Assembly (NCBI RefSeq): GCF_005497185.1
Contig: NZ_RJTN01000004.1
Location: 62,001 to 126,000, forward strand
Reading direction: 5' to 3'
Source: Pectobacterium polonicum
GTDB lineage: Bacteria; Pseudomonadota; Gammaproteobacteria; Enterobacterales; Enterobacteriaceae
DNA: 64,000 bases
This document shows positions 1 to 64,000 of this stretch, one piece after another (position 1 is the stretch's first letter; every line of letters starts with the position of its first letter). The position numbers and the translations under genes are program-made. Under the pieces are notes generated by a model. That model worked only from the letters and a program-made list of their open reading frames with translations, made no database searches and was not told the origin of the DNA.

Positions 1-513
1 GGGAGCATCTTCAACAACGACACATTCTTCGGGTTTCAACCCTAGCTGCTGTGCACCAAGTAAATAGGCATCAGGGTTAGGTTTACCTTTGGCAACCTGC
101 TCCGCCGTAATAAAAGCGCGAGGAGCAGGTAGTTCTCCACGATGATGACGCGCGCTGGCAATCGGTACGGTGCCGGATGTCACAATTGCCCAGGGAATAT
201 CCAAAGCATCCAACCGTTCCAGCAGCGCCTTCGCCCCTGGCATTGCAACAATACCTTGCGTGTCAGAAGCTTCCGTTTTCTCCAGCGCATCGAACTCCTG
301 TTGAATCGTTTCTTCGCTCTGCCCCTGAAGAAAGTGGCGCAGGGACGTGATTGCCTGCTTGCCGTGAATAAAATCCAGCACTTCCTGTGGTTCAATATCG
401 TGATCTTTTGCCCAGTTAATCCACGCACGTTCTACAGCAGGCAGTGAATCAACCAGCGTACCATCGAGGTCGAACAGAAAACCTTTACACTCCACAGAAA
501 GCCCCTTTTTCAT
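1..513 (-). CDS. hxpA: HAD-family sugar/hexitol phosphatase (YfbT/HxpA), 3' part cut by window edge
   Basis: Reads leftwards from an ATG at 513 and leaves the window at base 1, so the C-terminal end is missing. The N-terminus carries the HAD nucleophile motif DLDGT (FLFDLDGTLVDS), then a cap region, the motif II threonine in VTSGT, and the motif III lysine in AKGKPNPDAYL. The visible end, ECVVVEDAP, is the start of the last HAD motif. This is the profile of the YfbT/HxpA sugar-phosphate phosphatases, cytosolic Mg-dependent enzymes that dephosphorylate hexitol and sugar phosphates. It is followed by yfbU-yfbV-ackA in the order known from E. coli. The gap to the upstream yfbU stop is only 3 bases, so the two are probably co-transcribed. 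The family is sure; the exact substrate is inferred from the orthologue. Confidence 0.88.
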   Translation of the reverse strand, partial: MKKGLSVECKGFLFDLDGTLVDSLPAVERAWINWAKDHDIEPQEVLDFIHGKQAITSLRHFLQGQSEETIQQEFDALEKTEASDTQGIVAMPGAKALLERLDALDIPWAIVTSGTVPIASARHHRGELPAPRAFITAEQVAKGKPNPDAYLLGAQQLGLKPEECVVVEDAP

Positions 514-516
514 TAA

Positions 517-1011
517 TCAGGCGTTGATGATCTGTGCGATCTCAACCGCACTCAAGTGATACTGACGCGGGCAGGATTGCCAAACAGCCAGCATTCTGTT
601 GTATTTTTCCCACATTTTTGTCTGCGCGTTAAAACCATGCGTACCCGCATCAAAGTGAGGGTAACGACCTTCAACATGTACCATAAAGCGTACAAAGCCC
701 AGATAACGCGCTTCCGTTGCCGCATCAAAGCCCAGGAAGGTCAGACGTCGTTCATCCAAATCCTGCTTATCTTTCAGATTGGTCCATGACACCTGCAAAG
801 CATGATGCATTTCCATGACGTTAATAATGGTACGGCAAACTTCTTCCGTCAGCTCACCAAACTCACGGTCTAATTCCCGCATCTGCAAACCATAACCACG
901 CTCGATGATCGTTTGTAGCCGACGATAGCGCTCAGCGTTATCTGGATCGAGCATTGTCATCATTTTGTATTGGTTTGAAAGGATCAATCTCTGGGCATTC
1001 GTCATTTCCAT
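517..1011 (-). CDS. yfbU: UPF0304 protein YfbU
   Basis: A 164-residue acidic, helix-rich protein without signal peptide or membrane segment. It matches the YfbU family over its whole length: N-terminal [18 protein letters not shown], central [13 protein letters not shown], and the C-terminal [18 protein letters not shown] clear ribosome site (GGAG, about 8 bases before the ATG) supports the start at 1011. The molecular function is not established; a regulatory cell-death role has been discussed for E. coli YfbU. It lies just upstream of the hxpA homologue in the same direction with almost no gap, so they form a two-gene unit. The upstream 165 bases hold a small dyad (AGCGGT-agcc-ACCGCT) of unknown meaning. 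Confidence 0.9.
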
Positions 1012-1176
1012 GTTGCTCTCCTGAACCCTCTTTGGTGTAAGCCAATGTCGCTAAATAGGTATTACCCGCAGAATCGCATACTGAATCGTGTCACGATAGC
1101 GGTAGCCACCGCTTCTTTGATTTGAAACAGGGGAAAGAACAAAATAGCCATCAACCCGCACACAGCCTGACGCCGA

Positions 1177-1641
1177 TCACAAATCATCAAGGAAGGTTTT
1201 ATCAAGCTGCTTAAATGCACGCCTCAGCACATCCGCCAACGCTTGGTATGTTGGCGCTTCCTCCTCTAGCGGAGCGAGTGCCTGTCCTGATTCTGCAAGT
1301 TTATGGCGAATCTCATGGAACCACTGTGCCAGCGTTGGTGGTAAAGGCGTAACAGAACGGCGGCCAAGCCACCACAGGCCCTGCAACGGCAGGCTACAGG
1401 CAAAAAGCGCGGTGGCGATGGCCGGGCCGAGCTGGCCACCAAGCGCAATCTGCCACGTTAAGGTAAACACCGCCAGTGGCGGCATGATGCGAATACCGAA
1501 CCGCGTCGCTCGCGCCACGCGGTTCTCCGGAAATAGGGGAGCCAACTGCTTTTCTGCTGGCCATGTCTTCATGTAATGCTGCCCACGTTGGAGTAACTGT
1601 AGCCAACTAATTCTACTGTCTGGTTTCGTCGCCATAGCCAC
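1177..1641 (-). CDS. yfbV: UPF0208 inner-membrane protein YfbV
   Basis: A 154-residue protein of the YfbV family. Two adjacent hydrophobic segments (about residues 50-90, around [20 protein letters not shown] and [16 protein letters not shown]) predict a membrane hairpin. The C-terminus ends in the family signature [12 protein letters not shown]. In E. coli YfbV affects chromosome macrodomain organisation (insulation of the Ter region); that role is taken from the family, not seen here. It is transcribed divergently from ackA across a 444-base intergenic region, the same arrangement as in E. coli. Start chosen at the first ATG (1641); an ATG two codons later (MATKPDS) is equally possible. Confidence 0.9.
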
Positions 1642-2085
1642 ACCTCAACTTTACAGATAAAAAATAAAACTTTTGCACAAATCAACAACTCAAGTTGATA
1701 AGGTTAAAATATATTTTGTGTTTACCCTACGCTATCGGTATCCTAGATCGGCCTTTTGGCCGCTGTATACCTAAAGTAGTATGACTACACGCAGGGAGTA
1801 TAATTCCCTTTGCGACATAAGCGCAGCCAACGGCCATAACGCGGTTATCATCGCTTTAAAAGCTGCGGTTTACATCAGGTCGATGTCACATTGTTATAGA
1901 GATTAGTTGTAGCGATTATGGTGTACCGATTATCCGGTATACATCATAGTATCGACCCTTATTCATCATCGTGTCTGGTGTATCACACCAAGGCATGATG
2001 TTAATCATAAATGCCAGCGGCGGCATGCGATACGCTATGCCCTGTATGACATTTTTTTAACCATGTATAACAAGTAGGTACTTCC
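1642..2085. promoter_or_regulatory. yfbV-ackA divergent intergenic region with candidate promoter and dyads
   Basis: No gene is seen here. On the + strand a good -10 box TATAAT lies at 1799-1804, without a convincing -35; a dyad GTAGT-atg-ACTAC (1776-1788) sits where a -35 would be. Closer to ackA is a perfect 15-base dyad TGGTGT-atc-ACACCA (1976-1990), 96 bases before the ackA start. The segment GGCC-tttt-GGCC (about 1750-1761) is a further small palindrome. The region must carry the promoters of ackA and yfbV, but which elements are used cannot be told from sequence alone. Confidence 0.45.
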
Positions 2086-3288
2086 ATGTCGAGTAAGTTA
2101 GTACTGGTTCTTAACTGCGGTAGTTCATCCCTGAAATTCGCCATCATCGATGCGATTAACGGAGAAGAGTACCTGTCTGGTTTAGCCGAATGTTTCAACC
2201 TGCCTGAAGCCCGCATCAAATGGAAAATGGACGGCGGTAAACACGACGCCGAACTGGGTGCCGGTGCAGCTCACAGCGAAGCGCTGAACTTCATCGTCAA
2301 TACCATTCTGTCTCAGAAGCCAGAGCTGTCTGCTCAGTTGGTTGCTATCGGTCACCGCATCGTTCACGGCGGTGAGAAGTTCACCCAATCCGCGATCATT
2401 ACTGATGATGTTCTTCAGGGTATCAAAGATTCCGTACCTTTTGCACCTCTGCACAACCCAGCGCATCTGATCGGTATCGATGAAGCACTGAAATCTTTCC
2501 CGCACCTGGCTGATAAAAACGTTGCTGTTTTTGACACGGCGTTCCACCAGACCATGCCGGAAGAATCCTACCTTTATGCACTGCCGTACAAACTGTATAA
2601 AGAAAACCATATCCGTCGCTACGGCTTCCACGGCACCAGCCACTACTTTGTTTCTCGTGAAGCCGCTAAAGTGCTGAACAAACCAGTAGAAGAGCTGAAC
2701 GTCATCACTTGCCATCTGGGCAACGGTGGTTCCGTTACTGCAATCCGTAACGGCGAATGCGTCGACACCTCGATGGGTCTGACTCCGCTGGAAGGTCTGG
2801 TGATGGGTACACGCTGTGGCGATATCGACCCAGCTGTAATTTTCCATCTGCACGACGCACTGGGCATGGACATCGAGCGCATCAACACGCTGATGACCAA
2901 AGAATCTGGTCTGTTGGGTCTGACTGAAGTGACCAGCGACTGCCGCTACGTTGAAGATAACTACGAGACGAAAGCAGACGCAAAACGTGCAATGGACGTT
3001 TACTGCCACCGCTTGGCTAAATACATCGGTTCTTACGCTGCACTGATGGAAGGCCGTCTGGATGCCGTCATCTTCACCGGTGGTATCGGTGAAAACGCGG
3101 CAATGGTTCGTGAACTGTCGCTGAAAAAACTGGGTCTGCTGGGCTTTGACGTCGATCACGAACGTAACCTGGCGGCACGCTTTGGTAAAGGTGGCAACAT
3201 CGCTAAAGATGGCACCCGTCCGGCGCTGGTTATCCCGACCAATGAAGAATTGGTCATCGCCGAAGACGCTTACCGTCTGACCGCGTAA
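2086..3288 (+). CDS. ackA: Acetate kinase AckA
   Basis: A 400-residue cytosolic acetate/propionate kinase of full family length. It converts acetyl phosphate plus ADP to acetate plus ATP. The ASKHA-fold signatures are present: [14 protein letters not shown] at the N-terminus (phosphate-binding, catalytic Asn), GHRIVHGGE near residue 90, [10 protein letters not shown] near 178, and the ATP-binding [14 protein letters not shown] near 330. It is the first gene of ackA-pta, separated from pta by 79 bases that contain a strong hairpin. A purine-rich AGGT stretch precedes the ATG. Acetyl phosphate made and used by this pair can also phosphorylate response regulators, a known role of the pathway. 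Confidence 0.98.
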
Positions 3289-3302
3289 AACACGTAACTC
3301 CC

Positions 3303-3336
3303 AACACCGTCAGCCAAGGCTGACGGTGTTGTTTTT
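3303..3336 (+). terminator. Intrinsic terminator or attenuator between ackA and pta
   Basis: A hairpin with 13-base arms (AACACCGTCAGCC ... GGCTGACGGTGTT, 3303-3330) is followed by GTTTTT. It starts 15 bases after the ackA stop and ends 32 bases before pta. It looks like a full rho-independent terminator inside the operon, so pta is expected to depend on read-through or on its own promoter. Confidence 0.85.
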
Positions 3337-3367
3337 GACTAACGAGCAACCGTAAAGAGGTTCGGCC

Positions 3368-5506
3368 GTGTCCCGTATAATCATGTTGATCCCAACTGGC
3401 ACCAGCGTCGGTCTGACAAGCGTCAGCCTGGGTGTCATTCGCTCCATGGAACAGAAAGGCGTCCGCCTGAGCGTGTTCAAACCTATCGCCCAGCCGCGCA
3501 GTGGCGACAATACACCAGATCAGACGACCACTATTATCCGTGCTAATTCTGCTATCAATGCCGCAGAACCACTGGCGATGAGCCGCGTTGAAGCCCTGCT
3601 GAGCTCCAACCAGCAAGACGTGCTGATGGAAGAAATCATCGCGCGCTACCACGAAACGACCAAAGATGCTGAGGTCGTTCTGGTTGAAGGTCTGGTGCCT
3701 ACCCGTAAGCACCAGTTTGCTAACGCGCTGAACTATGAAATCGCCAAAACGCTGAACGCAGAAATCGTCTTTGTACTGGCGCTGGGCAACGATTCTCCGG
3801 CACAGTTGAAAGACCGTATCGAACTGGCACGTTCCAGCTTCGGCGGCAGCAAAAACAAAAACATCACTGGCGTGATCATCAACAAACTGAATGCGCCAGT
3901 AGATGACCAGGGTCGTACACGCCCTGACCTGTCTGAAATCTTTGATGACTCCACGAAAGCCAGCGTTGCCAACATCGATCCTAAGCAGCTGTTCGCTAAC
4001 AGCCCGCTGCCGGTTCTGGGCTGCATCCCGTGGAGTTTTGACCTGATTGCCACGCGTGCTATTGATATGGCGAAGCACCTGAATGCTCGCATCGTCAACG
4101 AAGGTGACATTCAGACGCGTCGCGTTAAATCTGTGACTTTCTGCGCACGCAGCATTCCTCATATGCTGGAGCATTTCCGTCCGGGCTCACTGCTGGTGAC
4201 CTCCGCTGACCGCCCTGATGTTCTGGTCGCTGCGTGTCTGGCTGCCATGAACGGCGTGGAAATCGGTGCCCTGCTGCTGACTGGCGGCTACGAAATGGAC
4301 CCAAGCATTGCCAAGCTGTGCGAACGTGCCTTCCAGACTGGCCTGCCGGTATTCATGGTCGATACCAACACCTGGCAGACCTCACTCAGCCTGCAAAGCT
4401 TTAACCTTGAAGTTCCGGCTGATGACCGCCAACGTGTTGAGAAAGTGCAGGAATATGTTGCACGCCACATCGACACCCAGTGGATCGATTCACTGAGCGC
4501 TGAATCTGAGCGTTCACGCCGTCTGTCTCCACCAGCATTCCGCTATCAGCTTACTGAGCTGGCGCGCAAAGCTGGCAAACGTATCGTTCTGCCAGAAGGC
4601 GATGAGCCACGTACCGTTAAAGCCGCTGCAATTTGTGCCGAGCGTGGCATTGCACACTGTGTGCTGATCGGTAACCCGGAAGAGATTCAACGCGTTGCCG
4701 CCGCTCAGGGCGTAGAACTGGGCAAAGGCATTGAAATCGTCGATCCGATTGTCGTGCGTGAGCGCTATGTTGCACGTCTGGTTGAGCTGCGTAAGAGCAA
4801 GGGCATGACCGAAGTGGTTGCGCGCGAACAGCTCGAAGATAACGTAGTTCTGGGTACGTTGATGCTGGAACAGGGCGAAGTTGATGGTCTGGTTTCTGGT
4901 GCCGTTCATACCACCGCTAACACCATCCGTCCGCCGTTACAGTTGATCAAAACTGCACCGGGCAGCTCACTGGTGTCTTCTGTGTTCTTCATGCTGCTGC
5001 CTGAGCAGGTTCTGGTTTACGGCGACTGCGCCATCAACCCAGACCCAACCGCAGAGCAATTGGCTGAAATCGCTATCCAGTCTGCTGATTCGGCTACCGC
5101 ATTCGGTATCGACCCACGCGTTGCAATGATCTCTTACTCTACCGGTAACTCCGGCGCGGGTAGCGATGTTGAGAAAGTGCGTGAAGCGACTCGTCTGGCG
5201 CAGGAAAAACGCCCAGACCTGGTCATCGATGGTCCGTTGCAGTACGACGCCGCTATCATGGCTGACGTTGCACAGTCCAAAGCGCCGAACTCGCCAGTGG
5301 CGGGTAAAGCTACCGTGTTCATCTTCCCTGACCTGAACACCGGTAACACCACGTACAAAGCGGTACAGCGTTCTGCCGACCTGATCTCCATCGGGCCAAT
5401 GCTGCAAGGCATGCGCAAACCGGTTAACGACCTGTCTCGTGGCGCACTGGTAGACGACATCGTTTACACCGTTGCCCTGACCGCCATTCAGGCTACACAG
5501 CTCTAA
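3368..5506 (+). CDS. pta: Phosphate acetyltransferase Pta (long type)
   Basis: A 712-residue enzyme that makes acetyl phosphate and CoA from acetyl-CoA and phosphate. It has the long three-part enterobacterial architecture: an N-terminal P-loop, dethiobiotin-synthetase-like domain ([17 protein letters not shown]), a middle DRTGG domain, and the C-terminal catalytic PTA_PTB domain from about residue 390 ([42 protein letters not shown]). Start is the GTG at 3368, preceded by AAAGAGG at a normal distance. The N-terminal part is known to mediate allosteric control by NADH and pyruvate in the E. coli enzyme. It forms a functional pair with ackA; a terminator hairpin lies on each side. Confidence 0.98.
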
Positions 5507-5523
5507 TCTATTCAGATGACGTT

Positions 5524-5550
5524 AATGCCAGCCTTCGGGCTGGCATTTTT
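5524..5550 (+). terminator. Rho-independent terminator of pta
   Basis: AATGCCAGCC-TTCG-GGCTGGCATT (10-base arms, UUCG tetraloop) followed by TTT and an A+T-rich tail, 18 bases after the pta stop. A textbook terminator that closes the ackA-pta unit. Confidence 0.95.
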
Positions 5551-5633
5551 ATTACTATTTACAAAATGACGCTATGCAGACATATATATTGTCGCTATGA
5601 AAAGGGGTAATACAGATAACTCAGAGGCCATAG

Positions 5634-6494
5634 GTGATGTCCATACGCATGTTGGCTCTGCGCTTTCGGCAGCGATTAGAAAAAGGAATGATGTCCACGA
5701 AAGCAGAAGGATTAACCCACTTTTTTATTGAATTCCTTTATTTTTCCGTCAAAGAAATTCGAGCCTGTACTTTTGTTGGTTTATTTTCCCTCGCTATATT
5801 CAGCATTCCCCAATCAGGATGGCTTTCTATCCCCCGTTACGATCTCCTTTTTATTGCCGCCATCTTGATTCAGGGTTTAATGGTTGCCAGTAAATTGGAA
5901 ACCTGGAGCGAATTGAAGGCCATTACTCTGTTCCATCTTATTGGTTTCGCTCTCGAAATATTTAAAACCTCATCGAGTATTCACTCATGGTCTTATCCTG
6001 ATTTTGCCTATAGCAAACTATTCGGCGTCCCGCTATTCGCAGGATTTATGTATGCCTCTATAGGCAGTTATATTATTCAGTCTTGGAGGCTGTTCGATAT
6101 TAAAATTCGCCACCATCCACCTTACTGGCAGGCAACACTAGTTTCAGTGTTCATTTATATCAATTTTTTTACCCACCACTATATCCCTGATTATCGTTGG
6201 TATATTACCGCTTTAGTATTAGGGCTCTATTCACGCACAACCATCATTTTCACACCTTATAATAAGGAGCGAAACGCACCTCTGTCATTGCTGTTTGTTT
6301 CAATGGGTTTTTTTATTTGGCTGGCTGAAAATATTAGTACATTTCTCAAAGTATGGCGCTATCCAGAACAGTCCAGAGCCTGGTCAATGGTTTCGATAGG
6401 AAAATGGAGCTCATGGACTCTGATGACCATCATGACGTTCACGATTATCATTTACCTAAAAGACTTCAAAAAAAGTATTCACATTTCCGAGTGA
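5634..6494 (+). CDS. DUF817 family integral membrane protein
   Basis: A 286-residue (or slightly shorter) hydrophobic protein with about seven or eight membrane segments. It matches the DUF817 family pattern from memory: EFLYFSVKEIRAC near the start, then RYDLLFIAAILIQ, ALEIFKTSSS...WSYPD, GVPLFAGFMYASIGSYI, NFFTHHYIPDYRW, and FIWLAENISTFLKVWRYPEQ. Function is unknown. The start is uncertain: GTG at 5634, ATG at 5637 (AGAGG about 9 bases upstream), or a double ATG at 5688/5691 directly before the conserved part. It occupies the place between pta and yfcD where E. coli has the transporter gene yfcC, so it looks like a replacement at this locus. Confidence 0.8.
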   Translation: MMSIRMLALRFRQRLEKGMMSTKAEGLTHFFIEFLYFSVKEIRACTFVGLFSLAIFSIPQSGWLSIPRYDLLFIAAILIQGLMVASKLETWSELKAITLFHLIGFALEIFKTSSSIHSWSYPDFAYSKLFGVPLFAGFMYASIGSYIIQSWRLFDIKIRHHPPYWQATLVSVFIYINFFTHHYIPDYRWYITALVLGLYSRTTIIFTPYNKERNAPLSLLFVSMGFFIWLAENISTFLKVWRYPEQSRAWSMVSIGKWSSWTLMTIMTFTIIIYLKDFKKSIHISE

Positions 6495-6507
6495 TAGTTT
6501 AGCGCTC

Positions 6508-6542
6508 AAAAAAAAAGACGCCGCGGAGAAAAAGCCGCGGCG
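6508..6542 (-). terminator. Terminator of yfcD
   Basis: Hairpin CGCCGCGG-agaaaaag-CCGCGGCG with a run of nine A on the left, which is a T tract when read on the minus strand. It lies 14 bases after the yfcD stop and between two convergent genes. Confidence 0.85.
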
Positions 6543-6555
6543 AGACGGGCACAGA

Positions 6556-7206
6556 TTATTTCTGCGAATCCGTTTCCGATGGAACAACGTTGCTGTCGTT
6601 CTCATCATGAACATTGTCATGATTAATGACAGATGTCTCAGCAGACTCTACCACCTCATTCAGCTTACGTGAAATCGGCTTGCCGTATTCCCGATCGCTA
6701 TAGCGCGTCAGCCACAGCGACAGGGCTTTTAGCGAGTCCGGCGTAAATTCATCGCAGCGCGCGGTGATCTCTTGCGGCGTCAACCAACTGACTTCATCCA
6801 CTTCTTCTTCCTGCAACGCGAACGGCCCATGGGTGACACAGCTGAACAGCCCGCCCCACACCCGGCAATTTTCGCCTTCGTAATAGAACAAGCCGTGTTC
6901 TGCGAATGGCACGCCAGCAATGCCAAGCTCCTCTTCAGCTTCACGACGTGCGGATTCCAGCATTTGCTCACCGCTTTGCACCACGCCGCCCGCTGTCGCG
7001 TCCAGCCAGCCGGGATAGAAATCTTTGATTTTCGTCCGGCGCTGCACCAGAATTTTACCCATGCCATCATGCACAACAATGTAAGTGGCGCGATGGCGAA
7101 GACTCTGAGCACGCATCTGCTGACGACTTGACTGAGCAATTACCTCGTTGTTTTCATTGACGATATCAACCCACTCTGTGCCTGCTGCCTGACTTTGTTC
7201 CGCCAT
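6556..7206 (-). CDS. yfcD: Nudix hydrolase YfcD
   Basis: A 216-residue cytosolic Nudix hydrolase. The Nudix box is intact in the middle ([18 protein letters not shown] followed by EEELG), with the metal-binding REAEEELG helix. The N-terminal part ([33 protein letters not shown]) is typical of the IDI-like YfcD group. Compared with E. coli YfcD (about 180 residues) it has an extra acidic, Asn/Ser/Thr-rich C-terminal tail of some 35 residues ([18 protein letters not shown]...), probably disordered. The substrate is not known. It is followed by its own terminator and preceded by yfcE in the same direction, 123 bases away. Confidence 0.9.
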
Positions 7207-7329
7207 CCTCTGAAACCCTTTAGTATTGGCACGTTGCTACGCGCGTCTGTTTTAAATGATCGAACTTTGCTGTGAATCTTCCCTGCTACCTTGCCATTAT
7301 TCAAGGTCAAAAACAGGATATACGCTAAA

Positions 7330-7881
7330 TTAGTGCCTAATCGCAACCCGCGCAATAGGCTCACCACCGTGTAACGGCAGAACCCGCAGCTCGCCTTGAT
7401 CAAGTAAACCATAGCTCGCGGGGAATCCCCCTTTCGGCAAGCTCACTGAGCCGGGATTGAAAAAATAATATTCCCCACGTTGCTCAGCAATCGGGATATG
7501 GGTATGACCATATACCAGCACATCTCCCGTGTGCAGCGGCGGTAAATTCTCGGGATGATAAAGATGACCGTGCGTCAGGAAAAGGCGATGCTGCGGCAAT
7601 AGCACATGTTGCCACGGTGCCGTTATCGGAAAGGTCAACAGCATCTGGTCAACTTCGCTGTCGCAATTCCCGCGCACGGCAATGATGCGTGATGCATAAG
7701 CGTTCAACCGGGCAGCCACTTCCGCAGGCTGATACACCTCCGGCAACGGATTACGTGGACCATGATTAAGAAAATCGCCCAATAAAATAAGCCAGTCGGC
7801 CTGACTCTGCTCAAAGATCGCCAGCACACGCTCTACTGCACTGAGGGAACCGTGTATGTCGGACGCAAACATCAACTTCAT
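7330..7881 (-). CDS. yfcE: Metallophosphodiesterase YfcE
   Basis: A 183-residue calcineurin-like phosphoesterase. The metal-ligand motifs are all visible: FASDIHGS (D-x-H), LGDFLNHG (GD), VRGNCDSE (GNC D), LTHGHLY (H), and VYGHTHIP (GH-x-H). E. coli YfcE is a Mn-dependent phosphodiesterase acting on artificial diesters; the natural substrate is not known. The ATG at 7881 (MKLMFASDIHGS) fits the family; an ATG four codons upstream exists but adds residues not found in the family. Divergent from yfcG over 251 bases. Confidence 0.92.
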   Translation of the reverse strand: MKLMFASDIHGSLSAVERVLAIFEQSQADWLILLGDFLNHGPRNPLPEVYQPAEVAARLNAYASRIIAVRGNCDSEVDQMLLTFPITAPWQHVLLPQHRLFLTHGHLYHPENLPPLHTGDVLVYGHTHIPIAEQRGEYYFFNPGSVSLPKGGFPASYGLLDQGELRVLPLHGGEPIARVAIRH

Positions 7882-8132
7882 CGTTATCTCCACAACGTTT
7901 ATATCAACAATGCTACACCCATAACACCCGCATCCTTCATCGGACGTAGTCTACCAAAGTTGGCAGCACGCTTCCGGTAAAGATCGTATAACGAGATGCG
8001 CCATCGTTTATTTTTCACTCGTAGAAGTGGTAGGGTAAGGGCCCGTTCCTCAATACGCTATTCTGACAGCGCATCGTTCTCTGAAGCGATCAACTGCCAT
8101 ACAGTCCATGATGTAAAACGGAGACTTGATTC

Positions 8133-8759
8133 ATGATTGACCTGTATTACGCACCAACCCCTAACGGGCATAAGATTACCCTGTTTCTGGAAGAAGCTAA
8201 TCTCCCCTACCAGCTCCACCGCGTGAATATCAGCAAAGGCGAACAGTTCAAACCGGAGTTTTTGGCTATCTCACCTAACAACAAAATTCCCGCGATTGTC
8301 GATACGCAGCCTGCGGAAGGCGACACGCCAATTAGCCTGTTTGAATCTGGCGCGATTCTGCTCTATCTGGCGGAAAAGCACGGCGTGCTATTGAGCACGT
8401 CATTACGTGAGCGTACGGCCACACTACAGTGGCTGTTCTGGCAGGTCGCCGGTTTCGGGCCAATGCTGGGGCAGAATCATCATTTTAACCACTATGCCCC
8501 TCAGCCAGTGCCTTACGCTATTGAACGCTATCAGCAGGAGACACAACGCCTGTATCGCGTGTTGGATAAGCACCTGCAAGACAGTCCGTGGTTAGGTGGA
8601 GAGCATTACAGCATTGCCGATATCGCAACCTACCCGTGGGTGGTTTCTTATGCCCGTCAGCGTGTCGACCTTGATGATTACCCGGCAGTGAAGGCGTGGT
8701 ATACGCGTATCAGCGAACGTCCGGCGACGCAACGGGCCTATCAGCTCGCCGAGCAATAA
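8133..8759 (+). CDS. yfcG: GST-like disulfide-bond oxidoreductase YfcG
   Basis: A 208-residue glutathione transferase homologue. The N-terminal thioredoxin-like domain (MIDLYYAPTPNGHKITLFLE, with NKIPAIVD and the glutathione-binding ESGAILLYLAEK) is followed by the all-helical C-terminal domain (GFGPMLGQNHHF ... YSIADIATYPWV). This matches the YfcG (Nu-class GST) subfamily, which has little GST activity but strong glutathione-dependent disulfide reductase activity. Cytosolic. Family length is about 215, so it is complete. It precedes folX and yfcH as in E. coli. Confidence 0.93.
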   Translation: MIDLYYAPTPNGHKITLFLEEANLPYQLHRVNISKGEQFKPEFLAISPNNKIPAIVDTQPAEGDTPISLFESGAILLYLAEKHGVLLSTSLRERTATLQWLFWQVAGFGPMLGQNHHFNHYAPQPVPYAIERYQQETQRLYRVLDKHLQDSPWLGGEHYSIADIATYPWVVSYARQRVDLDDYPAVKAWYTRISERPATQRAYQLAEQ

Positions 8760-8883
8760 AATTCTGGCATCATCTCATTCGGCCTTTGGGTATCTTCTGC
8801 TATGGTAATCAACATATTGTCGTTAACGATACCTCTGACGCTGCGGTTTAGTCGCAGTAACAGAAGCAACCGAGGGCCGAGCA

Positions 8884-9255
8884 ATGCCACATCACCATTC
8901 TGACGCCATTATTCGTATAAAAAATCTGCGGCTACGCACCTTCATCGGTATCAAAGATGAGGAAATCACGAATAAGCAGGATGTGATCATCAACGTTGTG
9001 ATTCACTACCCAGCAGAACAGGCACGCAACAGCGAGAATATCGCCGACGCACTGAACTACCGCACCATCACCAAAAACATTATTCGCCACGTAGAAGATA
9101 ACCGCTTCGCTTTGCTGGAAAAATTAACGCAGGATGTGCTCAACATCGCCAGCGAGCACGACTGGATCACCTATGCTGAAGTAGAAGTCGATAAACCGTT
9201 TGCCCTGCGATACGCCGATTCGGTTTCCATGACCCTGCGTTATCACAAGGCATAA
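8884..9255 (+). CDS. folX: Dihydroneopterin triphosphate 2'-epimerase FolX
   Basis: A 123-residue protein of the FolB/FolX tunnelling fold. Typical blocks are [19 protein letters not shown] near the N-terminus, [24 protein letters not shown] in the middle, and [17 protein letters not shown] at the end. FolX interconverts 7,8-dihydroneopterin triphosphate and dihydromonapterin triphosphate in tetrahydromonapterin synthesis. FolX rather than FolB is favoured by the ALRYADSV ending and by the location between yfcG and yfcH. It ends 15 bases before yfcH, so they are probably co-transcribed. Confidence 0.94.
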
Positions 9256-9270
9256 ATATGGGAGCGCGCG

Positions 9271-10176
9271 ATGCAACTACTCATAACAGGCGGAACCGGC
9301 CTTATTGGCCGCCATCTTATCCAACGATTACAGCTGCTTTCCCATGACATCACGGTATTAACACGCGATCCTGAGCGCGCTCGAGGCGTTCTCGGCAATC
9401 AGGTGGAATATTGGTCCACGCTGAGTAATGTCACCTCACTGAACGACTTTGATGGCGTCATCAATCTGGCGGGCGAACCTATTGCCGATAAACGATGGAC
9501 GTCGCAACAAAAGCAGCGCCTGGCACAGAGTCGCTGGAGCATCACCGAACAGCTTGCCACACTGATTAAGGCCAGCAGTGAACCACCCGCTGTTTTTATC
9601 TCAGGCTCTGCCGTCGGATACTATGGCGACCAGGGCGAAGCACTGGTCACGGAAGAGGAATCCCCTGTCGATGAATTCACACATCATCTGTGCGCCCGCT
9701 GGGAAGCGTTGGCACAGTCTGCAGAGAGCGATAACACGCGCGTCTGCCTGCTGCGTACCGGTATTGTTCTTTCACCACAGGGTGGCGCACTAGCAAAAAT
9801 GCTACCGATTTTCCGCTTCGGGCTCGGCGGACCGATGGGTTCCGGCAGACAATACATGCCGTGGATTCATATTGATGACATGGTTAACGGCATTATCTAC
9901 CTGCTGGATCAGCCGATATTACGCGGCCCTTTCAACATGGTTGCGCCCTATCCGGTTCATAATGAACAATTTTCCGCCACGCTGGCACACGTCTTGGATC
10001 GCCCCGGTTTTCTACGAGCGCCCGCTTTTGCGATCAAATTACTGATGGGCGAAGCCTCAACGCTGGTTCTGGGCGGACAGCGCGCCATTCCGCAGCGGTT
10101 AGAAGCCGCAGGCTTTGGTTTCCGCTTCTTTGAGTTGGAAGAAGCCCTGCAAGACGTCATCAAAAAACCGAGCTGA
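9271..10176 (+). CDS. yfcH: TIGR01777-type NAD-dependent epimerase YfcH
   Basis: A 301-residue extended SDR/epimerase-like protein. The Rossmann dinucleotide loop is at the very N-terminus ([20 protein letters not shown]), followed by [25 protein letters not shown] (with the YxxxK-like Tyr region) and [19 protein letters not shown]. The C-terminal DUF1731 region ([36 protein letters not shown]) is typical of the family. The biochemical role is unknown. It follows folX closely. Confidence 0.93.
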
Positions 10177-10220
10177 TAACTATCCATCTCAGGTTGCTGG
10201 TAGCCTTTTCGCAGAACGGG

Positions 10221-10329
10221 AACGATGATAATGGGATAGAAGAGTAAAGCGTCCGCGCCAAGGATGGCGCGGCTCGAGCGTACAGGGATGTATTCACAGC
10301 GTCTTTACGATCTACCCATTATCATCGCT
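10221..10329. repeat. Imperfect palindromic intergenic repeat between yfcH and hisP
   Basis: A 13-base inverted pair, CGATGATAATGGG (10223-10235) and CCCATTATCATCG (10315-10327), encloses a second, imperfectly paired layer (TAGAAGAGTAAAGCGTC against GCGTCTTTACGATCTA) and a central hairpin CCGCGCC-aaggat-GGCGCGG (10253-10272). The inner block around GAGCGTACAGGGATGTATTC resembles a repeat seen in intergenic regions of several gamma-proteobacteria (from memory). It sits between two convergent genes and may act as a bidirectional terminator as well. Confidence 0.6.
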
Positions 10330-10354
10330 CAACGCACATCACAATCCCCCAAAC

Positions 10355-11128
10355 CTACTTCAATGCCCCTGACAAAAACTGCTGTAAACGTGCACTTTTC
10401 GGGCTACCGAACAGTTGATCCGGCGGTCCTTCTTCTTCGATTACGCCCTGATGCAGGAAGATAACGTGGCTGGAAACATGACGGGCAAATTCCATTTCAT
10501 GCGTCACCACCACCATCGTTTTTCCTTCCTCCGCCAACTGCTGCATGATGCGCAACACCTCACCGACCAGTTCGGGATCGAGCGCTGACGTCGGTTCATC
10601 AAACAACAAGACTTCAGGCTCCATCGCCAGCGCCCGCGCAATCGACACGCGCTGCTGCTGACCACCGGAGAGATCCGACGGGTATTTCTGTTGGGCAGCA
10701 TCCGTGATCCCTACTTTATTCAGGTAGAACACCGCCCGCTCACGTGCTTCCGCTTTACTGAGCCCTAACACCTGAATTGGCGCTTCCATCACGTTCTCTA
10801 ACGCCGTCATGAAACTCCACAGGTTGAAGTGCTGAAATACCATCGTCAGACGCGTCCGCAGCATCTGAAGCTGTTTTTTATCAAATACCTTCAGCTGTCC
10901 GTCAGTGTCGCGCACCATGCGGATTTCCTGATCGCTGACGTAAATTGCCCCTTCACAGGGCTTTTCCAGAAAATTAATGCAGCGCAGTAAGGTACTTTTT
11001 CCCGAACCAGACGACCCAATAATCGAAATAACGTCACCCGCTTTCGCCTGCAATGAGATCCCTTTGAGCACCTCATGCTGGCCATAACGTTTACGCAGTT
11101 CCGTCACCATCAATTTGTTATTCGGCAT
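10355..11128 (-). CDS. hisP: Histidine/basic amino acid ABC transporter ATPase HisP
   Basis: A 257-residue ABC ATPase of the polar amino acid uptake family. Walker [10 protein letters not shown] is at residues 38-46, the signature LSGGQQQR at 153-160, Walker B VLLFDEPT at 173-180, and the switch His in VTHEM. The insertion with [25 protein letters not shown] is characteristic of HisP. It powers import of histidine, lysine, arginine and ornithine through HisQM. Last gene of hisJ-hisQ-hisM-hisP, 16 bases after hisM. Cytosolic face of the inner membrane. Confidence 0.96.
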
Positions 11129-11144
11129 GCTCTTTTTCCTGCGT

Positions 11145-11861
11145 TTAATGAGATGAACGGGTATAAAGATGACGTAACCAGCGCCGCTCTGCCCTTCTGA
11201 ACAGCCCGATTAATACAAATGAGATCGCCAGATAGATCACCGCAGCAATGCCAAACGCATAAAACGGCTGGTAGGTGGCCGCATTAATATCGCGCGCGAT
11301 CTTCAGAATATCCGGCACCGTCACGGTAAAAGCCAGCGCCGTCGAATGCAGCATCAGAATCACTTCGTTGCTGTAGGCTGGCAATGCAATACGCAGCGCA
11401 CCTGGCAAAATAATGCAGCGGTACTGCTTAAAACGGGAAAAACCGTATGCTCTGGCGGCTTCAATTTCTCCATGCGGTACGGAGCGGATTGCACCCGCGA
11501 AAATCTCCGTGGTATACGCACAGGTATTGAGCGCCAGCGCTAAAATGGCGCAGTTCAGCCCGCTGCGAAAAAAGGCGTTTAGCAGATCGGTGCCGCGCAC
11601 GATTTCCAGGCTATACACGCCGGAATAAAACACCAAGAGCTGCACGTAGAGCGGCGTGCCGCGGAACACGTAGGTGAATAGCCAAACCGGGAAGCTGAAT
11701 CGGCGTCGCGGTGACACGCGGGCAATCGCCAGCGGCAGAGCCATCAGCCCGCCGATCGCCACGGAAGAAATCAGCAACCAGAGCGTCATCGCCAGCCCTG
11801 TCAGACGATAACCATCGCTCCACAGCAGCGGTTGCCAATATTGTTGCAGGATCTCACTCAT
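11145..11861 (-). CDS. hisM: Histidine/basic amino acid ABC transporter permease HisM
   Basis: A 238-residue inner-membrane permease with about five membrane segments. The N-terminal block [17 protein letters not shown], the [15 protein letters not shown] motif and the EAA loop ([20 protein letters not shown]) that contacts HisP are visible. It forms a heterodimer with HisQ. Its start overlaps the end of hisQ by 8 bases, which suggests coupled translation. The next gene is hisP. Confidence 0.95.
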
Positions 11862-12546
11862 AGTTTACTTTTTTGACTCCCTGCGAATAGTGCCGCTCCA
11901 GCCACCACAACACGCCGTTAGAAACGGTGGTAAAAATCAGGTACAGCGCCCCGGCAACCAGTGCGAAATAGAACGGTTCATGCGCGCCCTTGCCGGCCAA
12001 CTGTGTCGCCTTAATCACATCATTTAGGCCAAGCAATGACACCAGTGCCGTTGCTTTCAGGATCACCTGCCAGTTATTGCCGATCCCTGGTAGCGCAAAG
12101 CGCATCATGGAAGGGAACAGAATGCGGCGGAACACCTTCAGAGGAGAGAAACCGAAAGCCACCGCCGCTTCGATCTGTCCACGCGGCACGGCAAGATAGG
12201 CACCACGAAAGGTTTCCGTGAAATACGCACCGTAAATAAAGCCCAGCGTAATAACCCCAGCGGTCAACGGATCGATGTCAATCTGCTCCAGACCGATCGA
12301 TTCCGTCACGCCGTTTAAGGCTATTTGCAGCCCATAGAAAATTAGCAGCATCAGCACCAAATCAGGGATGCCGCGAATCAACGTGGTATAACAGGAAAAT
12401 CCCCCAGCCAGGAGGCGGTTGGAGGACAGCTTCGCCGACGCGCCCATCAGGCCGATAGCCAGTGCCAGCAGTAGCGAACTCACTGCCAACTCCAGCGTCA
12501 TGATGGCACCATCCAGAATTAGCGGGGCATAGCCATAGAGCATCAA
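11854..12546 (-). CDS. hisQ: Histidine/basic amino acid ABC transporter permease HisQ
   Basis: A 230-residue inner-membrane permease paralogous to HisM. Visible are the LDGAIMTLELAVSSLLLALAIGL N-terminal segment (starts near residue 11), RGIPDLVLMLLIFYG, and the EAA loop GQIEAAVAFGFSPLKVFRRI. About five membrane segments. It is separated from hisJ by 124 bases that hold a long hairpin, so its level may be set lower than that of the binding protein. Confidence 0.95.
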   Translation of the reverse strand: MMLYGYAPLILDGAIMTLELAVSSLLLALAIGLMGASAKLSSNRLLAGGFSCYTTLIRGIPDLVLMLLIFYGLQIALNGVTESIGLEQIDIDPLTAGVITLGFIYGAYFTETFRGAYLAVPRGQIEAAVAFGFSPLKVFRRILFPSMMRFALPGIGNNWQVILKATALVSLLGLNDVIKATQLAGKGAHEPFYFALVAGALYLIFTTVSNGVLWWLERHYSQGVKKVNYE

Positions 12547-12594
12547 TGATATCCGTTGAAATAGCGGTTAATGGCACAGCGCGTCATCGCCAGG

Positions 12595-12629
12595 AAGACG
12601 ACATGGGAGGAACGGTCCCATGTCGTCTT
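12595..12629 (-). promoter_or_regulatory. Long intercistronic hairpin between hisJ and hisQ
   Basis: Perfect 14-base arms AAGACGACATGGGA / TCCCATGTCGTCTT around a 7-base loop. There is no T tract on either side, so it is not a standard terminator. In Salmonella the same junction carries a REP palindrome that stabilises the upstream hisJ message; this unrelated hairpin is placed to do the same job (inference). Confidence 0.75.
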
Positions 12630-12670
12630 GCCCTGTGATTCCGCTACAGAGTGTGAATCGTTAGGAGAAG

Positions 12671-13450
12671 TTAACCGCCGTAAACGTCAAAATCGAAGTA
12701 TTTTTTCGCGAACGTATCGTAAGTCCCGTCTTTACGCATCGCTTCAAAGGCTTTATCCAGCGCGGCTTTCAGCTCAGTATCCGCTTTACGCAGCCCCATA
12801 CCGGTCCCCACACCGAAGAACTTGTCATCTTTTACTGCTGGGCCAGCAAACGCATAGTCTTTGCCCATATCGAGTTTCAGAAAACCTTCGCTTGCCGCGA
12901 CTTCATCCTGGAAAGCGGCATCGACGCGACCTGCGGCCAAATCTGCGTAAATTAGATCCTGATTTTGATAAGCGACAACCTCAACGCCTTTTGGCTGCCA
13001 GTTCGCATTGGCAAAAGCCTCCTGGGTTGATGCCTGCAATACGCCGACACGCTTGCCGCCCAGCGACGCCAACGTTGGCTCAATATTCGCCCCTTTCTTC
13101 GCAATCAGACGAGAGTTAGCCGCATATAGCTTCTCGGTGAAGGCAATTTCCTGCTGACGTTTTTCGGTAATGGACAGAGAAGAGATGATGGCATCAATTT
13201 TTTTAGCTTTCAGAGAGGGAATTAACGCATCAAAGTCACTTTCCACAAACGTACAGTTAGCTTCAATGCGCTTGCACAACTCTTTCGCCAGATCGATATC
13301 AAACCCGACCAGTTCACCGCTGGCATTTTTGGATTCAAAAGGCGCATAGGTAGGATCGGTACCGATTTTAATATTCTTAGGAATCTCCGCCATCGCGCTG
13401 CCCGCAGCCAGAATGAGTGCCAACGGCAAAACTTTGATCAGTTTCTTCAT
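12671..13450 (-). CDS. hisJ: Periplasmic histidine/lysine/arginine/ornithine-binding protein (HisJ/ArgT)
   Basis: A 259-residue type 3 solute-binding protein with a Sec signal peptide ([21 protein letters not shown], cut before EIPKN). The mature part starts with [20 protein letters not shown] and has the family block [14 protein letters not shown] and two cysteines (in CKRIEANC) forming the conserved disulfide. The E. coli and Salmonella loci have both argT and hisJ; only one binding protein gene is present here, so it may serve both ligand ranges. Start chosen at 13450, since the in-frame ATG 11 codons upstream would spoil the signal peptide. A sigma-54 promoter and two NtrC-like boxes lie upstream. 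Confidence 0.94.
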
Positions 13451-13578
13451 ATTGCTACCCTTATCATGAGTGATTGATGTCATGTGTCGTCAATGTCGGA
13501 AGACATATCGATTTATTGCTTTAAATATGAACGATATGAGTGCTATTTGTTTTCTACGCCGACTATTACAGTTTTTGT

Positions 13579-13594
13579 AGCAGTTTTCATGCCA
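13579..13594 (-). promoter_or_regulatory. Sigma-54 promoter of hisJ
   Basis: On the minus strand TGGCAT-GAAAA-CTGCT matches the -24/-12 consensus TGGCAC-N5-TTGCW, with GG and GC exactly ten bases apart. The predicted start site is near 13569, giving a leader of about 120 bases before hisJ. The Salmonella argT promoter is known to be sigma-54 dependent, which supports the assignment. Confidence 0.75.
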
Positions 13595-13745
13595 CAATGA
13601 ACGTAGGGATGTCGTAAAAACCCTATGAACGAAGCGCACAAAAAACAATGACTAACTGTTTGATTATTAAATATTTTAAGAGGAATTTTTTTTGGCGCGT
13701 AACAATAAGAATAGATAACATTGGCATGAATACAAAAACTCATAC

Positions 13746-13781
13746 GCACCATTTTGGTGCCTTTACGCACAAAATTAGTGC
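13746..13781. promoter_or_regulatory. Two tandem NtrC-like enhancer boxes for hisJ
   Basis: Box 1 (13746-13760) reads GCACCATTTTGGTGC, a perfect core of the NtrC consensus TGCACC-N5-GGTGCA. Box 2 (13767-13781) reads GCACAAAATTAGTGC, a weaker copy. Their centres are 21 bases apart (two helical turns) and lie roughly 180-210 bases upstream of the predicted sigma-54 start. This is the standard layout of an NtrC enhancer. Confidence 0.75.
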
Positions 13782-13799
13782 AATGTGATAAAAAGGCAC

Positions 13800-13828
13800 A
13801 AAAAAAGGGCAGTAAAAGTTTACCGCCC
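13800..13828 (-). terminator. Terminator of ubiX
   Basis: Read on the minus strand: GGGCGGTAAA-CT-TTTACTGCCC (one G-T pair) followed by seven T. It lies 37 bases after the ubiX stop. Confidence 0.8.
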
Positions 13829-13865
13829 TGAGAGAAAAAAATAGCGTGCCTGGGTCTCTACCCTG

Positions 13866-14438
13866 CTAGGACGCACCTTGCCAGCGGATAAAGAGATCTT
13901 TTGGCAGGTCGATATCAAACTGGTCCAAAATACGATTCACCGTCTGATCGACAATATCCTGCACACTTTCTGGGCGATGATAAAACGCAGGCACAGGCGG
14001 CATGATTATCGCACCCAGCTCAACGGCAGTGGTCATCAGCCGTAAATGTCCTAAATGCAGCGGCGTTTCACGCACGCCCAACACCAGAGGACGACGCTCC
14101 TTCAGCACCACATCGGCTGCGCGAGTCAATAAATTATCGCTGTAGCTATGCACAATGCCGGACAGGGTTTTTATCGAACAGGGTAAAATCACCATGCCTG
14201 CCGTTTTAAACGACCCCGAAGAGATGCTGGCAGCAATATCACGCGTATCATGTACCACATCAGCCAGCGCCTGTACGTCACGCAGGCTAAAATCGGTTTC
14301 TAGCGCCAGCGTCTGGCGAGCCGCCTGACTCATGATCAGATGGGTTTCAATGCCTTCCAGCGTCTGTAACACCTGTAACAGTCGGATGCCGTAAATGACA
14401 CCGCTGGCACCGGAAATCCCTACAATGAGTCGCTTCAT
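13866..14438 (-). CDS. ubiX: Flavin prenyltransferase UbiX
   Basis: A 190-residue flavoprotein-fold enzyme that makes prenylated FMN, the cofactor of the UbiD decarboxylase in ubiquinone synthesis. The N-terminal FMN loop is GISGASGVIYGIRLLQ; the phosphate/prenyl-binding region is visible as SSGSFKTAGMVILPCS; and RRPLVLGVRETPLHLGHLR and PPVPAFYHRPESVQDIV are family signatures. Cytosolic, full length. It is preceded by purF in the same direction but a 229-base gap with tandem repeats lies between, and it has its own terminator. Confidence 0.95.
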   Translation of the reverse strand: MKRLIVGISGASGVIYGIRLLQVLQTLEGIETHLIMSQAARQTLALETDFSLRDVQALADVVHDTRDIAASISSGSFKTAGMVILPCSIKTLSGIVHSYSDNLLTRAADVVLKERRPLVLGVRETPLHLGHLRLMTTAVELGAIIMPPVPAFYHRPESVQDIVDQTVNRILDQFDIDLPKDLFIRWQGAS

Positions 14439-14558
14439 TCATACTGCCTCTGGCTGGCCGCGTCAGCAGAAACGCGGAAAAATCATCTGCGCAAACTTTG
14501 CCGCATTGATTAGCGATAAGCAAGGATAAGCGCCGAAACCCTATCTTCTCTATACACA

Positions 14559-14608
14559 GTTTTCTAGATACAGCTGTTTTCTAGATACAACTGTTTTCTA
14601 GATACAAC
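14559..14608. repeat. Three tandem 17-base repeats between purF and ubiX
   Basis: The unit GTTTTCTAGATACAACT is repeated three times (14559-14575, 14576-14592, 14593-14608, the last one base short). The copies differ at one position (GCT or ACT ending). Each contains the palindrome TCTAGA. No known element is recognised. The location is downstream of purF and upstream of ubiX on the minus strand. Confidence 0.85.
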
Positions 14609-14667
14609 AAGGGGAAGACACTTTCGCGCCCTCCCCCTTCAATACAGCCTTAACGTGCGACTAGCCG

Positions 14668-16185
14668 TTAACCTTCGTTGTGCAGTTCCAGATCTTCGAC
14701 TTCATTCTGGCTACGCAGCGCTTTGGCATCGTCATTACGCAGCATTTCCAGATAATCCAGATAGCCTTGATCGACATCCTTCGTCACGTAAATGCCGTTG
14801 AACACCGAACATTCAAACTGAGCAATATCCGGGTTATCTTCACGCGCCGCGTCGATCAGATCGTCAAGATCCTGGAATATCAGCTCATCTGCACCGATAA
14901 TTTTACAGATTTCATCCACTTCGCGGCCGTGGGCAATCAGTTCATTAACGCTTGGCATGTCGATACCGTACACGTTAGGGAAGCGAATCTCCGGTGCCGC
15001 AGAAGCCAGATAAACACGCTTAGCTCCCGCTTCACGCGCCATCTCTACAATCTGCTCGGACGTTGTGCCGCGCACGATGGAGTCATCGACCAACAGCACA
15101 TTTTTGTCACGAAACTCGGCACGGTTGGCGTTCAGCTTACGGCGTACCGATTTCTTACGCGCCTGTTGTCCCGGCATGATAAAGGTACGGCCAACATAGC
15201 GGTTCTTCACAAACCCCTGACGATATGGTTTGTTGATAATGCGTGCGATTTCCAGTGCGATATCACAAGAGGTCTCAGGAATCGGGATCACAACATCGAT
15301 ATCGAGATCTTCCCACTGGCGCGCAATCTTTTCACCGAGCTTCTGACCCATGCGGACACGTGCGCTGTAGACCGAAATTTTATCGATGAAAGAGTCCGGG
15401 CGAGCGAAGTAGACATATTCAAACAGGCACGGGTTGCTCTTTGGATTCTCTGCGCACTGGCGGGTAAACAGCTGCCCTTTTTCCGTAATGTAGATCGCTT
15501 CTCCCGGCGCAACATCGCGTAAAAACTCAAAGCCCAACGTATCCAGCGCGACACTTTCTGACGCCACCATGTATTCGCTGCGGCCATCTTCCAGGTCACG
15601 TTTACCGATGACCAGCGGGCGAATGCCGTTAGGATCGCGGAACGCCACCATGCCATGACCGATAATCATGCCAACACAGGCATAGGCACCGCGAATTTGC
15701 TGGTGCGTTGCGGCAACAGCCGCAAAAATATTATCGGCTTCCAGCGGGTAATGTTGGAAACGGTCCAGCTCTCTGGCAAAAATATTCAGCAGAATTTCAG
15801 AATCAGACGTGGTGTTAACGTGGCGACGCTCCTGCTCGAACAGCTTTTTACGCAGTTCGTGGGCGTTCGTCAGGTTACCGTTGTGCGCCAGCGTGATGCC
15901 GAACGGAGAGTTAACATAGAAAGGCTGTGCTTCCGAGGCGCTGGAACTGCCCGCGGTCGGATAGCGCACATGGCCAAGCCCCATATTTCCCTGTAAGCGT
16001 TGCATGTGCCGCGCTTCAAACACATCTTTCACCAGGCCATTGGCCTTACGCAGGCGAAAACAATTAAAGGCATCGATGGTTACAATACCCGCAGCGTCCT
16101 GCCCACGGTGTTGCAACACCGTTAACGCGTCATAAATCGACTGGTTGACCGGTGTAAAACCGGCGATACCGACAATACCGCACAT
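14668..16185 (-). CDS. purF: Amidophosphoribosyltransferase PurF
   Basis: A 505-residue enzyme for the first committed step of purine synthesis (PRPP plus glutamine to phosphoribosylamine). The N-terminal Ntn glutaminase domain starts MCGIVGIAG, with Cys2 as the nucleophile after Met removal, and has [10 protein letters not shown] and [14 protein letters not shown]. The C-terminal phosphoribosyltransferase domain carries the PRPP loop [16 protein letters not shown]. There is no propeptide, as in the enterobacterial type. It follows cvpA by 20 bases and should share the PurR-controlled promoter upstream of cvpA. Confidence 0.98.
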
Positions 16186-16205
16186 GGTGTCTTTTCCTCT
16201 CAGCG

Positions 16206-16706
16206 CTACCGCAGCGATAAATGCTGCGGCAAGAAACTTGACGTGCTTTGCAGGTAGTCAAAAAACCACCTGATAATATAACTGAACTGCGGGATTAACT
16301 GGGACTGCTTCCAGTCATCACTTTGTGAAAAACCGGTAAACGTATCCAGAAAGAATAGCAGTGCGGAAACGATCAGCACCCCGCGCAGCGCACCAAAACA
16401 GATGCCCAGAACGCGATCGGTGCCGGATAATCCGGTACGTTCAACCAGTGAACTAATCACATAGTTGACGATAGCTCCCACAATCAACGTTGCAATAAAC
16501 AGAATGGCAATCGCAATGCCGTTACGCACCAGTTCATCATCAAAACGGGTGAAGTAGACCGCGAGGTAGGCGTAGTAATGACTGGCAACAAAAAAAGCAC
16601 ATCCCCAGGTTACTAACGACAGCGCTTCACGAACAAACCCCCGGATCAGGCTAACCAAAGCCGAAAATCCGATGATGCCAATAATGACGTAATCAACCCA
16701 AACCAT
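16206..16706 (-). CDS. cvpA: CvpA family inner-membrane protein
   Basis: A 166-residue membrane protein with four predicted membrane segments. It begins [31 protein letters not shown] in the family manner (the [10 protein letters not shown] loop is diagnostic) and continues to [18 protein letters not shown]. In E. coli it is needed for colicin V production and helps resist bile salts; the molecular role is unclear. First gene of cvpA-purF, with a PurR operator about 75 bases upstream. Confidence 0.95.
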
Positions 16707-16780
16707 GAACTATCCTAATAATGAACGATGCTACCGATAAGCCGCTACGTCATCCTGTTCGCGGCGCATTCTAACAGAAA

Positions 16781-16796
16781 AAGAAAACGTTTGCGT
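16781..16796 (-). promoter_or_regulatory. PurR operator upstream of cvpA-purF
   Basis: Minus strand ACGCAAACGTTTTCTT, a close match to the 16-base PurR consensus ACGCAAACGTTTGCGT. The E. coli cvpA-purF promoter is PurR-repressed in the same place. Confidence 0.88.
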
Positions 16797-16882
16797 AGCG
16801 TATTTCCGCCGATTTCACCGATAGATAATCAGGCGAAAAAACCAACAATCCGTCACGCCTGATTCTATTCTCTCTCGGTCTC

Positions 16883-17635
16883 TCAGCGAACCGAATGTGA
16901 TCGCACCTGCCCGCTTAACCCGCTCAACTGTTGCAGTTCGGCCAGAGAAGACTCTAGTTTCTGCTTCGAGGCATCCGGCCCCACATAAATACGGGTGATT
17001 TGTCCTGAAACTGGCGTTGACGGTACGGTATACGCACGATAGCCAGAGAGACGAAGCTTAGCGACAATCTCGTTCACCTTATCCGCATTTTTCAACGCAC
17101 CAAGCTGCACAATATAGGCCTGTCCGACCGGCGCTTGTTGCGTCGGCTGCGTTTCAGGCTTCACTTCCGGTTTCGGCTCCGGTTTAGGTTCAGGCTTCGG
17201 CTTCACTTCTGGCTTGGGCTCAGGTTTTGGCTGAGGCTTCGGCATCACCGGCGCTGGCGTCTGAATGGGCGGACGCTCAACCACCACCGGCGGTGCCGTC
17301 ATGGCTGGCGTATTTGTCCCTGCGCGAGATGATGGTGGCGGTGTGGAGGTTTCAGGTGCCTTATTTTCAGGTAACTTAGCTTCTGGCGTTTCGGCTTCCG
17401 GGCTGTTCTGCATCGCCGCTTCCGCCCCTTCCGGTGGCAAGTTCGGCAACGACGGGTTCAGCGCAGGCAGGGATTCCATCTCATTGCTATCGCCCGGCTT
17501 GGGGATCAGCGGAATCGATGCAAACTCATCTTCGTAGTGCTTTTTCTTTCCATCCAACAGGCCGGGTAAGACGATCACGCCCAGCGCGACCAGAATGACC
17601 GTGCCAACCAATCGATTCTGAAATTTACTCGCCAT
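16883..17635 (-). CDS. dedD: Cell-division SPOR protein DedD
   Basis: A 250-residue bitopic membrane protein. A short cytoplasmic N-terminus is followed by one membrane segment (LVGTVILVALGVIVLPGLL), a long Pro/Lys/Glu-rich periplasmic linker and a C-terminal SPOR domain (AYIVQLGALKNADKVNEIVA to the end) that binds denuded septal peptidoglycan. The linker has tandem KPEPKPEVKP-type repeats (about residues 145-165). The ATG at 17635 (MASKFQNRLVG) is chosen over one five codons upstream. The start overlaps the end of folC by 11 bases. Confidence 0.93.
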   Translation of the reverse strand: MASKFQNRLVGTVILVALGVIVLPGLLDGKKKHYEDEFASIPLIPKPGDSNEMESLPALNPSLPNLPPEGAEAAMQNSPEAETPEAKLPENKAPETSTPPPSSRAGTNTPAMTAPPVVVERPPIQTPAPVMPKPQPKPEPKPEVKPKPEPKPEPKPEVKPETQPTQQAPVGQAYIVQLGALKNADKVNEIVAKLRLSGYRAYTVPSTPVSGQITRIYVGPDASKQKLESSLAELQQLSGLSGQVRSHSVR

Positions 17636-18893
17636 TCGCCTTCTCCTCATCCAGCGCTTCCATCACATGCGCTACCGTATGAAAAGACCCACACACAATG
17701 ACGATATCCTGTTCCGTCGCCTCGGACATCGCCTGCTGCCAGGCGGTAACGACATTGGGGAACGACTGGCTGCGCGTCAGGTGTTCGGCAAGCTGCTGCG
17801 CCGTCGCGCCACGCGGGCCTTCCAACGGCGCGCAGTACCACTCATCAATCAACGGCGTTAAGTGAGCCAGCGTACCGGCGATATCTTTATCTGCCAGCAT
17901 ACCAACAACAGCACGCACTTTTCCGGTTTTCGGCAGCACAGCCAAACGGTTTGCCAGATACGCCGCCGCATGAGGGTTGTGCGCAACATCAAGAATCAAT
18001 CGCGGTGACTCCTGCACGGTCTGAAAACGACCGGGTAATGCGGCGTGCTGTAAGCCTTGACGAATCGCCTCTTCGCTCACATTCAATGAAGAATAGTGCA
18101 ATGCAGCCAATGCTGTCGCCGCGTTCGGCAGTGGCACATTGGGTAATGGCAAACGTGACAATTCACGCTGTTTATCCTGCCAGCTCCACGTCTCGCGCTG
18201 AACTGAAAACTCCCAATCGCGACCGCGCCGACGCAGTTGTGCGCCTTTCTCAGCGGCAACGTCGGCAATCGTTCCTGGCATATCCGGCTCACCGACAACG
18301 GCAGGTCGATTCTGTCGGAATATCCCGGCTTTCTCACGGCCGATGCTCTCCCGATCGTTACCTAGCCAGTCGGTATGGTCGATCGCGATGCTGGTTACCA
18401 CCGAGACATTCGCATCCACAATATTGGTCGCATCCAGACGCCCGCCCAAGCCCACTTCCAGAATGACGACATCCAGATTCGCTTGTTTAAAGAGTTGCAG
18501 CGCCGACAGCGTACCGAATTCAAAATAGGTGAGCGATACCGCCCCTCTTCCCGTTTCGATATCCGCAAACGCCTGAGTATGCAGCGCTTCAGGCAATTCT
18601 TTGCCCTGAATACGCACCCGTTCGGTATAGCGCACAAGATGGGGTGAACTGTACACGCCAACCCGTAGGCCTGCGGCCAACAGAATGGATTCCAGCGTAC
18701 AGCAGGTGGTTCCCTTGCCGTTTGTCCCCGCGACGGTGAAAATCGTGGCGGCAGGCTGGAGCAGTTGGAGATGTTCAGCAACCTGCTTAACGCGTTCCAG
18801 ACCTAAATCAATGGCCTGAGCGTGCAGGTGCTCAAGATAATGAAGCCACGTGACCAAAGGTGACGTGGCTTGAGGTATTTGAAGAGTATCCAT
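17625..18893 (-). CDS. folC: Bifunctional folylpolyglutamate/dihydrofolate synthase FolC
   Basis: A 422-residue Mur-ligase-like enzyme that makes dihydrofolate from dihydropteroate and adds glutamates to folates. The P-loop is FTVAGTNGKGTTCCTLE near residue 54; further blocks are VGVYSSPHLVRYTERVRI, LEVGLGGRLDATN and SIAIDHTDWLG; the C-domain has LDVAHNPHAAAYLA. Cytosolic, full length. It lies between accD and dedD, as in E. coli, with overlap into dedD. Confidence 0.96.
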   Translation of the reverse strand: MDTLQIPQATSPLVTWLHYLEHLHAQAIDLGLERVKQVAEHLQLLQPAATIFTVAGTNGKGTTCCTLESILLAAGLRVGVYSSPHLVRYTERVRIQGKELPEALHTQAFADIETGRGAVSLTYFEFGTLSALQLFKQANLDVVILEVGLGGRLDATNIVDANVSVVTSIAIDHTDWLGNDRESIGREKAGIFRQNRPAVVGEPDMPGTIADVAAEKGAQLRRRGRDWEFSVQRETWSWQDKQRELSRLPLPNVPLPNAATALAALHYSSLNVSEEAIRQGLQHAALPGRFQTVQESPRLILDVAHNPHAAAYLANRLAVLPKTGKVRAVVGMLADKDIAGTLAHLTPLIDEWYCAPLEGPRGATAQQLAEHLTRSQSFPNVVTAWQQAMSEATEQDIVIVCGSFHTVAHVMEALDEEKANGE

Positions 18894-18998
18894 GAGTCCC
18901 GTTCACTAGCTTACGGTTCATTGCGGGCAGAGCGTGCGTATTGCTACTCGGTCGAGAACGACGTGGTCGAGTACCACACGTCCTGCCCATCATGTCAA

Positions 18999-19916
18999 TT
19001 ATGCGTCATCCTGTGATGATTCAGACGGCGCATCGCTGCGGATTTCCACGTCATCGTTGCCTGGTTCTGGATGGTTCGTCAGTTTGGCAAGAATGGTGGC
19101 CAGCTTGTAGCGCATTTCTGGACGACGAACGATCATATCGATCGCCCCTTTCTCAATCAGGAATTCACTGCGCTGGAAGCCCGGCGGCAGTTTTTCACGC
19201 ACGGTTTGTTCGATAACGCGTGGGCCGGCAAAACCGATCAACGCTTTCGGTTCCGCAATGTTCAGGTCGCCCAGCATCGCCAGACTCGCAGAAACACCGC
19301 CCATGGTTGGATCGGTCAGCACGGAGATATATGGCAAGCCGCGCTCGCGCATCTTCGCCAGTGCCGCACTGGTTTTCGCCATTTGCATCAGCGACATCAG
19401 CGCTTCCTGCATACGCGCCCCGCCACTGGCGGAGAAGCATACCAGCGGGCAGCCGTCTTCCAATGACTGCTCGACGGCACGCACAAAGCGCGCCCCGACG
19501 ACGGACGCCATTGAACCGCCCATGAATGAAAACTCAAACGACGCGACCACAACCGGCATGCCGTAAAGCGTACCTTTCATGACAACCAGCGCATCTTTCT
19601 CATCGGACTGTTTCTGCGCAGAAACCAGACGATCTTTATATTTTTTGGAATCCCGGAATTTCAGGACATCCTTCGGCTCCAGTTCGCTTCCCAGCTCGAC
19701 AGTGTTTTCTTTATCCAGAAAAGCCTGTAGACGGGCACGCGCGGAAAGACGCATATGGTGATCGCACTTCGGGCAGACCCCCAGATTGCGTTCCAACTCA
19801 GCACGATAAAGAACCTGACCGCAGCTATCACATTTTGTCCAGACCCCTTCAGGGATGTTCGCTTTACGGGTCGGTGTGATATTGCTTTTGTTAAGAATTC
19901 GTTCAATCCAGCTCAT
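18999..19916 (-). CDS. accD: Acetyl-CoA carboxylase carboxyltransferase subunit beta AccD
   Basis: A 305-residue subunit of the carboxyltransferase that makes malonyl-CoA. The N-terminal C4 zinc ribbon is intact (CDSCGQ ... CPKCDHH, residues 27-50). The crotonase-like core has [38 protein letters not shown] and [16 protein letters not shown]. The acidic C-terminus ([19 protein letters not shown]) is normal for enterobacteria. A ribosome site (AAAGG) precedes the ATG. The partner accA is elsewhere. Confidence 0.97.
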
Positions 19917-20140
19917 TGATAACCTTTCTGCTTGAACCTGGCAAATGCCAGTCCGCTGTTCATGTTATTCCCTGACAACATTGCCAATGAAAAAATGCCT
20001 GAGACGCACGACAATCGCGGTACAAAGGCATCGGCACCCAGGGTGTTCCCAAGAACAGACCATAAATGCTGCCCATTAAACCATAACGCTCCGGGACTGT
20101 GGATAAAAAACTGGTCAAACCGGATGTTAAAATACTTCAC

Positions 20141-20803
20141 TTATTTTACATTGCCGCGCGAAGCTGCTCTACGGTGACGGGCAATTTCAATAATACCCGG
20201 CAGGATAGAGAGAAAAATAATCGCGACAATCAGTAATTTCAAATTTTCCTGCACTACCGGCAAATCGCCAAACAGGTAGCCCGCATAGGTGAACGACAGC
20301 ACCCACAGCAATGCACCTACCACATTATAGGCGGCAAAATGCCGATAGCTCATGTGCCCCATCCCGGCAACAAACGGCGCAAATGTTCTCACAATCGGAA
20401 CAAAGCGTGCCAGAATTATCGTCTTGCCGCCGTGACGCGCGTAAAACGCATGCGTTTTATCCAGGTAGCTACGGCGAAAAATCTTTGAATTCGGGTTGCT
20501 AAATAGCTTCTCGCCGAACAGTCGTCCGATCGTATAGTTCACTGCATCGCCCGTAATCGCAGCAACAATCATCAAAAAGACCATCGTATGCACATTCAGA
20601 TCGTTTGACGGCAGCGCCGCCAGCGCCCCAGCAACAAACAGCAGCGAATCTCCCGGTAAGAATGGCGTCACCACCAGCCCAGTTTCACAGAACAGAATCA
20701 GGAACAAAATGGCATAAACCCAGACACCATATTGCGCCACCAGTTCCGCCAGATGAACGTCAATGTGCAGAATAAAATCAATAATAAACTGTATAAACTC
20801 CAC
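20141..20803 (-). CDS. dedA: DedA family inner-membrane protein
   Basis: A 220-residue polytopic membrane protein of the DedA/VTT family, involved in membrane homeostasis and proton-motive-force-dependent lipid carrier recycling. Signature blocks: [35 protein letters not shown], and [19 protein letters not shown]-like [18 protein letters not shown] with the essential arginines. Two adjacent GTG codons (20806 and 20803) lie behind a GGGAG site; 20803 gives the E. coli-like length. No ATG is available at a sensible place. Confidence 0.9.
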
Positions 20804-20997
20804 CACAACATCTTCTCCCAAGAATGTATATCAAACGCACGCGGTCGATATACGCAAGGCAGCCGTACCATCCGTGTTGCCTTGCGTATAGCACGCTAAC
20901 TCGCCTCGACCTTATCACGCATTGCATACGGCTTTTTGATTTACCGCCATCCGGCAGCATGCAACACGCAAAAGGCGCACTCGTTACAGCAAAAACA

Positions 20998-21849
20998 TCA
21001 ATCCGCTAAAAAAAGCGGCCCCATCGTAGGCCGTGGTAAAGCAAAACGCGCGGGGTAATCTACCGCCACCAAATACAGCCCTTCGGCTCTGGCCGTTGCG
21101 CCTGCTAACGTGCGATCTTTGGCTGCCAACAGTTCCGCAATCCACGATTCGGGACGATTGCCACACCCGACGTCCATCAGGCTACCAACGATATTGCGCA
21201 CCATGTGATGAACAAACGCATTGGCCTTAATATCTACCACGATATAGTCACCGTGACGTGTAACCTTTAAATGATTTACATAGCGCCACGGGGTGCGCGA
21301 CTGGCACTGCACCGCCCGAAAAGAGGTGAAATCATTCTCCCCCAACAGGCATTGCCCTGCGCGTTCCATCCGCTCCACATCCAACGGATGATAAAAGTGC
21401 GTCATGCCATGCGAAAGCACCGCGGGGCGATAGCGGTGATTGTAGATAACATAGCGGTAGCGGCGCGCCGTTGCGCTGAAGCGCGCATGGAAATCTTCAT
21501 CTACCGTTTTCACCCAACGCACGGCGATGTCCGGCGGTAAATTCGCATTTACGCCCATCGTCCAGGCGGCCTCTTTTCTGATCGCCTGCGTGGTGAAATG
21601 CACAACCTGCCCAGTTCCATGAACCCCAGCATCGGTTCGTCCGGCACAAAACACTTCTATCGGTTCATCCGCAACTTTGCTTAGCGCCTTTTCAAGACAG
21701 GCCTGTACGCTAGCGACATCACTCTGACGCTGCCAGCCATAATACTGGCTACCGTCATACTCAATGCCCAGCGCAATTTTCAGCGTGGCGCGTTCGTTTT
21801 CCGCAACGGCGGTGGCTTGAATCGCCGCCGCCTGAGTGGTTTCCGACAT
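20998..21849 (-). CDS. truA: tRNA pseudouridine(38-40) synthase TruA
   Basis: A 283-residue enzyme that modifies uridines 38-40 of the tRNA anticodon arm. The catalytic aspartate is in [18 protein letters not shown]; other blocks are [16 protein letters not shown] at the N-terminus, [18 protein letters not shown] and [14 protein letters not shown]. It is slightly longer than E. coli TruA (270) through an N-terminal Ala-rich tail ([18 protein letters not shown]). The ATG at 21849 shares bases with the usg stop (TAATG), so translation is coupled. Confidence 0.96.
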
Positions 21850-22859
21850 TACCCGAGATACTCCTGCACCAGACATTCTGCGGTTTCCAGCGCCATCAAC
21901 GCGCCGCCAAAGCGAGCGTTATCGGCCACCGACCAGAATTGCAGTAGCTCAGGAATACCGTAATCATTACGCAAGCAGCCGACGCTCAGTTGCCCATTGC
22001 CAGACGCATCACCCACCTGCGTCGGGTAATCCTGCTCGTCGCTCACCTGAATATTCCCGGCATTGAGCAATTCGTCACGCGCTTCTTCCGCAGACAGCGG
22101 ACGCAGTGATTCAAGATGAACAACCTGTGCGTGACCATAAAACACCGGTGACTGAATGCAGGTCACGGAAATCGGCAGTCCGTCATCCTGCAAAACTTTG
22201 CGCACCTGATCAACCAGACTGCGCTCTTCGCGCACGCTGCCCGCATCATCCGGCAGTAAAGGCAACAGATTGAACGCTAGCTGTTTCGGGAACAACCCTT
22301 CTTCAGGCGGAATACCATTCAGCAAACGGGCGCTTTGCCCAGCCAGATCGTCTACCGCCGCTTTACCGCGTGCGGAAACTGACAGCATATTGACGACATG
22401 CAGGCGCGACAGCCCCGCAGCATCGGTCAGCGGTTTAATCGCCGTCAGCAGTTGGCTAGTCAGGCTGTCCGCCACCGCAACGATATTGCGGTTACGATAA
22501 TCCGCCAGCGTATGCGTATTCACACCAGGTACGACCAGCGGCACATCCGGCTCCAGCGCAAACAGGCCGCTGCTGTCGATGACCAGACAGCCTGCGTCTC
22601 CTGCCTCTTCCGCATAGCGGGCGCTGACATCTTGGCCGGCGACAAAAAACGCCAACTGCGCCTGCGACCAGTCAAAATCTGCCACATTGGTGACCAGACA
22701 AGACTGACCGTTAAAACGTATGGTTTCACCCGCACTACGCTCGCTGGCCAGCGGATACAGCTCACCCACCGGGAATTCGCGTTCCTGCAATAGTTCCAGT
22801 AACGCCGTGCCTACTGCACCCGTTGCGCCCAGCAGAGCGATATTCCAGCCGTCAGACAT
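21849..22859 (-). CDS. usg: USG-1 protein, aspartate-semialdehyde dehydrogenase-like
   Basis: A 336-residue homologue of aspartate-semialdehyde dehydrogenase. The NADP loop is [18 protein letters not shown] at the N-terminus. The ASD active-site cysteine region (usually with NC) is not present: the sequence here reads [13 protein letters not shown], so it is expected to lack ASD activity, as known for Usg proteins. Start at 22859 ([11 protein letters not shown]) is preceded by GGGAGAGAACC. It is co-transcribed with truA through a TAATG junction. Function unknown. Confidence 0.92.
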
Positions 22860-22988
22860 TTGGTTCTCTCCCAAATTTTGATGAAACACAAATCATGAAG
22901 GAAACCGACAGACGATAGCGACACCACCTGTCAGTTCCTGAATAAAAAAGAATCATACTCGCGCAACACCGTCGCGAGAGAAACGCCG

Positions 22989-24125
22989 CTAGCGTGCGCC
23001 CCGCACCGACGCGGTGAATCCCAGCGAGTTCAGACAATCTGCGCTTTCAGCATCGGCGCAGATAACATGGAGTGACGACCATTCACGTCGTTCCTGATAA
23101 TGTTTACGCAGGCGATCGAATTCGCCTTCCTGATGCGCAACGTGGCGCAACAGCGCATCGTCTCGGCGCACATCATACACCAGATGCACCAGACGTTTTA
23201 GCAACGCCTCATCCACCGGTGCGGTTAATGTCACTTCGGCATAGTCCGGCTCAGGTAACAGCGATGAAAGCGCGACCTGCTGCGGGGTTCCGATAAACTC
23301 GCTCCAGGCTTCAAAAACCTGTGTAGTACCGCGTGCTTTTCCTTCCAGCGTATAACCCGCGATATGCGCCGTACCGATGTCCACGCGCGCCAGCAGATCG
23401 GTCGATAACGCGGGCTCCGGCTCCCACACATCAAGAATGACGCTGAGTTTTTTACCCTGTTGCAGCGCCTCAAGCAGTGCAGCATTGTCCACCACTGGGC
23501 CACGGCAGGCGTTAATCAGAATACGTCCGTCCGCGAACGCATTCAGCACGTTGGCATCGACCAAATGATGCGTCCGGTACTGCCCGTCGAAGTACAGCGG
23601 CGTATGCAGCGTCAGAATGTCAGCGTCACGCACCAGCGTTTCCAGCGGCAGGAAATCGCCCGCCTCACCGCGATCGGCACGCGGCGGATCGCACAACAGC
23701 GTTTTCACGCCCCAGGCTTTCAGGCGTGCATCCAGACGTCTCCCAACGTTCCCTACGCCGACAATACCAACCGTTTTATCGCGCAGTTGAAAACCATCAC
23801 GTTCAGCCAGCATCAGCAAAGAAGAAAACACATATTCTACTACCGCAATGGCATTACAGCCGGGGGCGGCAGAAAACGCGATGCCATTAGCGTTAAGCCA
23901 GGGATCATCAACATGGTCGGTGCCTGCCGTCGCGCTGCCGACAAATTTTACCGCTGTGCCAGACAGCAAATCCGCGTTCACCTTCGTGACCGATCGCACC
24001 ATCAGCGCATCCGCGCCTGCCAGCAGATCGCGTGGCAAAGGGCGTCCCGGTACGGCTTGAACGTCACCCAAACGGCTGAAAAGCTCGCGGGCATACGGCA
24101 TATTCTCATCAACCAGAATCTTCAT
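22989..24125 (-). CDS. pdxB: Erythronate-4-phosphate dehydrogenase PdxB
   Basis: A 378-residue D-2-hydroxyacid dehydrogenase of the pyridoxal phosphate pathway, oxidising 4-phosphoerythronate. It starts [20 protein letters not shown], has [30 protein letters not shown], the NAD loop [31 protein letters not shown] and [16 protein letters not shown] with the catalytic His, then the PdxB-specific C-terminal dimer domain. Length equals the E. coli enzyme. The start at 24125 is set by this match; the frame is open further upstream without coding character. Confidence 0.96.
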
Positions 24126-24420
24126 TCTCTTCTCCGGTAACCTGTAGCCAGCCAAAAAAAGCGGGGAGATATTTTGCCACCGAATGGTGCAGAAACCCAA
24201 GGCAATTACGATGCGATCCCTTTCCGCCATCGGTTCACATCGATATTGTATCGCCATCATTCCTGCGATAAACGGCAATTTATCGTAGCAAGCCAGGCTT
24301 CTTGAAAGATAGACTGGGTTGATCGCCGTCACGTGGCTCTGCTATGTTGCTTGCCATTCCGCACTTGCCCCATTTTTATCGACCAGACTGGCAATGGGTG
24401 CGTTTTCCGTCTGATCTGTT

Positions 24421-25320
24421 ATGAGAAAACCAACGTTGAACGTCCTATTTCCCACCATTGCCGTCCTAATCTGGTCAATTAACGTCATCGTCAACAAGCT
24501 CTCCGCGAGCGTTATTGATCCGGCCGCTATCTCGTTTTATCGCTGGCTTCTTGCGTTCCTCGTCATGACGCCGTTCATGCTGCCAACGCTTCGCCACCAT
24601 GCGGTGGCCATTCGCCAGCACGCGTGGAAACTGCTGGTGTTGGGTCTACTCGGCATGGTGTTGTATCAAAGTCTGGCCTACTACGCAGCGCACACGATCA
24701 GCGCCGTGATGATGGGGATCATGGGGTCGCTCGTGCCGCTACTCACCGTCTTGCTCAGCATTCCTCTGCTACGCGTGGCGCCGACGCTGGGCGTGCTGCT
24801 CGGGAGCCTGCTATCGCTGGCAGGCATTGTCTGGCTGATTGGCGAGGGGCATCCCGAACAGATTCTGGCGCAAGGCATCGGCCCCGGTGAATTCATGATG
24901 TTTTGTGCCGCGCTGTCCTACGCACTCTATGGCGTGTTAACCAAACGCTGGAGCATCCCGCTGCCCAACTGGGTATCGCTCTACGTGCAAATTGCCTTTG
25001 GCGTAGTGGTACTGATTCCAAATTTCCTGCTGACGGACAATGTACAGCTCAATGCCGACAATCTGCCGCTGGTGATTTTCGCTGGCATCATGGCTTCCAT
25101 CATTGCACCTTTTCTGTGGATTCAAGGGGTGATGCGTCTGGGAGCCAGCAAAGCCTCTATCTTTATGAATCTGACGCCGATCTTTACGGCGATGATCGCG
25201 ATTGGCTTTTTGCACGAATCTTTGCACCATTATCATCTGGTTGGTGGGGGCATCACGCTACTCGGCGTTATCCTCGCCCAGCGTTTGCGCGTCCCGTTAG
25301 GGCGTACTTCGAGTGATTAG
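24421..25320 (+). CDS. DMT/EamA family transporter
   Basis: A 299-residue inner-membrane protein with ten predicted membrane segments arranged as two EamA repeats (about residues 8-138 and 155-290). Typical blocks are AVLIWSINVIVNKL and ISFYRWLLAFLVMTP in the first repeat and GEFMMFCAALSYALYGVL and MNLTPIFTAMIAIGFLHE in the second. It is a drug/metabolite-type exporter of unknown substrate. It is divergent from pdxB across 295 bases; the ATG at 24421 has a poor ribosome site. It has no counterpart at this place in E. coli as far as I recall. Confidence 0.85.
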   Translation: MRKPTLNVLFPTIAVLIWSINVIVNKLSASVIDPAAISFYRWLLAFLVMTPFMLPTLRHHAVAIRQHAWKLLVLGLLGMVLYQSLAYYAAHTISAVMMGIMGSLVPLLTVLLSIPLLRVAPTLGVLLGSLLSLAGIVWLIGEGHPEQILAQGIGPGEFMMFCAALSYALYGVLTKRWSIPLPNWVSLYVQIAFGVVVLIPNFLLTDNVQLNADNLPLVIFAGIMASIIAPFLWIQGVMRLGASKASIFMNLTPIFTAMIAIGFLHESLHHYHLVGGGITLLGVILAQRLRVPLGRTSSD

Positions 25321-25406
25321 TGCGTTTTAGGCAATGCATGACTATCGGCCATCACGGGAGATTGCTATGATTCATCTCAATCATGACGGCAGTGAGGATA
25401 ACCGAT

Positions 25407-26666
25407 ATGCAACCTGTAAGTGGCCCAGGTGCCCCGCTGCCCGGCGAACGTGCGGTTACGCCGACAACCACATCGTCAACCTTATCCTCTAACGTCGCAG
25501 GTTCCACCAGTGACGATCGGCCGCTGACGCTGGCACAGCGAACCACGCTGGAAAATCTGGTGATTAAAGTTGCTGCGCTGACAACGTCAAAGGCGGCGGA
25601 GGTCTGGACGACGGTAAAACAGGGGTTAGGGCTGGCAGAAAATAATGAACTACAGTCCCGCCACTACCAACCAGCCGAGCAGATACTTCAGACGCGTCTA
25701 ACGCAGGCGCAAGATAACAGCGGCCGCCAGCCGTTGCTTCAGCGTCTGACAGATATGCTGTCCCAGGGCAATAATCGTCAGGCAGTCAGTGATTTCATCC
25801 GTCAACAGTTCGGCAGCACCACGCTAAGTGCGCTGAATAAAACGCAGCTACAGCAGGTGGTGACACTGCTACAAAATGGGCAGATTCCGCAGTCAACGGC
25901 ACCGGCTCCAGCGCCGCAAGCGACTCAGGCACCTAATTCGCCTGAGCGTCCGCTCTCGCCAGTTGAACAGCGCAGCTTGAATCAGTTAGTTACTCGGTTA
26001 GCAACAATGACTGGAGAACAACCTGCGAGAGTGCTGAGTAACCTGATGACGATGCAGAATCTTACCCCTGGTGACGCCATCCCGTTCAAGCATCTGCCGC
26101 TACTCACGCAGTTCCTGCAAGCACAAGTTGAGCTGCAACAGACACAAACGCTGCTGCGCGCCACGTTGACGCCACAGGGAACGCCGACCAATACGGGAAC
26201 GGCTGGCGCACCTCAGGAACCGCCGATAGCCAACACAACCAATACGGCTAACGCGACAAATGCAAATTCAGCATCAACAACTACGCTCTCATCATCACAG
26301 CCGCTGCCAATACAGAGCACCCTGCTTTCCCCGAACCTCGCTCCGTTGCAGACGCTGTTACAACAGCCGATGACCGCGCAGGAACAGCAATTATTGATAG
26401 ATTACACACAGAATCGCTTCAATATCGGCTTGCAAACCCCGTTGACGCCAATGCAGGTCAGCGATCTACTGACATTCTTGTTTACGCAGCGCATTCAGCG
26501 CTCACAGGAAACGGACTGGACCACGACCTCACAATTGCTGCATCCGCTGTTTAACCCGCTGATTGCGTCACTACCGCTCAGTTGGCAATCCCTGTTCCAT
26601 AAACCCATGTTTCTGGTGATTGTCAGCACCTGCGTGGCTGCGTTTCTGCTCTGGGTGTTGATCTAA
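25407..26666 (+). CDS. flk: Flagella biosynthesis regulator Flk
   Basis: A 419-residue protein with one C-terminal membrane segment (FLVIVSTCVAAFLLWVLI) and a large cytoplasmic part. Blocks such as SRHYQPAEQILQTRLTQAQ, GNNRQAVSDFIRQQFG and LVTRLATMTGEQPARVLSNLM match Flk (Div). Flk couples substrate-specificity switching to ring assembly in flagellar export. It is longer than the E. coli protein (331) because of two low-complexity inserts rich in Thr, Ala, Asn and Pro (about residues 165-190 and 265-315). Start at 25407 is set by GAGGATAACCGAT before the ATG. It lies between pdxB and fabB, as in E. coli. Confidence 0.9.
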   Translation: MQPVSGPGAPLPGERAVTPTTTSSTLSSNVAGSTSDDRPLTLAQRTTLENLVIKVAALTTSKAAEVWTTVKQGLGLAENNELQSRHYQPAEQILQTRLTQAQDNSGRQPLLQRLTDMLSQGNNRQAVSDFIRQQFGSTTLSALNKTQLQQVVTLLQNGQIPQSTAPAPAPQATQAPNSPERPLSPVEQRSLNQLVTRLATMTGEQPARVLSNLMTMQNLTPGDAIPFKHLPLLTQFLQAQVELQQTQTLLRATLTPQGTPTNTGTAGAPQEPPIANTTNTANATNANSASTTTLSSSQPLPIQSTLLSPNLAPLQTLLQQPMTAQEQQLLIDYTQNRFNIGLQTPLTPMQVSDLLTFLFTQRIQRSQETDWTTTSQLLHPLFNPLIASLPLSWQSLFHKPMFLVIVSTCVAAFLLWVLI

Positions 26667-26729
26667 GCATTATTCGCATTCAGGCTACGATTGCAGTTCG
26701 TCATCACTGCTACCATCGCTGTCACCGTC

Positions 26730-26775
26730 AAAAAAAACAAAAACCCCGCGGCTTACGCCTGCGGGGCTTTTATTT
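26730..26775. terminator. Bidirectional terminator between flk and fabB
   Basis: CCCCGC (26744-26749) and GCGGGG (26761-26766) form a stem, with a long A tract on the left and CTTTTATTT on the right. It serves the convergent genes flk and fabB. Confidence 0.88.
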
Positions 26776-26793
26776 AGCCGGGTGAAAAACCGA

Positions 26794-28011
26794 TTATTTA
26801 TCGAGTTTTCTCATCACCAGCGTCGCGTTCGTACCACCGAACCCGAAGCTGTTAGACATCACCGTGGTCAGTTTACGTTCCGTCGGTTCAGTCACGATGT
26901 TCAGGCCAGCAGCCTGCTCGTCCAGATTTTCCACGTTGATGCTCGGTGCGACGAAGCTATGTTCCAACATCAGCAGGGAGTAAATGGCTTCCTGAACGCC
27001 AGCGGCCCCCAGAGAGTGACCGGTCATCGCTTTCGTCGCAGAGATAGCTGGCGAGTTATCACCAAAAACTTCACGAATCGCGCCCAGCTCCTTCACATCA
27101 CCAACCGGCGTAGACGTGCCGTGAGAGTTCAGGTAATCGATCGGCGTATCCACACCGTTCATCGCCATCTTCATGCAGCGAACCGCACCTTCACCCGATG
27201 GAGCAACCATATCCGCACCGTCAGACGTCGCGCCGTAGCCGACGACTTCTGCGTAAATATGCGCACCACGTGCCAGTGCGTGTTCCAATTCTTCTACCAC
27301 GACCATACCGCCACCGCCTGCAATGACGAAACCATCACGACCGGCGTCATAGGTACGAGAAGCTTTTTCTGGTGTTTCATTGTATTTGGTGGACAGCGCG
27401 CCCATGGCGTCAAACTCACAGGCCAATTCCCAGCACAGCTCTTCAGCGCCGCCAGCGAACACGATATCCTGCTTGCCCATCTGAATTTGCTCAACCGCGT
27501 TACCGATGCAGTGTGCAGAAGTCGCACAGGCAGAGCTGATAGAGTAGTTCACGCCGTGAATTTTAAACGGCGTTGCCAGACAGGCAGATACCGCAGAACC
27601 CATGGATTTGGTCACCACATAAGGGCCAACCGCTTTCAGACCACGTGGGCTACGCATCGCGTCAGCACCAAATACCTGATAACGCGCAGAACCGCCGGAA
27701 CCGGCAATCAGGCCTACGCGTGGGTTATTCTGATAAACCTCATCGGACAGACCAGAATCTTGAATCGCCTGCTCCATGGATAAGTAGGCATAAATCGATG
27801 CATCACTCATAAAACGCACAATTTTGCGATCGATGAGGCCCGTGGTGTCCAGTTTGACATTCCCCCAGACGTGACTACGCATGCCGGAATCTTTCAGCTC
27901 TTGAGAGAAAGTAATACCCGAGCGGCCTTCCCGCAATGATGCCAGAACTTCCTGCTGGTTATTACCAATGCTTGATACGATCCCCAGGCCAGTAATCACT
28001 GCACGTTTCAT
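26794..28011 (-). CDS. fabB: 3-oxoacyl-ACP synthase I FabB
   Basis: A 405-residue condensing enzyme of fatty acid synthesis, needed for unsaturated fatty acid elongation. The catalytic Cys is at 162 in [14 protein letters not shown]; the two active-site histidines are in [15 protein letters not shown] and [14 protein letters not shown]. The Gly-rich C-terminus is [15 protein letters not shown]. Full length. The upstream region carries FabR- and FadR-like boxes in the order known from E. coli fabA/fabB. A strong terminator follows. Confidence 0.97.
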
Positions 28012-28061
28012 TTAATACCTCTTCTTCCACTTATAGAGTTTGGGATTTCGCTTCGCACTTT

Positions 28062-28079
28062 AGCGTACAGTTGTAAGCT
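28062..28079 (-). promoter_or_regulatory. FabR operator of fabB
   Basis: AGCGTACA-GT-TGTAAGCT, a near-perfect 18-base palindrome matching the FabR target of E. coli fabA and fabB. It lies 51 bases upstream of the fabB start. FabR represses unsaturated fatty acid synthesis. Confidence 0.8.
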
Positions 28080-28080
28080 G

Positions 28081-28097
28081 AACAAGTCCGATCAGCC
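28081..28097 (-). promoter_or_regulatory. FadR activator site of fabB
   Basis: On the minus strand GGCTGATCGGACTTGTT, very like the FadR site recalled for E. coli fabA (CTGATCGGACTTGTT). It directly abuts the FabR palindrome on its upstream side, the position from which FadR activates. Confidence 0.75.
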
Positions 28098-28183
28098 GAA
28101 CTAACGCGAAATTATTGCTAAATTTGCACCACGATCTTCAGCTCGTTAGAATCTCGCCATCACTTGAATAATGAGCTTTTGCC

Positions 28184-30211
28184 GTGGCTAACCTTCCCAT
28201 CCAACATGCGTCGTTAAGTTGGAACACTCAGGGTACACCTGTATCGCAACAGTTTGATGACGTCTATTTTTCGAATCAGGATGGGTTAGCCGAAACCCGC
28301 TATGTGTTTTTGCAGGGCAATCAGTTTCCTGAGCGCTTCACCACGCACCCGCGTACCGCGTGCGTGATAGCGGAAACCGGCTTTGGCACCGGACTGAATT
28401 TTCTCACGCTGTGGCAAGCCTTTTCCCATTTTCGTCAACATCAGCCGCAGGCGACATTGCGACACTTGCATTTCATCAGCTTCGAAAAATTTCCTCTGCG
28501 CCAGCACGATCTGGCTGCCGCACACGCACAGTGGCCGGAGCTAGCAGAATTCGCCGATGAACTGCGCCAGCAGTGGCCGTTAGCGCTGCCGGGGTGTCAC
28601 CGTCTGATTCTGGCACAAGGCACTATCACGCTCGATTTGTGGTTCGGTGACGTTAACGTCTTACTACCTGAGCTGGATGATACGCAGAACCATCAGGTCG
28701 ACGCCTGGTTTCTGGACGGCTTCGCGCCTTCCAAAAACCCCGACATGTGGACGGATAATCTGTTTCAGGCAATGGCACGTCTGTGCCGTAAAGAAGGGAC
28801 ATTCGCCACCTTTACCGCCGCAGGTTTTGTGCGACGTGGTCTACAACAGGCGGGATTTCAGGTCAGCAAAATCAAAGGATTCGGACAGAAGCGCGAAATG
28901 CTGAGCGGCATCCTTCCCGATGCACTTCCGGTCACGTCGCCAACACCGTGGTACACACGCCCCGCCGCCAGCACGAGTGACGATATTGCGATTATCGGCG
29001 GCGGCATCGCCAGCGTACTCACCGCGCTGGCACTGCAACGGCGCGGCGCCAATGTCACGCTCTACTGCGCGGAGTCACAGCCAGCCACTGGCGCATCCGG
29101 CAATCGTCAGGGCGCGCTATATCCTCTGTTGAATAACCGGCACGATGCAGTATCCCGCTTTTTCTCGCTCGCCTTTGACTTTGCCCACCGCAGCTACACG
29201 GCGCTGGCGCAGCAGGGACTGAAATTTGAACACCAGTGGTGTGGCGTCAGCCAGCTTGCCTGGGATGAAAAAAGTGCGCGTAAAATCGAACAGATTCTGC
29301 AAGGGGAATGGCCGGAGGAGCTGGTCGTTAGCGTGGATGCGCAACAATTGGAAGAACAGAGCGGCCTGAATCCCGGCGTAAATGGCATCACCTATCCCGA
29401 CGGCGGCTGGCTGTGTCCAGCAGAACTGACCGCCGCTGCGCTGAAGCTGGCGCAGCAACACGGCCTGTCGGTACAGATGAATGCTGCCGTTTCCGATCTG
29501 GAGAAAACGGATAACGGCTGGGCGCTCACCCTGAGCACCGACCAGCAGGTAAACCATGCGGTCGTGGTGCTGGCGAATGGGCACCAGATTACTGACTGGC
29601 CACAAACCCACCATTTACCCGGCTACGCCGTGCGCGGGCAGGTCAGCCACATTCCGACTAACCCTGTACTGGGGCAGTTAAAACAGGTGTTGTGCTACGA
29701 TGGCTACCTGACACCAGTGAGCCCGCACCATCAAACACACTGCATCGGAGCAAGCTATTTACGCGGCGAGACACACTGTGAATACCGGGAAGAAGAGCAG
29801 CAAGAAAACCGACAGCGTTTGCTGAATTGTTTGCCCAACGCCGATTGGACCAAAGCAGTCGATGTCAGCACTGCACAGGCTCGCCAAGGCGTCCGCTGCG
29901 CGCTGCGCGATCATCTGCCGCTCTTAGGCGCGGTGCCGGACTATGAACAAACGCTGACAGACTATGAAGATCGACTGCATCCACAACATCGTACTGACGC
30001 TGTACCAAGCGCACCTTATTGGCAGGATCTGTTTATTATCGGTGCGTTAGGATCGCGCGGGCTCTGCTCTGCCCCACTCGCGGCGGAAATCCTGGCCTCA
30101 CAGATGTATGGCGAACCGCTACCGCTGGATCGCGACACGCTCGCCGCACTCAACCCGAATCGTTTCTGGATAAGGAAACTGCTGAAAGGTAAACCTGTCA
30201 CTCAGGATTAA
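28184..30211 (+). CDS. mnmC: Bifunctional tRNA mnm5s2U34 enzyme MnmC
   Basis: A 675-residue fusion enzyme that completes the mnm5 group on wobble uridine 34. The N-terminal SAM methyltransferase part (to about residue 250) has [15 protein letters not shown] and [16 protein letters not shown]. The C-terminal FAD-dependent demodification part starts with [22 protein letters not shown] near residue 270 and ends [20 protein letters not shown]. Start is GTG (28184); the nearby upstream ATG is in another frame. Divergent from fabB. Full length for the family. Confidence 0.96.
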
Positions 30212-30246
30212 TTGAGGATAGCGAGGGATTAATGGGGAAGAAAACT

Positions 30247-30270
30247 GTGCTGGTTCGACTAAACCAGCAC
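30247..30270. terminator. Hairpin between mnmC and yfcL
   Basis: GTGCTGGTT-cgacta-AACCAGCAC with an A-rich left flank, 36 bases after the mnmC stop and 31 after the yfcL stop. Both genes converge on it. The T tract is weak on either strand. Confidence 0.6.
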
Positions 30271-30300
30271 TGACAGATTAACGATTAGCACACATGAAAA

Positions 30301-30585
30301 TCAGTGCGTACTATTCTGTGCCTGCTGGAACAAACGTTCCCACATTCCGTTAACCAGTACCTGATCCGGCGGTGACAGCTCACCGTTTTTGATCGCGTTG
30401 TTAATACTGTCGCTAACGCGTACATGCAGTGCTTCAAGCGTATGTTCCCCGTTCTCTTCCGCTTCTGCGACTGACACCGTCAGATGACCACGCAAATAGC
30501 CACCAGCAAAAAGTTCGTCGTCGCTGGCATGTTCTACCATGTCATCAATCAGCGCCAAAATGCGCGTTTCAAATTCTGCGATCAT
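30301..30585 (-). CDS. yfcL: YfcL family protein
   Basis: A 94-residue acidic protein without membrane segment. It matches Yfc[32 protein letters not shown] near the start and [17 protein letters not shown] near the end (shown in pieces). Function unknown. Last gene of the minus-strand series prmB-aroC-mepA-yfcA-epmC-yfcL; the gap to epmC is 33 bases. Confidence 0.9.
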
Positions 30586-30618
30586 TTCTTATCCTCAAAT
30601 TTTTGCCGTTCCCGCTCA

Positions 30619-31179
30619 TCACAGATCGGCTGGATACGGGAAGCTCGCCGCCGTCAGCGGTGGCGTGTTGTAAAACGATTGTAACGCGTGAATAAAGCTT
30701 GCCGGGCGCGCAGGAATCCCTTCTTCCAGATACTGCATCACTTGTGCATGCACACGTCGTTGGAAATCAATACGATCTGGCTCGCAATCGCCGTTCAGGT
30801 TGTCGCAGCTGACGTTAAACGGAAAGCCTGCTGCAACGCAGAATAGCCAGTCGAAAGCCTGGGGTTTGATCTCCACCACCTCAAATTGGCTTTGCGTCGC
30901 CGCATCGCGGCCATCTGGGCAGTACCAGTAGCCAAAGTCGACCTGCAAACGCCGCTGTGCGCCAGCAATGCACCAGTGAGAAATCTCGTGCAGCGCGCTG
31001 GCATAAAAACCGTGAGCAAACACAATCCGATGATACGGAATCTCCTCATCCGCTGGCAGATAAATAGGCTCATCGTCGCCTTTTACCAGACGGGTATTGT
31101 ATTCGCCGCCAAAGCAATCATTAAAAATATCAATCAGTTGTTGATAATGGTGCGTCGTTGTCATGTTATTTGTTGTCAT
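30619..31179 (-). CDS. epmC: Elongation factor P hydroxylase EpmC (YfcM)
   Basis: A 186-residue protein (181 if the ATG at 31164 is used, which fits E. coli better). EpmC hydroxylates the beta-lysylated lysine of elongation factor P as the last modification step. Key block: the metal-binding FAHGFYASALHEISHWCIAG (HExxH-like HEISHW), then DFGYWYCPDGRDAATQSQFE and NVSCDNLNGDCEPDRIDFQ. Cytosolic. Neither candidate start has a strong ribosome site. It ends 33 bases before yfcL and starts 12 bases after the yfcA stop. Confidence 0.93.
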   Translation of the reverse strand: MTTNNMTTTHHYQQLIDIFNDCFGGEYNTRLVKGDDEPIYLPADEEIPYHRIVFAHGFYASALHEISHWCIAGAQRRLQVDFGYWYCPDGRDAATQSQFEVVEIKPQAFDWLFCVAAGFPFNVSCDNLNGDCEPDRIDFQRRVHAQVMQYLEEGIPARPASFIHALQSFYNTPPLTAASFPYPADL

Positions 31180-31191
31180 TATAAAATTTTT

Positions 31192-31992
31192 TCATAAAAG
31201 CTGTCCTAGCCAGGCAGCAATCGCATGCCCATGGCTGTCATAAATCAGCTTGCTGCTCATGATGGCGGAAACCAGCACCAACATAGGACGGATCAGCTTT
31301 TGCCCTTTCGTCATCACCATTTTCGCGCCAAGCCGCGCACCGAGGATCTGCCCGATCAGCATCACGCCCCCGACCACCCAGACCACTTTTCCGCTGAGCA
31401 TAAAAAACAACAGCCCACCGAAGTTAGAGGTAAAGTTCAGGATTTTGGCATTCGCCGTCGCTTTTGCCAGATTGAAACCATACAGGGTGACAAAGGCCAG
31501 CGCGTAAAACGACCCCGCACCGGGACCGAAGAAGCCATCATAAAAACCGACGCAACCACCAGCCACAATCGCAAACGGAAGCGGCGACAGGCGACGCTGC
31601 CGATCTTCATCGCCGATTTTGGGCGTTAATAAAAAGTAGAGGCCAATACCAATGATGAGAAACGGCAATAGTTGGCGTAGAAAATCGGCATGGATTTGCT
31701 GTATCAACCAGGCACCAAAGGTCGAGCCGACAAACGTCAGCGCAATCGCCAGTTTCTGCTCGCCCAGATTCACCGCACGGCGACGAACGAAATACAGGCT
31801 GGCAGAAAAGGAGCCGCCGACAGCCTGAAGTTTATTCGTTGCCAGCGCCTGCGCCGGGGATAAACCCGCCGCCAGCAAGGCCGGGATCGTCAATAACCCG
31901 CCGCCACCAGCAATCGAATCAATAAACCCTGCCAGCGCCCCGACAAAAAACAGCACGGCCAGCATGTCTGGCCCTAGAACTAACCAATCCAT
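31192..31992 (-). CDS. yfcA: TSUP family membrane transporter YfcA
   Basis: A 266-residue inner-membrane protein of the TauE/SafE (TSUP) family with about eight membrane segments. The duplicated motif is visible: GFIDSIAGGGGLLTIPALL in the first half and GFYDGFFGPGAGSFYALAF in the second. TSUP proteins move sulfur-containing or organic anions; the substrate of YfcA is not known. It lies between mepA and epmC with 9- and 12-base gaps, clearly operonic. Confidence 0.93.
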   Translation of the reverse strand: MDWLVLGPDMLAVLFFVGALAGFIDSIAGGGGLLTIPALLAAGLSPAQALATNKLQAVGGSFSASLYFVRRRAVNLGEQKLAIALTFVGSTFGAWLIQQIHADFLRQLLPFLIIGIGLYFLLTPKIGDEDRQRRLSPLPFAIVAGGCVGFYDGFFGPGAGSFYALAFVTLYGFNLAKATANAKILNFTSNFGGLLFFMLSGKVVWVVGGVMLIGQILGARLGAKMVMTKGQKLIRPMLVLVSAIMSSKLIYDSHGHAIAAWLGQLL

Positions 31993-32001
31993 CGTTATTC
32001 G

Positions 32002-32847
32002 TTATCTCGCGGCAAAATGTCTGTCGAGCAATGCCTGACAAGAAGGTGGCAACGGTGGTGGCGTCGTTTTCTCTGGAGCTTCGCTACTCGGCTGCTTCGG
32101 CTGGAACCAACTGGTTAACTCAGCACCGCATCCGTCTCCGAGGGGGGGATCGCTCTGTTCCTGACACTCCAGGCTATCTGCCGGGCAGCGCAAACGAACA
32201 TGCATATGCGCACGATGCGCAAACCAAGGGCGGACTTTACGTAACCAGTCACGATCGTGACCCGCTTCGGCACACAGCTGTTTTTTAATCGCCGGATTAA
32301 CGAAAATGCGCGTCACGTCGCTATCCAGCGCCGCGGTCTTGATCAGCGTGGTGACTTCCGGCCGCCAAACGCGCGGGTTGACGTTAAGCCCGCTGGCGTT
32401 AACCAAATCGATAGGCTGCGGTTTCAGCAACTGTTGTTCACTCCAGCGCTGTCTGGGCAACTGTAGCCAGATGTCCACATCCAGCCCGGATTGGTGACTG
32501 GCGTGGCCGCTGCTGAAACGTCCACCGACAGGCATTCCCATATCCCCTACCAGCACATTACCCGATGTCGTGCGCTTAACCTCGGTACTCAGGCGCTGAA
32601 TGAACGCGAGAAGATCGGGGTGACCAAAATAGCGTCGCTGATCGACGCGCATCACCTGATAATCCAACGACTGCAACGGTAACGGCTGAGCACCGATGAT
32701 ACAGCCATTGGAAAAGCTACCGATTGCCTGTGCCGTACCCGCGACCGGATGCGTTATCTCCTGCCACGGTGTTTTTGCCCACGCGACGTTCGACAACAAC
32801 GATGCACTCAGCGCCAGCGCGAGAACCCCGATTAACCCTTGTTTCAT
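32002..32847 (-). CDS. mepA: Penicillin-insensitive murein endopeptidase MepA
   Basis: A 281-residue periplasmic LAS-type zinc peptidase that cleaves D-Ala-mDAP cross-links. The signal peptide [24 protein letters not shown] is followed by the mature [12 protein letters not shown] (the first is given in full because it is one segment: 20 plus residues start at Met1). Zinc ligands lie in [17 protein letters not shown] and [12 protein letters not shown]. Six cysteines are expected to form disulfides. It sits 6 bases after aroC, as in E. coli. Confidence 0.94.
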
Positions 32848-32853
32848 TATTTT

Positions 32854-33939
32854 TTACCAGCGAGGAACCTGACTGTTCACATCCCCACACTGTGCGCGTT
32901 GGCGCAACAGGTGATCCATTAACACGATCGCCATCATCGCTTCGGCAATCGGCACTGCGCGAATCCCGACACACGGATCATGACGTCCACGCGTTACCAT
33001 TTCAGTCGCTTCACCCTGACGGTTAATGGTTTTCCCCGGCACCATAATGCTGGAGGTCGGTTTCAACGCCAGATGCGCAACGATGTTCTGGCCGCTGCTG
33101 ATCCCGCCCAAAATGCCGCCAGCATGATTGCTCTGAAAGCCTTCTGGTGTGATTTCATCACGGTTTTCGCTGCCACGTTTGGTGACAACCGCAAACCCAT
33201 CGCCAATTTCGACGCCCTTCACAGCATTGATGCTCATCAATGCATGAGCCAGATCGGCATCCAGGCGGTCAAAGACCGGCTCACCTAATCCAGCGGGCAC
33301 AGATTCCGCTACGACGCTCACCTTTGCGCCGATGGAGTCACCCTCTTTTTTCAGCGCGCGCATCAGTTCATCCAATGCGTCCAACTTGTCGATATCCGGG
33401 CAAAAGAACGGGTTTTGCTCCACCTGTTCCCAATCTTTCAGCTCGCAGGTGACATCGCCAATCTGTGACAGGTAGCCACGAACCTGCACACCGTATTGTT
33501 GTTGCAAGTATTTCTTCGCAATCGCCCCTGCGGCAACGCGCATCGCGGTTTCACGCGCAGAAGAACGACCGCCACCGCGGTAATCACGCAGGCCGTATTT
33601 TTGCTCATAGGTATAATCGGCGTGACCAGGGCGAAAAACGTCTTTAATCGCGCTGTAATCCTGAGAGCGCTGATCGGTGTTTTCAATCAGCAGGCCGATG
33701 CTGGTTCCTGTTGTCACCCCCTCAAACACGCCGGACAAAATCTTGACCTGATCGGGCTCGCGACGCTGCGTCGTATAGCGAGATGTCCCCGGACGGCGGC
33801 GATCCAAATCATGTTGCAAATCCGCTTCCGTCAGCGGAATACCCGGTGGTACGCCATCAACAATACATCCCAGGGCAATACCGTGGGATTCACCAAATGT
33901 AGTGACGCGGAAAAATTGCCCAATACTGTTGCCTGCCAT
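32854..33939 (-). CDS. aroC: Chorismate synthase AroC
   Basis: A 361-residue FMN-dependent enzyme for the last shikimate step (EPSP to chorismate). Signatures: [18 protein letters not shown], the [18 protein letters not shown] loop, [19 protein letters not shown] and the C-terminal [14 protein letters not shown]. Start at 33939 ([10 protein letters not shown]), one codon after an alternative ATG. Preceded by prmB with 87 bases between, and followed closely by mepA. Confidence 0.97.
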
Positions 33940-34026
33940 CACAACTCCTTCGCATGTGTTCTGTTTCTGCTTTACCGTCTGAGCGAATGCACAAACAGTA
34001 AGGCGGATAAATATCGTTATGACCGT

Positions 34027-34959
34027 TTAATCACGGTAAGCGCTAAAATGATCTTTGCAATCAACCAACTGTGACTGGGTTAGCATAAACACGCCGTCAC
34101 CGCCGTTATCAAACTCCAGCCAGGTGAACGGAATCTCTGGATATTGCTCGATCAGGTGCACCATGCTGTTACCCACTTCGCAAATCAGCACGCCGTCGTC
34201 ACTAAGATAGTCTGGCGCACAGGCCAGAATACGACGAACCAGATCCAAGCCGTCGTTGCCCGCCGCCAGCCCCAGTTCCGGCTCGAAACGGAATTCCTGC
34301 GGCAGATCGGACATATCTTCTTCATCCACATACGGAGGATTCGTCACGATCAGGTCATAGCGAATTGCCGGTAAATCGCGGAACAGGTCAGATCGAATCG
34401 GCGTCACGCGGTATTCCAGACCGTGCTGCTGAATATTTTGCTCGGTCACCGCCAACGCATCGCTGGAGATATCGACTGCATCCACTTCCGCTTCAGGGAA
34501 CGCCTGAGCGCACGCAATAGCAATACAGCCGCTGCCCGTGCACAGATCCAGAATAAGGTTTGGTGTCTTCGGCAGTTGCTCGTCAAAATAGTTATTGATC
34601 AGCTCACCGATAGGAGATCGCGGCACCAGCACGCGCTCGTCAACGTAAAACTCCAGGCCGCAGAACCAGGCTTTATTGGTCAAATAGGCGACCGGGATAC
34701 GCTCATTAACGCGGCGGATCACGCGTTCAACAATGCGCTGCCGTTCGCTGGTGATCAAACGGGACGTGTACATATCTTCAGGAATATCGAGCGGCAGATA
34801 CAGACTAGGCAGTACCAGCTGTATGGCTTCATCCCAGGGATTATCCGTCCCGTGACCGTAATAGACGTTGGCTGCGTTAAACCGGCTAACAGCCCAGCGC
34901 AACATATCCTGAATGGTATGAAGTTCACTGACGGCCTCATCGACGAAAATTTTGTCCAA
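34027..34959 (-). CDS. prmB: 50S ribosomal protein uL3 glutamine methyltransferase PrmB
   Basis: A 310-residue SAM-dependent methyltransferase acting on Gln150 of ribosomal protein L3. The SAM loop [13 protein letters not shown] and the catalytic [12 protein letters not shown] are intact. The start is the TTG at 34959 (reading [13 protein letters not shown]), preceded by a strong GGAGG 10 bases upstream; it gives exactly the family length. The frame is open to an ATG at 35055 but this would add unrelated residues. Divergent from smrB. Confidence 0.95.
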
Positions 34960-35130
34960 GGGTGTCCTCCGCAGACAGTTCTGAATAGGAAATTGGCGCT
35001 TAGTTTGCCATGAAGCCCGCGACAAATCAGCAGATATAACCGACTGAACGCGCACTGAGACAGACTTTTATTTAGCGACAGCGGGGAGACAAGGTAAACT
35101 GATCGAATGTTGACGCAAGATGAATGAAAA

Positions 35131-35673
35131 ATGAGTAATAAATATTCGCTCAATGACGACGAATTGCAGCTTTTTCGCACGTCAATCACTGGCACAAAAA
35201 AGTTGCGTCAGGATACCTATACCCATAAACCACTGCGCAGGAAAATAGGCGAATTACCGGCAAAACGGGCATTGCAGGAACAGGTTGATGCCAGTTTTTA
35301 TTTTTCGGATGAATTTCAGCCGCAGTTGGACGCAGAAGGCCCGACGCGCTATGTCCGCCCAGGCGCTAGCCATTATGAATTGAAGAAACTGCGGCGGGGG
35401 GATTATTCGCCGGAGCTGTTTCTCGATTTGCACGGTTTGACACAGCTTCAGGCAAAGCAGGAGTTGGGCGCACTGCTGGCAGCCTGTCGCCGGGAGCACG
35501 TTTACTGCGCCTGCGTAATGCACGGACACGGCAAACATATCCTTAAGCAACAAACACCGCTCTGGCTGGCACAGCACCCTGACGTACTGGCTTTTCATCA
35601 GGCACCCAAAGAATTCGGAGGAAATGCCGCGTTGCTGGTATTGGTTGCGCTGGAAGCGCCTTCGCTTGAGTAA
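35131..35673 (+). CDS. smrB: Ribosome rescue nuclease SmrB (YfcN)
   Basis: A 180-residue protein with a C-terminal Smr domain. The endonuclease motifs [14 protein letters not shown] (DxH) and [16 protein letters not shown] (HGxG) are intact; the N-terminal helix region ([17 protein letters not shown]) binds ribosomes. SmrB cleaves mRNA between collided ribosomes. Same length as the E. coli protein. Divergent from prmB; a 12-base-arm hairpin follows. Confidence 0.95.
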
Positions 35674-35694
35674 TCCTCGTCATGCTCCAAACAT

Positions 35695-35726
35695 TATAAG
35701 GCGTGTAGCACGCGACACGCCTTATA
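35695..35726. terminator. Hairpin between smrB and sixA
   Basis: TATAAGGCGTGT-agcacgcg-ACACGCCTTATA, 12-base arms, between convergent genes. No T tract, so either a factor-assisted terminator or an mRNA 3' stabiliser. Confidence 0.6.
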
Positions 35727-35756
35727 CCGCACGAACGTCGAGTTTCTCGATGAAAA

Positions 35757-36239
35757 TCAGGGTCTTGCTGTCAGCTGTGCCGGGCTGACTTGCCAGTGCA
35801 GCACCCCATTACCGGATTCAGTGTCCACCTTGACGCAGGCGATAGCAGAGGTGGCGAACATTGGAGCCGTTTCATTCTGGCATAACTCAGCAACCAGATA
35901 GCCCACCAGCGGCAGATGCGAAACAACCAGAACCGCACCAACACCTTCTCTCGCCAGCGTTTGCAGGTAATAACTGACAAGCTGGGCATCGCCGCCGGGT
36001 GTCAGTTCATTGAGGCAATCCGCTTCTTCCGGCAAAGGCAGCGCTTTTTTCACCACATCGAGCGTTTGCTGAGCGCGTAAATAAGGGCTCACCAGAACGC
36101 GCTCAATATCGATATTTTGCTCGTTCAACCAACGTGCCATCTGGCGAGATTCATCACGACCACCGTCGCTTAATGGCCGAACAGCATCACTCGCTGCATC
36201 AAGTACCGCATCGCCATGACGCATTATCAACACTTGCAT
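35757..36239 (-). CDS. sixA: Phosphohistidine phosphatase SixA
   Basis: A 160-residue small histidine phosphatase. The RHG catalytic motif is at the N-terminus (LIMRHGDAVLDAASD, His8), with the second catalytic region VVSHLPLVGYL. SixA dephosphorylates histidine of phosphotransfer proteins (ArcB, and NPr of the nitrogen PTS). In E. coli it lies directly upstream of fadJ; here 6.4 kb with a fimbrial operon separates them. Confidence 0.93.
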   Translation of the reverse strand: MQVLIMRHGDAVLDAASDAVRPLSDGGRDESRQMARWLNEQNIDIERVLVSPYLRAQQTLDVVKKALPLPEEADCLNELTPGGDAQLVSYYLQTLAREGVGAVLVVSHLPLVGYLVAELCQNETAPMFATSAIACVKVDTESGNGVLHWQVSPAQLTARP

Positions 36240-37177
36240 ATCACACCGCTATGTTAATGAAATATATGATATATCCTGTATACCTCACGTTGTACTAGTA
36301 CAGGCGTTCCTGCAACGTAAGTGATGTAGGGTATAAACAGTCTTATCTTTGTAGGTTACCTGAGTTTTTCACGTTGATAAACTCACCAGGAGCCAGGTTT
36401 CGGTAGCCGGTCTGCCCAGATTCTATAACCTTTCAGTAATCCCATGATAAATAAAAGGTTTGAAGACATACGACAAGAGGTCTTCTCTAACGCGAATATG
36501 TCCACAACCTTGAAATGGATATTAAAGTCACGCCCAACAAAGTCATTTTTTGGATTTAAAGACCAGAAAAAATAAAAAATACAGCATAAAAAACCAACCA
36601 TAAAACAAACATCAACCATTTACACTCTTTTAACACATATCAATTTTGCGATATTGTTAAACAACCACTCTACTTCTATCTTTATCTTAAATAGCGTTTT
36701 TTTAATATTCACTTTATATAAATAAAGAAATCATACGGAATATAACGTCATATAATCAAAATAGAGTGCTCTTCTATTTTAAGGACTCTTGTGCAATTAA
36801 GGATAAAAATCGAAGAACCTTTCTGTTATTTTTATATGTTCGGAATGCCCCATCACCACGGAAGAGAGAATTAGTAGTATATTTTTCCTTTATAGATTTA
36901 TTTTCACCATGCGAAAAACACTGAAATTTTAGCAGGATATATTTCAGCAGTGCGACATTTTTATGTCAGTGGTTTTCCCGATCAGGAAAGAGAATAACCC
37001 CTCTGCATTTTCCCGGTAGGTTACTCCATGCCATATAAATATCCGTACTGATTAAAACGACTCGTTATGATTTCTTTTGTAATAGTCACTCGTAACGAGC
37101 AGTTTTTACGTAAATCGATGCATTTTCGTGAAGACACTTTCGATGAAAATAAGTGAGATGCATATAAAGGAATCGTT
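36240..37177. other. Long A+T-rich region between sixA and the fimbrial operon
   Basis: 938 bases without a convincing gene. A 78-codon reading frame on the minus strand (36383-36619) has no ribosome site or recognisable domain. Visible structure: a dyad CACTGAAAT ... ATTTCAG-c-AGTG (about 36928-36961) and many A+T tracts typical of H-NS-silenced fimbrial promoters. The ribosome site AAGGAATCGTT sits directly before the first subunit ATG. The fimbrial promoter must lie here, but no clear -35/-10 pair stands out. Confidence 0.5.
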
Positions 37178-37729
37178 ATGAATTCTAGACGTATAACATT
37201 ACCTATTCTGGCTACATTATTCACCACATTCGGCCTTTCTCCCATCGCCAGCAGCGTGACGATTAATGGTCAGATTCCCGTATCACTCACCATTACTGCC
37301 GCCTGCACCATCAACAACGGCGCAGCAGGTCAAAGCGGTACATGGGGTACGCTCAGTTTTGGTTCCCACTCCGATTTAACGGCCAACATTGATAGCCAAG
37401 TGACCAGTGCTGGGGGCAACGGGATTACGGTCACGTGCTCTGTTGGCACCCCCGCCACGCTGAACATCGGTGCCGGGCTGAACGACAGCGGCGCACTGCG
37501 CAGACTCGCACCGGGAACGGGCACGTATAACATTCCTTATCGTTTATACAGCGACAGCAACCGCAGTGCCGAGCTTACGGCTACCGGGAGCACGGGTATT
37601 GCGATTGTCGCAACCGGCAACCCACAGCCAGTTTCTGTCTATGCCCGTATTCTGCCATCAGACCAGACGGTTCTGTCGCCCGTTGCGGGTTCTTATACCG
37701 ACACCGTCGCTGCCACAATCGTATGGTAA
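37178..37729 (+). CDS. Archaic (Csu-type) fimbrial major subunit, SCPU domain
   Basis: A 183-residue exported protein with a spore-coat-U (SCPU) domain. The signal peptide ends near SPIASS. The mature part starts TINGQIPVSLTITAACTINNG and has the usual Cys pair (AACTINNG and VTCSVGT), ending with the donor-like YTDTVAATIVW. This is the pattern of CsuA/B, the rod-forming pilin of Csu fimbriae. It is the first gene and is followed by a strong terminator, as expected for the most abundant subunit. It is distinct from the second subunit at 37913. Confidence 0.85.
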   Translation: MNSRRITLPILATLFTTFGLSPIASSVTINGQIPVSLTITAACTINNGAAGQSGTWGTLSFGSHSDLTANIDSQVTSAGGNGITVTCSVGTPATLNIGAGLNDSGALRRLAPGTGTYNIPYRLYSDSNRSAELTATGSTGIAIVATGNPQPVSVYARILPSDQTVLSPVAGSYTDTVAATIVW

Positions 37730-37737
37730 AGGTTTAC

Positions 37738-37767
37738 AGGCCGACATGCTCGTATGTCGGCCTTTTT
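37738..37767 (+). terminator. Terminator or attenuator after the first fimbrial subunit
   Basis: AGGCCGACAT-gctcgt-ATGTCGGCCT followed by TTTT, 9 bases after the subunit stop. It would allow high expression of the first subunit and lower read-through to chaperone, usher and tip genes. Confidence 0.88.
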
Positions 37768-37799
37768 AGGGTCATTGATCCACAAGAAAAGGAGCCGTT

Positions 37800-37898
37800 A
37801 TGTCACCACCTCTGATACGCGATGTTGCGTTTACTGACTACGCCACGTCGCTCCTTTTGGCTTCAGACGTTTCTCGTGTTGCCGTTCAACTTATGTAA
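37800..37898 (+). CDS. Possible 32-residue leader peptide upstream of second subunit
   Basis: ATG at 37800 is preceded by AAAGGAG (37788-37794) with a 5-base spacer, the best ribosome site in the operon. The frame codes 32 residues (MSPPLIRDVAF...VAVQLM) and stops 14 bases before the ATG of the next subunit gene, which itself has a poor ribosome site. No domain is recognised. It could be a leader whose translation feeds the next gene, or a relic of an older start. Only the reading frame and the ribosome site support it. Confidence 0.4.
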   Translation: MSPPLIRDVAFTDYATSLLLASDVSRVAVQLM

Positions 37899-37912
37899 CC
37901 ACTGGTATTGCG

Positions 37913-38449
37913 ATGCGTTTTTCGTCGGCATTGATGTTGTCACTTCTGCTGTCTGGTTACATCGTTCCCAAGGTGGCGATGGCACTCACCGTGAGCAGCA
38001 CATTCGATGTTACGGCAACGATACAAAAAGGCTGTGTTTTTGGCACCAGCACGGCAAGCAGCCAGCCCAATATGGGCACGCTGAATTTTGGGACGCGCAG
38101 CGCCGCGGCGACCAACGTGGATATCGCCAGCACGAGTGCGGGCGGATCGATTATCGCCACCTGCACGCCTGGCATTAACGCCATCATTGAACTGGACTAC
38201 GGCACCAATGGCGGAAGCAGTGCACAGCGTTATCTGAAAAATGCGGCAGGGACGCGGCTATTGGCCTATCAACTTTATCGTGATGCCGCACGCACACAGG
38301 TATGGGGAACGGGAAGTCTGGCACTCAGTATCGTCTCTTTTCCAGCGACTACTCAGACTTACACCGTTTATGCCCGCTATTTTGGCGGCACGCCTCTGCC
38401 TCCCGCAGGGGTTTATACCGATAACGTGACCGTTAGCCTGACTTATTAA
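37913..38449 (+). CDS. Archaic fimbrial minor subunit, SCPU domain
   Basis: A 178-residue SCPU-domain protein with a signal peptide ending at VAMA. The mature part begins LTVSSTFDVTATIQKGCVFGT and contains the second Cys in SIIATCTPGINA; it ends PPAGVYTDNVTVSLTY. It is a paralogue of the upstream subunit, comparable with CsuA/CsuB of the Csu operon. Acinetobacter has three pilins before the chaperone; only two are found here. The GCGATG start has little ribosome-site support. Confidence 0.83.
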   Translation: MRFSSALMLSLLLSGYIVPKVAMALTVSSTFDVTATIQKGCVFGTSTASSQPNMGTLNFGTRSAAATNVDIASTSAGGSIIATCTPGINAIIELDYGTNGGSSAQRYLKNAAGTRLLAYQLYRDAARTQVWGTGSLALSIVSFPATTQTYTVYARYFGGTPLPPAGVYTDNVTVSLTY

Positions 38450-38472
38450 AAATAAAACAGGGTAAATACAGG

Positions 38473-39258
38473 ATGAAAAGGAAAATGGCGTTTTTTATTC
38501 GGGCAATGGTCTTGTTGTTAAGCGGTATCAGCTTATCTTGCTTTGCCGCTAGCTCTATCCTCGTTTGGCCAATTTATCAGGTCATTGAATCAGATGAGAA
38601 CAGTTCGGCACTGTGGCTGGAAAATAAAGGCAATGCTCCCGTCGGTTTACAAATCCGCATCCTATCCTGGAAACAAATGGATTTTCAGGATCGTTATGCC
38701 GAACAAAGTAACGTGATAGCCACACCGCCGTTCATGACGTTGGAACCGGGTAAACGCAATATGGTGCGCCTGATTCGCGTCAACCCCGCGTCTGCCAATA
38801 CCGAGCAGGCTTATCGTATCATCGTTGATGAAATTTCCGCGCCTAACCAGCAAAACTCACCACAGATGGGTCTGCAATTCCAGATGCGCTATCTACTCCC
38901 CTTGTTCCTTGATGGTGAAGGCGTCTGGACGCATATTCGCCCGGATAAACGGCGAGCCAACACCGAACCAACGCTACCGGTACTGAGTTGGCGAATCAGT
39001 GCCGTTGGGGGGAAAAACTATCTTTATGTCCGCAACCGAGGCGTGGTTCATGCCCGTCTGAGTAATGTCTATTGGGCCGCCGACCAAAGCGGAAAAGGGA
39101 GCAGGACAACGTTAACCGACGGCTTTTTAGGCTATGTGTTACCGGGGCAAGAGATGCGTTGGCCGCTACCCGCAGGCGTATCCACGCCGGGCGCAGCTAT
39201 GCAGCTCTTCACCAACCTGATCGGTATCACCGATCCCATCTTGATTAAACGTGAATGA
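38473..39258 (+). CDS. Periplasmic fimbrial chaperone (CsuC-like)
   Basis: A 261-residue PapD-like chaperone. A signal peptide (MKRKMAFFIRAMVLLLSG... to CFA) is followed by SSILVWPIYQVIESDENSSALWLEN, an N-terminal Ig-like domain. The VIATPPFMTLEPGKRNMVRLIR stretch holds the subunit-binding Arg/Lys region, and the second domain runs from about residue 150 (WRISAVGGKNYLYVRNRGVVHARLSNV). It stabilises subunits in the periplasm and hands them to the usher. Its stop lies just before the usher start region; the usher frame overlaps it. Confidence 0.87.
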   Translation: MKRKMAFFIRAMVLLLSGISLSCFAASSILVWPIYQVIESDENSSALWLENKGNAPVGLQIRILSWKQMDFQDRYAEQSNVIATPPFMTLEPGKRNMVRLIRVNPASANTEQAYRIIVDEISAPNQQNSPQMGLQFQMRYLLPLFLDGEGVWTHIRPDKRRANTEPTLPVLSWRISAVGGKNYLYVRNRGVVHARLSNVYWAADQSGKGSRTTLTDGFLGYVLPGQEMRWPLPAGVSTPGAAMQLFTNLIGITDPILIKRE

Positions 39259-39316
39259 TGGCGCGGTTAACGGCAGAGGCGTATTTATTGACTGTACGGC
39301 CATGGTGAGGTCAGAC

Positions 39317-41683
39317 ATGACGATCAAAACAGGTGTCTTGCCCCTGCTCATGTATGCCGCACTTGCACTGTTTTATTCTGAGACCATTCTCGCGGAAGAC
39401 TATACCGATCTTCCCGCGCCTCCCAGCACCATGCCATCACTCAGTGAAAGCGTTTACTATTTAACGCTTTCCGTTAACGGACAGAGTGATAACGCGGTTG
39501 TTCCCGTCACCTACCGTGCAGGGAACTATTATGTGGATGCAACAACGCTACGTTCGAATCACGTCCGCTTACCGGATCAAAGCACGGGGCTCGTCAATGT
39601 CAGCACGCTGCCAGAGGTCACTACCGACTACGATCAGGCCATACAGCAGCTAAAGCTCACCGTGCCCACACTCTGGCTACCTGAGCAATCCGTTGACGGC
39701 GGAGGGCAAGACATGGCGCGCTTCCCTGCCCGCAGCAGCCCCGGCTTGCTGTTCAACTATAACCTGTATTACACCTCACCCCGCGGTAATTCGGATTCAC
39801 TCAACAGTTGGATGGAGCAGCGCTTTTTCAGCCCCTACGGAACCTTATCCAACACGGGGATCTACTATTTCACCTCGGGCAGCAATACTTCACAGCAAGA
39901 TGGCTACCAGCGCTTCGATACCTATTGGCGCTATAACGATAACGAACGCATGATCACCTATCAGATTGGTGACCTGATTAGCAACTCCCTGACATGGAGT
40001 AACTCGGTGCGTATGGGTGGCCTGCGTGTCGCCCGTAATTTCGGCCTTCGCCCGGATATCGTGACCTATCCGATGCTGCAATATACCGGTACGGCCGCCG
40101 TCCCCAGCACGCTGGATCTGTTTATCAACGGCTATAAAGCGAACAGCACCAACCTAAACGCAGGTCCTTTCACCCTCACCAATACGCCTTACCTGAACGG
40201 CGCAGGGGAAGCGACCGTCATTACTACGGATGCCCAGGGGCGGCAGGTTTCCACTACGATCCCTTTTTACGTCTCCAACGCATTGCTGCGAGAGGGATTA
40301 AGCGATTTTGATCTGTCGGTTGGCGTGTTGCGCCGGGATTATGGCATGCAGAATAATGCCTACACGGACGATCCGGCTATCAGCGGCATCTATCGATATG
40401 GGTTAACCAATAAACTGACGGTGTCGGCACATGGCGAAGCCGTACAAGATCTTTATCTGATCGGTGCAGGTGCCGATTTTACCCTTGGCCGCTGGGGGAC
40501 GCTGAGTTCGTCCTACAGTCAGAGCGAAAAGGATGCGACCGGACACCAATATACCGCAGGCTACTCCTACTACACTTCCGCCTTTGGCCTGAGCGTTCAA
40601 CATGCCAAGCGTAGCGAAGAATATAGCGATTTAACGGCCACGCTCACGGAAGGTCGCCTCAGTCGGGAAAGCAATCAGGCAACGATCAGCAGCCAAATCT
40701 TCGGTGCAGGCAATGGTTCGCTCGGCGTGGGGTATTTCGATATACGTGCTTACGATTCAGCCCGTACCCGCCTGCTGAATCTCTCTTTCAGCCGACAGAT
40801 CTGGCAAGGCAGTTCTATCTATCTCGCCTTTAACAAAGCGCTGGGAGAAAACGGCTACAGTGCCCAGATCCAGTTTGTGATGCCTTTTGGTAACAGCAGC
40901 AGCGTCAATGCTGGTGTTCAGCGCGACAACAATGGGGATTATTCACCGCGTGTCGGGGTGAGCCGTACCGCACCGACAGAGGGTGGATTCGGTTGGAACG
41001 CCGCGTATGGCGCGGGCAAAACCCCCTATCATCAAGGTTCTCTGAACTGGCGCGGCCCGTATGCCATGATGGCTGGCGGGACCTATGGCAATGAAGGGAA
41101 TACCACCCAGTGGGGGGAACTGAGCGGTTCGCTGATCTACATGAACGGAGGGCTTTTCCCTAGCAATCGTATTAACGACGCCTTTATTGTTGTCGATACC
41201 GATGGATACCCCGACGTCCCAGTAAAATATGAAAATCAACTGGTGGGGAAAACCAACAAACGCGGCCATTTACTCGTACCGTGGGTCGTGTCCAATTACC
41301 CCGCGAAAGTGGAAATCGATACGTTACAACTGCCAGCCAACGTCACGACCCCACAGGTGGAATCTCGCGTGTCGGTAAAAGAAGGTAGTGGCACCGTCGT
41401 GAAATTCCCCGTTCACACCGTGCGCTCAGCCAATATCCGATTGCGCAATACCGATGGCAACCCGCTTACGATTGGCACCTGGATAACAGATGAAGCCAGC
41501 GGAAACACCACCATCAGCGGCTATGATGGCCTAGCCTACTTCGCCAATCTGGGAACGGCTAACCGCTTACGTTTTAAACAAGAAGATGGACGGCTTTGCC
41601 GCGTGGCGTTCTCACTGCCGGAATCACAGACCATGATGGCAACCATCGGCCCGCTTACCTGTCAGACTGATCCAAAAGGATAA
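39317..41683 (+). CDS. Outer-membrane fimbrial usher (CsuD-like)
   Basis: A 788-residue outer-membrane usher. After the signal peptide (MTIKTGVLPLLMYAALALF...) comes the N-terminal chaperone-binding domain (YYLTLSVNGQSDNAVVPVTYRAGNYYVD). The beta-barrel pore follows with the plug domain (VPSTLDLFINGYKANSTNLNAGPFTL) and the C-terminal domains (VESRVSVKEGSGTVVKFPV). The start at 39317 has GAGG 6 bases upstream; a GTG at 39251 overlapping the chaperone gene is an alternative but adds a tail before the signal peptide. The next gene begins 4 bases after the stop. Confidence 0.87.
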   Translation: MTIKTGVLPLLMYAALALFYSETILAEDYTDLPAPPSTMPSLSESVYYLTLSVNGQSDNAVVPVTYRAGNYYVDATTLRSNHVRLPDQSTGLVNVSTLPEVTTDYDQAIQQLKLTVPTLWLPEQSVDGGGQDMARFPARSSPGLLFNYNLYYTSPRGNSDSLNSWMEQRFFSPYGTLSNTGIYYFTSGSNTSQQDGYQRFDTYWRYNDNERMITYQIGDLISNSLTWSNSVRMGGLRVARNFGLRPDIVTYPMLQYTGTAAVPSTLDLFINGYKANSTNLNAGPFTLTNTPYLNGAGEATVITTDAQGRQVSTTIPFYVSNALLREGLSDFDLSVGVLRRDYGMQNNAYTDDPAISGIYRYGLTNKLTVSAHGEAVQDLYLIGAGADFTLGRWGTLSSSYSQSEKDATGHQYTAGYSYYTSAFGLSVQHAKRSEEYSDLTATLTEGRLSRESNQATISSQIFGAGNGSLGVGYFDIRAYDSARTRLLNLSFSRQIWQGSSIYLAFNKALGENGYSAQIQFVMPFGNSSSVNAGVQRDNNGDYSPRVGVSRTAPTEGGFGWNAAYGAGKTPYHQGSLNWRGPYAMMAGGTYGNEGNTTQWGELSGSLIYMNGGLFPSNRINDAFIVVDTDGYPDVPVKYENQLVGKTNKRGHLLVPWVVSNYPAKVEIDTLQLPANVTTPQVESRVSVKEGSGTVVKFPVHTVRSANIRLRNTDGNPLTIGTWITDEASGNTTISGYDGLAYFANLGTANRLRFKQEDGRLCRVAFSLPESQTMMATIGPLTCQTDPKG

Positions 41684-41687
41684 AACG

Positions 41688-42698
41688 ATGCTGACCCCGA
41701 TACCGCAGATCCAGCACCTCTTCGCCACCAATCGGCGATCCGCCCGTTGGCTACGTCTGGCTTTTCTGCTGACGGCACTGTATTACGCGCCGGTTAGCTA
41801 CGCCGCCTGCACGACGCCACCGAGTTCCACCACGCTGGGGCCGTATGGTTCTTCGGTGGTTGGCGCTGACGGTACGCCACAGATCGTAGCATCGGGGAGT
41901 GGGTTCCGCTGCGCAGGTGGGATATTAAGTGTGGGAACGACCAATACCATTAAGGCCACGATACAGAGTGATAGCAACCCCAGCGGCACCACCATGCGGA
42001 TGCGTCGGGGGACAAGCTCAGACTATATTCCTTATAACCTGTGTATGGATTCAGGATGCAGTGCACCCTATAACATCGGCTCAAGCAATTCCTGGAGTCA
42101 AACCACTGTCCTGGGCATACTCGGTTTGTTCAATTCATCGGATGGCACCATGCCAATTTATATCCGCACCAGCATTGGCAACAATATCGCCGCAGGGACT
42201 TATACTGATACGGTAACCATTCTGTGGGATTACAGCATTTGTTCTCTGGGGATTCTGATAGCCTGTATTTATGATAGGGGATCAACAACCTCAACCCTCA
42301 ATATCACCATGAACATCACCAATGATTGCCAGATCACCAGTGCGCCGAATGTCAGTTTTGGTATTGCGGCGTTTCCCGCCGATTTCGCGGCGGTCAACAG
42401 TAGCCTTGGGGTGCGCTGTACGCTGCTGGGAGCCTATACCGTCAAGCTCGTCAGCACCCACCCCGATGATGCCAACTGGCGTAGAATGACGGCCACCGTC
42501 GGCGGCACGCCTTACTATTTGCAATATCAGCTCTATCGTACTGGAAACATCGCCTGGACCGAGACTAACGATTATAGCGGGACAGGCACGGGGATTACGC
42601 AGAGTATCCCGTACACCGCCCGCATTAACGCCAGCCAGGCCAGTAAGCCGGAGGGGGCGTATAAAGACACCGTCACGATTAACGTCACGATCAACTAA
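41688..42698 (+). CDS. Two-domain SCPU tip adhesin (CsuE-like)
   Basis: A 336-residue exported protein with two SCPU domains: residues about 40-200 ([19 protein letters not shown] ... [15 protein letters not shown]-like [15 protein letters not shown]) and 215-336 ([22 protein letters not shown] ... [17 protein letters not shown]). A tandem SCPU protein at the end of the operon is the mark of the CsuE tip adhesin, which binds hydrophobic surfaces through finger-like loops. Ribosome site AAGGATAAAACG precedes the ATG. Its end overlaps the convergent fadJ gene by 8 bases. Confidence 0.83.
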
Positions 42699-44871
42699 CG
42701 CTATGCTCCTCATCGGCCGGCGGATAGAACGTCCGCTGGCCTTCCCGCATCGTGAGTAAACGTTCACAGGGTGCGAACCGATCGCCATACTGTTGTTGCA
42801 GTACCCGCAGCGTTTTCACGACCGTTTCCATCCCCAGACGATCCATATAGTGGAATGGGCCGCCAAGGAAAGGGGGGAAACCAATGCCAAATACCGCACC
42901 GATATCGCCGTCACGAGCGCATTGAATCACGCCTTCATCCAGACAACGCGCCGCCTCATTCAACATCATCATCACGGCACGCTGGCTAATTAACGCCGGA
43001 TCGATATGCGCCTTCGGTGTCACATCCAGCAGTGGATAAACCGAACTATCAACCTCTTTCGTGTGCCAGAAACGGCGTGTTTTACTGTACCGATAGAACC
43101 CTTTTCCATTTTTACGCCCTTTGCGCCCATCTTTCAGGATCGCATCAAACGCGGGCGGAGAGGTAAAGCGATCGCCGAGTTCTTCACTCAGCACCGGTAC
43201 GATTTTGGTTGCGACATCAATACCGACTTCATCAAGCAGCGCAAGCGGGCCAACGGGGAAACCAAAACGCACCAGCGCGTAGTCAATCGATTCAACAGGT
43301 TCCCCTTCCAGCAGGCAATAAGCCGCCTCATTGATGTAAGGCGCTAATATGCGATTCACATAAAAGCCCGCGCTATCGCTCACGACGATTGCAATTTTCC
43401 CCTGTTTTCTCGCCAGAGCAACCGTCGTCGCTACCGTCTCTGCGCTGGTGTGTGCGTGCGGAATAACCTCAACCAACGGCATTTTGTCCACCGGGCTAAA
43501 ATAGTGCAGGCCAACGACCTGCTGCGGGCGACGCGCCCCCTCCGCGATCTGATGGATCGGCAACGATGAGGTATTTGATGCAAAAATAGTATGGGGCGCA
43601 GCATGATCTTCAATCTCCGCCACCATTTGCCGCTTCAGCGCCAGATCTTCAAAGACCGCTTCAATGACAATATCCGCATGTTCAAAACCACGATAGTCCG
43701 TACTACCGGAAATCAGCGTCATCAAACGCTGGCGCTCCGTTGGCTTCATCCGCTTACTCTGAACGCGCTTGGTCAACAATTGCCAGTTGTACTTCAGCGC
43801 ATGGTTAATACCCTGCTCATTGATATCTTTAATGCGCACCGGCAATTGTCCGCGCGTTGCCGTAACGCTAGCGATCCCTCCCCCCATCAACCCGCCGCCG
43901 AGAATGCCGACGCGATGGATCGGCTTCGCCTCAGAGGCTGAGCCGGAGGTTTTCTTTAACGCATTCGAGGCAAAGAATAAATGGCGTAGTGCAGCAGATT
44001 CCGGCGTCATCACCAGCTTGCCGAACGCTCGTGCCTCCTGCCGATATCCTTCTTCACGGCCTTTTTCTATTCCCCGGCGCACCACCTGAATAATCTTTTC
44101 GGTGGCCGGATAGTTGCCGTGTGTTTTCGCGCGCGTCTTACGTTTCACCATCTTGAAAAGCAAATGGCGAATACCCGGACTGCTCAGCAGATGCGAACGC
44201 CAGCCCAACGGCACTGCCTTCCTTTTGCCTTTTTTGAGAATCTCGACTGCCGTATCCAGCAGAATATCGTGTGGGACAGCCTCATCCACCAGCCCCTGGC
44301 GTAATGCTTGACTCGCCCGGAGATGGCGGCCTGTCAGAATGAGATCCAATGCGCTATCCAGACCAATCAAGCGTGGCAAACGCTGCGTTCCACCCGAGCC
44401 GGGAAGGAGGCCAAGTTGTACTTCAGGTAGCCCTAGCACCGTCTTTTCATCCTGCGAGCAAACGCGATAGTCGCAGGCTAATGCCAGCTCTAACCCGCCG
44501 CCCAAACAGGCGCCGTGGATCGCGGCCACCACGGGGAAAGGCAGTGCAGCAACGAGGTCAAATGTTTCCTGCCCTTGTTTCGCCAGACTTTCTGCCTGTT
44601 CGGCGCTGCCACACTGGTTCAACATGGTGATATCTGCGCCAGCAATAAACGAATCAGGCTTGGCAGAAATAAAAATGAGTCCTCTGAGCGTCGCGTGCTG
44701 CCGCGCCAGCTCGAAAACGGAGAGAATCTGCTGCGCAAATTCGCGCTTTAACGTGTTCACCTTCTCGCCGGGGACGTCAATACTAATCACGCCGATGTTG
44801 TCTGGCCTAATGGTGAGGGAAAAAGCAGACGGGCTTTCCGTTGCCGCGAGGAAAGGCTGTTGATCGTTCAT
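42691..44871 (-). CDS. fadJ: Fatty acid oxidation complex alpha subunit FadJ
   Basis: A 726-residue trifunctional protein (enoyl-CoA hydratase, 3-hydroxyacyl-CoA dehydrogenase, epimerase) of the anaerobic beta-oxidation branch. The crotonase part has [19 protein letters not shown] and [23 protein letters not shown]; the dehydrogenase NAD loop is [18 protein letters not shown] near residue 320; later [10 protein letters not shown] and [16 protein letters not shown]. Start overlaps the fadI stop by 4 bases (ATGA). Cytosolic, complex with FadI. Confidence 0.97.
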
Positions 44872-46181
44872 GGCGTCACCTCCAGTACCATTGCCGCGCC
44901 CAGCCCACCCGCTGCGCAGGCGGTGGTTAAGCCCAGTCCGCCACCGCGACGACGCAGTTCATTCAGCGTTTGGGTAATCATCCTCGCACCAGTGGCAGCA
45001 AAAGGATGACCATAGGCAATCGAGCCACCCAGCACGTTGAATTTGGCACGGTCCACCTCGCCCAGCGCAGCGTTTCTGCCCAATTGATTACGAGCAAACT
45101 CATCGCTGGCAAACAGCTTCAGATTTGCCAGCGTCTGGGCGGCAAAGGCTTCGTGCATATCAATTAACGTCAGATCGGCCAACGCCACACCCGCCCTTGC
45201 CAGCGCAAGTGGAGAAGCATAAGCCGGCCCTAACAACATATCGCGCTGCACGCCGATGGCACTGAATGCATAGCTGCGCAGATAGCCTAGCGGCGTAAGC
45301 CCCAGATTTTTGGCCTTGGATTCACTCATCATCAAGACCGCTGCCGCCCCATCCGTTAGCGGCGTGCTGTTTGCCGCCGTCACCGTACCGTGTCGGCGAT
45401 CGAACGCCGGACGTAAGCGAGAATACTGCTCTAAGGCGGAATCATGGCGCACGTTGTTATCTTCACTCAGCGCCTTCTCATAAGGCGGGACGTACGCCGT
45501 CATGACCTCATCCCGCAGCACGCCGGATTCCCAGGCCTGTGCCGCCAGCCGGTGCGAACGGTGCGCCAGTTCATCCTGTTCTTCACGCGTGATGCCGTAA
45601 GTTTTTGCCATCTGTTCGGCGGTATCGCCCATGCGCAACCCGGTGGAATACTCCGCCACGGCGGGTGCTACCGGGAGCAGGTCTTTTGGACGCAGGCCGC
45701 TTAACAATGTCAACTTCTGGCCCAGCGTTCGAGCCTTGTTCATATCCACCAGCGTTCTAGCCAGCGCTTTACTGACACCAATGGGCAGCACGGAAGAGGA
45801 GTCCGCCCCTCCGGCAATACCGACTTCCACCGTGCCTGCCATAATACTTTCCGCTACATTGGCGACGGCCTGAAAGCTGGTCGCGCAGGCGCGTGAAACG
45901 CTATACGCATCAGTATGCACGCTCATGCCCGTACCGAGCACAATCTCTCTGGCGATATTCGGTGCTTCAGGCATTTGAACCACCTGCCCGAACACCAATA
46001 GCTCGATCAACTCAGGATCGATACCAGTGCGAACAAGAAGTTCACTGGTGACCAGTTTGCCTAATTCAATGGCAGGCACACCATGGTAGGCCGTTGCCTG
46101 CCGGGCAAATGGGGTGCGTAATCCGCTCACGAACGCAATGCGATCGCCACGGCGGGTTATCAGAGGTAATACCTCGCTCAT
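44868..46181 (-). CDS. fadI: 3-ketoacyl-CoA thiolase FadI
   Basis: A 437-residue thiolase, partner of FadJ. The acylated cysteine is in [15 protein letters not shown]; the C-terminal His and Cys motifs are [18 protein letters not shown] and [15 protein letters not shown]. The ATG at 46181 has AGGAG upstream. Full length. A FadR-like palindrome lies 56 bases upstream. Confidence 0.97.
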
Positions 46182-46236
46182 AAACGCTCCTGTTAACCGA
46201 AAATACTCCCGTTAACCAAAAATAAAGTACGCGCAC

Positions 46237-46253
46237 AACAGGTCAGACCTGAT
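46237..46253 (-). promoter_or_regulatory. FadR operator of fadIJ
   Basis: AACAGGTC-a-GACCTGAT, a near-perfect 17-base palindrome that fits the FadR core (GGTCNGACC). It sits upstream of fadI, where FadR represses fadIJ in E. coli. Confidence 0.75.
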
Positions 46254-46410
46254 TTCATTGTTAACCAGATAGTTACATTACGCAAAGCCGCGCAACATAA
46301 AAGTGTGACCGTCTGCGTTATAACCTTTTGCATTATCAGTAATAAGCAGGAGTGAAAACCGTGAGAGTTGAAGAGGAATGCATTAAACGTAGCGCAATAC
46401 GTAGAAAGGA

Positions 46411-46432
46411 CAGGAGCCAATCAAGGCTCCTG
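46411..46432 (-). terminator. Hairpin after yfcZ
   Basis: CAGGAGCC-aatcaa-GGCTCCTG, 12 bases after the yfcZ stop. No T tract on the minus strand, so termination is uncertain. Confidence 0.5.
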
Positions 46433-46444
46433 CGGGGAACAGGC

Positions 46445-46741
46445 TTAACGCAGGCCGAGCTGGAAAATCATCGTTTCAGCCTGGCAGCTGAATGTAAAAT
46501 CGATGTCCAATTTAACACCACCGTCTACATCCTCCAGCGTGCTGGCGATGTCGCAAGGTTCAGACTCCACCGCACGCGCTTTTGCCGTCAGAGCGGCGAG
46601 CGTCGCCTCCGCATCAGAACGATCGCTGAACACTTTGCTGTAAGACGCCGTGCAATCTGTATTATCCATGATTGTGCCGACATCGACACAGCAGCAGGCT
46701 GCGGTTTCTTCAGCACTGCATTTATTGATTACGTTCGTCAT
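46445..46741 (-). CDS. yfcZ: YfcZ/YiiS family protein (DUF406)
   Basis: A 98-residue acidic protein with a cluster of cysteines (AACCCVDVG and the early NKCSAEE). It matches the small YfcZ family found next to fadL and fadIJ. Function unknown. The start has GAGGAAAGCATC before the ATG. Divergent from fadL; a hairpin separates it from fadI. Confidence 0.88.
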   Translation of the reverse strand: MTNVINKCSAEETAACCCVDVGTIMDNTDCTASYSKVFSDRSDAEATLAALTAKARAVESEPCDIASTLEDVDGGVKLDIDFTFSCQAETMIFQLGLR

Positions 46742-47129
46742 GATGCTTTCCTCTTAAAACTAAGACGCGGGGAGATTTGATCCAGTTCAAATATTTCTAT
46801 CTTCCTTATATTTTACTCCCTCATCCTAAAGCAGTACCAGTACTTCATGGCTGCCCGTAATTTTAGTGATATCAGTCACATTAAGGTGTTATTAGGCAGT
46901 AAAAACCGAGTAATAGTTCCTCACAAAAATTAACCAAAACGTTAAGCAGATCTAAATTTTGCATCATTTTGGAAATATTTTTAATACACAAGCGCAACAT
47001 TATCGTATTCCCAACTTATACTTTGGCAACTGGTCTGATTTGTCAGGCTGAGAGCGCCCCCTACAATGCGCGTCCCTTGTTACCCCGTGTAACAACGTTA
47101 AATAACAAGCATATAAAGAGGTTTTGGTC
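46742..47129. other. Intergenic region yfcZ-fadL
   Basis: 388 bases, A+T-rich in the middle. It carries the fadL promoter and FadR box near its right end (annotated apart). No small gene is supported. The fadL leader is about 100 bases from the predicted start site. Confidence 0.6.
47017..47044 (+). promoter_or_regulatory. fadL -10 box and overlapping FadR site
   Basis: TATACT (47017-47022) is a likely -10. Immediately downstream AACTGGTCTGATTTGTC (47028-47044) matches one half of the FadR consensus well and the other half poorly. The overlap with the predicted start site fits repression by FadR, as known for E. coli fadL. Confidence 0.6.
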
Positions 47130-48398
47130 ATGAGCCAGAAAAACCTGTTCAAACAATCCACAATTGCTGTTGCGGTGGCCCTGTTTTCAGCAAATGTGTC
47201 CGCGGCTGGTTTCCAGCTTAATGAATACTCATCATCGGGTCTGGGACGCGCGTTTTCTGGTGAAGGTGCCGTAGCCGACAACGCGGCCTCTGGCAGTCGT
47301 AACCCGGCGACCATGACCATGTTTGACCGCCCGTCCTTCTCTGGTGGTGTTACCTATATCAACCCAGATATTGATGTTTCAGGCTCTAACCGAGTGACAG
47401 GCAATGATGCCAGCGCCAAAAATATAGCGCCGCATGCCTGGGTACCGAACCTGCATTTCATCATGCCGCTTAATGAACAGTGGGCGATTGGTGCTTCCGC
47501 CACCACTAATTATGGCTTAGCAACAGAGTTCAATGATAGCTATGCCGCGGGTTCCATTGGTGGGAAAACCGATCTGGTGACATCAAACCTGAACCTAAGC
47601 GCTGCCTACCGTCTGAACCAGCATTTCAGCTTCGGCCTGGGCGTTAACGCCGTTTATGCTGATGCAAAAATTGTGCGTCATCTCGGCGATCTCAGCCCGG
47701 CACTGCCACGCACCACAGAAATTGCACGTTTGGAAGGCAAAGAGTGGGGCTACGGCTGGAACGCCGGTATCCTGTATGAAGTCGATGAAAATAACCGTTT
47801 CGGCCTGACTTATCGTTCCAAGGTCGACATTGATTTTAACGGTGACTACAGTAACCAATTGCCCGCAGGACCTGGTGCCCTCAATGGCGCGACAATCCCT
47901 GGTAAGCTGACGCTAAACCTGCCGGAAATGTGGGAAGCCTCTGCCTACCATCGCGTGGCACCAAAATGGGCGGTTCATTACAGTCTGGCCTATACCAGTT
48001 GGAGTCAGTTCCAAGAGCTGAGAGCAACCAGTAACAGTGGTCAAACCTTGTTCCAGAAAGATGAAAGCTTCCACGATGTTTACCGTATTGCACTCGGTAC
48101 CACCTATTATCATGACGATAACTGGACGTTCCGTGGCGGTATCGCGTTTGATGACAGCCCGGTACCGGCTGACAAACGTTCTATCTCCATCCCCGATCAG
48201 GATCGTTTCTGGTTAAGTGCAGGGACGACCTATGCCTTTAATAAAGATATGTCTGTGGATGTAGGCGTTTCCTACATGCGTGGTAAAAGTGTCAGCGTCG
48301 CAGAAGCTGCCCCAGGTGCCTTCAGTGCAGTGCACTATGATTTCACCTCTAAAGGTTCTGCCTGGCTGTACGGCGCAAACTTTAACTACACGTTCTAA
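47130..48398 (+). CDS. fadL: Outer-membrane long-chain fatty acid transporter FadL
   Basis: A 422-residue outer-membrane beta-barrel. A signal peptide ([20 protein letters not shown]... to VSA) is followed by [20 protein letters not shown] and the hatch-domain NPATM motif, typical of FadL. The protein ends in aromatic NYTF, the outer-membrane targeting signal. ATG at 47130 follows AAAGAGG at normal distance. A strong terminator follows. Its length (E. coli 446) is a little shorter. Confidence 0.95.
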
Positions 48399-48420
48399 TT
48401 CTCCTCACTCAGAACGTGAC

Positions 48421-48451
48421 AAAGCAGGTAAGGCAACTTACCTGCTTTTTT
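48421..48451 (+). terminator. Terminator of fadL
   Basis: AAAGCAGGTAAG-GCAA-CTTACCTGCTTT followed by TTT, 22 bases after the stop. Confidence 0.93.
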
Positions 48452-48480
48452 ATTGCCTGCTGTACCGTAGAAACACGATA

Positions 48481-48503
48481 GAAAAGGCCGCTTTCGCGGC
48501 CTT
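48481..48503 (-). terminator. Terminator of mqo
   Basis: AAGGCCGC-TTTC-GCGGCCTT; on the minus strand it is followed by TTTTC. Lies 29 bases after the mqo stop. Confidence 0.8.
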
Positions 48504-48532
48504 ACTTATGTCGTTATTCCGATTAGTACCAA

Positions 48533-50116
48533 TTACTCAGGCTTAACCTCAATATAATCCAGATCCAGCGTGCTGCTGGTGTAGCTACGGATTTTATTGG
48601 TCATTTCAATATTACCGTCCAGTTTCTGACCATAAGACGGAACAATCTCTTTCAGTTTGCTTTGCCATTCTGGCGTTGCCACTTTATCTTTAAACACTTT
48701 TTGCAGCAGGCTCAGCATAATCGGTGCTGCGGTTGATGCGCCCGGAGATGCCCCCAGCAGAGCGGCAATCGAGCCATCCTGCGAGCTGACGATCTCAGTA
48801 CCCAACTTCAGCACGCCGCCTTTCTCATCATCTTTCTTGATAACCTGAACGCGCTGGCCTGCAATCACCAGTCTCCAATCCTCTTTCTTCGCGTTCGGGA
48901 AGTATTCCTGTAATGAAGCGAAGCGATCGTCATCATCCATCATGACCTGACCGACCAAATATTTCACCAGATCGAAGTTATCCAGACCAACGTGCGTCAT
49001 CGGCATGACGTTGGAGAAGGTCACGGAACCGATCAGATCCCACAGCGAACCATTTTTCAGGAATTTACTGGAAAAAGTGGCAAATGGCCCAAACAACAGG
49101 ACTGGCTTGCCGTCAAAAATACGCGTATCCAGATGAGGAACGGACATCGGTGGCGCCCCCACAGAGGCTTTGCCGTACACTTTTGCCATGTGGCGTTTCA
49201 CGATTTCCGGGTTTTCTGTCACCAGGAATTCACCACCAACCGGGAAGCCGCCGTACAAATCGGCCTCAGGAATACCGGTTTTCTGCAACAGTTGTAGTGC
49301 CGCCCCACCCGCACCGATAAAGACGAATTTCGCCTTAATCACGCTCTCTTTTTCGCCGTTCTTCAGATCGGCGTAAGTCACGCTCCAGCTGTTGTCTGCA
49401 TTACGCTTGATATCACGCACTTCTGAATTCAGGTGCAGCGCAAAGTTGGACTTGGTTTTCATCGCACCAACCAACTGACGCGTGATTTCACCGTAGTTCA
49501 CGTCAGTGCCGATAGGCATACGGGTTGCTGCAATTTTTTGAGCAGGATCGCGACCTTCCATCACCAACGGAGCCCACTCTTTGATCGTATTGGGATCGTC
49601 AGAGAACTCCATGCCACGGTACAGCGTACTATGCTGCATCGCATCATAGCGGTGTTTCAGGAAAGCGGTGTTTTCGTCGCCCCAGACAAAACTGATATGC
49701 GGCACACTGTTAATGAAAGAGTGCGGATTATTCAGCACGCCGTTTTTCACCTGATAGGACCAAAACTGGCGCGAGACTTCAAACGCTTCGGTAATTTCCA
49801 GCGCTTTGCTGATATTGATTGGGCCGTCGGGATTATCCGGCGTGTAATTTAGCTCCATGAAAGCCGAGTGGCCCGTACCGGCATTATTCCAGCCGTTGGA
49901 GCTCTCTTCCGCCACGTTATCCATACGCTCAACCATGTCGATAGACCAATCTGGCTGTAGCTCTTGTAGATACACGCCCAGCGTAGAGCTCATAATTCCC
50001 CCGCCGATCAGTACCACATCCGTTGTCTTCTCTGTCGTCTTAGCATCTTCAGCCATCGCCAGTGGGGTGCTAACCACCACGGTCAGGCAGAAGAACATAG
50101 CAAGTAGTTTTTTCAT
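48533..50116 (-). CDS. mqo: Malate:quinone oxidoreductase Mqo
   Basis: A 527-residue FAD-dependent enzyme oxidising malate to oxaloacetate and passing electrons to quinone at the inner membrane. The FAD loop is [19 protein letters not shown]; other signatures are [36 protein letters not shown] and [14 protein letters not shown]. The N-terminal [20 protein letters not shown] looks like a Sec signal peptide (as in E. coli Mqo). Start at 50116; the in-frame ATG 16 codons upstream would precede this stretch. Located between fadL and mlaA, not its place in E. coli. Confidence 0.96.
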
Positions 50117-50479
50117 GCTTATATCTCTATTTTTATAAGTGCAGGTAAATAGAATTTCACACATTCATTAACACACGACCCATGCCACCATCGGTAAAAG
50201 GCATCATTCTTATGACCTTTTTGTTAATCACCTCGCTAACAAAAAAATCAGCGTGCTGATGCATTTCAGCCACCGTGAGCATCAATAGCGGTTAACGACG
50301 TTGCATTATTGTTATCTGACGAAAGGAAATAAATTTTAGTAAGTAAATAAATGAACAACAAAGTAATAACTTTTAAGAAACAAACCACAGAATCAGTGGG
50401 GTAACGATAAGTTTAGCAGTGTTTTATAAAAGCAAAAGGCACCCGCAGGTGCCTTTGAAATGAACAAAAATATGCTGCG
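50117..50479. other. Intergenic region between mqo and mlaA
   Basis: 363 bases. It holds the mlaA terminator (see 50434-50456) and the mqo promoter region, which is A+T-rich. Nothing else is supported. Confidence 0.6.
50434..50456 (-). terminator. Terminator of mlaA
   Basis: AAAGGCACC-CGCA-GGTGCCTTT, 24 bases after the mlaA stop; on the minus strand the tail is TGCTTTTATAAAA, moderately T-rich. Confidence 0.8.
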
Positions 50480-51241
50480 CTAGTTCGCTGAATCAATCTC
50501 GTCGAGCGAGTCTTCAATCGCAGCGGCATTCGGATTCTGCTGCGGAGTGATTTGCCCATCGCTGGCAAGGAAGTCATGCCGTTGGAAGTAGGCTTCTCGC
50601 ATCATCAGATACGGATCGGAAGAGTTACGCAGCAGACCATCGGAATCCAACAGTTGCGCTCGCGTTTCTAGTCCCTCGATAGCCCACTTACCCGCAGACA
50701 TCCAGAACGTCAGATAGCTCAACATCGGATACAGCGTATCCACAACGTCACCGCCATCTTCACGCAGGGTAGCGCTGCCGTAGCCCGGCACGACCAAATA
50801 AGGTCCATAGCCCACGCCATAATTACCCAATGTGCTACCAAAACGGCGAGACTCTTCTTTCGCCAATTTAGGATTAGCCATCGACGCGACATCAATCAGA
50901 CCGCCCATCCCAAGCAAGCTATTCAGGAAGAAGCGGTTAAAGTGAATCATCGCTTTATACGGCTTGCCTTCAATGAAATAGTTTACCATTGTCGCTGGCT
51001 CTTCCAGGTTACTGAAGAAGTTCCCCAGCCCATTGCGCGCTGGCTTCGGCACATAATCGCGCCAGGCAACAGCGGCCGGACGAACCAGATAAGGATCTAG
51101 GACGTCGTAATTGAAGTTGAACATGGTACGGTTAAAGCCTTCAAGCGGATCAGAACGTCCTTCTTGAGCGCGATCCCCGGAACTGGCGCAGCCGATCAGT
51201 AACACGCTGGCAAACACCACCCCACTCAGGCGGTAATTCAT
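50480..51241 (-). CDS. mlaA: Outer-membrane lipoprotein MlaA (VacJ)
   Basis: A 253-residue lipoprotein of the Mla phospholipid retrograde transport system. The lipobox is LLIGC at residues 14-18 (MNYRLSGVVFASVLLIGC). The family block DPLEGFNRTMFNFNYDVLDPYLVRP is near residue 32 and later NYGVGYGPYLVVPGYGS follows. It acts in the outer membrane with OmpC/OmpF. The ribosome site AGGGAGAACAGAT precedes the ATG. Confidence 0.95.
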   Translation of the reverse strand: MNYRLSGVVFASVLLIGCASSGDRAQEGRSDPLEGFNRTMFNFNYDVLDPYLVRPAAVAWRDYVPKPARNGLGNFFSNLEEPATMVNYFIEGKPYKAMIHFNRFFLNSLLGMGGLIDVASMANPKLAKEESRRFGSTLGNYGVGYGPYLVVPGYGSATLREDGGDVVDTLYPMLSYLTFWMSAGKWAIEGLETRAQLLDSDGLLRNSSDPYLMMREAYFQRHDFLASDGQITPQQNPNAAAIEDSLDEIDSAN

Positions 51242-51646
51242 ATCTGTTCTCCCTGATTTATAGTGTGCTATACCCGCGACCGAAAATGGGTATTCCCACT
51301 ATCAGCCCAACCTATCAAGCTGGACGATAAGGACGGGATATCGGCCAACAGTGTAACATTTTATTGATCTATCGCTACGCTGGCTTACGTATTACTGCCT
51401 TTTCAGAGGGTTGCCATTTTTTTTATCAGGACAACTCGCGGTATCGTGACAACGCGCTCCCCTGCGTGGACGACAACACAGTAGTTCGTTGTTCCGCTCA
51501 AAGCATAGCACTGCCAACCTAAATCAGTGAGGCATAACGCGTCATCCTACCTTGTAAAAAAGACTACGCTTACCATCTGGATTATCGGTACTCGCGTCAG
51601 CGCCGCTAGCCAAGTACCCACTGGCTTGAGCATCGAGAGGATTGCT
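51242..51646. other. Divergent intergenic region mlaA-yfdC
   Basis: 405 bases without a gene. Promoters for both genes must be here. The yfdC frame is open far upstream of its real start (to 51527) without coding character. No operator is recognised. Confidence 0.5.
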
Positions 51647-52582
51647 ATGAATACATCTTCAGAAGCCAAACATACCCGGCAAGAGAAAGAGAAAGAGAAA
51701 GACGTAGAGGTAGAAAGTGAGGAAAGTACGCAGGGAAAAACGATCGATATAAACGAAGAACATTTACCCTCACCCGCTGCCGCAATCCATGAAGAGATTC
51801 GTCAGGAAGGACAAAAAGAACTGGAGCGCGATGCGGTAGCGCTATTGTGGTCGGCGATTGCAGCGGGAATTTCCATGGGAACCTCATTCATGGCGGTCGG
51901 CATGCTCCACAACCACCTGGCTGGCGTCCCTGGCGGCTTTCTGCTGGAATGTTTCGGTTACACCATCGGTTTTGTGATTGTCATTATGGCTCGCCAGCAG
52001 TTGTTCACAGAAAATACCGTCACCGCAGTGCTTCCCATCATGCACAAACCAACGCGTAGCAATTTCTATCTACTTGGTCGGCTATGGCTGGTTGTCCTCG
52101 CGGGCAATCTGATCGGTACCGCCTTGGCCGCCCTCGCCTTTACTTACATGCCGGTTTTTGATGGCGAAACGCGGGAAGCATTAATTGATATCGCCATGAA
52201 GGTCATGAAGAACTCACCAACGGAAATGTTCGCAAATGCTGTGGTCTCTGGCTGGATTATTGCCACCATGGTCTGGATGCTGCCCCGCGCCTACTCTGCC
52301 AAACTGTGGATTATCATCATCATGACCTGGATGATTGCTTTCAGTCATCTCACCCACATCGTGGCTGGTGCCTCAGAAATTTTCTATCTTGTATTTATTG
52401 GCCATATCCCCTGGCAGGCGTTCATCTGGCCATTTGCCTTACCCACGCTAGCGGGAAATATCATCGGTGGCACCTTTATTTTCGCTCTCATCAGCCATGC
52501 GCAAATTCGTAGCGATATGAGTCATTCATACCGAACCACACGCCAAAAGCTGCATGAAAATGAGAAGAAAGAACATTTATAA
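51647..52582 (+). CDS. yfdC: Formate/nitrite-family transporter YfdC
   Basis: A 311-residue inner-membrane protein of the FNT family with six membrane segments (from about residue 60). A long charged N-terminal tail, rich in Lys/Glu (EKEKEKDVEVESEE), precedes the channel. The family blocks ISMGTSFMAVGML, GFVIVIMARQQLFTENTV and WIIATMVWMLPRAYSAK are visible. The substrate is unknown. ATG at 51647 is chosen by the GAGAGGATTGCT ribosome site and family length. In E. coli it also precedes argW. Confidence 0.93.
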   Translation: MNTSSEAKHTRQEKEKEKDVEVESEESTQGKTIDINEEHLPSPAAAIHEEIRQEGQKELERDAVALLWSAIAAGISMGTSFMAVGMLHNHLAGVPGGFLLECFGYTIGFVIVIMARQQLFTENTVTAVLPIMHKPTRSNFYLLGRLWLVVLAGNLIGTALAALAFTYMPVFDGETREALIDIAMKVMKNSPTEMFANAVVSGWIIATMVWMLPRAYSAKLWIIIIMTWMIAFSHLTHIVAGASEIFYLVFIGHIPWQAFIWPFALPTLAGNIIGGTFIFALISHAQIRSDMSHSYRTTRQKLHENEKKEHL

Positions 52583-52625
52583 GACACTGATTGCCGACAC
52601 TTTGAGCAAACGCGCAGTTAAGTGC

Positions 52626-52653
52626 TTATTCTCAGAGCCAAAATGCGTATAAT
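52626..52653 (+). promoter_or_regulatory. Promoter of tRNA-Arg
   Basis: A perfect -10 TATAAT (52648-52653) with a TTATTC -35 candidate (52626-52631) at 16 bases. It lies 13 bases before the tRNA. Confidence 0.6.
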
Positions 52654-52666
52654 GACTGCGCTTCAT

Positions 52667-52741
52667 GTCTCCGTAGTTAAACGGATATAACAAGCCCCTC
52701 CTAAGGGCTAGTTACTGGTTCGATTCCAGTCGGGGACACCA
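52667..52741 (+). tRNA. argW: tRNA-Arg(CCU)
   Basis: A 75-base cloverleaf with encoded CCA. The acceptor stem is GTCTCCG/CGGGGAC; the anticodon stem AGCCC/GGGCT holds the loop CTCCTAA with anticodon CCT at 52700-52702; the T arm is CTGGTTCGATTCCAG. It reads AGG codons. Position after yfdC and sequence agree with E. coli argW, a known phage attachment site (CPS-53 in K-12). Confidence 0.97.
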
Positions 52742-52920
52742 TAATCTCACCTACGAACGTCCATCAAAGTCTATTTTTTCCATACTATTCATCAAGTTGA
52801 CACAACCAGTCCGTCTACTGAAATCTACTCAGCTTTACCGGTATCCGCGTTATTCTGTTGGTATCAATGTTGGCATGGTAAGTTCGGTAATGCAGAGATC
52901 ATCACCGTGGGAGATTTTCT

Positions 52921-52992
52921 ATGATGGGTCACCGTCCAGAAAAAGTGGCTGACGCCGTTGGTACTGAAGTACAGGTTGACACTTTTAGTTAG
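52921..52992 (+). CDS. Possible 23-residue peptide with strong ribosome site
   Basis: The frame MMGHRPEKVADAVGTEVQVD-TFS starts 7 bases after GGGAG. It is too short to judge. It could be the 5' end of a gene destroyed at the island junction. No homologue is recognised. Confidence 0.2.
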   Translation: MMGHRPEKVADAVGTEVQVDTFS

Positions 52993-53131
52993 TGTTTTGA
53001 GTTCAACACGTGGCACCAGCCTGAATTAATTTATCTAAATTAATATGTCCATACGCTATAAGTAGCGAATCGGAAAATAGTAATAAGCGTATTTTATAGA
53101 AGGTCGATACGGTCTCCCCGAGTAGTCTTGC

Positions 53132-53215
53132 TTAAACTTTATACACATCGACAGAAAGAGAAAATGGCGAGAAAAGAACAGCGCAACAGAGCAGCATTAA
53201 ACCTAAAAATCTCAT
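53132..53215 (-). CDS. Possible 27-residue exported peptide or truncated gene start
   Basis: On the minus strand an ATG at 53215 follows AAGGAAATAAGG. It codes MRFLGLMLLCCAVLFSPFSL-SVDVYKV, which looks like a Sec signal peptide or single membrane segment. After the TAA the same frame stays open for another 42 codons, so this may be a broken gene for an exported protein. Confidence 0.3.
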   Translation of the reverse strand: MRFLGLMLLCCAVLFSPFSLSVDVYKV

Positions 53216-53448
53216 CCTTATTTCCTTGATTTATATGTATGCCTGAAGATTCAACATACTGACAACGAATCAAGTATCACTTGAATGGTACCTATATTGT
53301 TCTGACAGGACTGAACATGAAACGTAGCAGGCGTCCCCGTAAAGCATCGATAGTGGCTTGAATAACAAAGAATATATACTTGCAGCTATGAATATCCTTA
53401 TAATATCAATAGGATTTATTCACTATTTGTAAGGAATGTGTGTTTATT

Positions 53449-54069
53449 ATGAAACGGAGTTATATAAAAAGCGGTATTGTACCTTTTCTTTTTCTCTCCA
53501 TCGGAGCGCACGCGCAAGACTTCCCCACGTTTGTTACAAACTTCACTACTGTGTTGCAAAAGAGTAAATTATCACAAAAAGACTATAATCAATTTATTGA
53601 ACTCACTAACTCCTATTTTATTCCAGCTAACTATGGTGTAAGCATAGCGAAAAAAGATAAAATCAGTTATAAAAACAACGAAATAATGCCAAAGCTTGAA
53701 TCTGACTCCAGCTTCATCTTCAATGGTTCAAATGGAAAATCAGCTTTTATTTCATTTCTACAAGAAATAAAAAACCTACCGCCGTCAGAAAAATATTTTG
53801 AAAAATCCTACACGGATGCAGGATCGGTCTTCGTCATGAATTACTATATGCTGTCATCAGGTATCATTAATATCCAGATGGACATCGTTTCTCCTCCAGG
53901 CCTCAAAGGAATTGTCATCAATCTACTTAACGAAAGGGAATCTGAACTTAGACAAGAAGCAGGCGAAGGAGCTTATATCTATCAATTCAAAAAAATAAAT
54001 GAGACCTATAAAATGGTCAGCGCCAACGTATATTCATCTTCAGATAAACGAATCTGCATGTCCTGCTAA
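53449..54069 (+). CDS. Exported protein of unknown function (first gene of island operon)
   Basis: A 206-residue protein with a Sec signal peptide (MKRSYIKSGIVPFLFLSIGA, cut after AHA). No family is recognised. The mature part is Lys/Asn/Ser-rich with no membrane segment; it ends with a Cys pair, RICMSC. A GTG at 53440, 5 bases after AAGGA, is an alternative start. It ends 10 bases before the next gene, forming an operon with two paralogous exported proteins. A+T content is clearly above that of the backbone, which suggests horizontal origin. Confidence 0.7.
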   Translation: MKRSYIKSGIVPFLFLSIGAHAQDFPTFVTNFTTVLQKSKLSQKDYNQFIELTNSYFIPANYGVSIAKKDKISYKNNEIMPKLESDSSFIFNGSNGKSAFISFLQEIKNLPPSEKYFEKSYTDAGSVFVMNYYMLSSGIINIQMDIVSPPGLKGIVINLLNERESELRQEAGEGAYIYQFKKINETYKMVSANVYSSSDKRICMSC

Positions 54070-54079
54070 GGTGATTTCA

Positions 54080-54889
54080 ATGGAATTGAAAATGATAAAA
54101 GTCATAATAAAATCTCTCTTATTGATAATACTTTCATCACACTATGTTAATGCAAATAATCTTGTGTGTCGTAGTCCTCTCGTCATTCAGTCGTTAATCA
54201 AAGAAGATCAAGAGAAAGCACAACCCATCAGCGACCGTGTATCTTTAGAGACAATTAAAAAAATTGAATTTGAATATGACATCATTATCACAAAACTTAA
54301 AACCAAAAATAACCTAAGCTGCTTTGGCAAAGCCAAGATAAAAATCCCATCCGATGTGTTAGATTTTTTAAAATACTATCCTATTCTAGAGAGTGGAGAT
54401 CCTAAAGCAAAAAGCATTTACCTTTCCAATCTTTACTCCCACAAAAAAGGCGATGAATACATCGCATTAGACCGTGTTTATTACAATGTTCATATTGCTG
54501 ATAATCAGCAAGAAACCAATATTATGTATCCACATGATGAGTCCGTCTCGCGCACACTTTATGGACTGGCCTGGTTACAAGAAAATGCAACAAGGCTGGA
54601 AGATCAATCACCACGCTTTAAATATAAAAAAGCACTCATAGAGTTCACTGAGGCTGATAGCGCGTTAAATATTTACTGGAGTAACCTACCCGACTATATT
54701 AAAGGGCAGATGAAAGAGGATGCACGGCAGTGGATAAAAAATAAAAATAAAAAATGCGGGGCAATAAAAACCCTCTCAAGTCAAAGCCACTCTCTGGAAG
54801 AAAAGACAAAAATTTATACCTGCCAACAACAAATGACTAGGGAAAGGCTGGTACAGCTTGGATTGACTGAAAACAAGGACAAGAAATGA
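54080..54889 (+). CDS. Exported protein with LprI/DUF1311-like C-terminus (paralogue 1)
   Basis: A 269-residue exported protein (signal peptide to about VNA, then NNLVCRSPLVIQ). Two features stand out. A central block SRTLYGLAWLQENATRLEDQ is shared with the next gene. The C-terminal region DARQWIKNKNKKCGAI ... KIYTCQQQMTRERLVQLGL has the W-x-x-x-R/K-x-x-x-C ... C-x-x-x-x-T-x-x-R spacing of LprI/DUF1311 (lysozyme-inhibitor-like) domains. The assignment to that family is by eye only. ATG at 54080 has AAGGTG upstream; an ATG four codons later is possible. The stop overlaps the next ATG. Confidence 0.7.
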   Translation: MELKMIKVIIKSLLLIILSSHYVNANNLVCRSPLVIQSLIKEDQEKAQPISDRVSLETIKKIEFEYDIIITKLKTKNNLSCFGKAKIKIPSDVLDFLKYYPILESGDPKAKSIYLSNLYSHKKGDEYIALDRVYYNVHIADNQQETNIMYPHDESVSRTLYGLAWLQENATRLEDQSPRFKYKKALIEFTEADSALNIYWSNLPDYIKGQMKEDARQWIKNKNKKCGAIKTLSSQSHSLEEKTKIYTCQQQMTRERLVQLGLTENKDKK

Positions 54890-55692
54890 AAACGCTCCAC
54901 TATGTCATGATTGGAATTATCCTTACTTGCACGTCAGCATATGCCAAGGACGACTTTCAATGCAGCGATCTCAATGCAGTGGAAGTCGTTAAAAAAACGT
55001 TTGCCGATCGTGCAAAAGCCATGTTCTATAAGAACCCTTCTCAATCTGTTGATACTGTGAGCGTGATTTATTCTAAATTATCAACTCAGCCACGCTGGGG
55101 AAAAGCATTCTCATGTAGCCTGCGGGTTGAAATTCCCGTAAGTCAGGAGATCATCGACATTATTCTTAATAAAGACGATCTTTTGTACACAAAAGATGAA
55201 ATGGATAAAATTAGCAATAACATTTTTACTAAAACAGGTGAAAGCAGAGACAATAGGCTAAGTGATAACAAGATTGTCATTCCATCATTTGCCTACGATC
55301 TCAGCATTCTCAATCATGAAAAGGAAATAAAAGTAGAAAAAAAATCCTATGATGCCCTATCCAGAGCAATTTATGGCGTAGCCTGGCTCAGTGAAAACGC
55401 CGAAAAAATCACAAAAACCGCGCAAGATAAAACGCTTGAAAATGAAAAAGAACAATATCTTTTCTTTTTCACCGACGTATATGGAATATTGGAAGACGCA
55501 CCTGAAGACATAAAGAGTAAATTCCACGCGTCTCAAGAAAAATGGATTAAAGAAAGAAATAACAAATGCGGCAATATCGAATCGTTAGAAGCGTATCATC
55601 CTTCAATTAAAGAACAGATTCATGCTTATCGTTGCCATAATGCAACGATGAGTGAACAAATATCAAGTTTAGAGCCAAGCGAAGGGGAATAG
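54886..55692 (+). CDS. Exported protein with LprI/DUF1311-like C-terminus (paralogue 2)
   Basis: A 268-residue paralogue of the preceding gene, starting within its stop (ATGA overlap). The signal peptide ends at AYA, before KDDFQCSDLNAVEVV. It shares the order: early Cys (FQCSDL), second Cys (AFSCSLRVEIPVS against LSCFGKAKIKIPS), SRAIYGVAWLSENAEKI, and C-terminal EKWIKERNNKCGNIE ... AYRCHNATMSEQISSL. Four conserved cysteines suggest two disulfides in the periplasm or outside. Function unknown. Confidence 0.7.
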   Translation: MKTLHYVMIGIILTCTSAYAKDDFQCSDLNAVEVVKKTFADRAKAMFYKNPSQSVDTVSVIYSKLSTQPRWGKAFSCSLRVEIPVSQEIIDIILNKDDLLYTKDEMDKISNNIFTKTGESRDNRLSDNKIVIPSFAYDLSILNHEKEIKVEKKSYDALSRAIYGVAWLSENAEKITKTAQDKTLENEKEQYLFFFTDVYGILEDAPEDIKSKFHASQEKWIKERNNKCGNIESLEAYHPSIKEQIHAYRCHNATMSEQISSLEPSEGE

Positions 55693-56022
55693 TAACGCCG
55701 ATGTTGCTTCAGGCTATTGCCAGCTATTTTAGCAATGGCCTGACTATAAACGTCTCGTCCTATTGACTCAGCCAGACAATCAGCTAGCGCTCAGCTGTAC
55801 AGGGTGCTCAAGATAGGTCGACAACACAATTAGGGGTTTTATACCCGTCATACTTCAAGTTGTATGTGCGTTGGACGCATTACTCGGCACACTGGCATGA
55901 GCCTCGCCCCTTAGGGGCCGCTGCAAGCAGCGTTCAAATCTGCCTCTGGCAGATTTGTCAGTCACCCGAATCACTTACCTGAAATAGGAGAGATATGTTT
56001 GACCACACCTCTCTTATCATGA
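55693..56022. other. Intergenic region after the exported operon
   Basis: 330 bases between convergent genes. It contains the palindromic repeat at 55841-55985; the remainder has no gene and no clear terminator. Confidence 0.6.
55841..55985. repeat. MITE-like palindromic repeat, copy 1
   Basis: Begins ATACCCGTCATACTTCAAGT, the left end of an intergenic repeat common in Pectobacterium, Serratia and Yersinia (from memory). Three nested hairpins follow: GCCCC-tta-GGGGC (55906-55918), GCTGC-aa-GCAGC (55920-55931) and CAAATCTGCC-tct-GGCAGATTTG (55935-55957). The right end (CACTTACCTGA) seems cut short. Confidence 0.65.
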
Positions 56023-56814
56023 TTATTTTGATGCTGTTAGGCTGGCAGCAGTAAATTCTGGATAGCCAGCCGGCCGACCATTATTCAGATTAGTCAGGAA
56101 ATTATTGTCTTTAAGAGGAATTGAGGCCGATCCATAGTCAAACGCGTTTAATCGGTTCCGCAATTCCTGATTATTAATGCCATCGCCGTACATTGAGTAC
56201 CAACTGATAATATCTGGCGTGACAAATTTCTTATATGGGTTTTCTGCTTGTTCATTCGTTTTAGAAAAACGGAAAGCGTGGGTTAATGCACCATCTTTGT
56301 GATAAACAAATTTCAGATGCCCATCCTGTTTATCGATGCTCGCCGCATCTTTGGTCGTCAATTTACCATGAGCACTGTAGCTACCATGCGTCACTACGCC
56401 ATTTTTAGTCCAGATTGCAACATGTTCCCAATCATGGCGGTGGCCTGAATTTACACCGTTCAGTATCTGATCTTTTAAAAAATAGAGCGCGTAGAAGCTG
56501 CCACAATAACGGGAACCACCAGTGTTAACACAGGCGTATCGGTGCAGTGTATTTGATGAGTCAAGAAAGTTACTCCATCGGCACCCACCTGTTATATTTC
56601 CCGATGGCTTAAGCCCACCGTTTTGTACACCGTTACGGCTTACTCCGGCGCTGGGAAGGCAACCATCAGAATCAAAATCAAATACCGGTGCAATCGCCCG
56701 TGCATCAATTCCAGATGGCAAGGTTTGGTTTAATTTAGGGAAAGTATCCGCATGCGAAGAAAAAGTAGCGAACAATATTGAGAATGCCAGACTTGTTTTC
56801 TTTCCTGAAAGCAT
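56023..56814 (-). CDS. nip: Nep1-like necrosis-inducing protein (NPP1 family)
   Basis: A 263-residue secreted virulence factor. The signal peptide (MLSGKKTSLAFSILFATFSS to SHA) is cut before DTFPK. The diagnostic NLP heptapeptide GHRHDWE, a calcium-binding site needed for activity, is at residues 124-130. Cysteines at GCLPS, GCRW, YACVN and YCGS could form two disulfides. NLPs bind plant sphingolipids and lyse dicot cells; in Pectobacterium Nip is a type II secreted, quorum-sensing-regulated factor (family knowledge). Start at 56814 with AAGGAA upstream. It lies between two copies of an intergenic repeat. Confidence 0.93.
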   Translation of the reverse strand: MLSGKKTSLAFSILFATFSSHADTFPKLNQTLPSGIDARAIAPVFDFDSDGCLPSAGVSRNGVQNGGLKPSGNITGGCRWSNFLDSSNTLHRYACVNTGGSRYCGSFYALYFLKDQILNGVNSGHRHDWEHVAIWTKNGVVTHGSYSAHGKLTTKDAASIDKQDGHLKFVYHKDGALTHAFRFSKTNEQAENPYKKFVTPDIISWYSMYGDGINNQELRNRLNAFDYGSASIPLKDNNFLTNLNNGRPAGYPEFTAASLTASK

Positions 56815-57034
56815 ATTAATTCCTTTAGTAAAGAATGACCTTTTTAAAACCAATATCATCAATAGCTACAAAAAATGCATCCATGATGAAAGCGTAAGAA
56901 GATCCACTTTTAACAAGAAAAAAGAGGAAATCAAAATCTTTTATTTCCAACAATGAAGATGAATATATTTAGGCTGCAAAATAATGTAGGGAACTTATAT
57001 AATAGTCAGCAAGCCCCCTACCACATTAGGACGT

Positions 57035-57796
57035 TTACTCTCCAAACACGTCATAACGCTGATTTTTCGCATCAAAGCGATATTCCAACAGAATATCCCC
57101 TCCGCCGTGGGAATAGCAGTTCAACATGATGCTGCGATTATCTTCGCCGTTCTCAATATTCATATAAACCGGGGTCATGAAAAAGCCGAACTGGCATTGT
57201 TGAAAATCAGGTTTAAGAAGCTGATCGACATTGCCGGTCTTCTTGTTAATCGCCTTGATCCCCTCAACAACCATTCCCGTATCGCTGTTTTGATACACTC
57301 CGACGAAACTGTGGGTTTCCGTTTGCCCCCAGAAAGGAATATCGACCAGCCCTTCTACCTTGGCTGGTTGCTCGCTATCGTCAAAGGACGCAACACGCCG
57401 TAAGCTAACATCATAACGAGCTTTCCCGTTCGACCACTCGCCACGGAGCTCTTCTCCCGTTTCCGTTAATTTAAACGGGCAATGTGTCATATCCATGTCA
57501 GACTTAACGCCCTGAACGATATATTTATCATAATCCTGAGGCGTATGAATTTCGCAGATCTCGAGCGACGTTTCCGAGAGTCGACCATAAAGAGGGATCG
57601 GTGCTCGGTATTTATCGTAAAAGTAACTTCCCAACAGGTTCTTATCTTGGTCAATACTGTATTTCTGCAATGAAAAATGCACCGGATAAGGCCCAATATG
57701 GCCTTCGTAATTGCTCACGACATACCAGCCAGCATGCGCTCCCCATGTTGCCGTCCACAGTCCACAGGCTATTAAGGTTGATACCGCTACTCTCAT
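57035..57796 (-). CDS. Exported protein of unknown function
   Basis: A 253-residue protein with signal peptide (MRVAVSTLIACGLWTATWGA to HAG). No family is recognised. The mature part is rich in Gly and aromatic residues, with three cysteines (LEICEIH, MTHCPFK, QQCQFGF) and a fourth late (LNCYSH). Ribosome site AGGTGAATAG precedes the ATG. It is transcribed towards nip, 220 bases away. Base composition is less extreme than that of the operon at 53449. Confidence 0.65.
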   Translation of the reverse strand: MRVAVSTLIACGLWTATWGAHAGWYVVSNYEGHIGPYPVHFSLQKYSIDQDKNLLGSYFYDKYRAPIPLYGRLSETSLEICEIHTPQDYDKYIVQGVKSDMDMTHCPFKLTETGEELRGEWSNGKARYDVSLRRVASFDDSEQPAKVEGLVDIPFWGQTETHSFVGVYQNSDTGMVVEGIKAINKKTGNVDQLLKPDFQQCQFGFFMTPVYMNIENGEDNRSIMLNCYSHGGGDILLEYRFDAKNQRYDVFGE

Positions 57797-57810
57797 CTAT
57801 TCACCTTGTC

Positions 57811-57869
57811 TACCCGTTATACCTCAAGCCACGTATGCGTTAATTTTTCTGCAACTCGTGTTATTGGGT
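57811..57869. repeat. MITE-like palindromic repeat, copy 2 (internal deletion)
   Basis: TACCCGTTATACCTCAAG at the left and CTGCAACTCGTGTTATTGGGT at the right look like the two ends of the same repeat as at 55841, with the middle missing. The two ends form an imperfect inverted pair starting ACCC. Confidence 0.5.
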
Positions 57870-57924
57870 GTGTAATCATAAAGCGCTGTTGTTCAAAAAC
57901 GGCGAGCACCAGTAGCACATCCCT

Positions 57925-58191
57925 TTAATCATGCTGGCAGCAGGGACAGATTTCTACCTCAGAAACCGTCATGGCTGTTGTTCCCTGACAATCCCATTCG
58001 ACACGTACCGGCAGGCCTTCAGGCTCCGAGTGATGCAGATACTTATTGACGGGACTTTCCGTCATACCGCTCACCACCTCAGTGGCGACAAGCGCATCAC
58101 CGACAAAAATACGGGCTGTCGCCTGTGATGCTTCGCGCGTTTTATCGGATTGCCGATACAAATAGTTAACCGTGAGTTTAATGCTGGGCAT
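57925..58191 (-). CDS. Small protein of unknown function with C-terminal CPCC motif
   Basis: An 88-residue protein without signal peptide. It ends VSEVEICPCCQHD; the paired cysteines could bind metal or be redox-active. The N-terminal two-thirds (SIKLTVNYLYRQSDKTREA, ATARIFVGDALVATEVVSG) read like a small beta-sandwich. No family is recognised. The ribosome site is weak. Confidence 0.55.
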   Translation of the reverse strand: MPSIKLTVNYLYRQSDKTREASQATARIFVGDALVATEVVSGMTESPVNKYLHHSEPEGLPVRVEWDCQGTTAMTVSEVEICPCCQHD

Positions 58192-58712
58192 GGCACTTCT
58201 TAACAGGGAAAAAACAAGGAAAACAGTGTATCGCGTTCACTCGCGCTTGTAGAGCACAGACATAACAAGCGGTATCACCAATCCATGCTAACACCATGAT
58301 AGTTTTCTATTTTTTAAAAATAGAGGGTTCTGGTCACATAAAATCGCACGATTGGTAATCAAAAAGTTAAATCTTATGCCTTTTGGATATTAATGAAGCA
58401 GAAAAAACAGCCGATACACTTTTCGATAGGGTGTTTTTTAATGCAATTGCATTTTGCATAAATAGTGTTTGGCATAAATACTTTTTTACATTAACTGTGT
58501 TCTGATTGAACCATGTCGTTAACGTCATCGTGTTGAATAATAGGAAATTATACTCATTGGATTGATGCCTCTTCCAAGCAAGATAATTAACTTGCTTATG
58601 TTGGCGGCACGAGTTTTAACATGGCGCATTAACGCATGTGGTTTTAACGCACTGAAGTAACTCACTGGTAAACCATTACCAGCATTAAATAGATATAAGA
58701 AGGAGTTATACT
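58192..58712. other. A+T-rich non-coding region with short palindromes
   Basis: 521 bases. Visible are an A+T dyad CTATTTTTTAAAAATAG (58307-58323), a perfect 12-base palindrome ATGCAATTGCAT (58441-58452) and, next to it, a direct repeat TTTTGCATAAATAG / TTTGGCATAAATAC. A frame of 74 codons on the minus strand has no support. The region probably holds the promoter of the gene at 58713. Confidence 0.5.
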
Positions 58713-59252
58713 GTGGTGATTCCAGATATTCAAATCGTGAGTTCAACAACCCCGGCGACCATGCCTCCCATTGGCGCAGCCGCTAACCCAACGGTTGTTG
58801 CAGCCATCAGCTCGGGGAATAAAACCGACACATCAGCAAATTCCGACTCGCAAAATATGCCGGGCTCGAACGAGAGCACGAAGGTCACGCTGTCGTCTCA
58901 AAAGAAGCGTGCTACTGAAGAGAAAGATGTCACTCCACCTGAACAGATTAAGACACAGCAGAAAGCTGCCACTGAATATTCTCTGGCGATGACCGGTATT
59001 CCTTTGTACAACGGTAAACTCGTGTCCGTGGTTAAATACCCAGATGGTAATTCTGAAATGTTTGATGCCTTTACAGGACAGCGCATCACGCAGGAAGATT
59101 TGGCTCTCATGAGCGCACTTCATAGTTCTGGTGGCGAACAGGTATTACATTTTGAGAGTAAGACGTCATATAGCAATTTATCTGCGGCCGAAGTTTATCA
59201 GCAGATTCAAGAGATGATTCATGGTTCAAGCGGTCAGGAAGATCGGTCTTAA
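58713..59252 (+). CDS. Hypothetical protein with disordered N-terminus
   Basis: A 179-residue protein starting at a GTG after a strong AGAAGGAG. The first 90 residues are rich in Ser, Thr, Pro, Ala and Asn (probably disordered), without signal peptide. The second half is folded-looking: YSLAMTGIPLYNGKLVSVV, KYPDGNSEMFDAFTGQRITQ, LALMSALHSSGGEQVLHFE. No family is recognised. The layout (disordered Ser-rich start, small C-terminal domain) resembles proteins exported by type III secretion, but nothing else supports that. Confidence 0.6.
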   Translation: MVIPDIQIVSSTTPATMPPIGAAANPTVVAAISSGNKTDTSANSDSQNMPGSNESTKVTLSSQKKRATEEKDVTPPEQIKTQQKAATEYSLAMTGIPLYNGKLVSVVKYPDGNSEMFDAFTGQRITQEDLALMSALHSSGGEQVLHFESKTSYSNLSAAEVYQQIQEMIHGSSGQEDRS

Positions 59253-59356
59253 TAATAAATCGATGCCAAGACAAATAAACGCATTGCCCTGGCATTAAAG
59301 AAAAATATAGCGCTATCTTAATAATGTAGGATGGCTACTTGATGGAAACTGGCCGA

Positions 59357-59929
59357 TTAACGATTAGCAGCGAGCGCTTGCGAAAACTCAGTTAATCTTG
59401 TCAGGCCATATTCCCAGGGACCAAACCCCGCTTCCGCATTAATATGCCCCGCTTCGCCGACATCAACTAACTCACTGTTCCACGCCTGCGCCCAGTATTG
59501 GGCGCGAGTGAAACTCATCAACGGATCGTTATGGCTGGCAAATGTCAGCGCAGGAACCGGCAGCGGCGCTGCCTGAATGCGATCGTCGATTTCAAAGCGC
59601 AGGGGCTCGGCAGGAGCCACCAGCATGACACCGGCGATCCCTTCCTGACCCTGTTGCACGATATGGCAGGAAGCCAATGCGCCGAAGCTGTGACCGATGA
59701 GAATCACAGGCTGTGTACAGGCGCTGATCTCACGGCGGATCGCCAATACCCAACGGTCCAGATCGGCCTGATACCATTCCCGCTGACGTATACGGTGCCA
59801 GTGCGGAAAACGCCGTTCCCAATGGCTTTGCCAGTGTTCGTCATCGCTATCTCGCAACCCCGGCACCAGCACCATCGTTAGCTGCTGGCTCACTTCAGCA
59901 AGCCGCAGATCGATTTCTGTTGTCTGCAT
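59357..59929 (-). CDS. RBBP9/YdeN family serine hydrolase
   Basis: A 190-residue alpha/beta hydrolase. The nucleophile elbow GHSFG is in PVILIGHSFGALASCHI; the aspartate is in ASHNDPLMSF and the histidine in GEAGHINAEAGFGPW. These are the YdeN/RBBP9 signatures. The natural substrate is unknown. Ribosome site AAGGACGG precedes the ATG. Cytosolic. Confidence 0.88.
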   Translation of the reverse strand: MQTTEIDLRLAEVSQQLTMVLVPGLRDSDDEHWQSHWERRFPHWHRIRQREWYQADLDRWVLAIRREISACTQPVILIGHSFGALASCHIVQQGQEGIAGVMLVAPAEPLRFEIDDRIQAAPLPVPALTFASHNDPLMSFTRAQYWAQAWNSELVDVGEAGHINAEAGFGPWEYGLTRLTEFSQALAANR

Positions 59930-59998
59930 CCGTCCTTAACACTCCTGTCTATTACACCGCGACGCTCATGCTGCCCTGCCTGATCTATTAAATATCGG

Positions 59999-61381
59999 TT
60001 ACTTTAACAGTCTAGCCTTACAGCTTTTCCCTTTGATTTTGCCTTTCTGGAGCTGCTGCAACGCACGTTTAGCACTGGCTTTACGGATAGCCACATAAGC
60101 ATGCAGCGGGAACATATCTATTTTACCAACTTCCGCCGCCGTTAATCCTGCATCGCCAGTTAATGCACCAAGAATATCACCGGGACGAATTTTGGCTTTT
60201 CTGCCACCATCGATGCACAGCGTCATCATCTCAGGTTCGAGCACAACCTCGCCACTGCGGCTAATCTCATCCGCCGACGTCCACTTAATGCGCATACCGA
60301 GATAGTCTTCAATCAGATTAGCGCGGTTCATTTCCTGTGGCGTACATAGGCTGACAGCCAGTCCCTGCGTACCCGCACGCCCTGTTCTGCCAATGCGGTG
60401 TACGTGAACTTCAGGATCGAAAGCCAGCTCAAAATTCACCACCAGCGCCAGCTCTTTGATATCAAGGCCGCGAGCCGCAACATCGGTTGCGACCAGCACG
60501 CGGCAGCTACGGTTAGCAAAACGTACCAGCACCTGATCGCGATCGCGCTGTTCCAGATCGCCATGCAGCGCCGATACGCTAATCCCGCGCATATCCAGTG
60601 CGTCAAATACGCTCTGACAATCACGCTTCGTGTTGCAGAACACCACGCAGGATGCAGGCTGATAATGGCTCAGAATGGCAATCAATAGCGGCAAACGCTG
60701 CTCTTTTGTCGTTTCATAGAAACGTTGTTCAATGGCCGACTCTTCCACATCATCGGCAATCTCAAAACGTTGCGGCTGACGTTGAACCCGTGCGCTGATC
60801 TGTTCGATCTCTTCCGGGTAAGTAGCGGAAAATAGCAACGTTTGACGATCGGACGGCGTATAGGAAATCACATCATCAATGGCGTCAGTGAAACCCATGT
60901 CCAGCATACGATCCGCTTCATCCAGCACCAGCACTTTCAGGCTATCCAGAGACAGTGACCGCTTGCGTAAGTGATCCTGAATACGTCCTGGCGTTCCGAC
61001 GACAATATGCGGAGCGTGAACCAGCGAATCGAGCTGCTGCCCCATCGGTTGACCGCCACACAGTGTCAGAATCTTAATGTTTTGCGCAAAACGCGCCAGA
61101 CGACGCAGCTCTTTGCTGACCTGATCGGCCAGTTCACGCGTTGGACACAGCACCAGTGCCTGAGTGGTAAAGTCGCTCACAACAATACGATTCAGCAGCC
61201 CAATCCCGAACGCCGCCGTTTTGCCGCTACCGGTTTTCGCCTTGGCCCGCACGTCTGCGCCACTCAGAACGGCTGGCAACGTCGCCGCCTGAACGGGTGT
61301 CATGTCGGTATAGCCCAGTTCATTAAGGTTGGATAACTGCTCTGCTGGCAGCGCGAGGGAAGAAAAAGAGGTTGTGCTCAC
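59999..61381 (-). CDS. dbpA: ATP-dependent RNA helicase DbpA
   Basis: A 460-residue DEAD-box helicase that acts on 23S rRNA hairpin 92 in large-subunit assembly. Motifs in order: Q motif (LGYTDMTPVQAATLP), Walker A AKTGSGKTAAFG, PTRELADQV, GTPGRIQDHL, DEAD (LVLDEADRMLDMG), SAT, and HRIGRTGRAG. The C-terminal RNA-binding domain (IDGGRKAKIRPGDILGALTGDAG to the end KGKSCKARLLK) is DbpA-specific. The start is GTG at 61381 (VSTTSFSSLALP); a longer ORF to 61453 is not supported. E. coli length is 457. Confidence 0.95.
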   Translation of the reverse strand: MSTTSFSSLALPAEQLSNLNELGYTDMTPVQAATLPAVLSGADVRAKAKTGSGKTAAFGIGLLNRIVVSDFTTQALVLCPTRELADQVSKELRRLARFAQNIKILTLCGGQPMGQQLDSLVHAPHIVVGTPGRIQDHLRKRSLSLDSLKVLVLDEADRMLDMGFTDAIDDVISYTPSDRQTLLFSATYPEEIEQISARVQRQPQRFEIADDVEESAIEQRFYETTKEQRLPLLIAILSHYQPASCVVFCNTKRDCQSVFDALDMRGISVSALHGDLEQRDRDQVLVRFANRSCRVLVATDVAARGLDIKELALVVNFELAFDPEVHVHRIGRTGRAGTQGLAVSLCTPQEMNRANLIEDYLGMRIKWTSADEISRSGEVVLEPEMMTLCIDGGRKAKIRPGDILGALTGDAGLTAAEVGKIDMFPLHAYVAIRKASAKRALQQLQKGKIKGKSCKARLLK

Positions 61382-61501
61382 AGTGATTACTCTACCAAGG
61401 ACGAAATAACGGAAGGTGACGCCGAGCCAAAGAACGGCGTAGATATGCCGCAATCATAGCAGAGTTCGCCATCGTTGGCCGATTTACCTCCCGTTACCCC
61501 A

Positions 61502-62236
61502 CTAAAACAACGAGGCGAACCCTTTATGCACCAAAAAATCCTGTCCTTCGGGTGATAAAAGGTAGTTCGCCAGCAGTCGTGCTTCACGTCGGGCGGGCTT
61601 CATGATGGCCAACATGTACTCAGCATCAATCTGATAGGGATCGGGTAAGTGAACCACATGCAAATCCGGCTGATTGAGCAGTAATGGCAGATAGCTGGCA
61701 TAGCCAATGTGCATATCACTCTGCCCAGTACGAATCAGGTAACTCCCCGCCGTCATACCCGTCGGAATCGCATGGTCCAGCCCCCCACCCACTAACGGTT
61801 TCGCTTTGTCCCGCAGCTGATTTCCCCAGCCACGATGCAAACGGTCGATGCGATCAAAGAGTTGAAATGCATAATCCCCACCGGGATCGCTGCCGGGCGT
61901 TGAGGTAGAAAGCACAAAGCACGGGTCAAGCAGCGCCATCAGCCAGGATTGCGTGGTAAGTTCCGGTACGTTGCGCATCACAATACAAAGATGATTGCGC
62001 GTAAACACGGTGGTTTCCTCCGCCAGTCCCAGCGTTTTCAAGCGCAAAGGGTGTGCACAGTTCGCCGAGGCGAAAATATCCACCGCATCGCCGTGCATTA
62101 TTTTTTCGCTCAATAGCCCGGCTGGGCCGAAAGTCGACGTCACCTCCACCGCGTAACGTTCACTGAATATCGTCAGCAAAGGAGCAAACGCGAGGCGTAG
62201 GCTGCCAGCGGCATACAAACGAAGAGGGTCGCTCAT
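61502..62236 (-). CDS. ModA-like substrate-binding protein without signal peptide
   Basis: A 244-residue protein of the type 2 periplasmic binding fold (molybdate/tungstate ModA-like): LRLYAAGSLRLAFAPLLTIF at the start, FGPAGLLSEKIMHGDAVDIFASAN, STSTPGSDPGGDYAFQLFD and the closing LLSPEGQDFLVHKGFASLF. The ModA N-terminus is met directly after Met1 (MSDPLRLYAAGS); there is no signal peptide in this frame or in the 22 extra codons upstream, so it should stay in the cytosol. It begins inside the stop of the ATPase gene (ATGA). Last gene of the transporter operon. Confidence 0.8.
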   Translation of the reverse strand: MSDPLRLYAAGSLRLAFAPLLTIFSERYAVEVTSTFGPAGLLSEKIMHGDAVDIFASANCAHPLRLKTLGLAEETTVFTRNHLCIVMRNVPELTTQSWLMALLDPCFVLSTSTPGSDPGGDYAFQLFDRIDRLHRGWGNQLRDKAKPLVGGGLDHAIPTGMTAGSYLIRTGQSDMHIGYASYLPLLLNQPDLHVVHLPDPYQIDAEYMLAIMKPARREARLLANYLLSPEGQDFLVHKGFASLF

Positions 62237-63003
62237 GGTCGCTCCGTCATGGTTAATATTGGTATCAGCGCACGATACGGCTGCGGCGCGATGTCCACAC
62301 AAACCTGCCGTACCGGGATGCCGTACAAACGCGACAGGTTAGCCTCAGTCAAAACCTCATCGCTGCGGCCATAAAGATAATGCTGATTATCCATCAGGAG
62401 CAGCGCCTGCTCTGCAATTGCTAACGCGTGGGAAGGATCGTGGGTGGTCAGCAGAATGCTCAGATGCTGCATCCTTGCCAGATCCTTCAATAGCCGCAGC
62501 ACCTGCGCCTGATTTTGTACATCAAGCGCCGCCATAGGCTCATCCAGAATCAGCGTCTGACACTCTGATGCCAATGCCCGTGCGATTAACACAAGCTGCC
62601 GCTGCCCACCGGACAATGCGCTAAATTCACACTCGCCAAGCGATGTGATTCCCAGCAGGCTCAGCGCATTCTGAGCCACGCGGATATCATGCGCAGAGGG
62701 CATGGTAAACAGCCGAACACGCGCGGCACGCCCCATCAGTACCATATCCAGCACGCTATAAGAAAACGGTGGGGTAAATATCTGTGGCACAAAACCAATG
62801 CGTCCCTCACGCTGGATCGTCCCAGAAAGCGGCGATAAGTGACCCAGTAAGGTATTCAGCAGCGTGGTTTTCCCTCTGCCGTTCGCCCCCAAAACTGCCG
62901 TCACTTCACCTTCCCGACAGCACAGGTTCAACGGTGAAAAAAAGCCCTGCCCTTGTTGGTAGCCATACACGAGTTCTTGTGTCGATAACCTGATGGTAGG
63001 CAT
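62233..63003 (-). CDS. FecE-type ABC transporter ATPase
   Basis: A 256-residue ABC ATPase. Walker A is GANGRGKTT near residue 38, the signature LSGGQRQLV, Walker B TLILDEPMAALD, and the switch LTTHDPSHA. It belongs to the metal/siderophore type that works with FecCD permeases. Overlaps the ModA-like gene by 4 bases and starts one base after the permease stop. Substrate inferred as molybdate, tungstate or a metal chelate. Confidence 0.9.
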   Translation of the reverse strand: MPTIRLSTQELVYGYQQGQGFFSPLNLCCREGEVTAVLGANGRGKTTLLNTLLGHLSPLSGTIQREGRIGFVPQIFTPPFSYSVLDMVLMGRAARVRLFTMPSAHDIRVAQNALSLLGITSLGECEFSALSGGQRQLVLIARALASECQTLILDEPMAALDVQNQAQVLRLLKDLARMQHLSILLTTHDPSHALAIAEQALLLMDNQHYLYGRSDEVLTEANLSRLYGIPVRQVCVDIAPQPYRALIPILTMTERP

Positions 63004-63004
63004 A

Positions 63005-64000
63005 CTAGCGTCCTCTCCCCTGGCGCTGTGTTTTATACAACAGCACGGCAAAAAGTGGTGCACCTAGCAGCGCCGTCAGAATGCCCAATGGAATCTCGGC
63101 TTCACTGAGATTGCGCGCCAGATCGTCTACCAGCACCATAAAGCCGCCACCAAGCCATAATGATACAGGCAACAAGCGGCGATGGTCGGCTCCCACCAGC
63201 ATGCGCGCAACATGGGGGATCACCAGCCCTATCCAGCCGATACTCCCGCTGACCGCAACCTGAGCAGCCACGATGGCAGCACACAGACTCAAAACCAACC
63301 AGCGCAACGGCTGTACGGCCACACCGAGCGCGCGCGCGTCCTGCTCGCCCATCGACAACACGTTCACGTGCCAGCGCAACCGCAACAGCAATCCACCCGC
63401 AAGCGCTAATGGCACCGCCACCGTCATCAGCGAGTTCCAGTGTGCGGTGGCAAAGCTACCCAGCAGCCAGAACACAATGCTCGGTAATTTCTCTTCGGTA
63501 TCCGCCAGATATTGCATCAGGCTAACCAGTGCGCCGAAGAAACCGCTAAGGATGACGCCAGCCAAAATCAGGATCAGGACGTTCTGTTTACCGAATGCGG
63601 CGGCCATCATGAAAATCAGCAGGAGCGCCAACATGCCGAACGTAAACGCAGATAGCAGCAAAAGCAGCGGCGTCCAGCTTAATAGAATCGCCAACGTGCC
63701 ACCGAAGGCCGCGCCTGCGGACACACCGATGATATGCGGATCGACCAGCGGGTTACGGAAAACGCCTTGCAGCGTAGCTCCGCTCAGCGCCAGCGCCGCG
63801 CCTGCGCACCAGGCTAGTAACACGCGGGGTAAACGTACGCTCCACACCACTTGCCGCTCGATATCCCCAAGTAAAGGATTACCGCCCGATAGCGGTTCGG
63901 CAAGGATCTGGACGATGCGCCACGGGGATAAGCTAAAACGCCCTATCCCCAGTGAGCACACGGCAATCAACAGCGTGAGCACCACCACCGTCAGCAGCGT
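63005..64000 (-). CDS. FecCD-family ABC permease, N-terminus beyond window
   Basis: At least 331 residues of a permease with about ten membrane segments. Family blocks: FRNPLVDPHIIGVSAGAAFGGTLA, LPRVLLAWCAGAALALSGATLQG, and GSIGWIGLVIPHVARMLVG near the end (shown in pieces). The frame is open to the window edge (base 64000), so the true start is probably outside. The next gene upstream, expected to be a periplasmic binding protein, is not seen. Confidence 0.9.
   Translation of the reverse strand, partial: TLLTVVVLTLLIAVCSLGIGRFSLSPWRIVQILAEPLSGGNPLLGDIERQVVWSVRLPRVLLAWCAGAALALSGATLQGVFRNPLVDPHIIGVSAGAAFGGTLAILLSWTPLLLLLSAFTFGMLALLLIFMMAAAFGKQNVLILILAGVILSGFFGALVSLMQYLADTEEKLPSIVFWLLGSFATAHWNSLMTVAVPLALAGGLLLRLRWHVNVLSMGEQDARALGVAVQPLRWLVLSLCAAIVAAQVAVSGSIGWIGLVIPHVARMLVGADHRRLLPVSLWLGGGFMVLVDDLARNLSEAEIPLGILTALLGAPLFAVLLYKTQRQGRGR

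Follow-up and report, generated by a model that had tools for sequence, protein, structure and literature searches.

A three-gene unit of exported proteins beside nip in Pectobacterium, possibly an orphan immunity cassette of the LprI type

Why do some Pectobacterium genomes carry three genes for exported proteins next to nip, and on whose enzymes would such proteins act? The question was raised by a stretch of 64,000 nucleotides of P. polonicum (the window; assembly GCF_005497185.1, contig NZ_RJTN01000004.1, positions 62,001 to 126,000). An earlier note, made from its letters alone, had pointed out a tight run of three A+T-rich genes in a tRNA-linked island. It had taken two of them for paralogues with a C-terminal likeness to LprI/DUF1311, and had proposed, for example, defence against host lysozyme-like enzymes. 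No description of the trio was found, among the matches listed, in the literature outside subscription journals.

Three exported proteins in one unit

The three genes lie on the forward strand. Gene 1 (53449-54069) encodes a predicted exported protein of 206 aa with a CxxC at its end and no known family. Gene 2 (54080-54889) encodes an exported two-domain protein of the ScwA type, with an N-terminal domain followed by an LprI domain, and gene 3 (54886-55692) its exported paralogue with the same architecture. Genes 1 and 2 are separated by a 10-base gap (54070-54079) and genes 2 and 3 overlap as ATGA (54886-54889), exactly the packing described before, and both features are identical in 13 of 13 intact copies in the genus by ORF coordinates and match offsets. 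Sec-type signal sequences were recognized by eye on all three proteins, with the ends ...GAHA-QD, ...YVNA-NN and ...SAYA-KD and no lipobox (also by eye), which supports the predicted export. The A+T richness is borne out as well, since G+C over the trio is 0.36-0.41 against 0.44-0.58 in those 2-kb windows that end before 53 kb. The link to a tRNA also holds: ARAGORN finds tRNA-Arg(CCT) at 52667-52741 on the forward strand, the upstream border of the variable region discussed below, and the trio begins 0.7 kb past it. A scan for promoters and terminators did no better than shuffles. The three genes are one conserved unit with Sec-type signals; that they are chance ORFs is ruled out by their conservation and their dN/dS.

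What are genes 2 and 3? Their proteins (269 and 268 aa) align over the whole length with 21% identity (E 3e-18), and the paralogy suspected from the sequence is confirmed. The shared block SR..Y..AWL.ENA and four cysteines, which the earlier note had partly recognized, are invariant in an alignment of eight gene 2/3 proteins, while the S and R of the block vary in some other orthologues. The conserved cysteines are 30, 81, 226 and 248 in gene 2 and 26, 77, 228 and 250 in gene 3. The likeness to LprI stood for one of the two genes directly: with a cut-off of 22 bits, gene 2 matches Pfam LprI (PF07007) at 26.2 bits over residues 187-260, while gene 3 stays below it at 17.9 bits and is thus tied to the LprI family only through its full-length homology to gene 2. 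Other lysozyme inhibitor families in Pfam (MliC/PliC, Ivy, PliG, PliI) gave no match to any of the three genes. There was no PDB match for gene 3 or for the profile A1 described below, and profiles of the two families brought up no usable hit there.

Gene 1 had been called unlike any known family, and so it remains: it has zero matches in Pfam, NCBIfam, PHROG and PADLOC, and no credible match in the PDB. Searches of 148 other genomes of the family and of plasmids did not recover it, and no convincing match came up in an order-wide sample of 295 genomes; a weak candidate outside the genus (G404, E 1e-3) has two internal stops and was not accepted. Its named relatives are from Pectobacterium in four of four loci (L052-L055), and it has no T6SS link of its own. 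A resemblance to DUF3828/Tai3-like immunity proteins was also considered and rejected, as hhalign against the single DUF3828 protein of L057 gave nothing. The trio as a known anti-phage system was likewise dropped, there being no PADLOC match.

Gain and loss beside nip

How is the trio distributed? Among 25 species-level Pectobacterium genomes, the source genome included, it is intact in 13, decayed in one (G168, where genes 1 and 3 are in pieces) and reduced to a scar in one (G167, where a 26-residue tail of gene 3 is left). Genes 1 and 3 are intact in the same 13 genomes. Over these 13 genomes (78 pairs), the mean dN/dS is 0.18, 0.16 and 0.21 for genes 1, 2 and 3, and all three are under purifying selection. 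The mean for P0005, a neighbour on the far side of nip, is 0.05; the trio is maintained, yet more loosely than P0005. One copy stands out, gene 3 of G172, in which the LprI end is 41% identical to that of the window and the preceding part 91%, so that the end looks to have been replaced. The decayed G168 copy was tried as another such case and rejected; its end resembles that of the window, and only G172 therefore counts.

The layout of the region was compared in 18 of the 25 genomes, covering 7 of the 13 with an intact trio; these stretches comprise 7 with the intact trio, 1 with the decayed copy and 10 without it, one of the last with the scar. The tRNA-Arg(CCT) gene is present in 8 of the 17 stretches besides the window, several others ending too early to tell, and G151 has other tRNAs in that place. 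On the trio's side of nip the variable content consists of a small exported protein, a GNAT acetyltransferase and the trio, together with an Lrp-type regulator with an MFS transporter and phage-like or integrase-like genes. Note that the GNAT name comes from Pfam once, and that most other GNAT assignments, as well as the Lrp, MFS, phage-like and PAAR names, were given by eye. Of the ten genomes that lack the trio, three (L122, L153, L157) have the GNAT gene directly facing nip; the window lacks this gene and matches the small exported protein over 46 residues only. The nip gene (56023-56862, a Pfam match to NPP1) and P0005 persist in genomes without the trio, which is thus a separate unit. Its position beside nip is the only link of the trio to plants that came to light here.

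P0005 (57035-57796, reverse strand) encodes an exported protein of 253 aa outside the three-gene unit and is present in 24 of the 25 Pectobacterium genomes. Relatives were found in 7 non-Pectobacterium genomes among 295 family genomes searched. The gene of one of them (L099:14931-15716), whose protein is 42% identical to P0005, lies in a T6SS vgrG region and overlaps there with the end of a gene for a 316-aa protein; the latter has no Pfam match, and its RGRGG-HLTG block is one we take to be GH19-like. Three of the seven relatives stand directly after effector-like genes (L099, L119, L120), and that of L118 shares an array with a VgrG3-like lysozyme toxin (PF21277), TsiV3 (PF20889) and a PAAR-like gene; the other three (L116, L117, L121) stand away from T6SS genes. 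The effectors of L119 and L120 carry WHxxxH with a weak GH19 match below the cut-off, while an effector from L058 combines the motif with a GH19 match above it. WHxxxH, from which the WHIX domain has its name (PMC12135965), occurs in five of the ten effector-like proteins tested. P0005 itself probably adds another orphan inhibitor to this place.

Relatives in T6SS clusters

Where do proteins like genes 2 and 3 occur outside Pectobacterium? To this end, profile A1 was built from five members, including both genes, and searched in 392 family genomes. It matched 15: two of Pectobacterium, nine with full-length or nearly full-length relatives, over nearly the whole length of which the matches extend, and four at the LprI end only (L102-L105). 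Six of the nine full-length relatives lie directly before vgrG (L057, L058, L096-L099), typically in the order clpV-X-vgrG. The upstream clpV is seen in five of the six, complete in L058 and L097, truncated by the end of the contig in L057 and fragmented in L096 and L098; L099 has tssB, tssC and tssK upstream and no clpV match. NCBIfam confirms clpV and vgrG of L058 and clpV of L097 (TIGR03345, TIGR01646). In L096, L098 and L099 the LprI protein is whole although clpV is broken or missing. Two relatives (L100, L101) lie between copA and ybaP-like genes (by eye), which is the place of Salmonella ScwA, and one (L056) has neither setting. Of the four LprI-end-only matches, L102 was viewed in its surroundings, where no T6SS genes were seen by eye; across the order, three further genomes have a match that is likewise confined to the LprI end, the N-terminal part being a different one. 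The surroundings were also viewed in five plasmid records. The Rahnella copy is flanked by tssE and a VasL gene, the Salmonella copy (L125) lies at copA-ybaP, with ybaP annotated as TraB/GumN, and those of Plesiomonas, Pantoea and Klebsiella show no T6SS genes nearby.

In a tree of 23 proteins, to which genes 2 and 3 contributed four of their 13 orthologues each, the two genes join with the L056 protein (99/99). They fall on the side of the T6SS copies, a branch with support 97/100 separating the copies of the copA locus, although branches are long. The T6SS copies do not form one clade, and the long branches leave finer placing unsure. As they share ancestry, the six T6SS copies are not independent. 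Both genes of the pair are diverged representatives of a two-domain ScwA/LprI type, the full-length relatives of which, within the family, lie mainly in T6SS clusters. In these clusters the place of the ScwA-type protein is fixed while the adjoining effectors vary, as would be expected of an accessory part no less than of an immunity protein.

The protein of this type with a tested function is ScwA (SL1344_0490) of Salmonella Typhimurium, described as a periplasmic protein of 275 aa with a C-terminal LprI domain, two disulfide bridges and the conserved cysteines C30, C100, C237 and C259; its gene is low in G+C and was taken by the authors as horizontally acquired (PMC7933661). ScwA affected the level of MltD, left lysozyme sensitivity unaltered and conferred no resistance (PMC7933661), and no mention of a T6SS setting of its relatives was found in the accessible text of that report (PMC7933661). 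Genes 2 and 3 resemble it in length (about 270 aa), in the Sec signal (by eye), in the C-terminal LprI domain (sub-threshold in gene 3) and in the four conserved cysteines, the third and fourth being separated by 22 residues, as in ScwA. The Salmonella copy L125 is 22% identical to gene 2 (E 5e-17, 216 aligned columns) and 19% identical to gene 3 (E 2e-7). Whereas ScwA is encoded by a single gene at copA-ybaP, here a diverged pair follows a third gene, and the setting is a variable region.

A second set of comparable proteins is formed by LprI/DUF1311 candidates for T6SS immunity. Such candidates have been proposed in SPI-19 of S. Dublin (PMC8867033) and next to WHIX effectors (PMC12135965). 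Genes 2 and 3 share with them the LprI domain and the Sec signal, and, through their relatives, the T6SS setting. However, the LprI proteins of S. Dublin (146 aa), L080 (140 aa) and L057 (146 aa) are small, single-domain and near their toxins, whereas genes 2 and 3 encode a pair of two-domain proteins with no toxin beside them. The namesake of the domain, LprI of Mycobacterium tuberculosis (Sethi 2016, as cited by others), is a lipoprotein with an additional MliC domain, to which the ScwA authors ascribe its lysozyme inhibition (PMC7933661).

Is there a toxin for the trio in the source genome or beside its copies? The source genome has six LprI matches, five of them above the cut-off and none on its T6SS contig. 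One belongs to a row (L080) of Hcp, a pesticin-type lysozyme (PF16754) and an LprI protein, a pair like the T6SS candidates above. No WHxxxH protein was found among the ORFs of the T6SS stretch of this genome, which stops at the contig end. Eight T6SS wall-effector proteins from other loci had no relative in the 18 region stretches, 7 of them with the intact trio, in a search that would miss effector types of other kinds; an hcp gene is in the trio's region in L060 alone. VipB is present in 22 of the 25 genomes. It occurs in 12 of 13 carriers of the intact trio and in 10 of the 12 other genomes, so that the trio cannot be predicted from a T6SS; G166, one of the carriers, has no VipB match. Since no relative of these eight effectors lies beside the trio in the stretches compared, the claim is limited to a unit that works like an orphan immunity protein.

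Against whose enzymes?

The reading we favour, at slightly less than an even chance, takes the trio for an orphan immunity cassette that is mobile, acts in the periplasm and is directed at glycan-cutting enzymes made by rival bacteria. The proteins would be exported to the periplasm, where the two paralogues would fold around their conserved cysteines. Their LprI domains may then bind and block toxins injected by rivals, such as muramidases, GH19 or pesticin-type lysozymes. Two diverged LprI domains may cover two enzyme classes or act as a pair, and gene 1 may be a third inhibitor or a partner. As no cognate toxin was found beside the trio, the cassette would serve defence only. Orphan immunity genes and acquired interbacterial defence are described in human gut bacteria and Bacteroidales (PMC12247911, PMC10470768); by analogy, the trio would be a case of immunity-type genes without toxins, here in Pectobacterium and with LprI-type proteins. 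For this reading we count the T6SS setting of six of the nine full-length relatives, the place of genes 2 and 3 in the tree, the row of Hcp, lysozyme and LprI protein at L080, the T6SS-linked kin of P0005, the LprI proteins already proposed for T6SS immunity, the gain and loss within the genus, the LprI end of G172, the eight wall effectors with no relative in the region and the trio in G166 without VipB. Against it we count the ScwA result, the two of nine relatives at copA-ybaP and the one elsewhere, the shared ancestry of the six T6SS copies, the T6SS setting in just one of the five plasmid contexts, the three relatives of P0005 away from T6SS genes, gene 1 with no T6SS link of its own, a T6SS nearly as common without the intact trio as with it, a dN/dS that is not raised, and gene 3 falling below the LprI cut-off.

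The strongest rival is a role like that of ScwA, because the only tested protein found of this kind acts in this way and without lysozyme resistance. Genes 2 and 3 would then be periplasmic regulators of the cell's own wall enzymes, controlling how abundant or how stable lytic transglycosylases such as MltD are, and T6SS-borne copies would tune the opening of the wall for T6SS assembly. The shared architecture and cysteine plan, the 22-residue spacing, the homology to the copA-ybaP copy of Salmonella and the control of MltD level by ScwA (PMC7933661) all agree with this. However, one would expect a regulator of core wall enzymes neither to be missing from about half of the genus nor to have its place in a variable region; in the tree, genes 2 and 3 group on the T6SS side, and direct binding of ScwA to MltD was left by its authors to future study (PMC7933661). 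We consider such a role unlikely.

Then could the enzymes come from the plant, or from phages? The earlier note was right about the link to LprI, and defence against lysozyme-like enzymes is plausible; the host as their source is less likely than rival bacteria, because relatives lie in T6SS clusters, L080 places an LprI protein behind Hcp and a lysozyme, and kin of P0005 occupy T6SS immunity positions. If the proteins blocked plant lysozyme-like or chitinase enzymes during tissue rotting, their place near nip would make sense, and another LprI gene (LZI), which marks a blackleg-causing clade of P. brasiliense (PMC10459533, PMC8045196), is read in this way by its authors (PMC10459533). That gene is a different one, however: its target is printed as 303 bases (PMC10459533), the probe has no exact match in 166 loci, and no site for the forward primer was found in the window when up to 3 mismatches were permitted. 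Moreover, nip and P0005 do without the trio in other genomes, ScwA did not alter lysozyme sensitivity (PMC7933661), and T6SS clusters house most full-length relatives, so we regard an anti-host role as still less probable than the regulatory one. Protection against phage or prophage endolysins, as in superinfection exclusion, would be in line with LprI-type proteins on Klebsiella plasmids, with phage-like genes (by eye) in the same region of some relatives, and with the matches of gene 2 to PHROG families 5094 (E 1e-8) and 4895 (E 0.01), both of unknown function. But genes 1 and 3 match no PHROG family, and most full-length relatives are T6SS-borne. Carriage of the trio by phages or viruses was rejected too, as gene 3 used as query has no match in 50,697 phage records and the profile no relative in IMG/VR. 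An endolysin role seems to us very improbable.

If the trio is indeed an immunity cassette, how did the family come to it? One scenario, which we put forward as possible though doubtful, is that the ScwA family began as an inhibitor of glycan-cutting toxins within T6SS clusters of the clpV-X-vgrG type. Salmonella ScwA would be a stranded immunity protein, and its effect on MltD a by-product. The trio would then have three components, with the two diverged LprI proteins and gene 1 working jointly as a broad periplasmic shield that is exchangeable and whose LprI ends can be swapped.

The usual annotation of an LprI/DUF1311 protein is lysozyme inhibitor, and its usual reading a virulence factor directed at the host, which is partly why the P. 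brasiliense marker was chosen (PMC10459533). For the two-domain form, the evidence points to competition between bacteria, and the T6SS setting offers a new way to read the puzzling ScwA result of Salmonella. In Pectobacterium, the region beside nip is a place where species gain and lose such genes.

Partial match upstream of the trio and an apparent fimbrial operon

Upstream of the trio of exported-protein genes there is a partial match (53072-53215, - strand; only 46 residues match) to an exported protein of about 100 aa, PHROG 6462. In relatives this protein is complete, as at 7032-7337 of the DNA stretch L052, and it adjoins a GNAT gene that the window does not have. Elsewhere in the window, an apparent chaperone-usher fimbrial operon (37178-42698, + strand) with an A+T-rich start was recognised by eye only.

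LprI-type genes and secretion loci

The window's own genome carries a cassette of Hcp, a pesticin-type lysozyme and an LprI protein (L080:8317-9840, - strand), likely a T6SS effector-immunity pair. In Pectobacterium sp. PL152 (the contig of L054), an hcp gene (PF05638, L060:7552-8037) is found near the decayed trio, within the same region. In the T6SS loci L096, L098 and L099 the two-domain LprI gene is intact, though clpV of the cluster is broken or absent; these genes are possibly immunity retained after the weapon was lost.

Genome G363, of a different family in the same order, has three LprI-type proteins of 282-292 aa inside 5.3 kb (L167:718-6015), whose N-terminal part is different. Another LprI-type protein (L169:7703-8542, genome G256) has a long vgrG-like gene, seen by eye, about 3 kb downstream.

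The neighbour protein P0005

P0005, an exported protein without a Pfam family (window 57035-57796, - strand), was found in 24 of the 25 Pectobacterium genomes. Outside Pectobacterium, a T6SS effector-like gene directly precedes its relative in 3/7 relatives. P0005 is probably a fixed orphan immunity protein.
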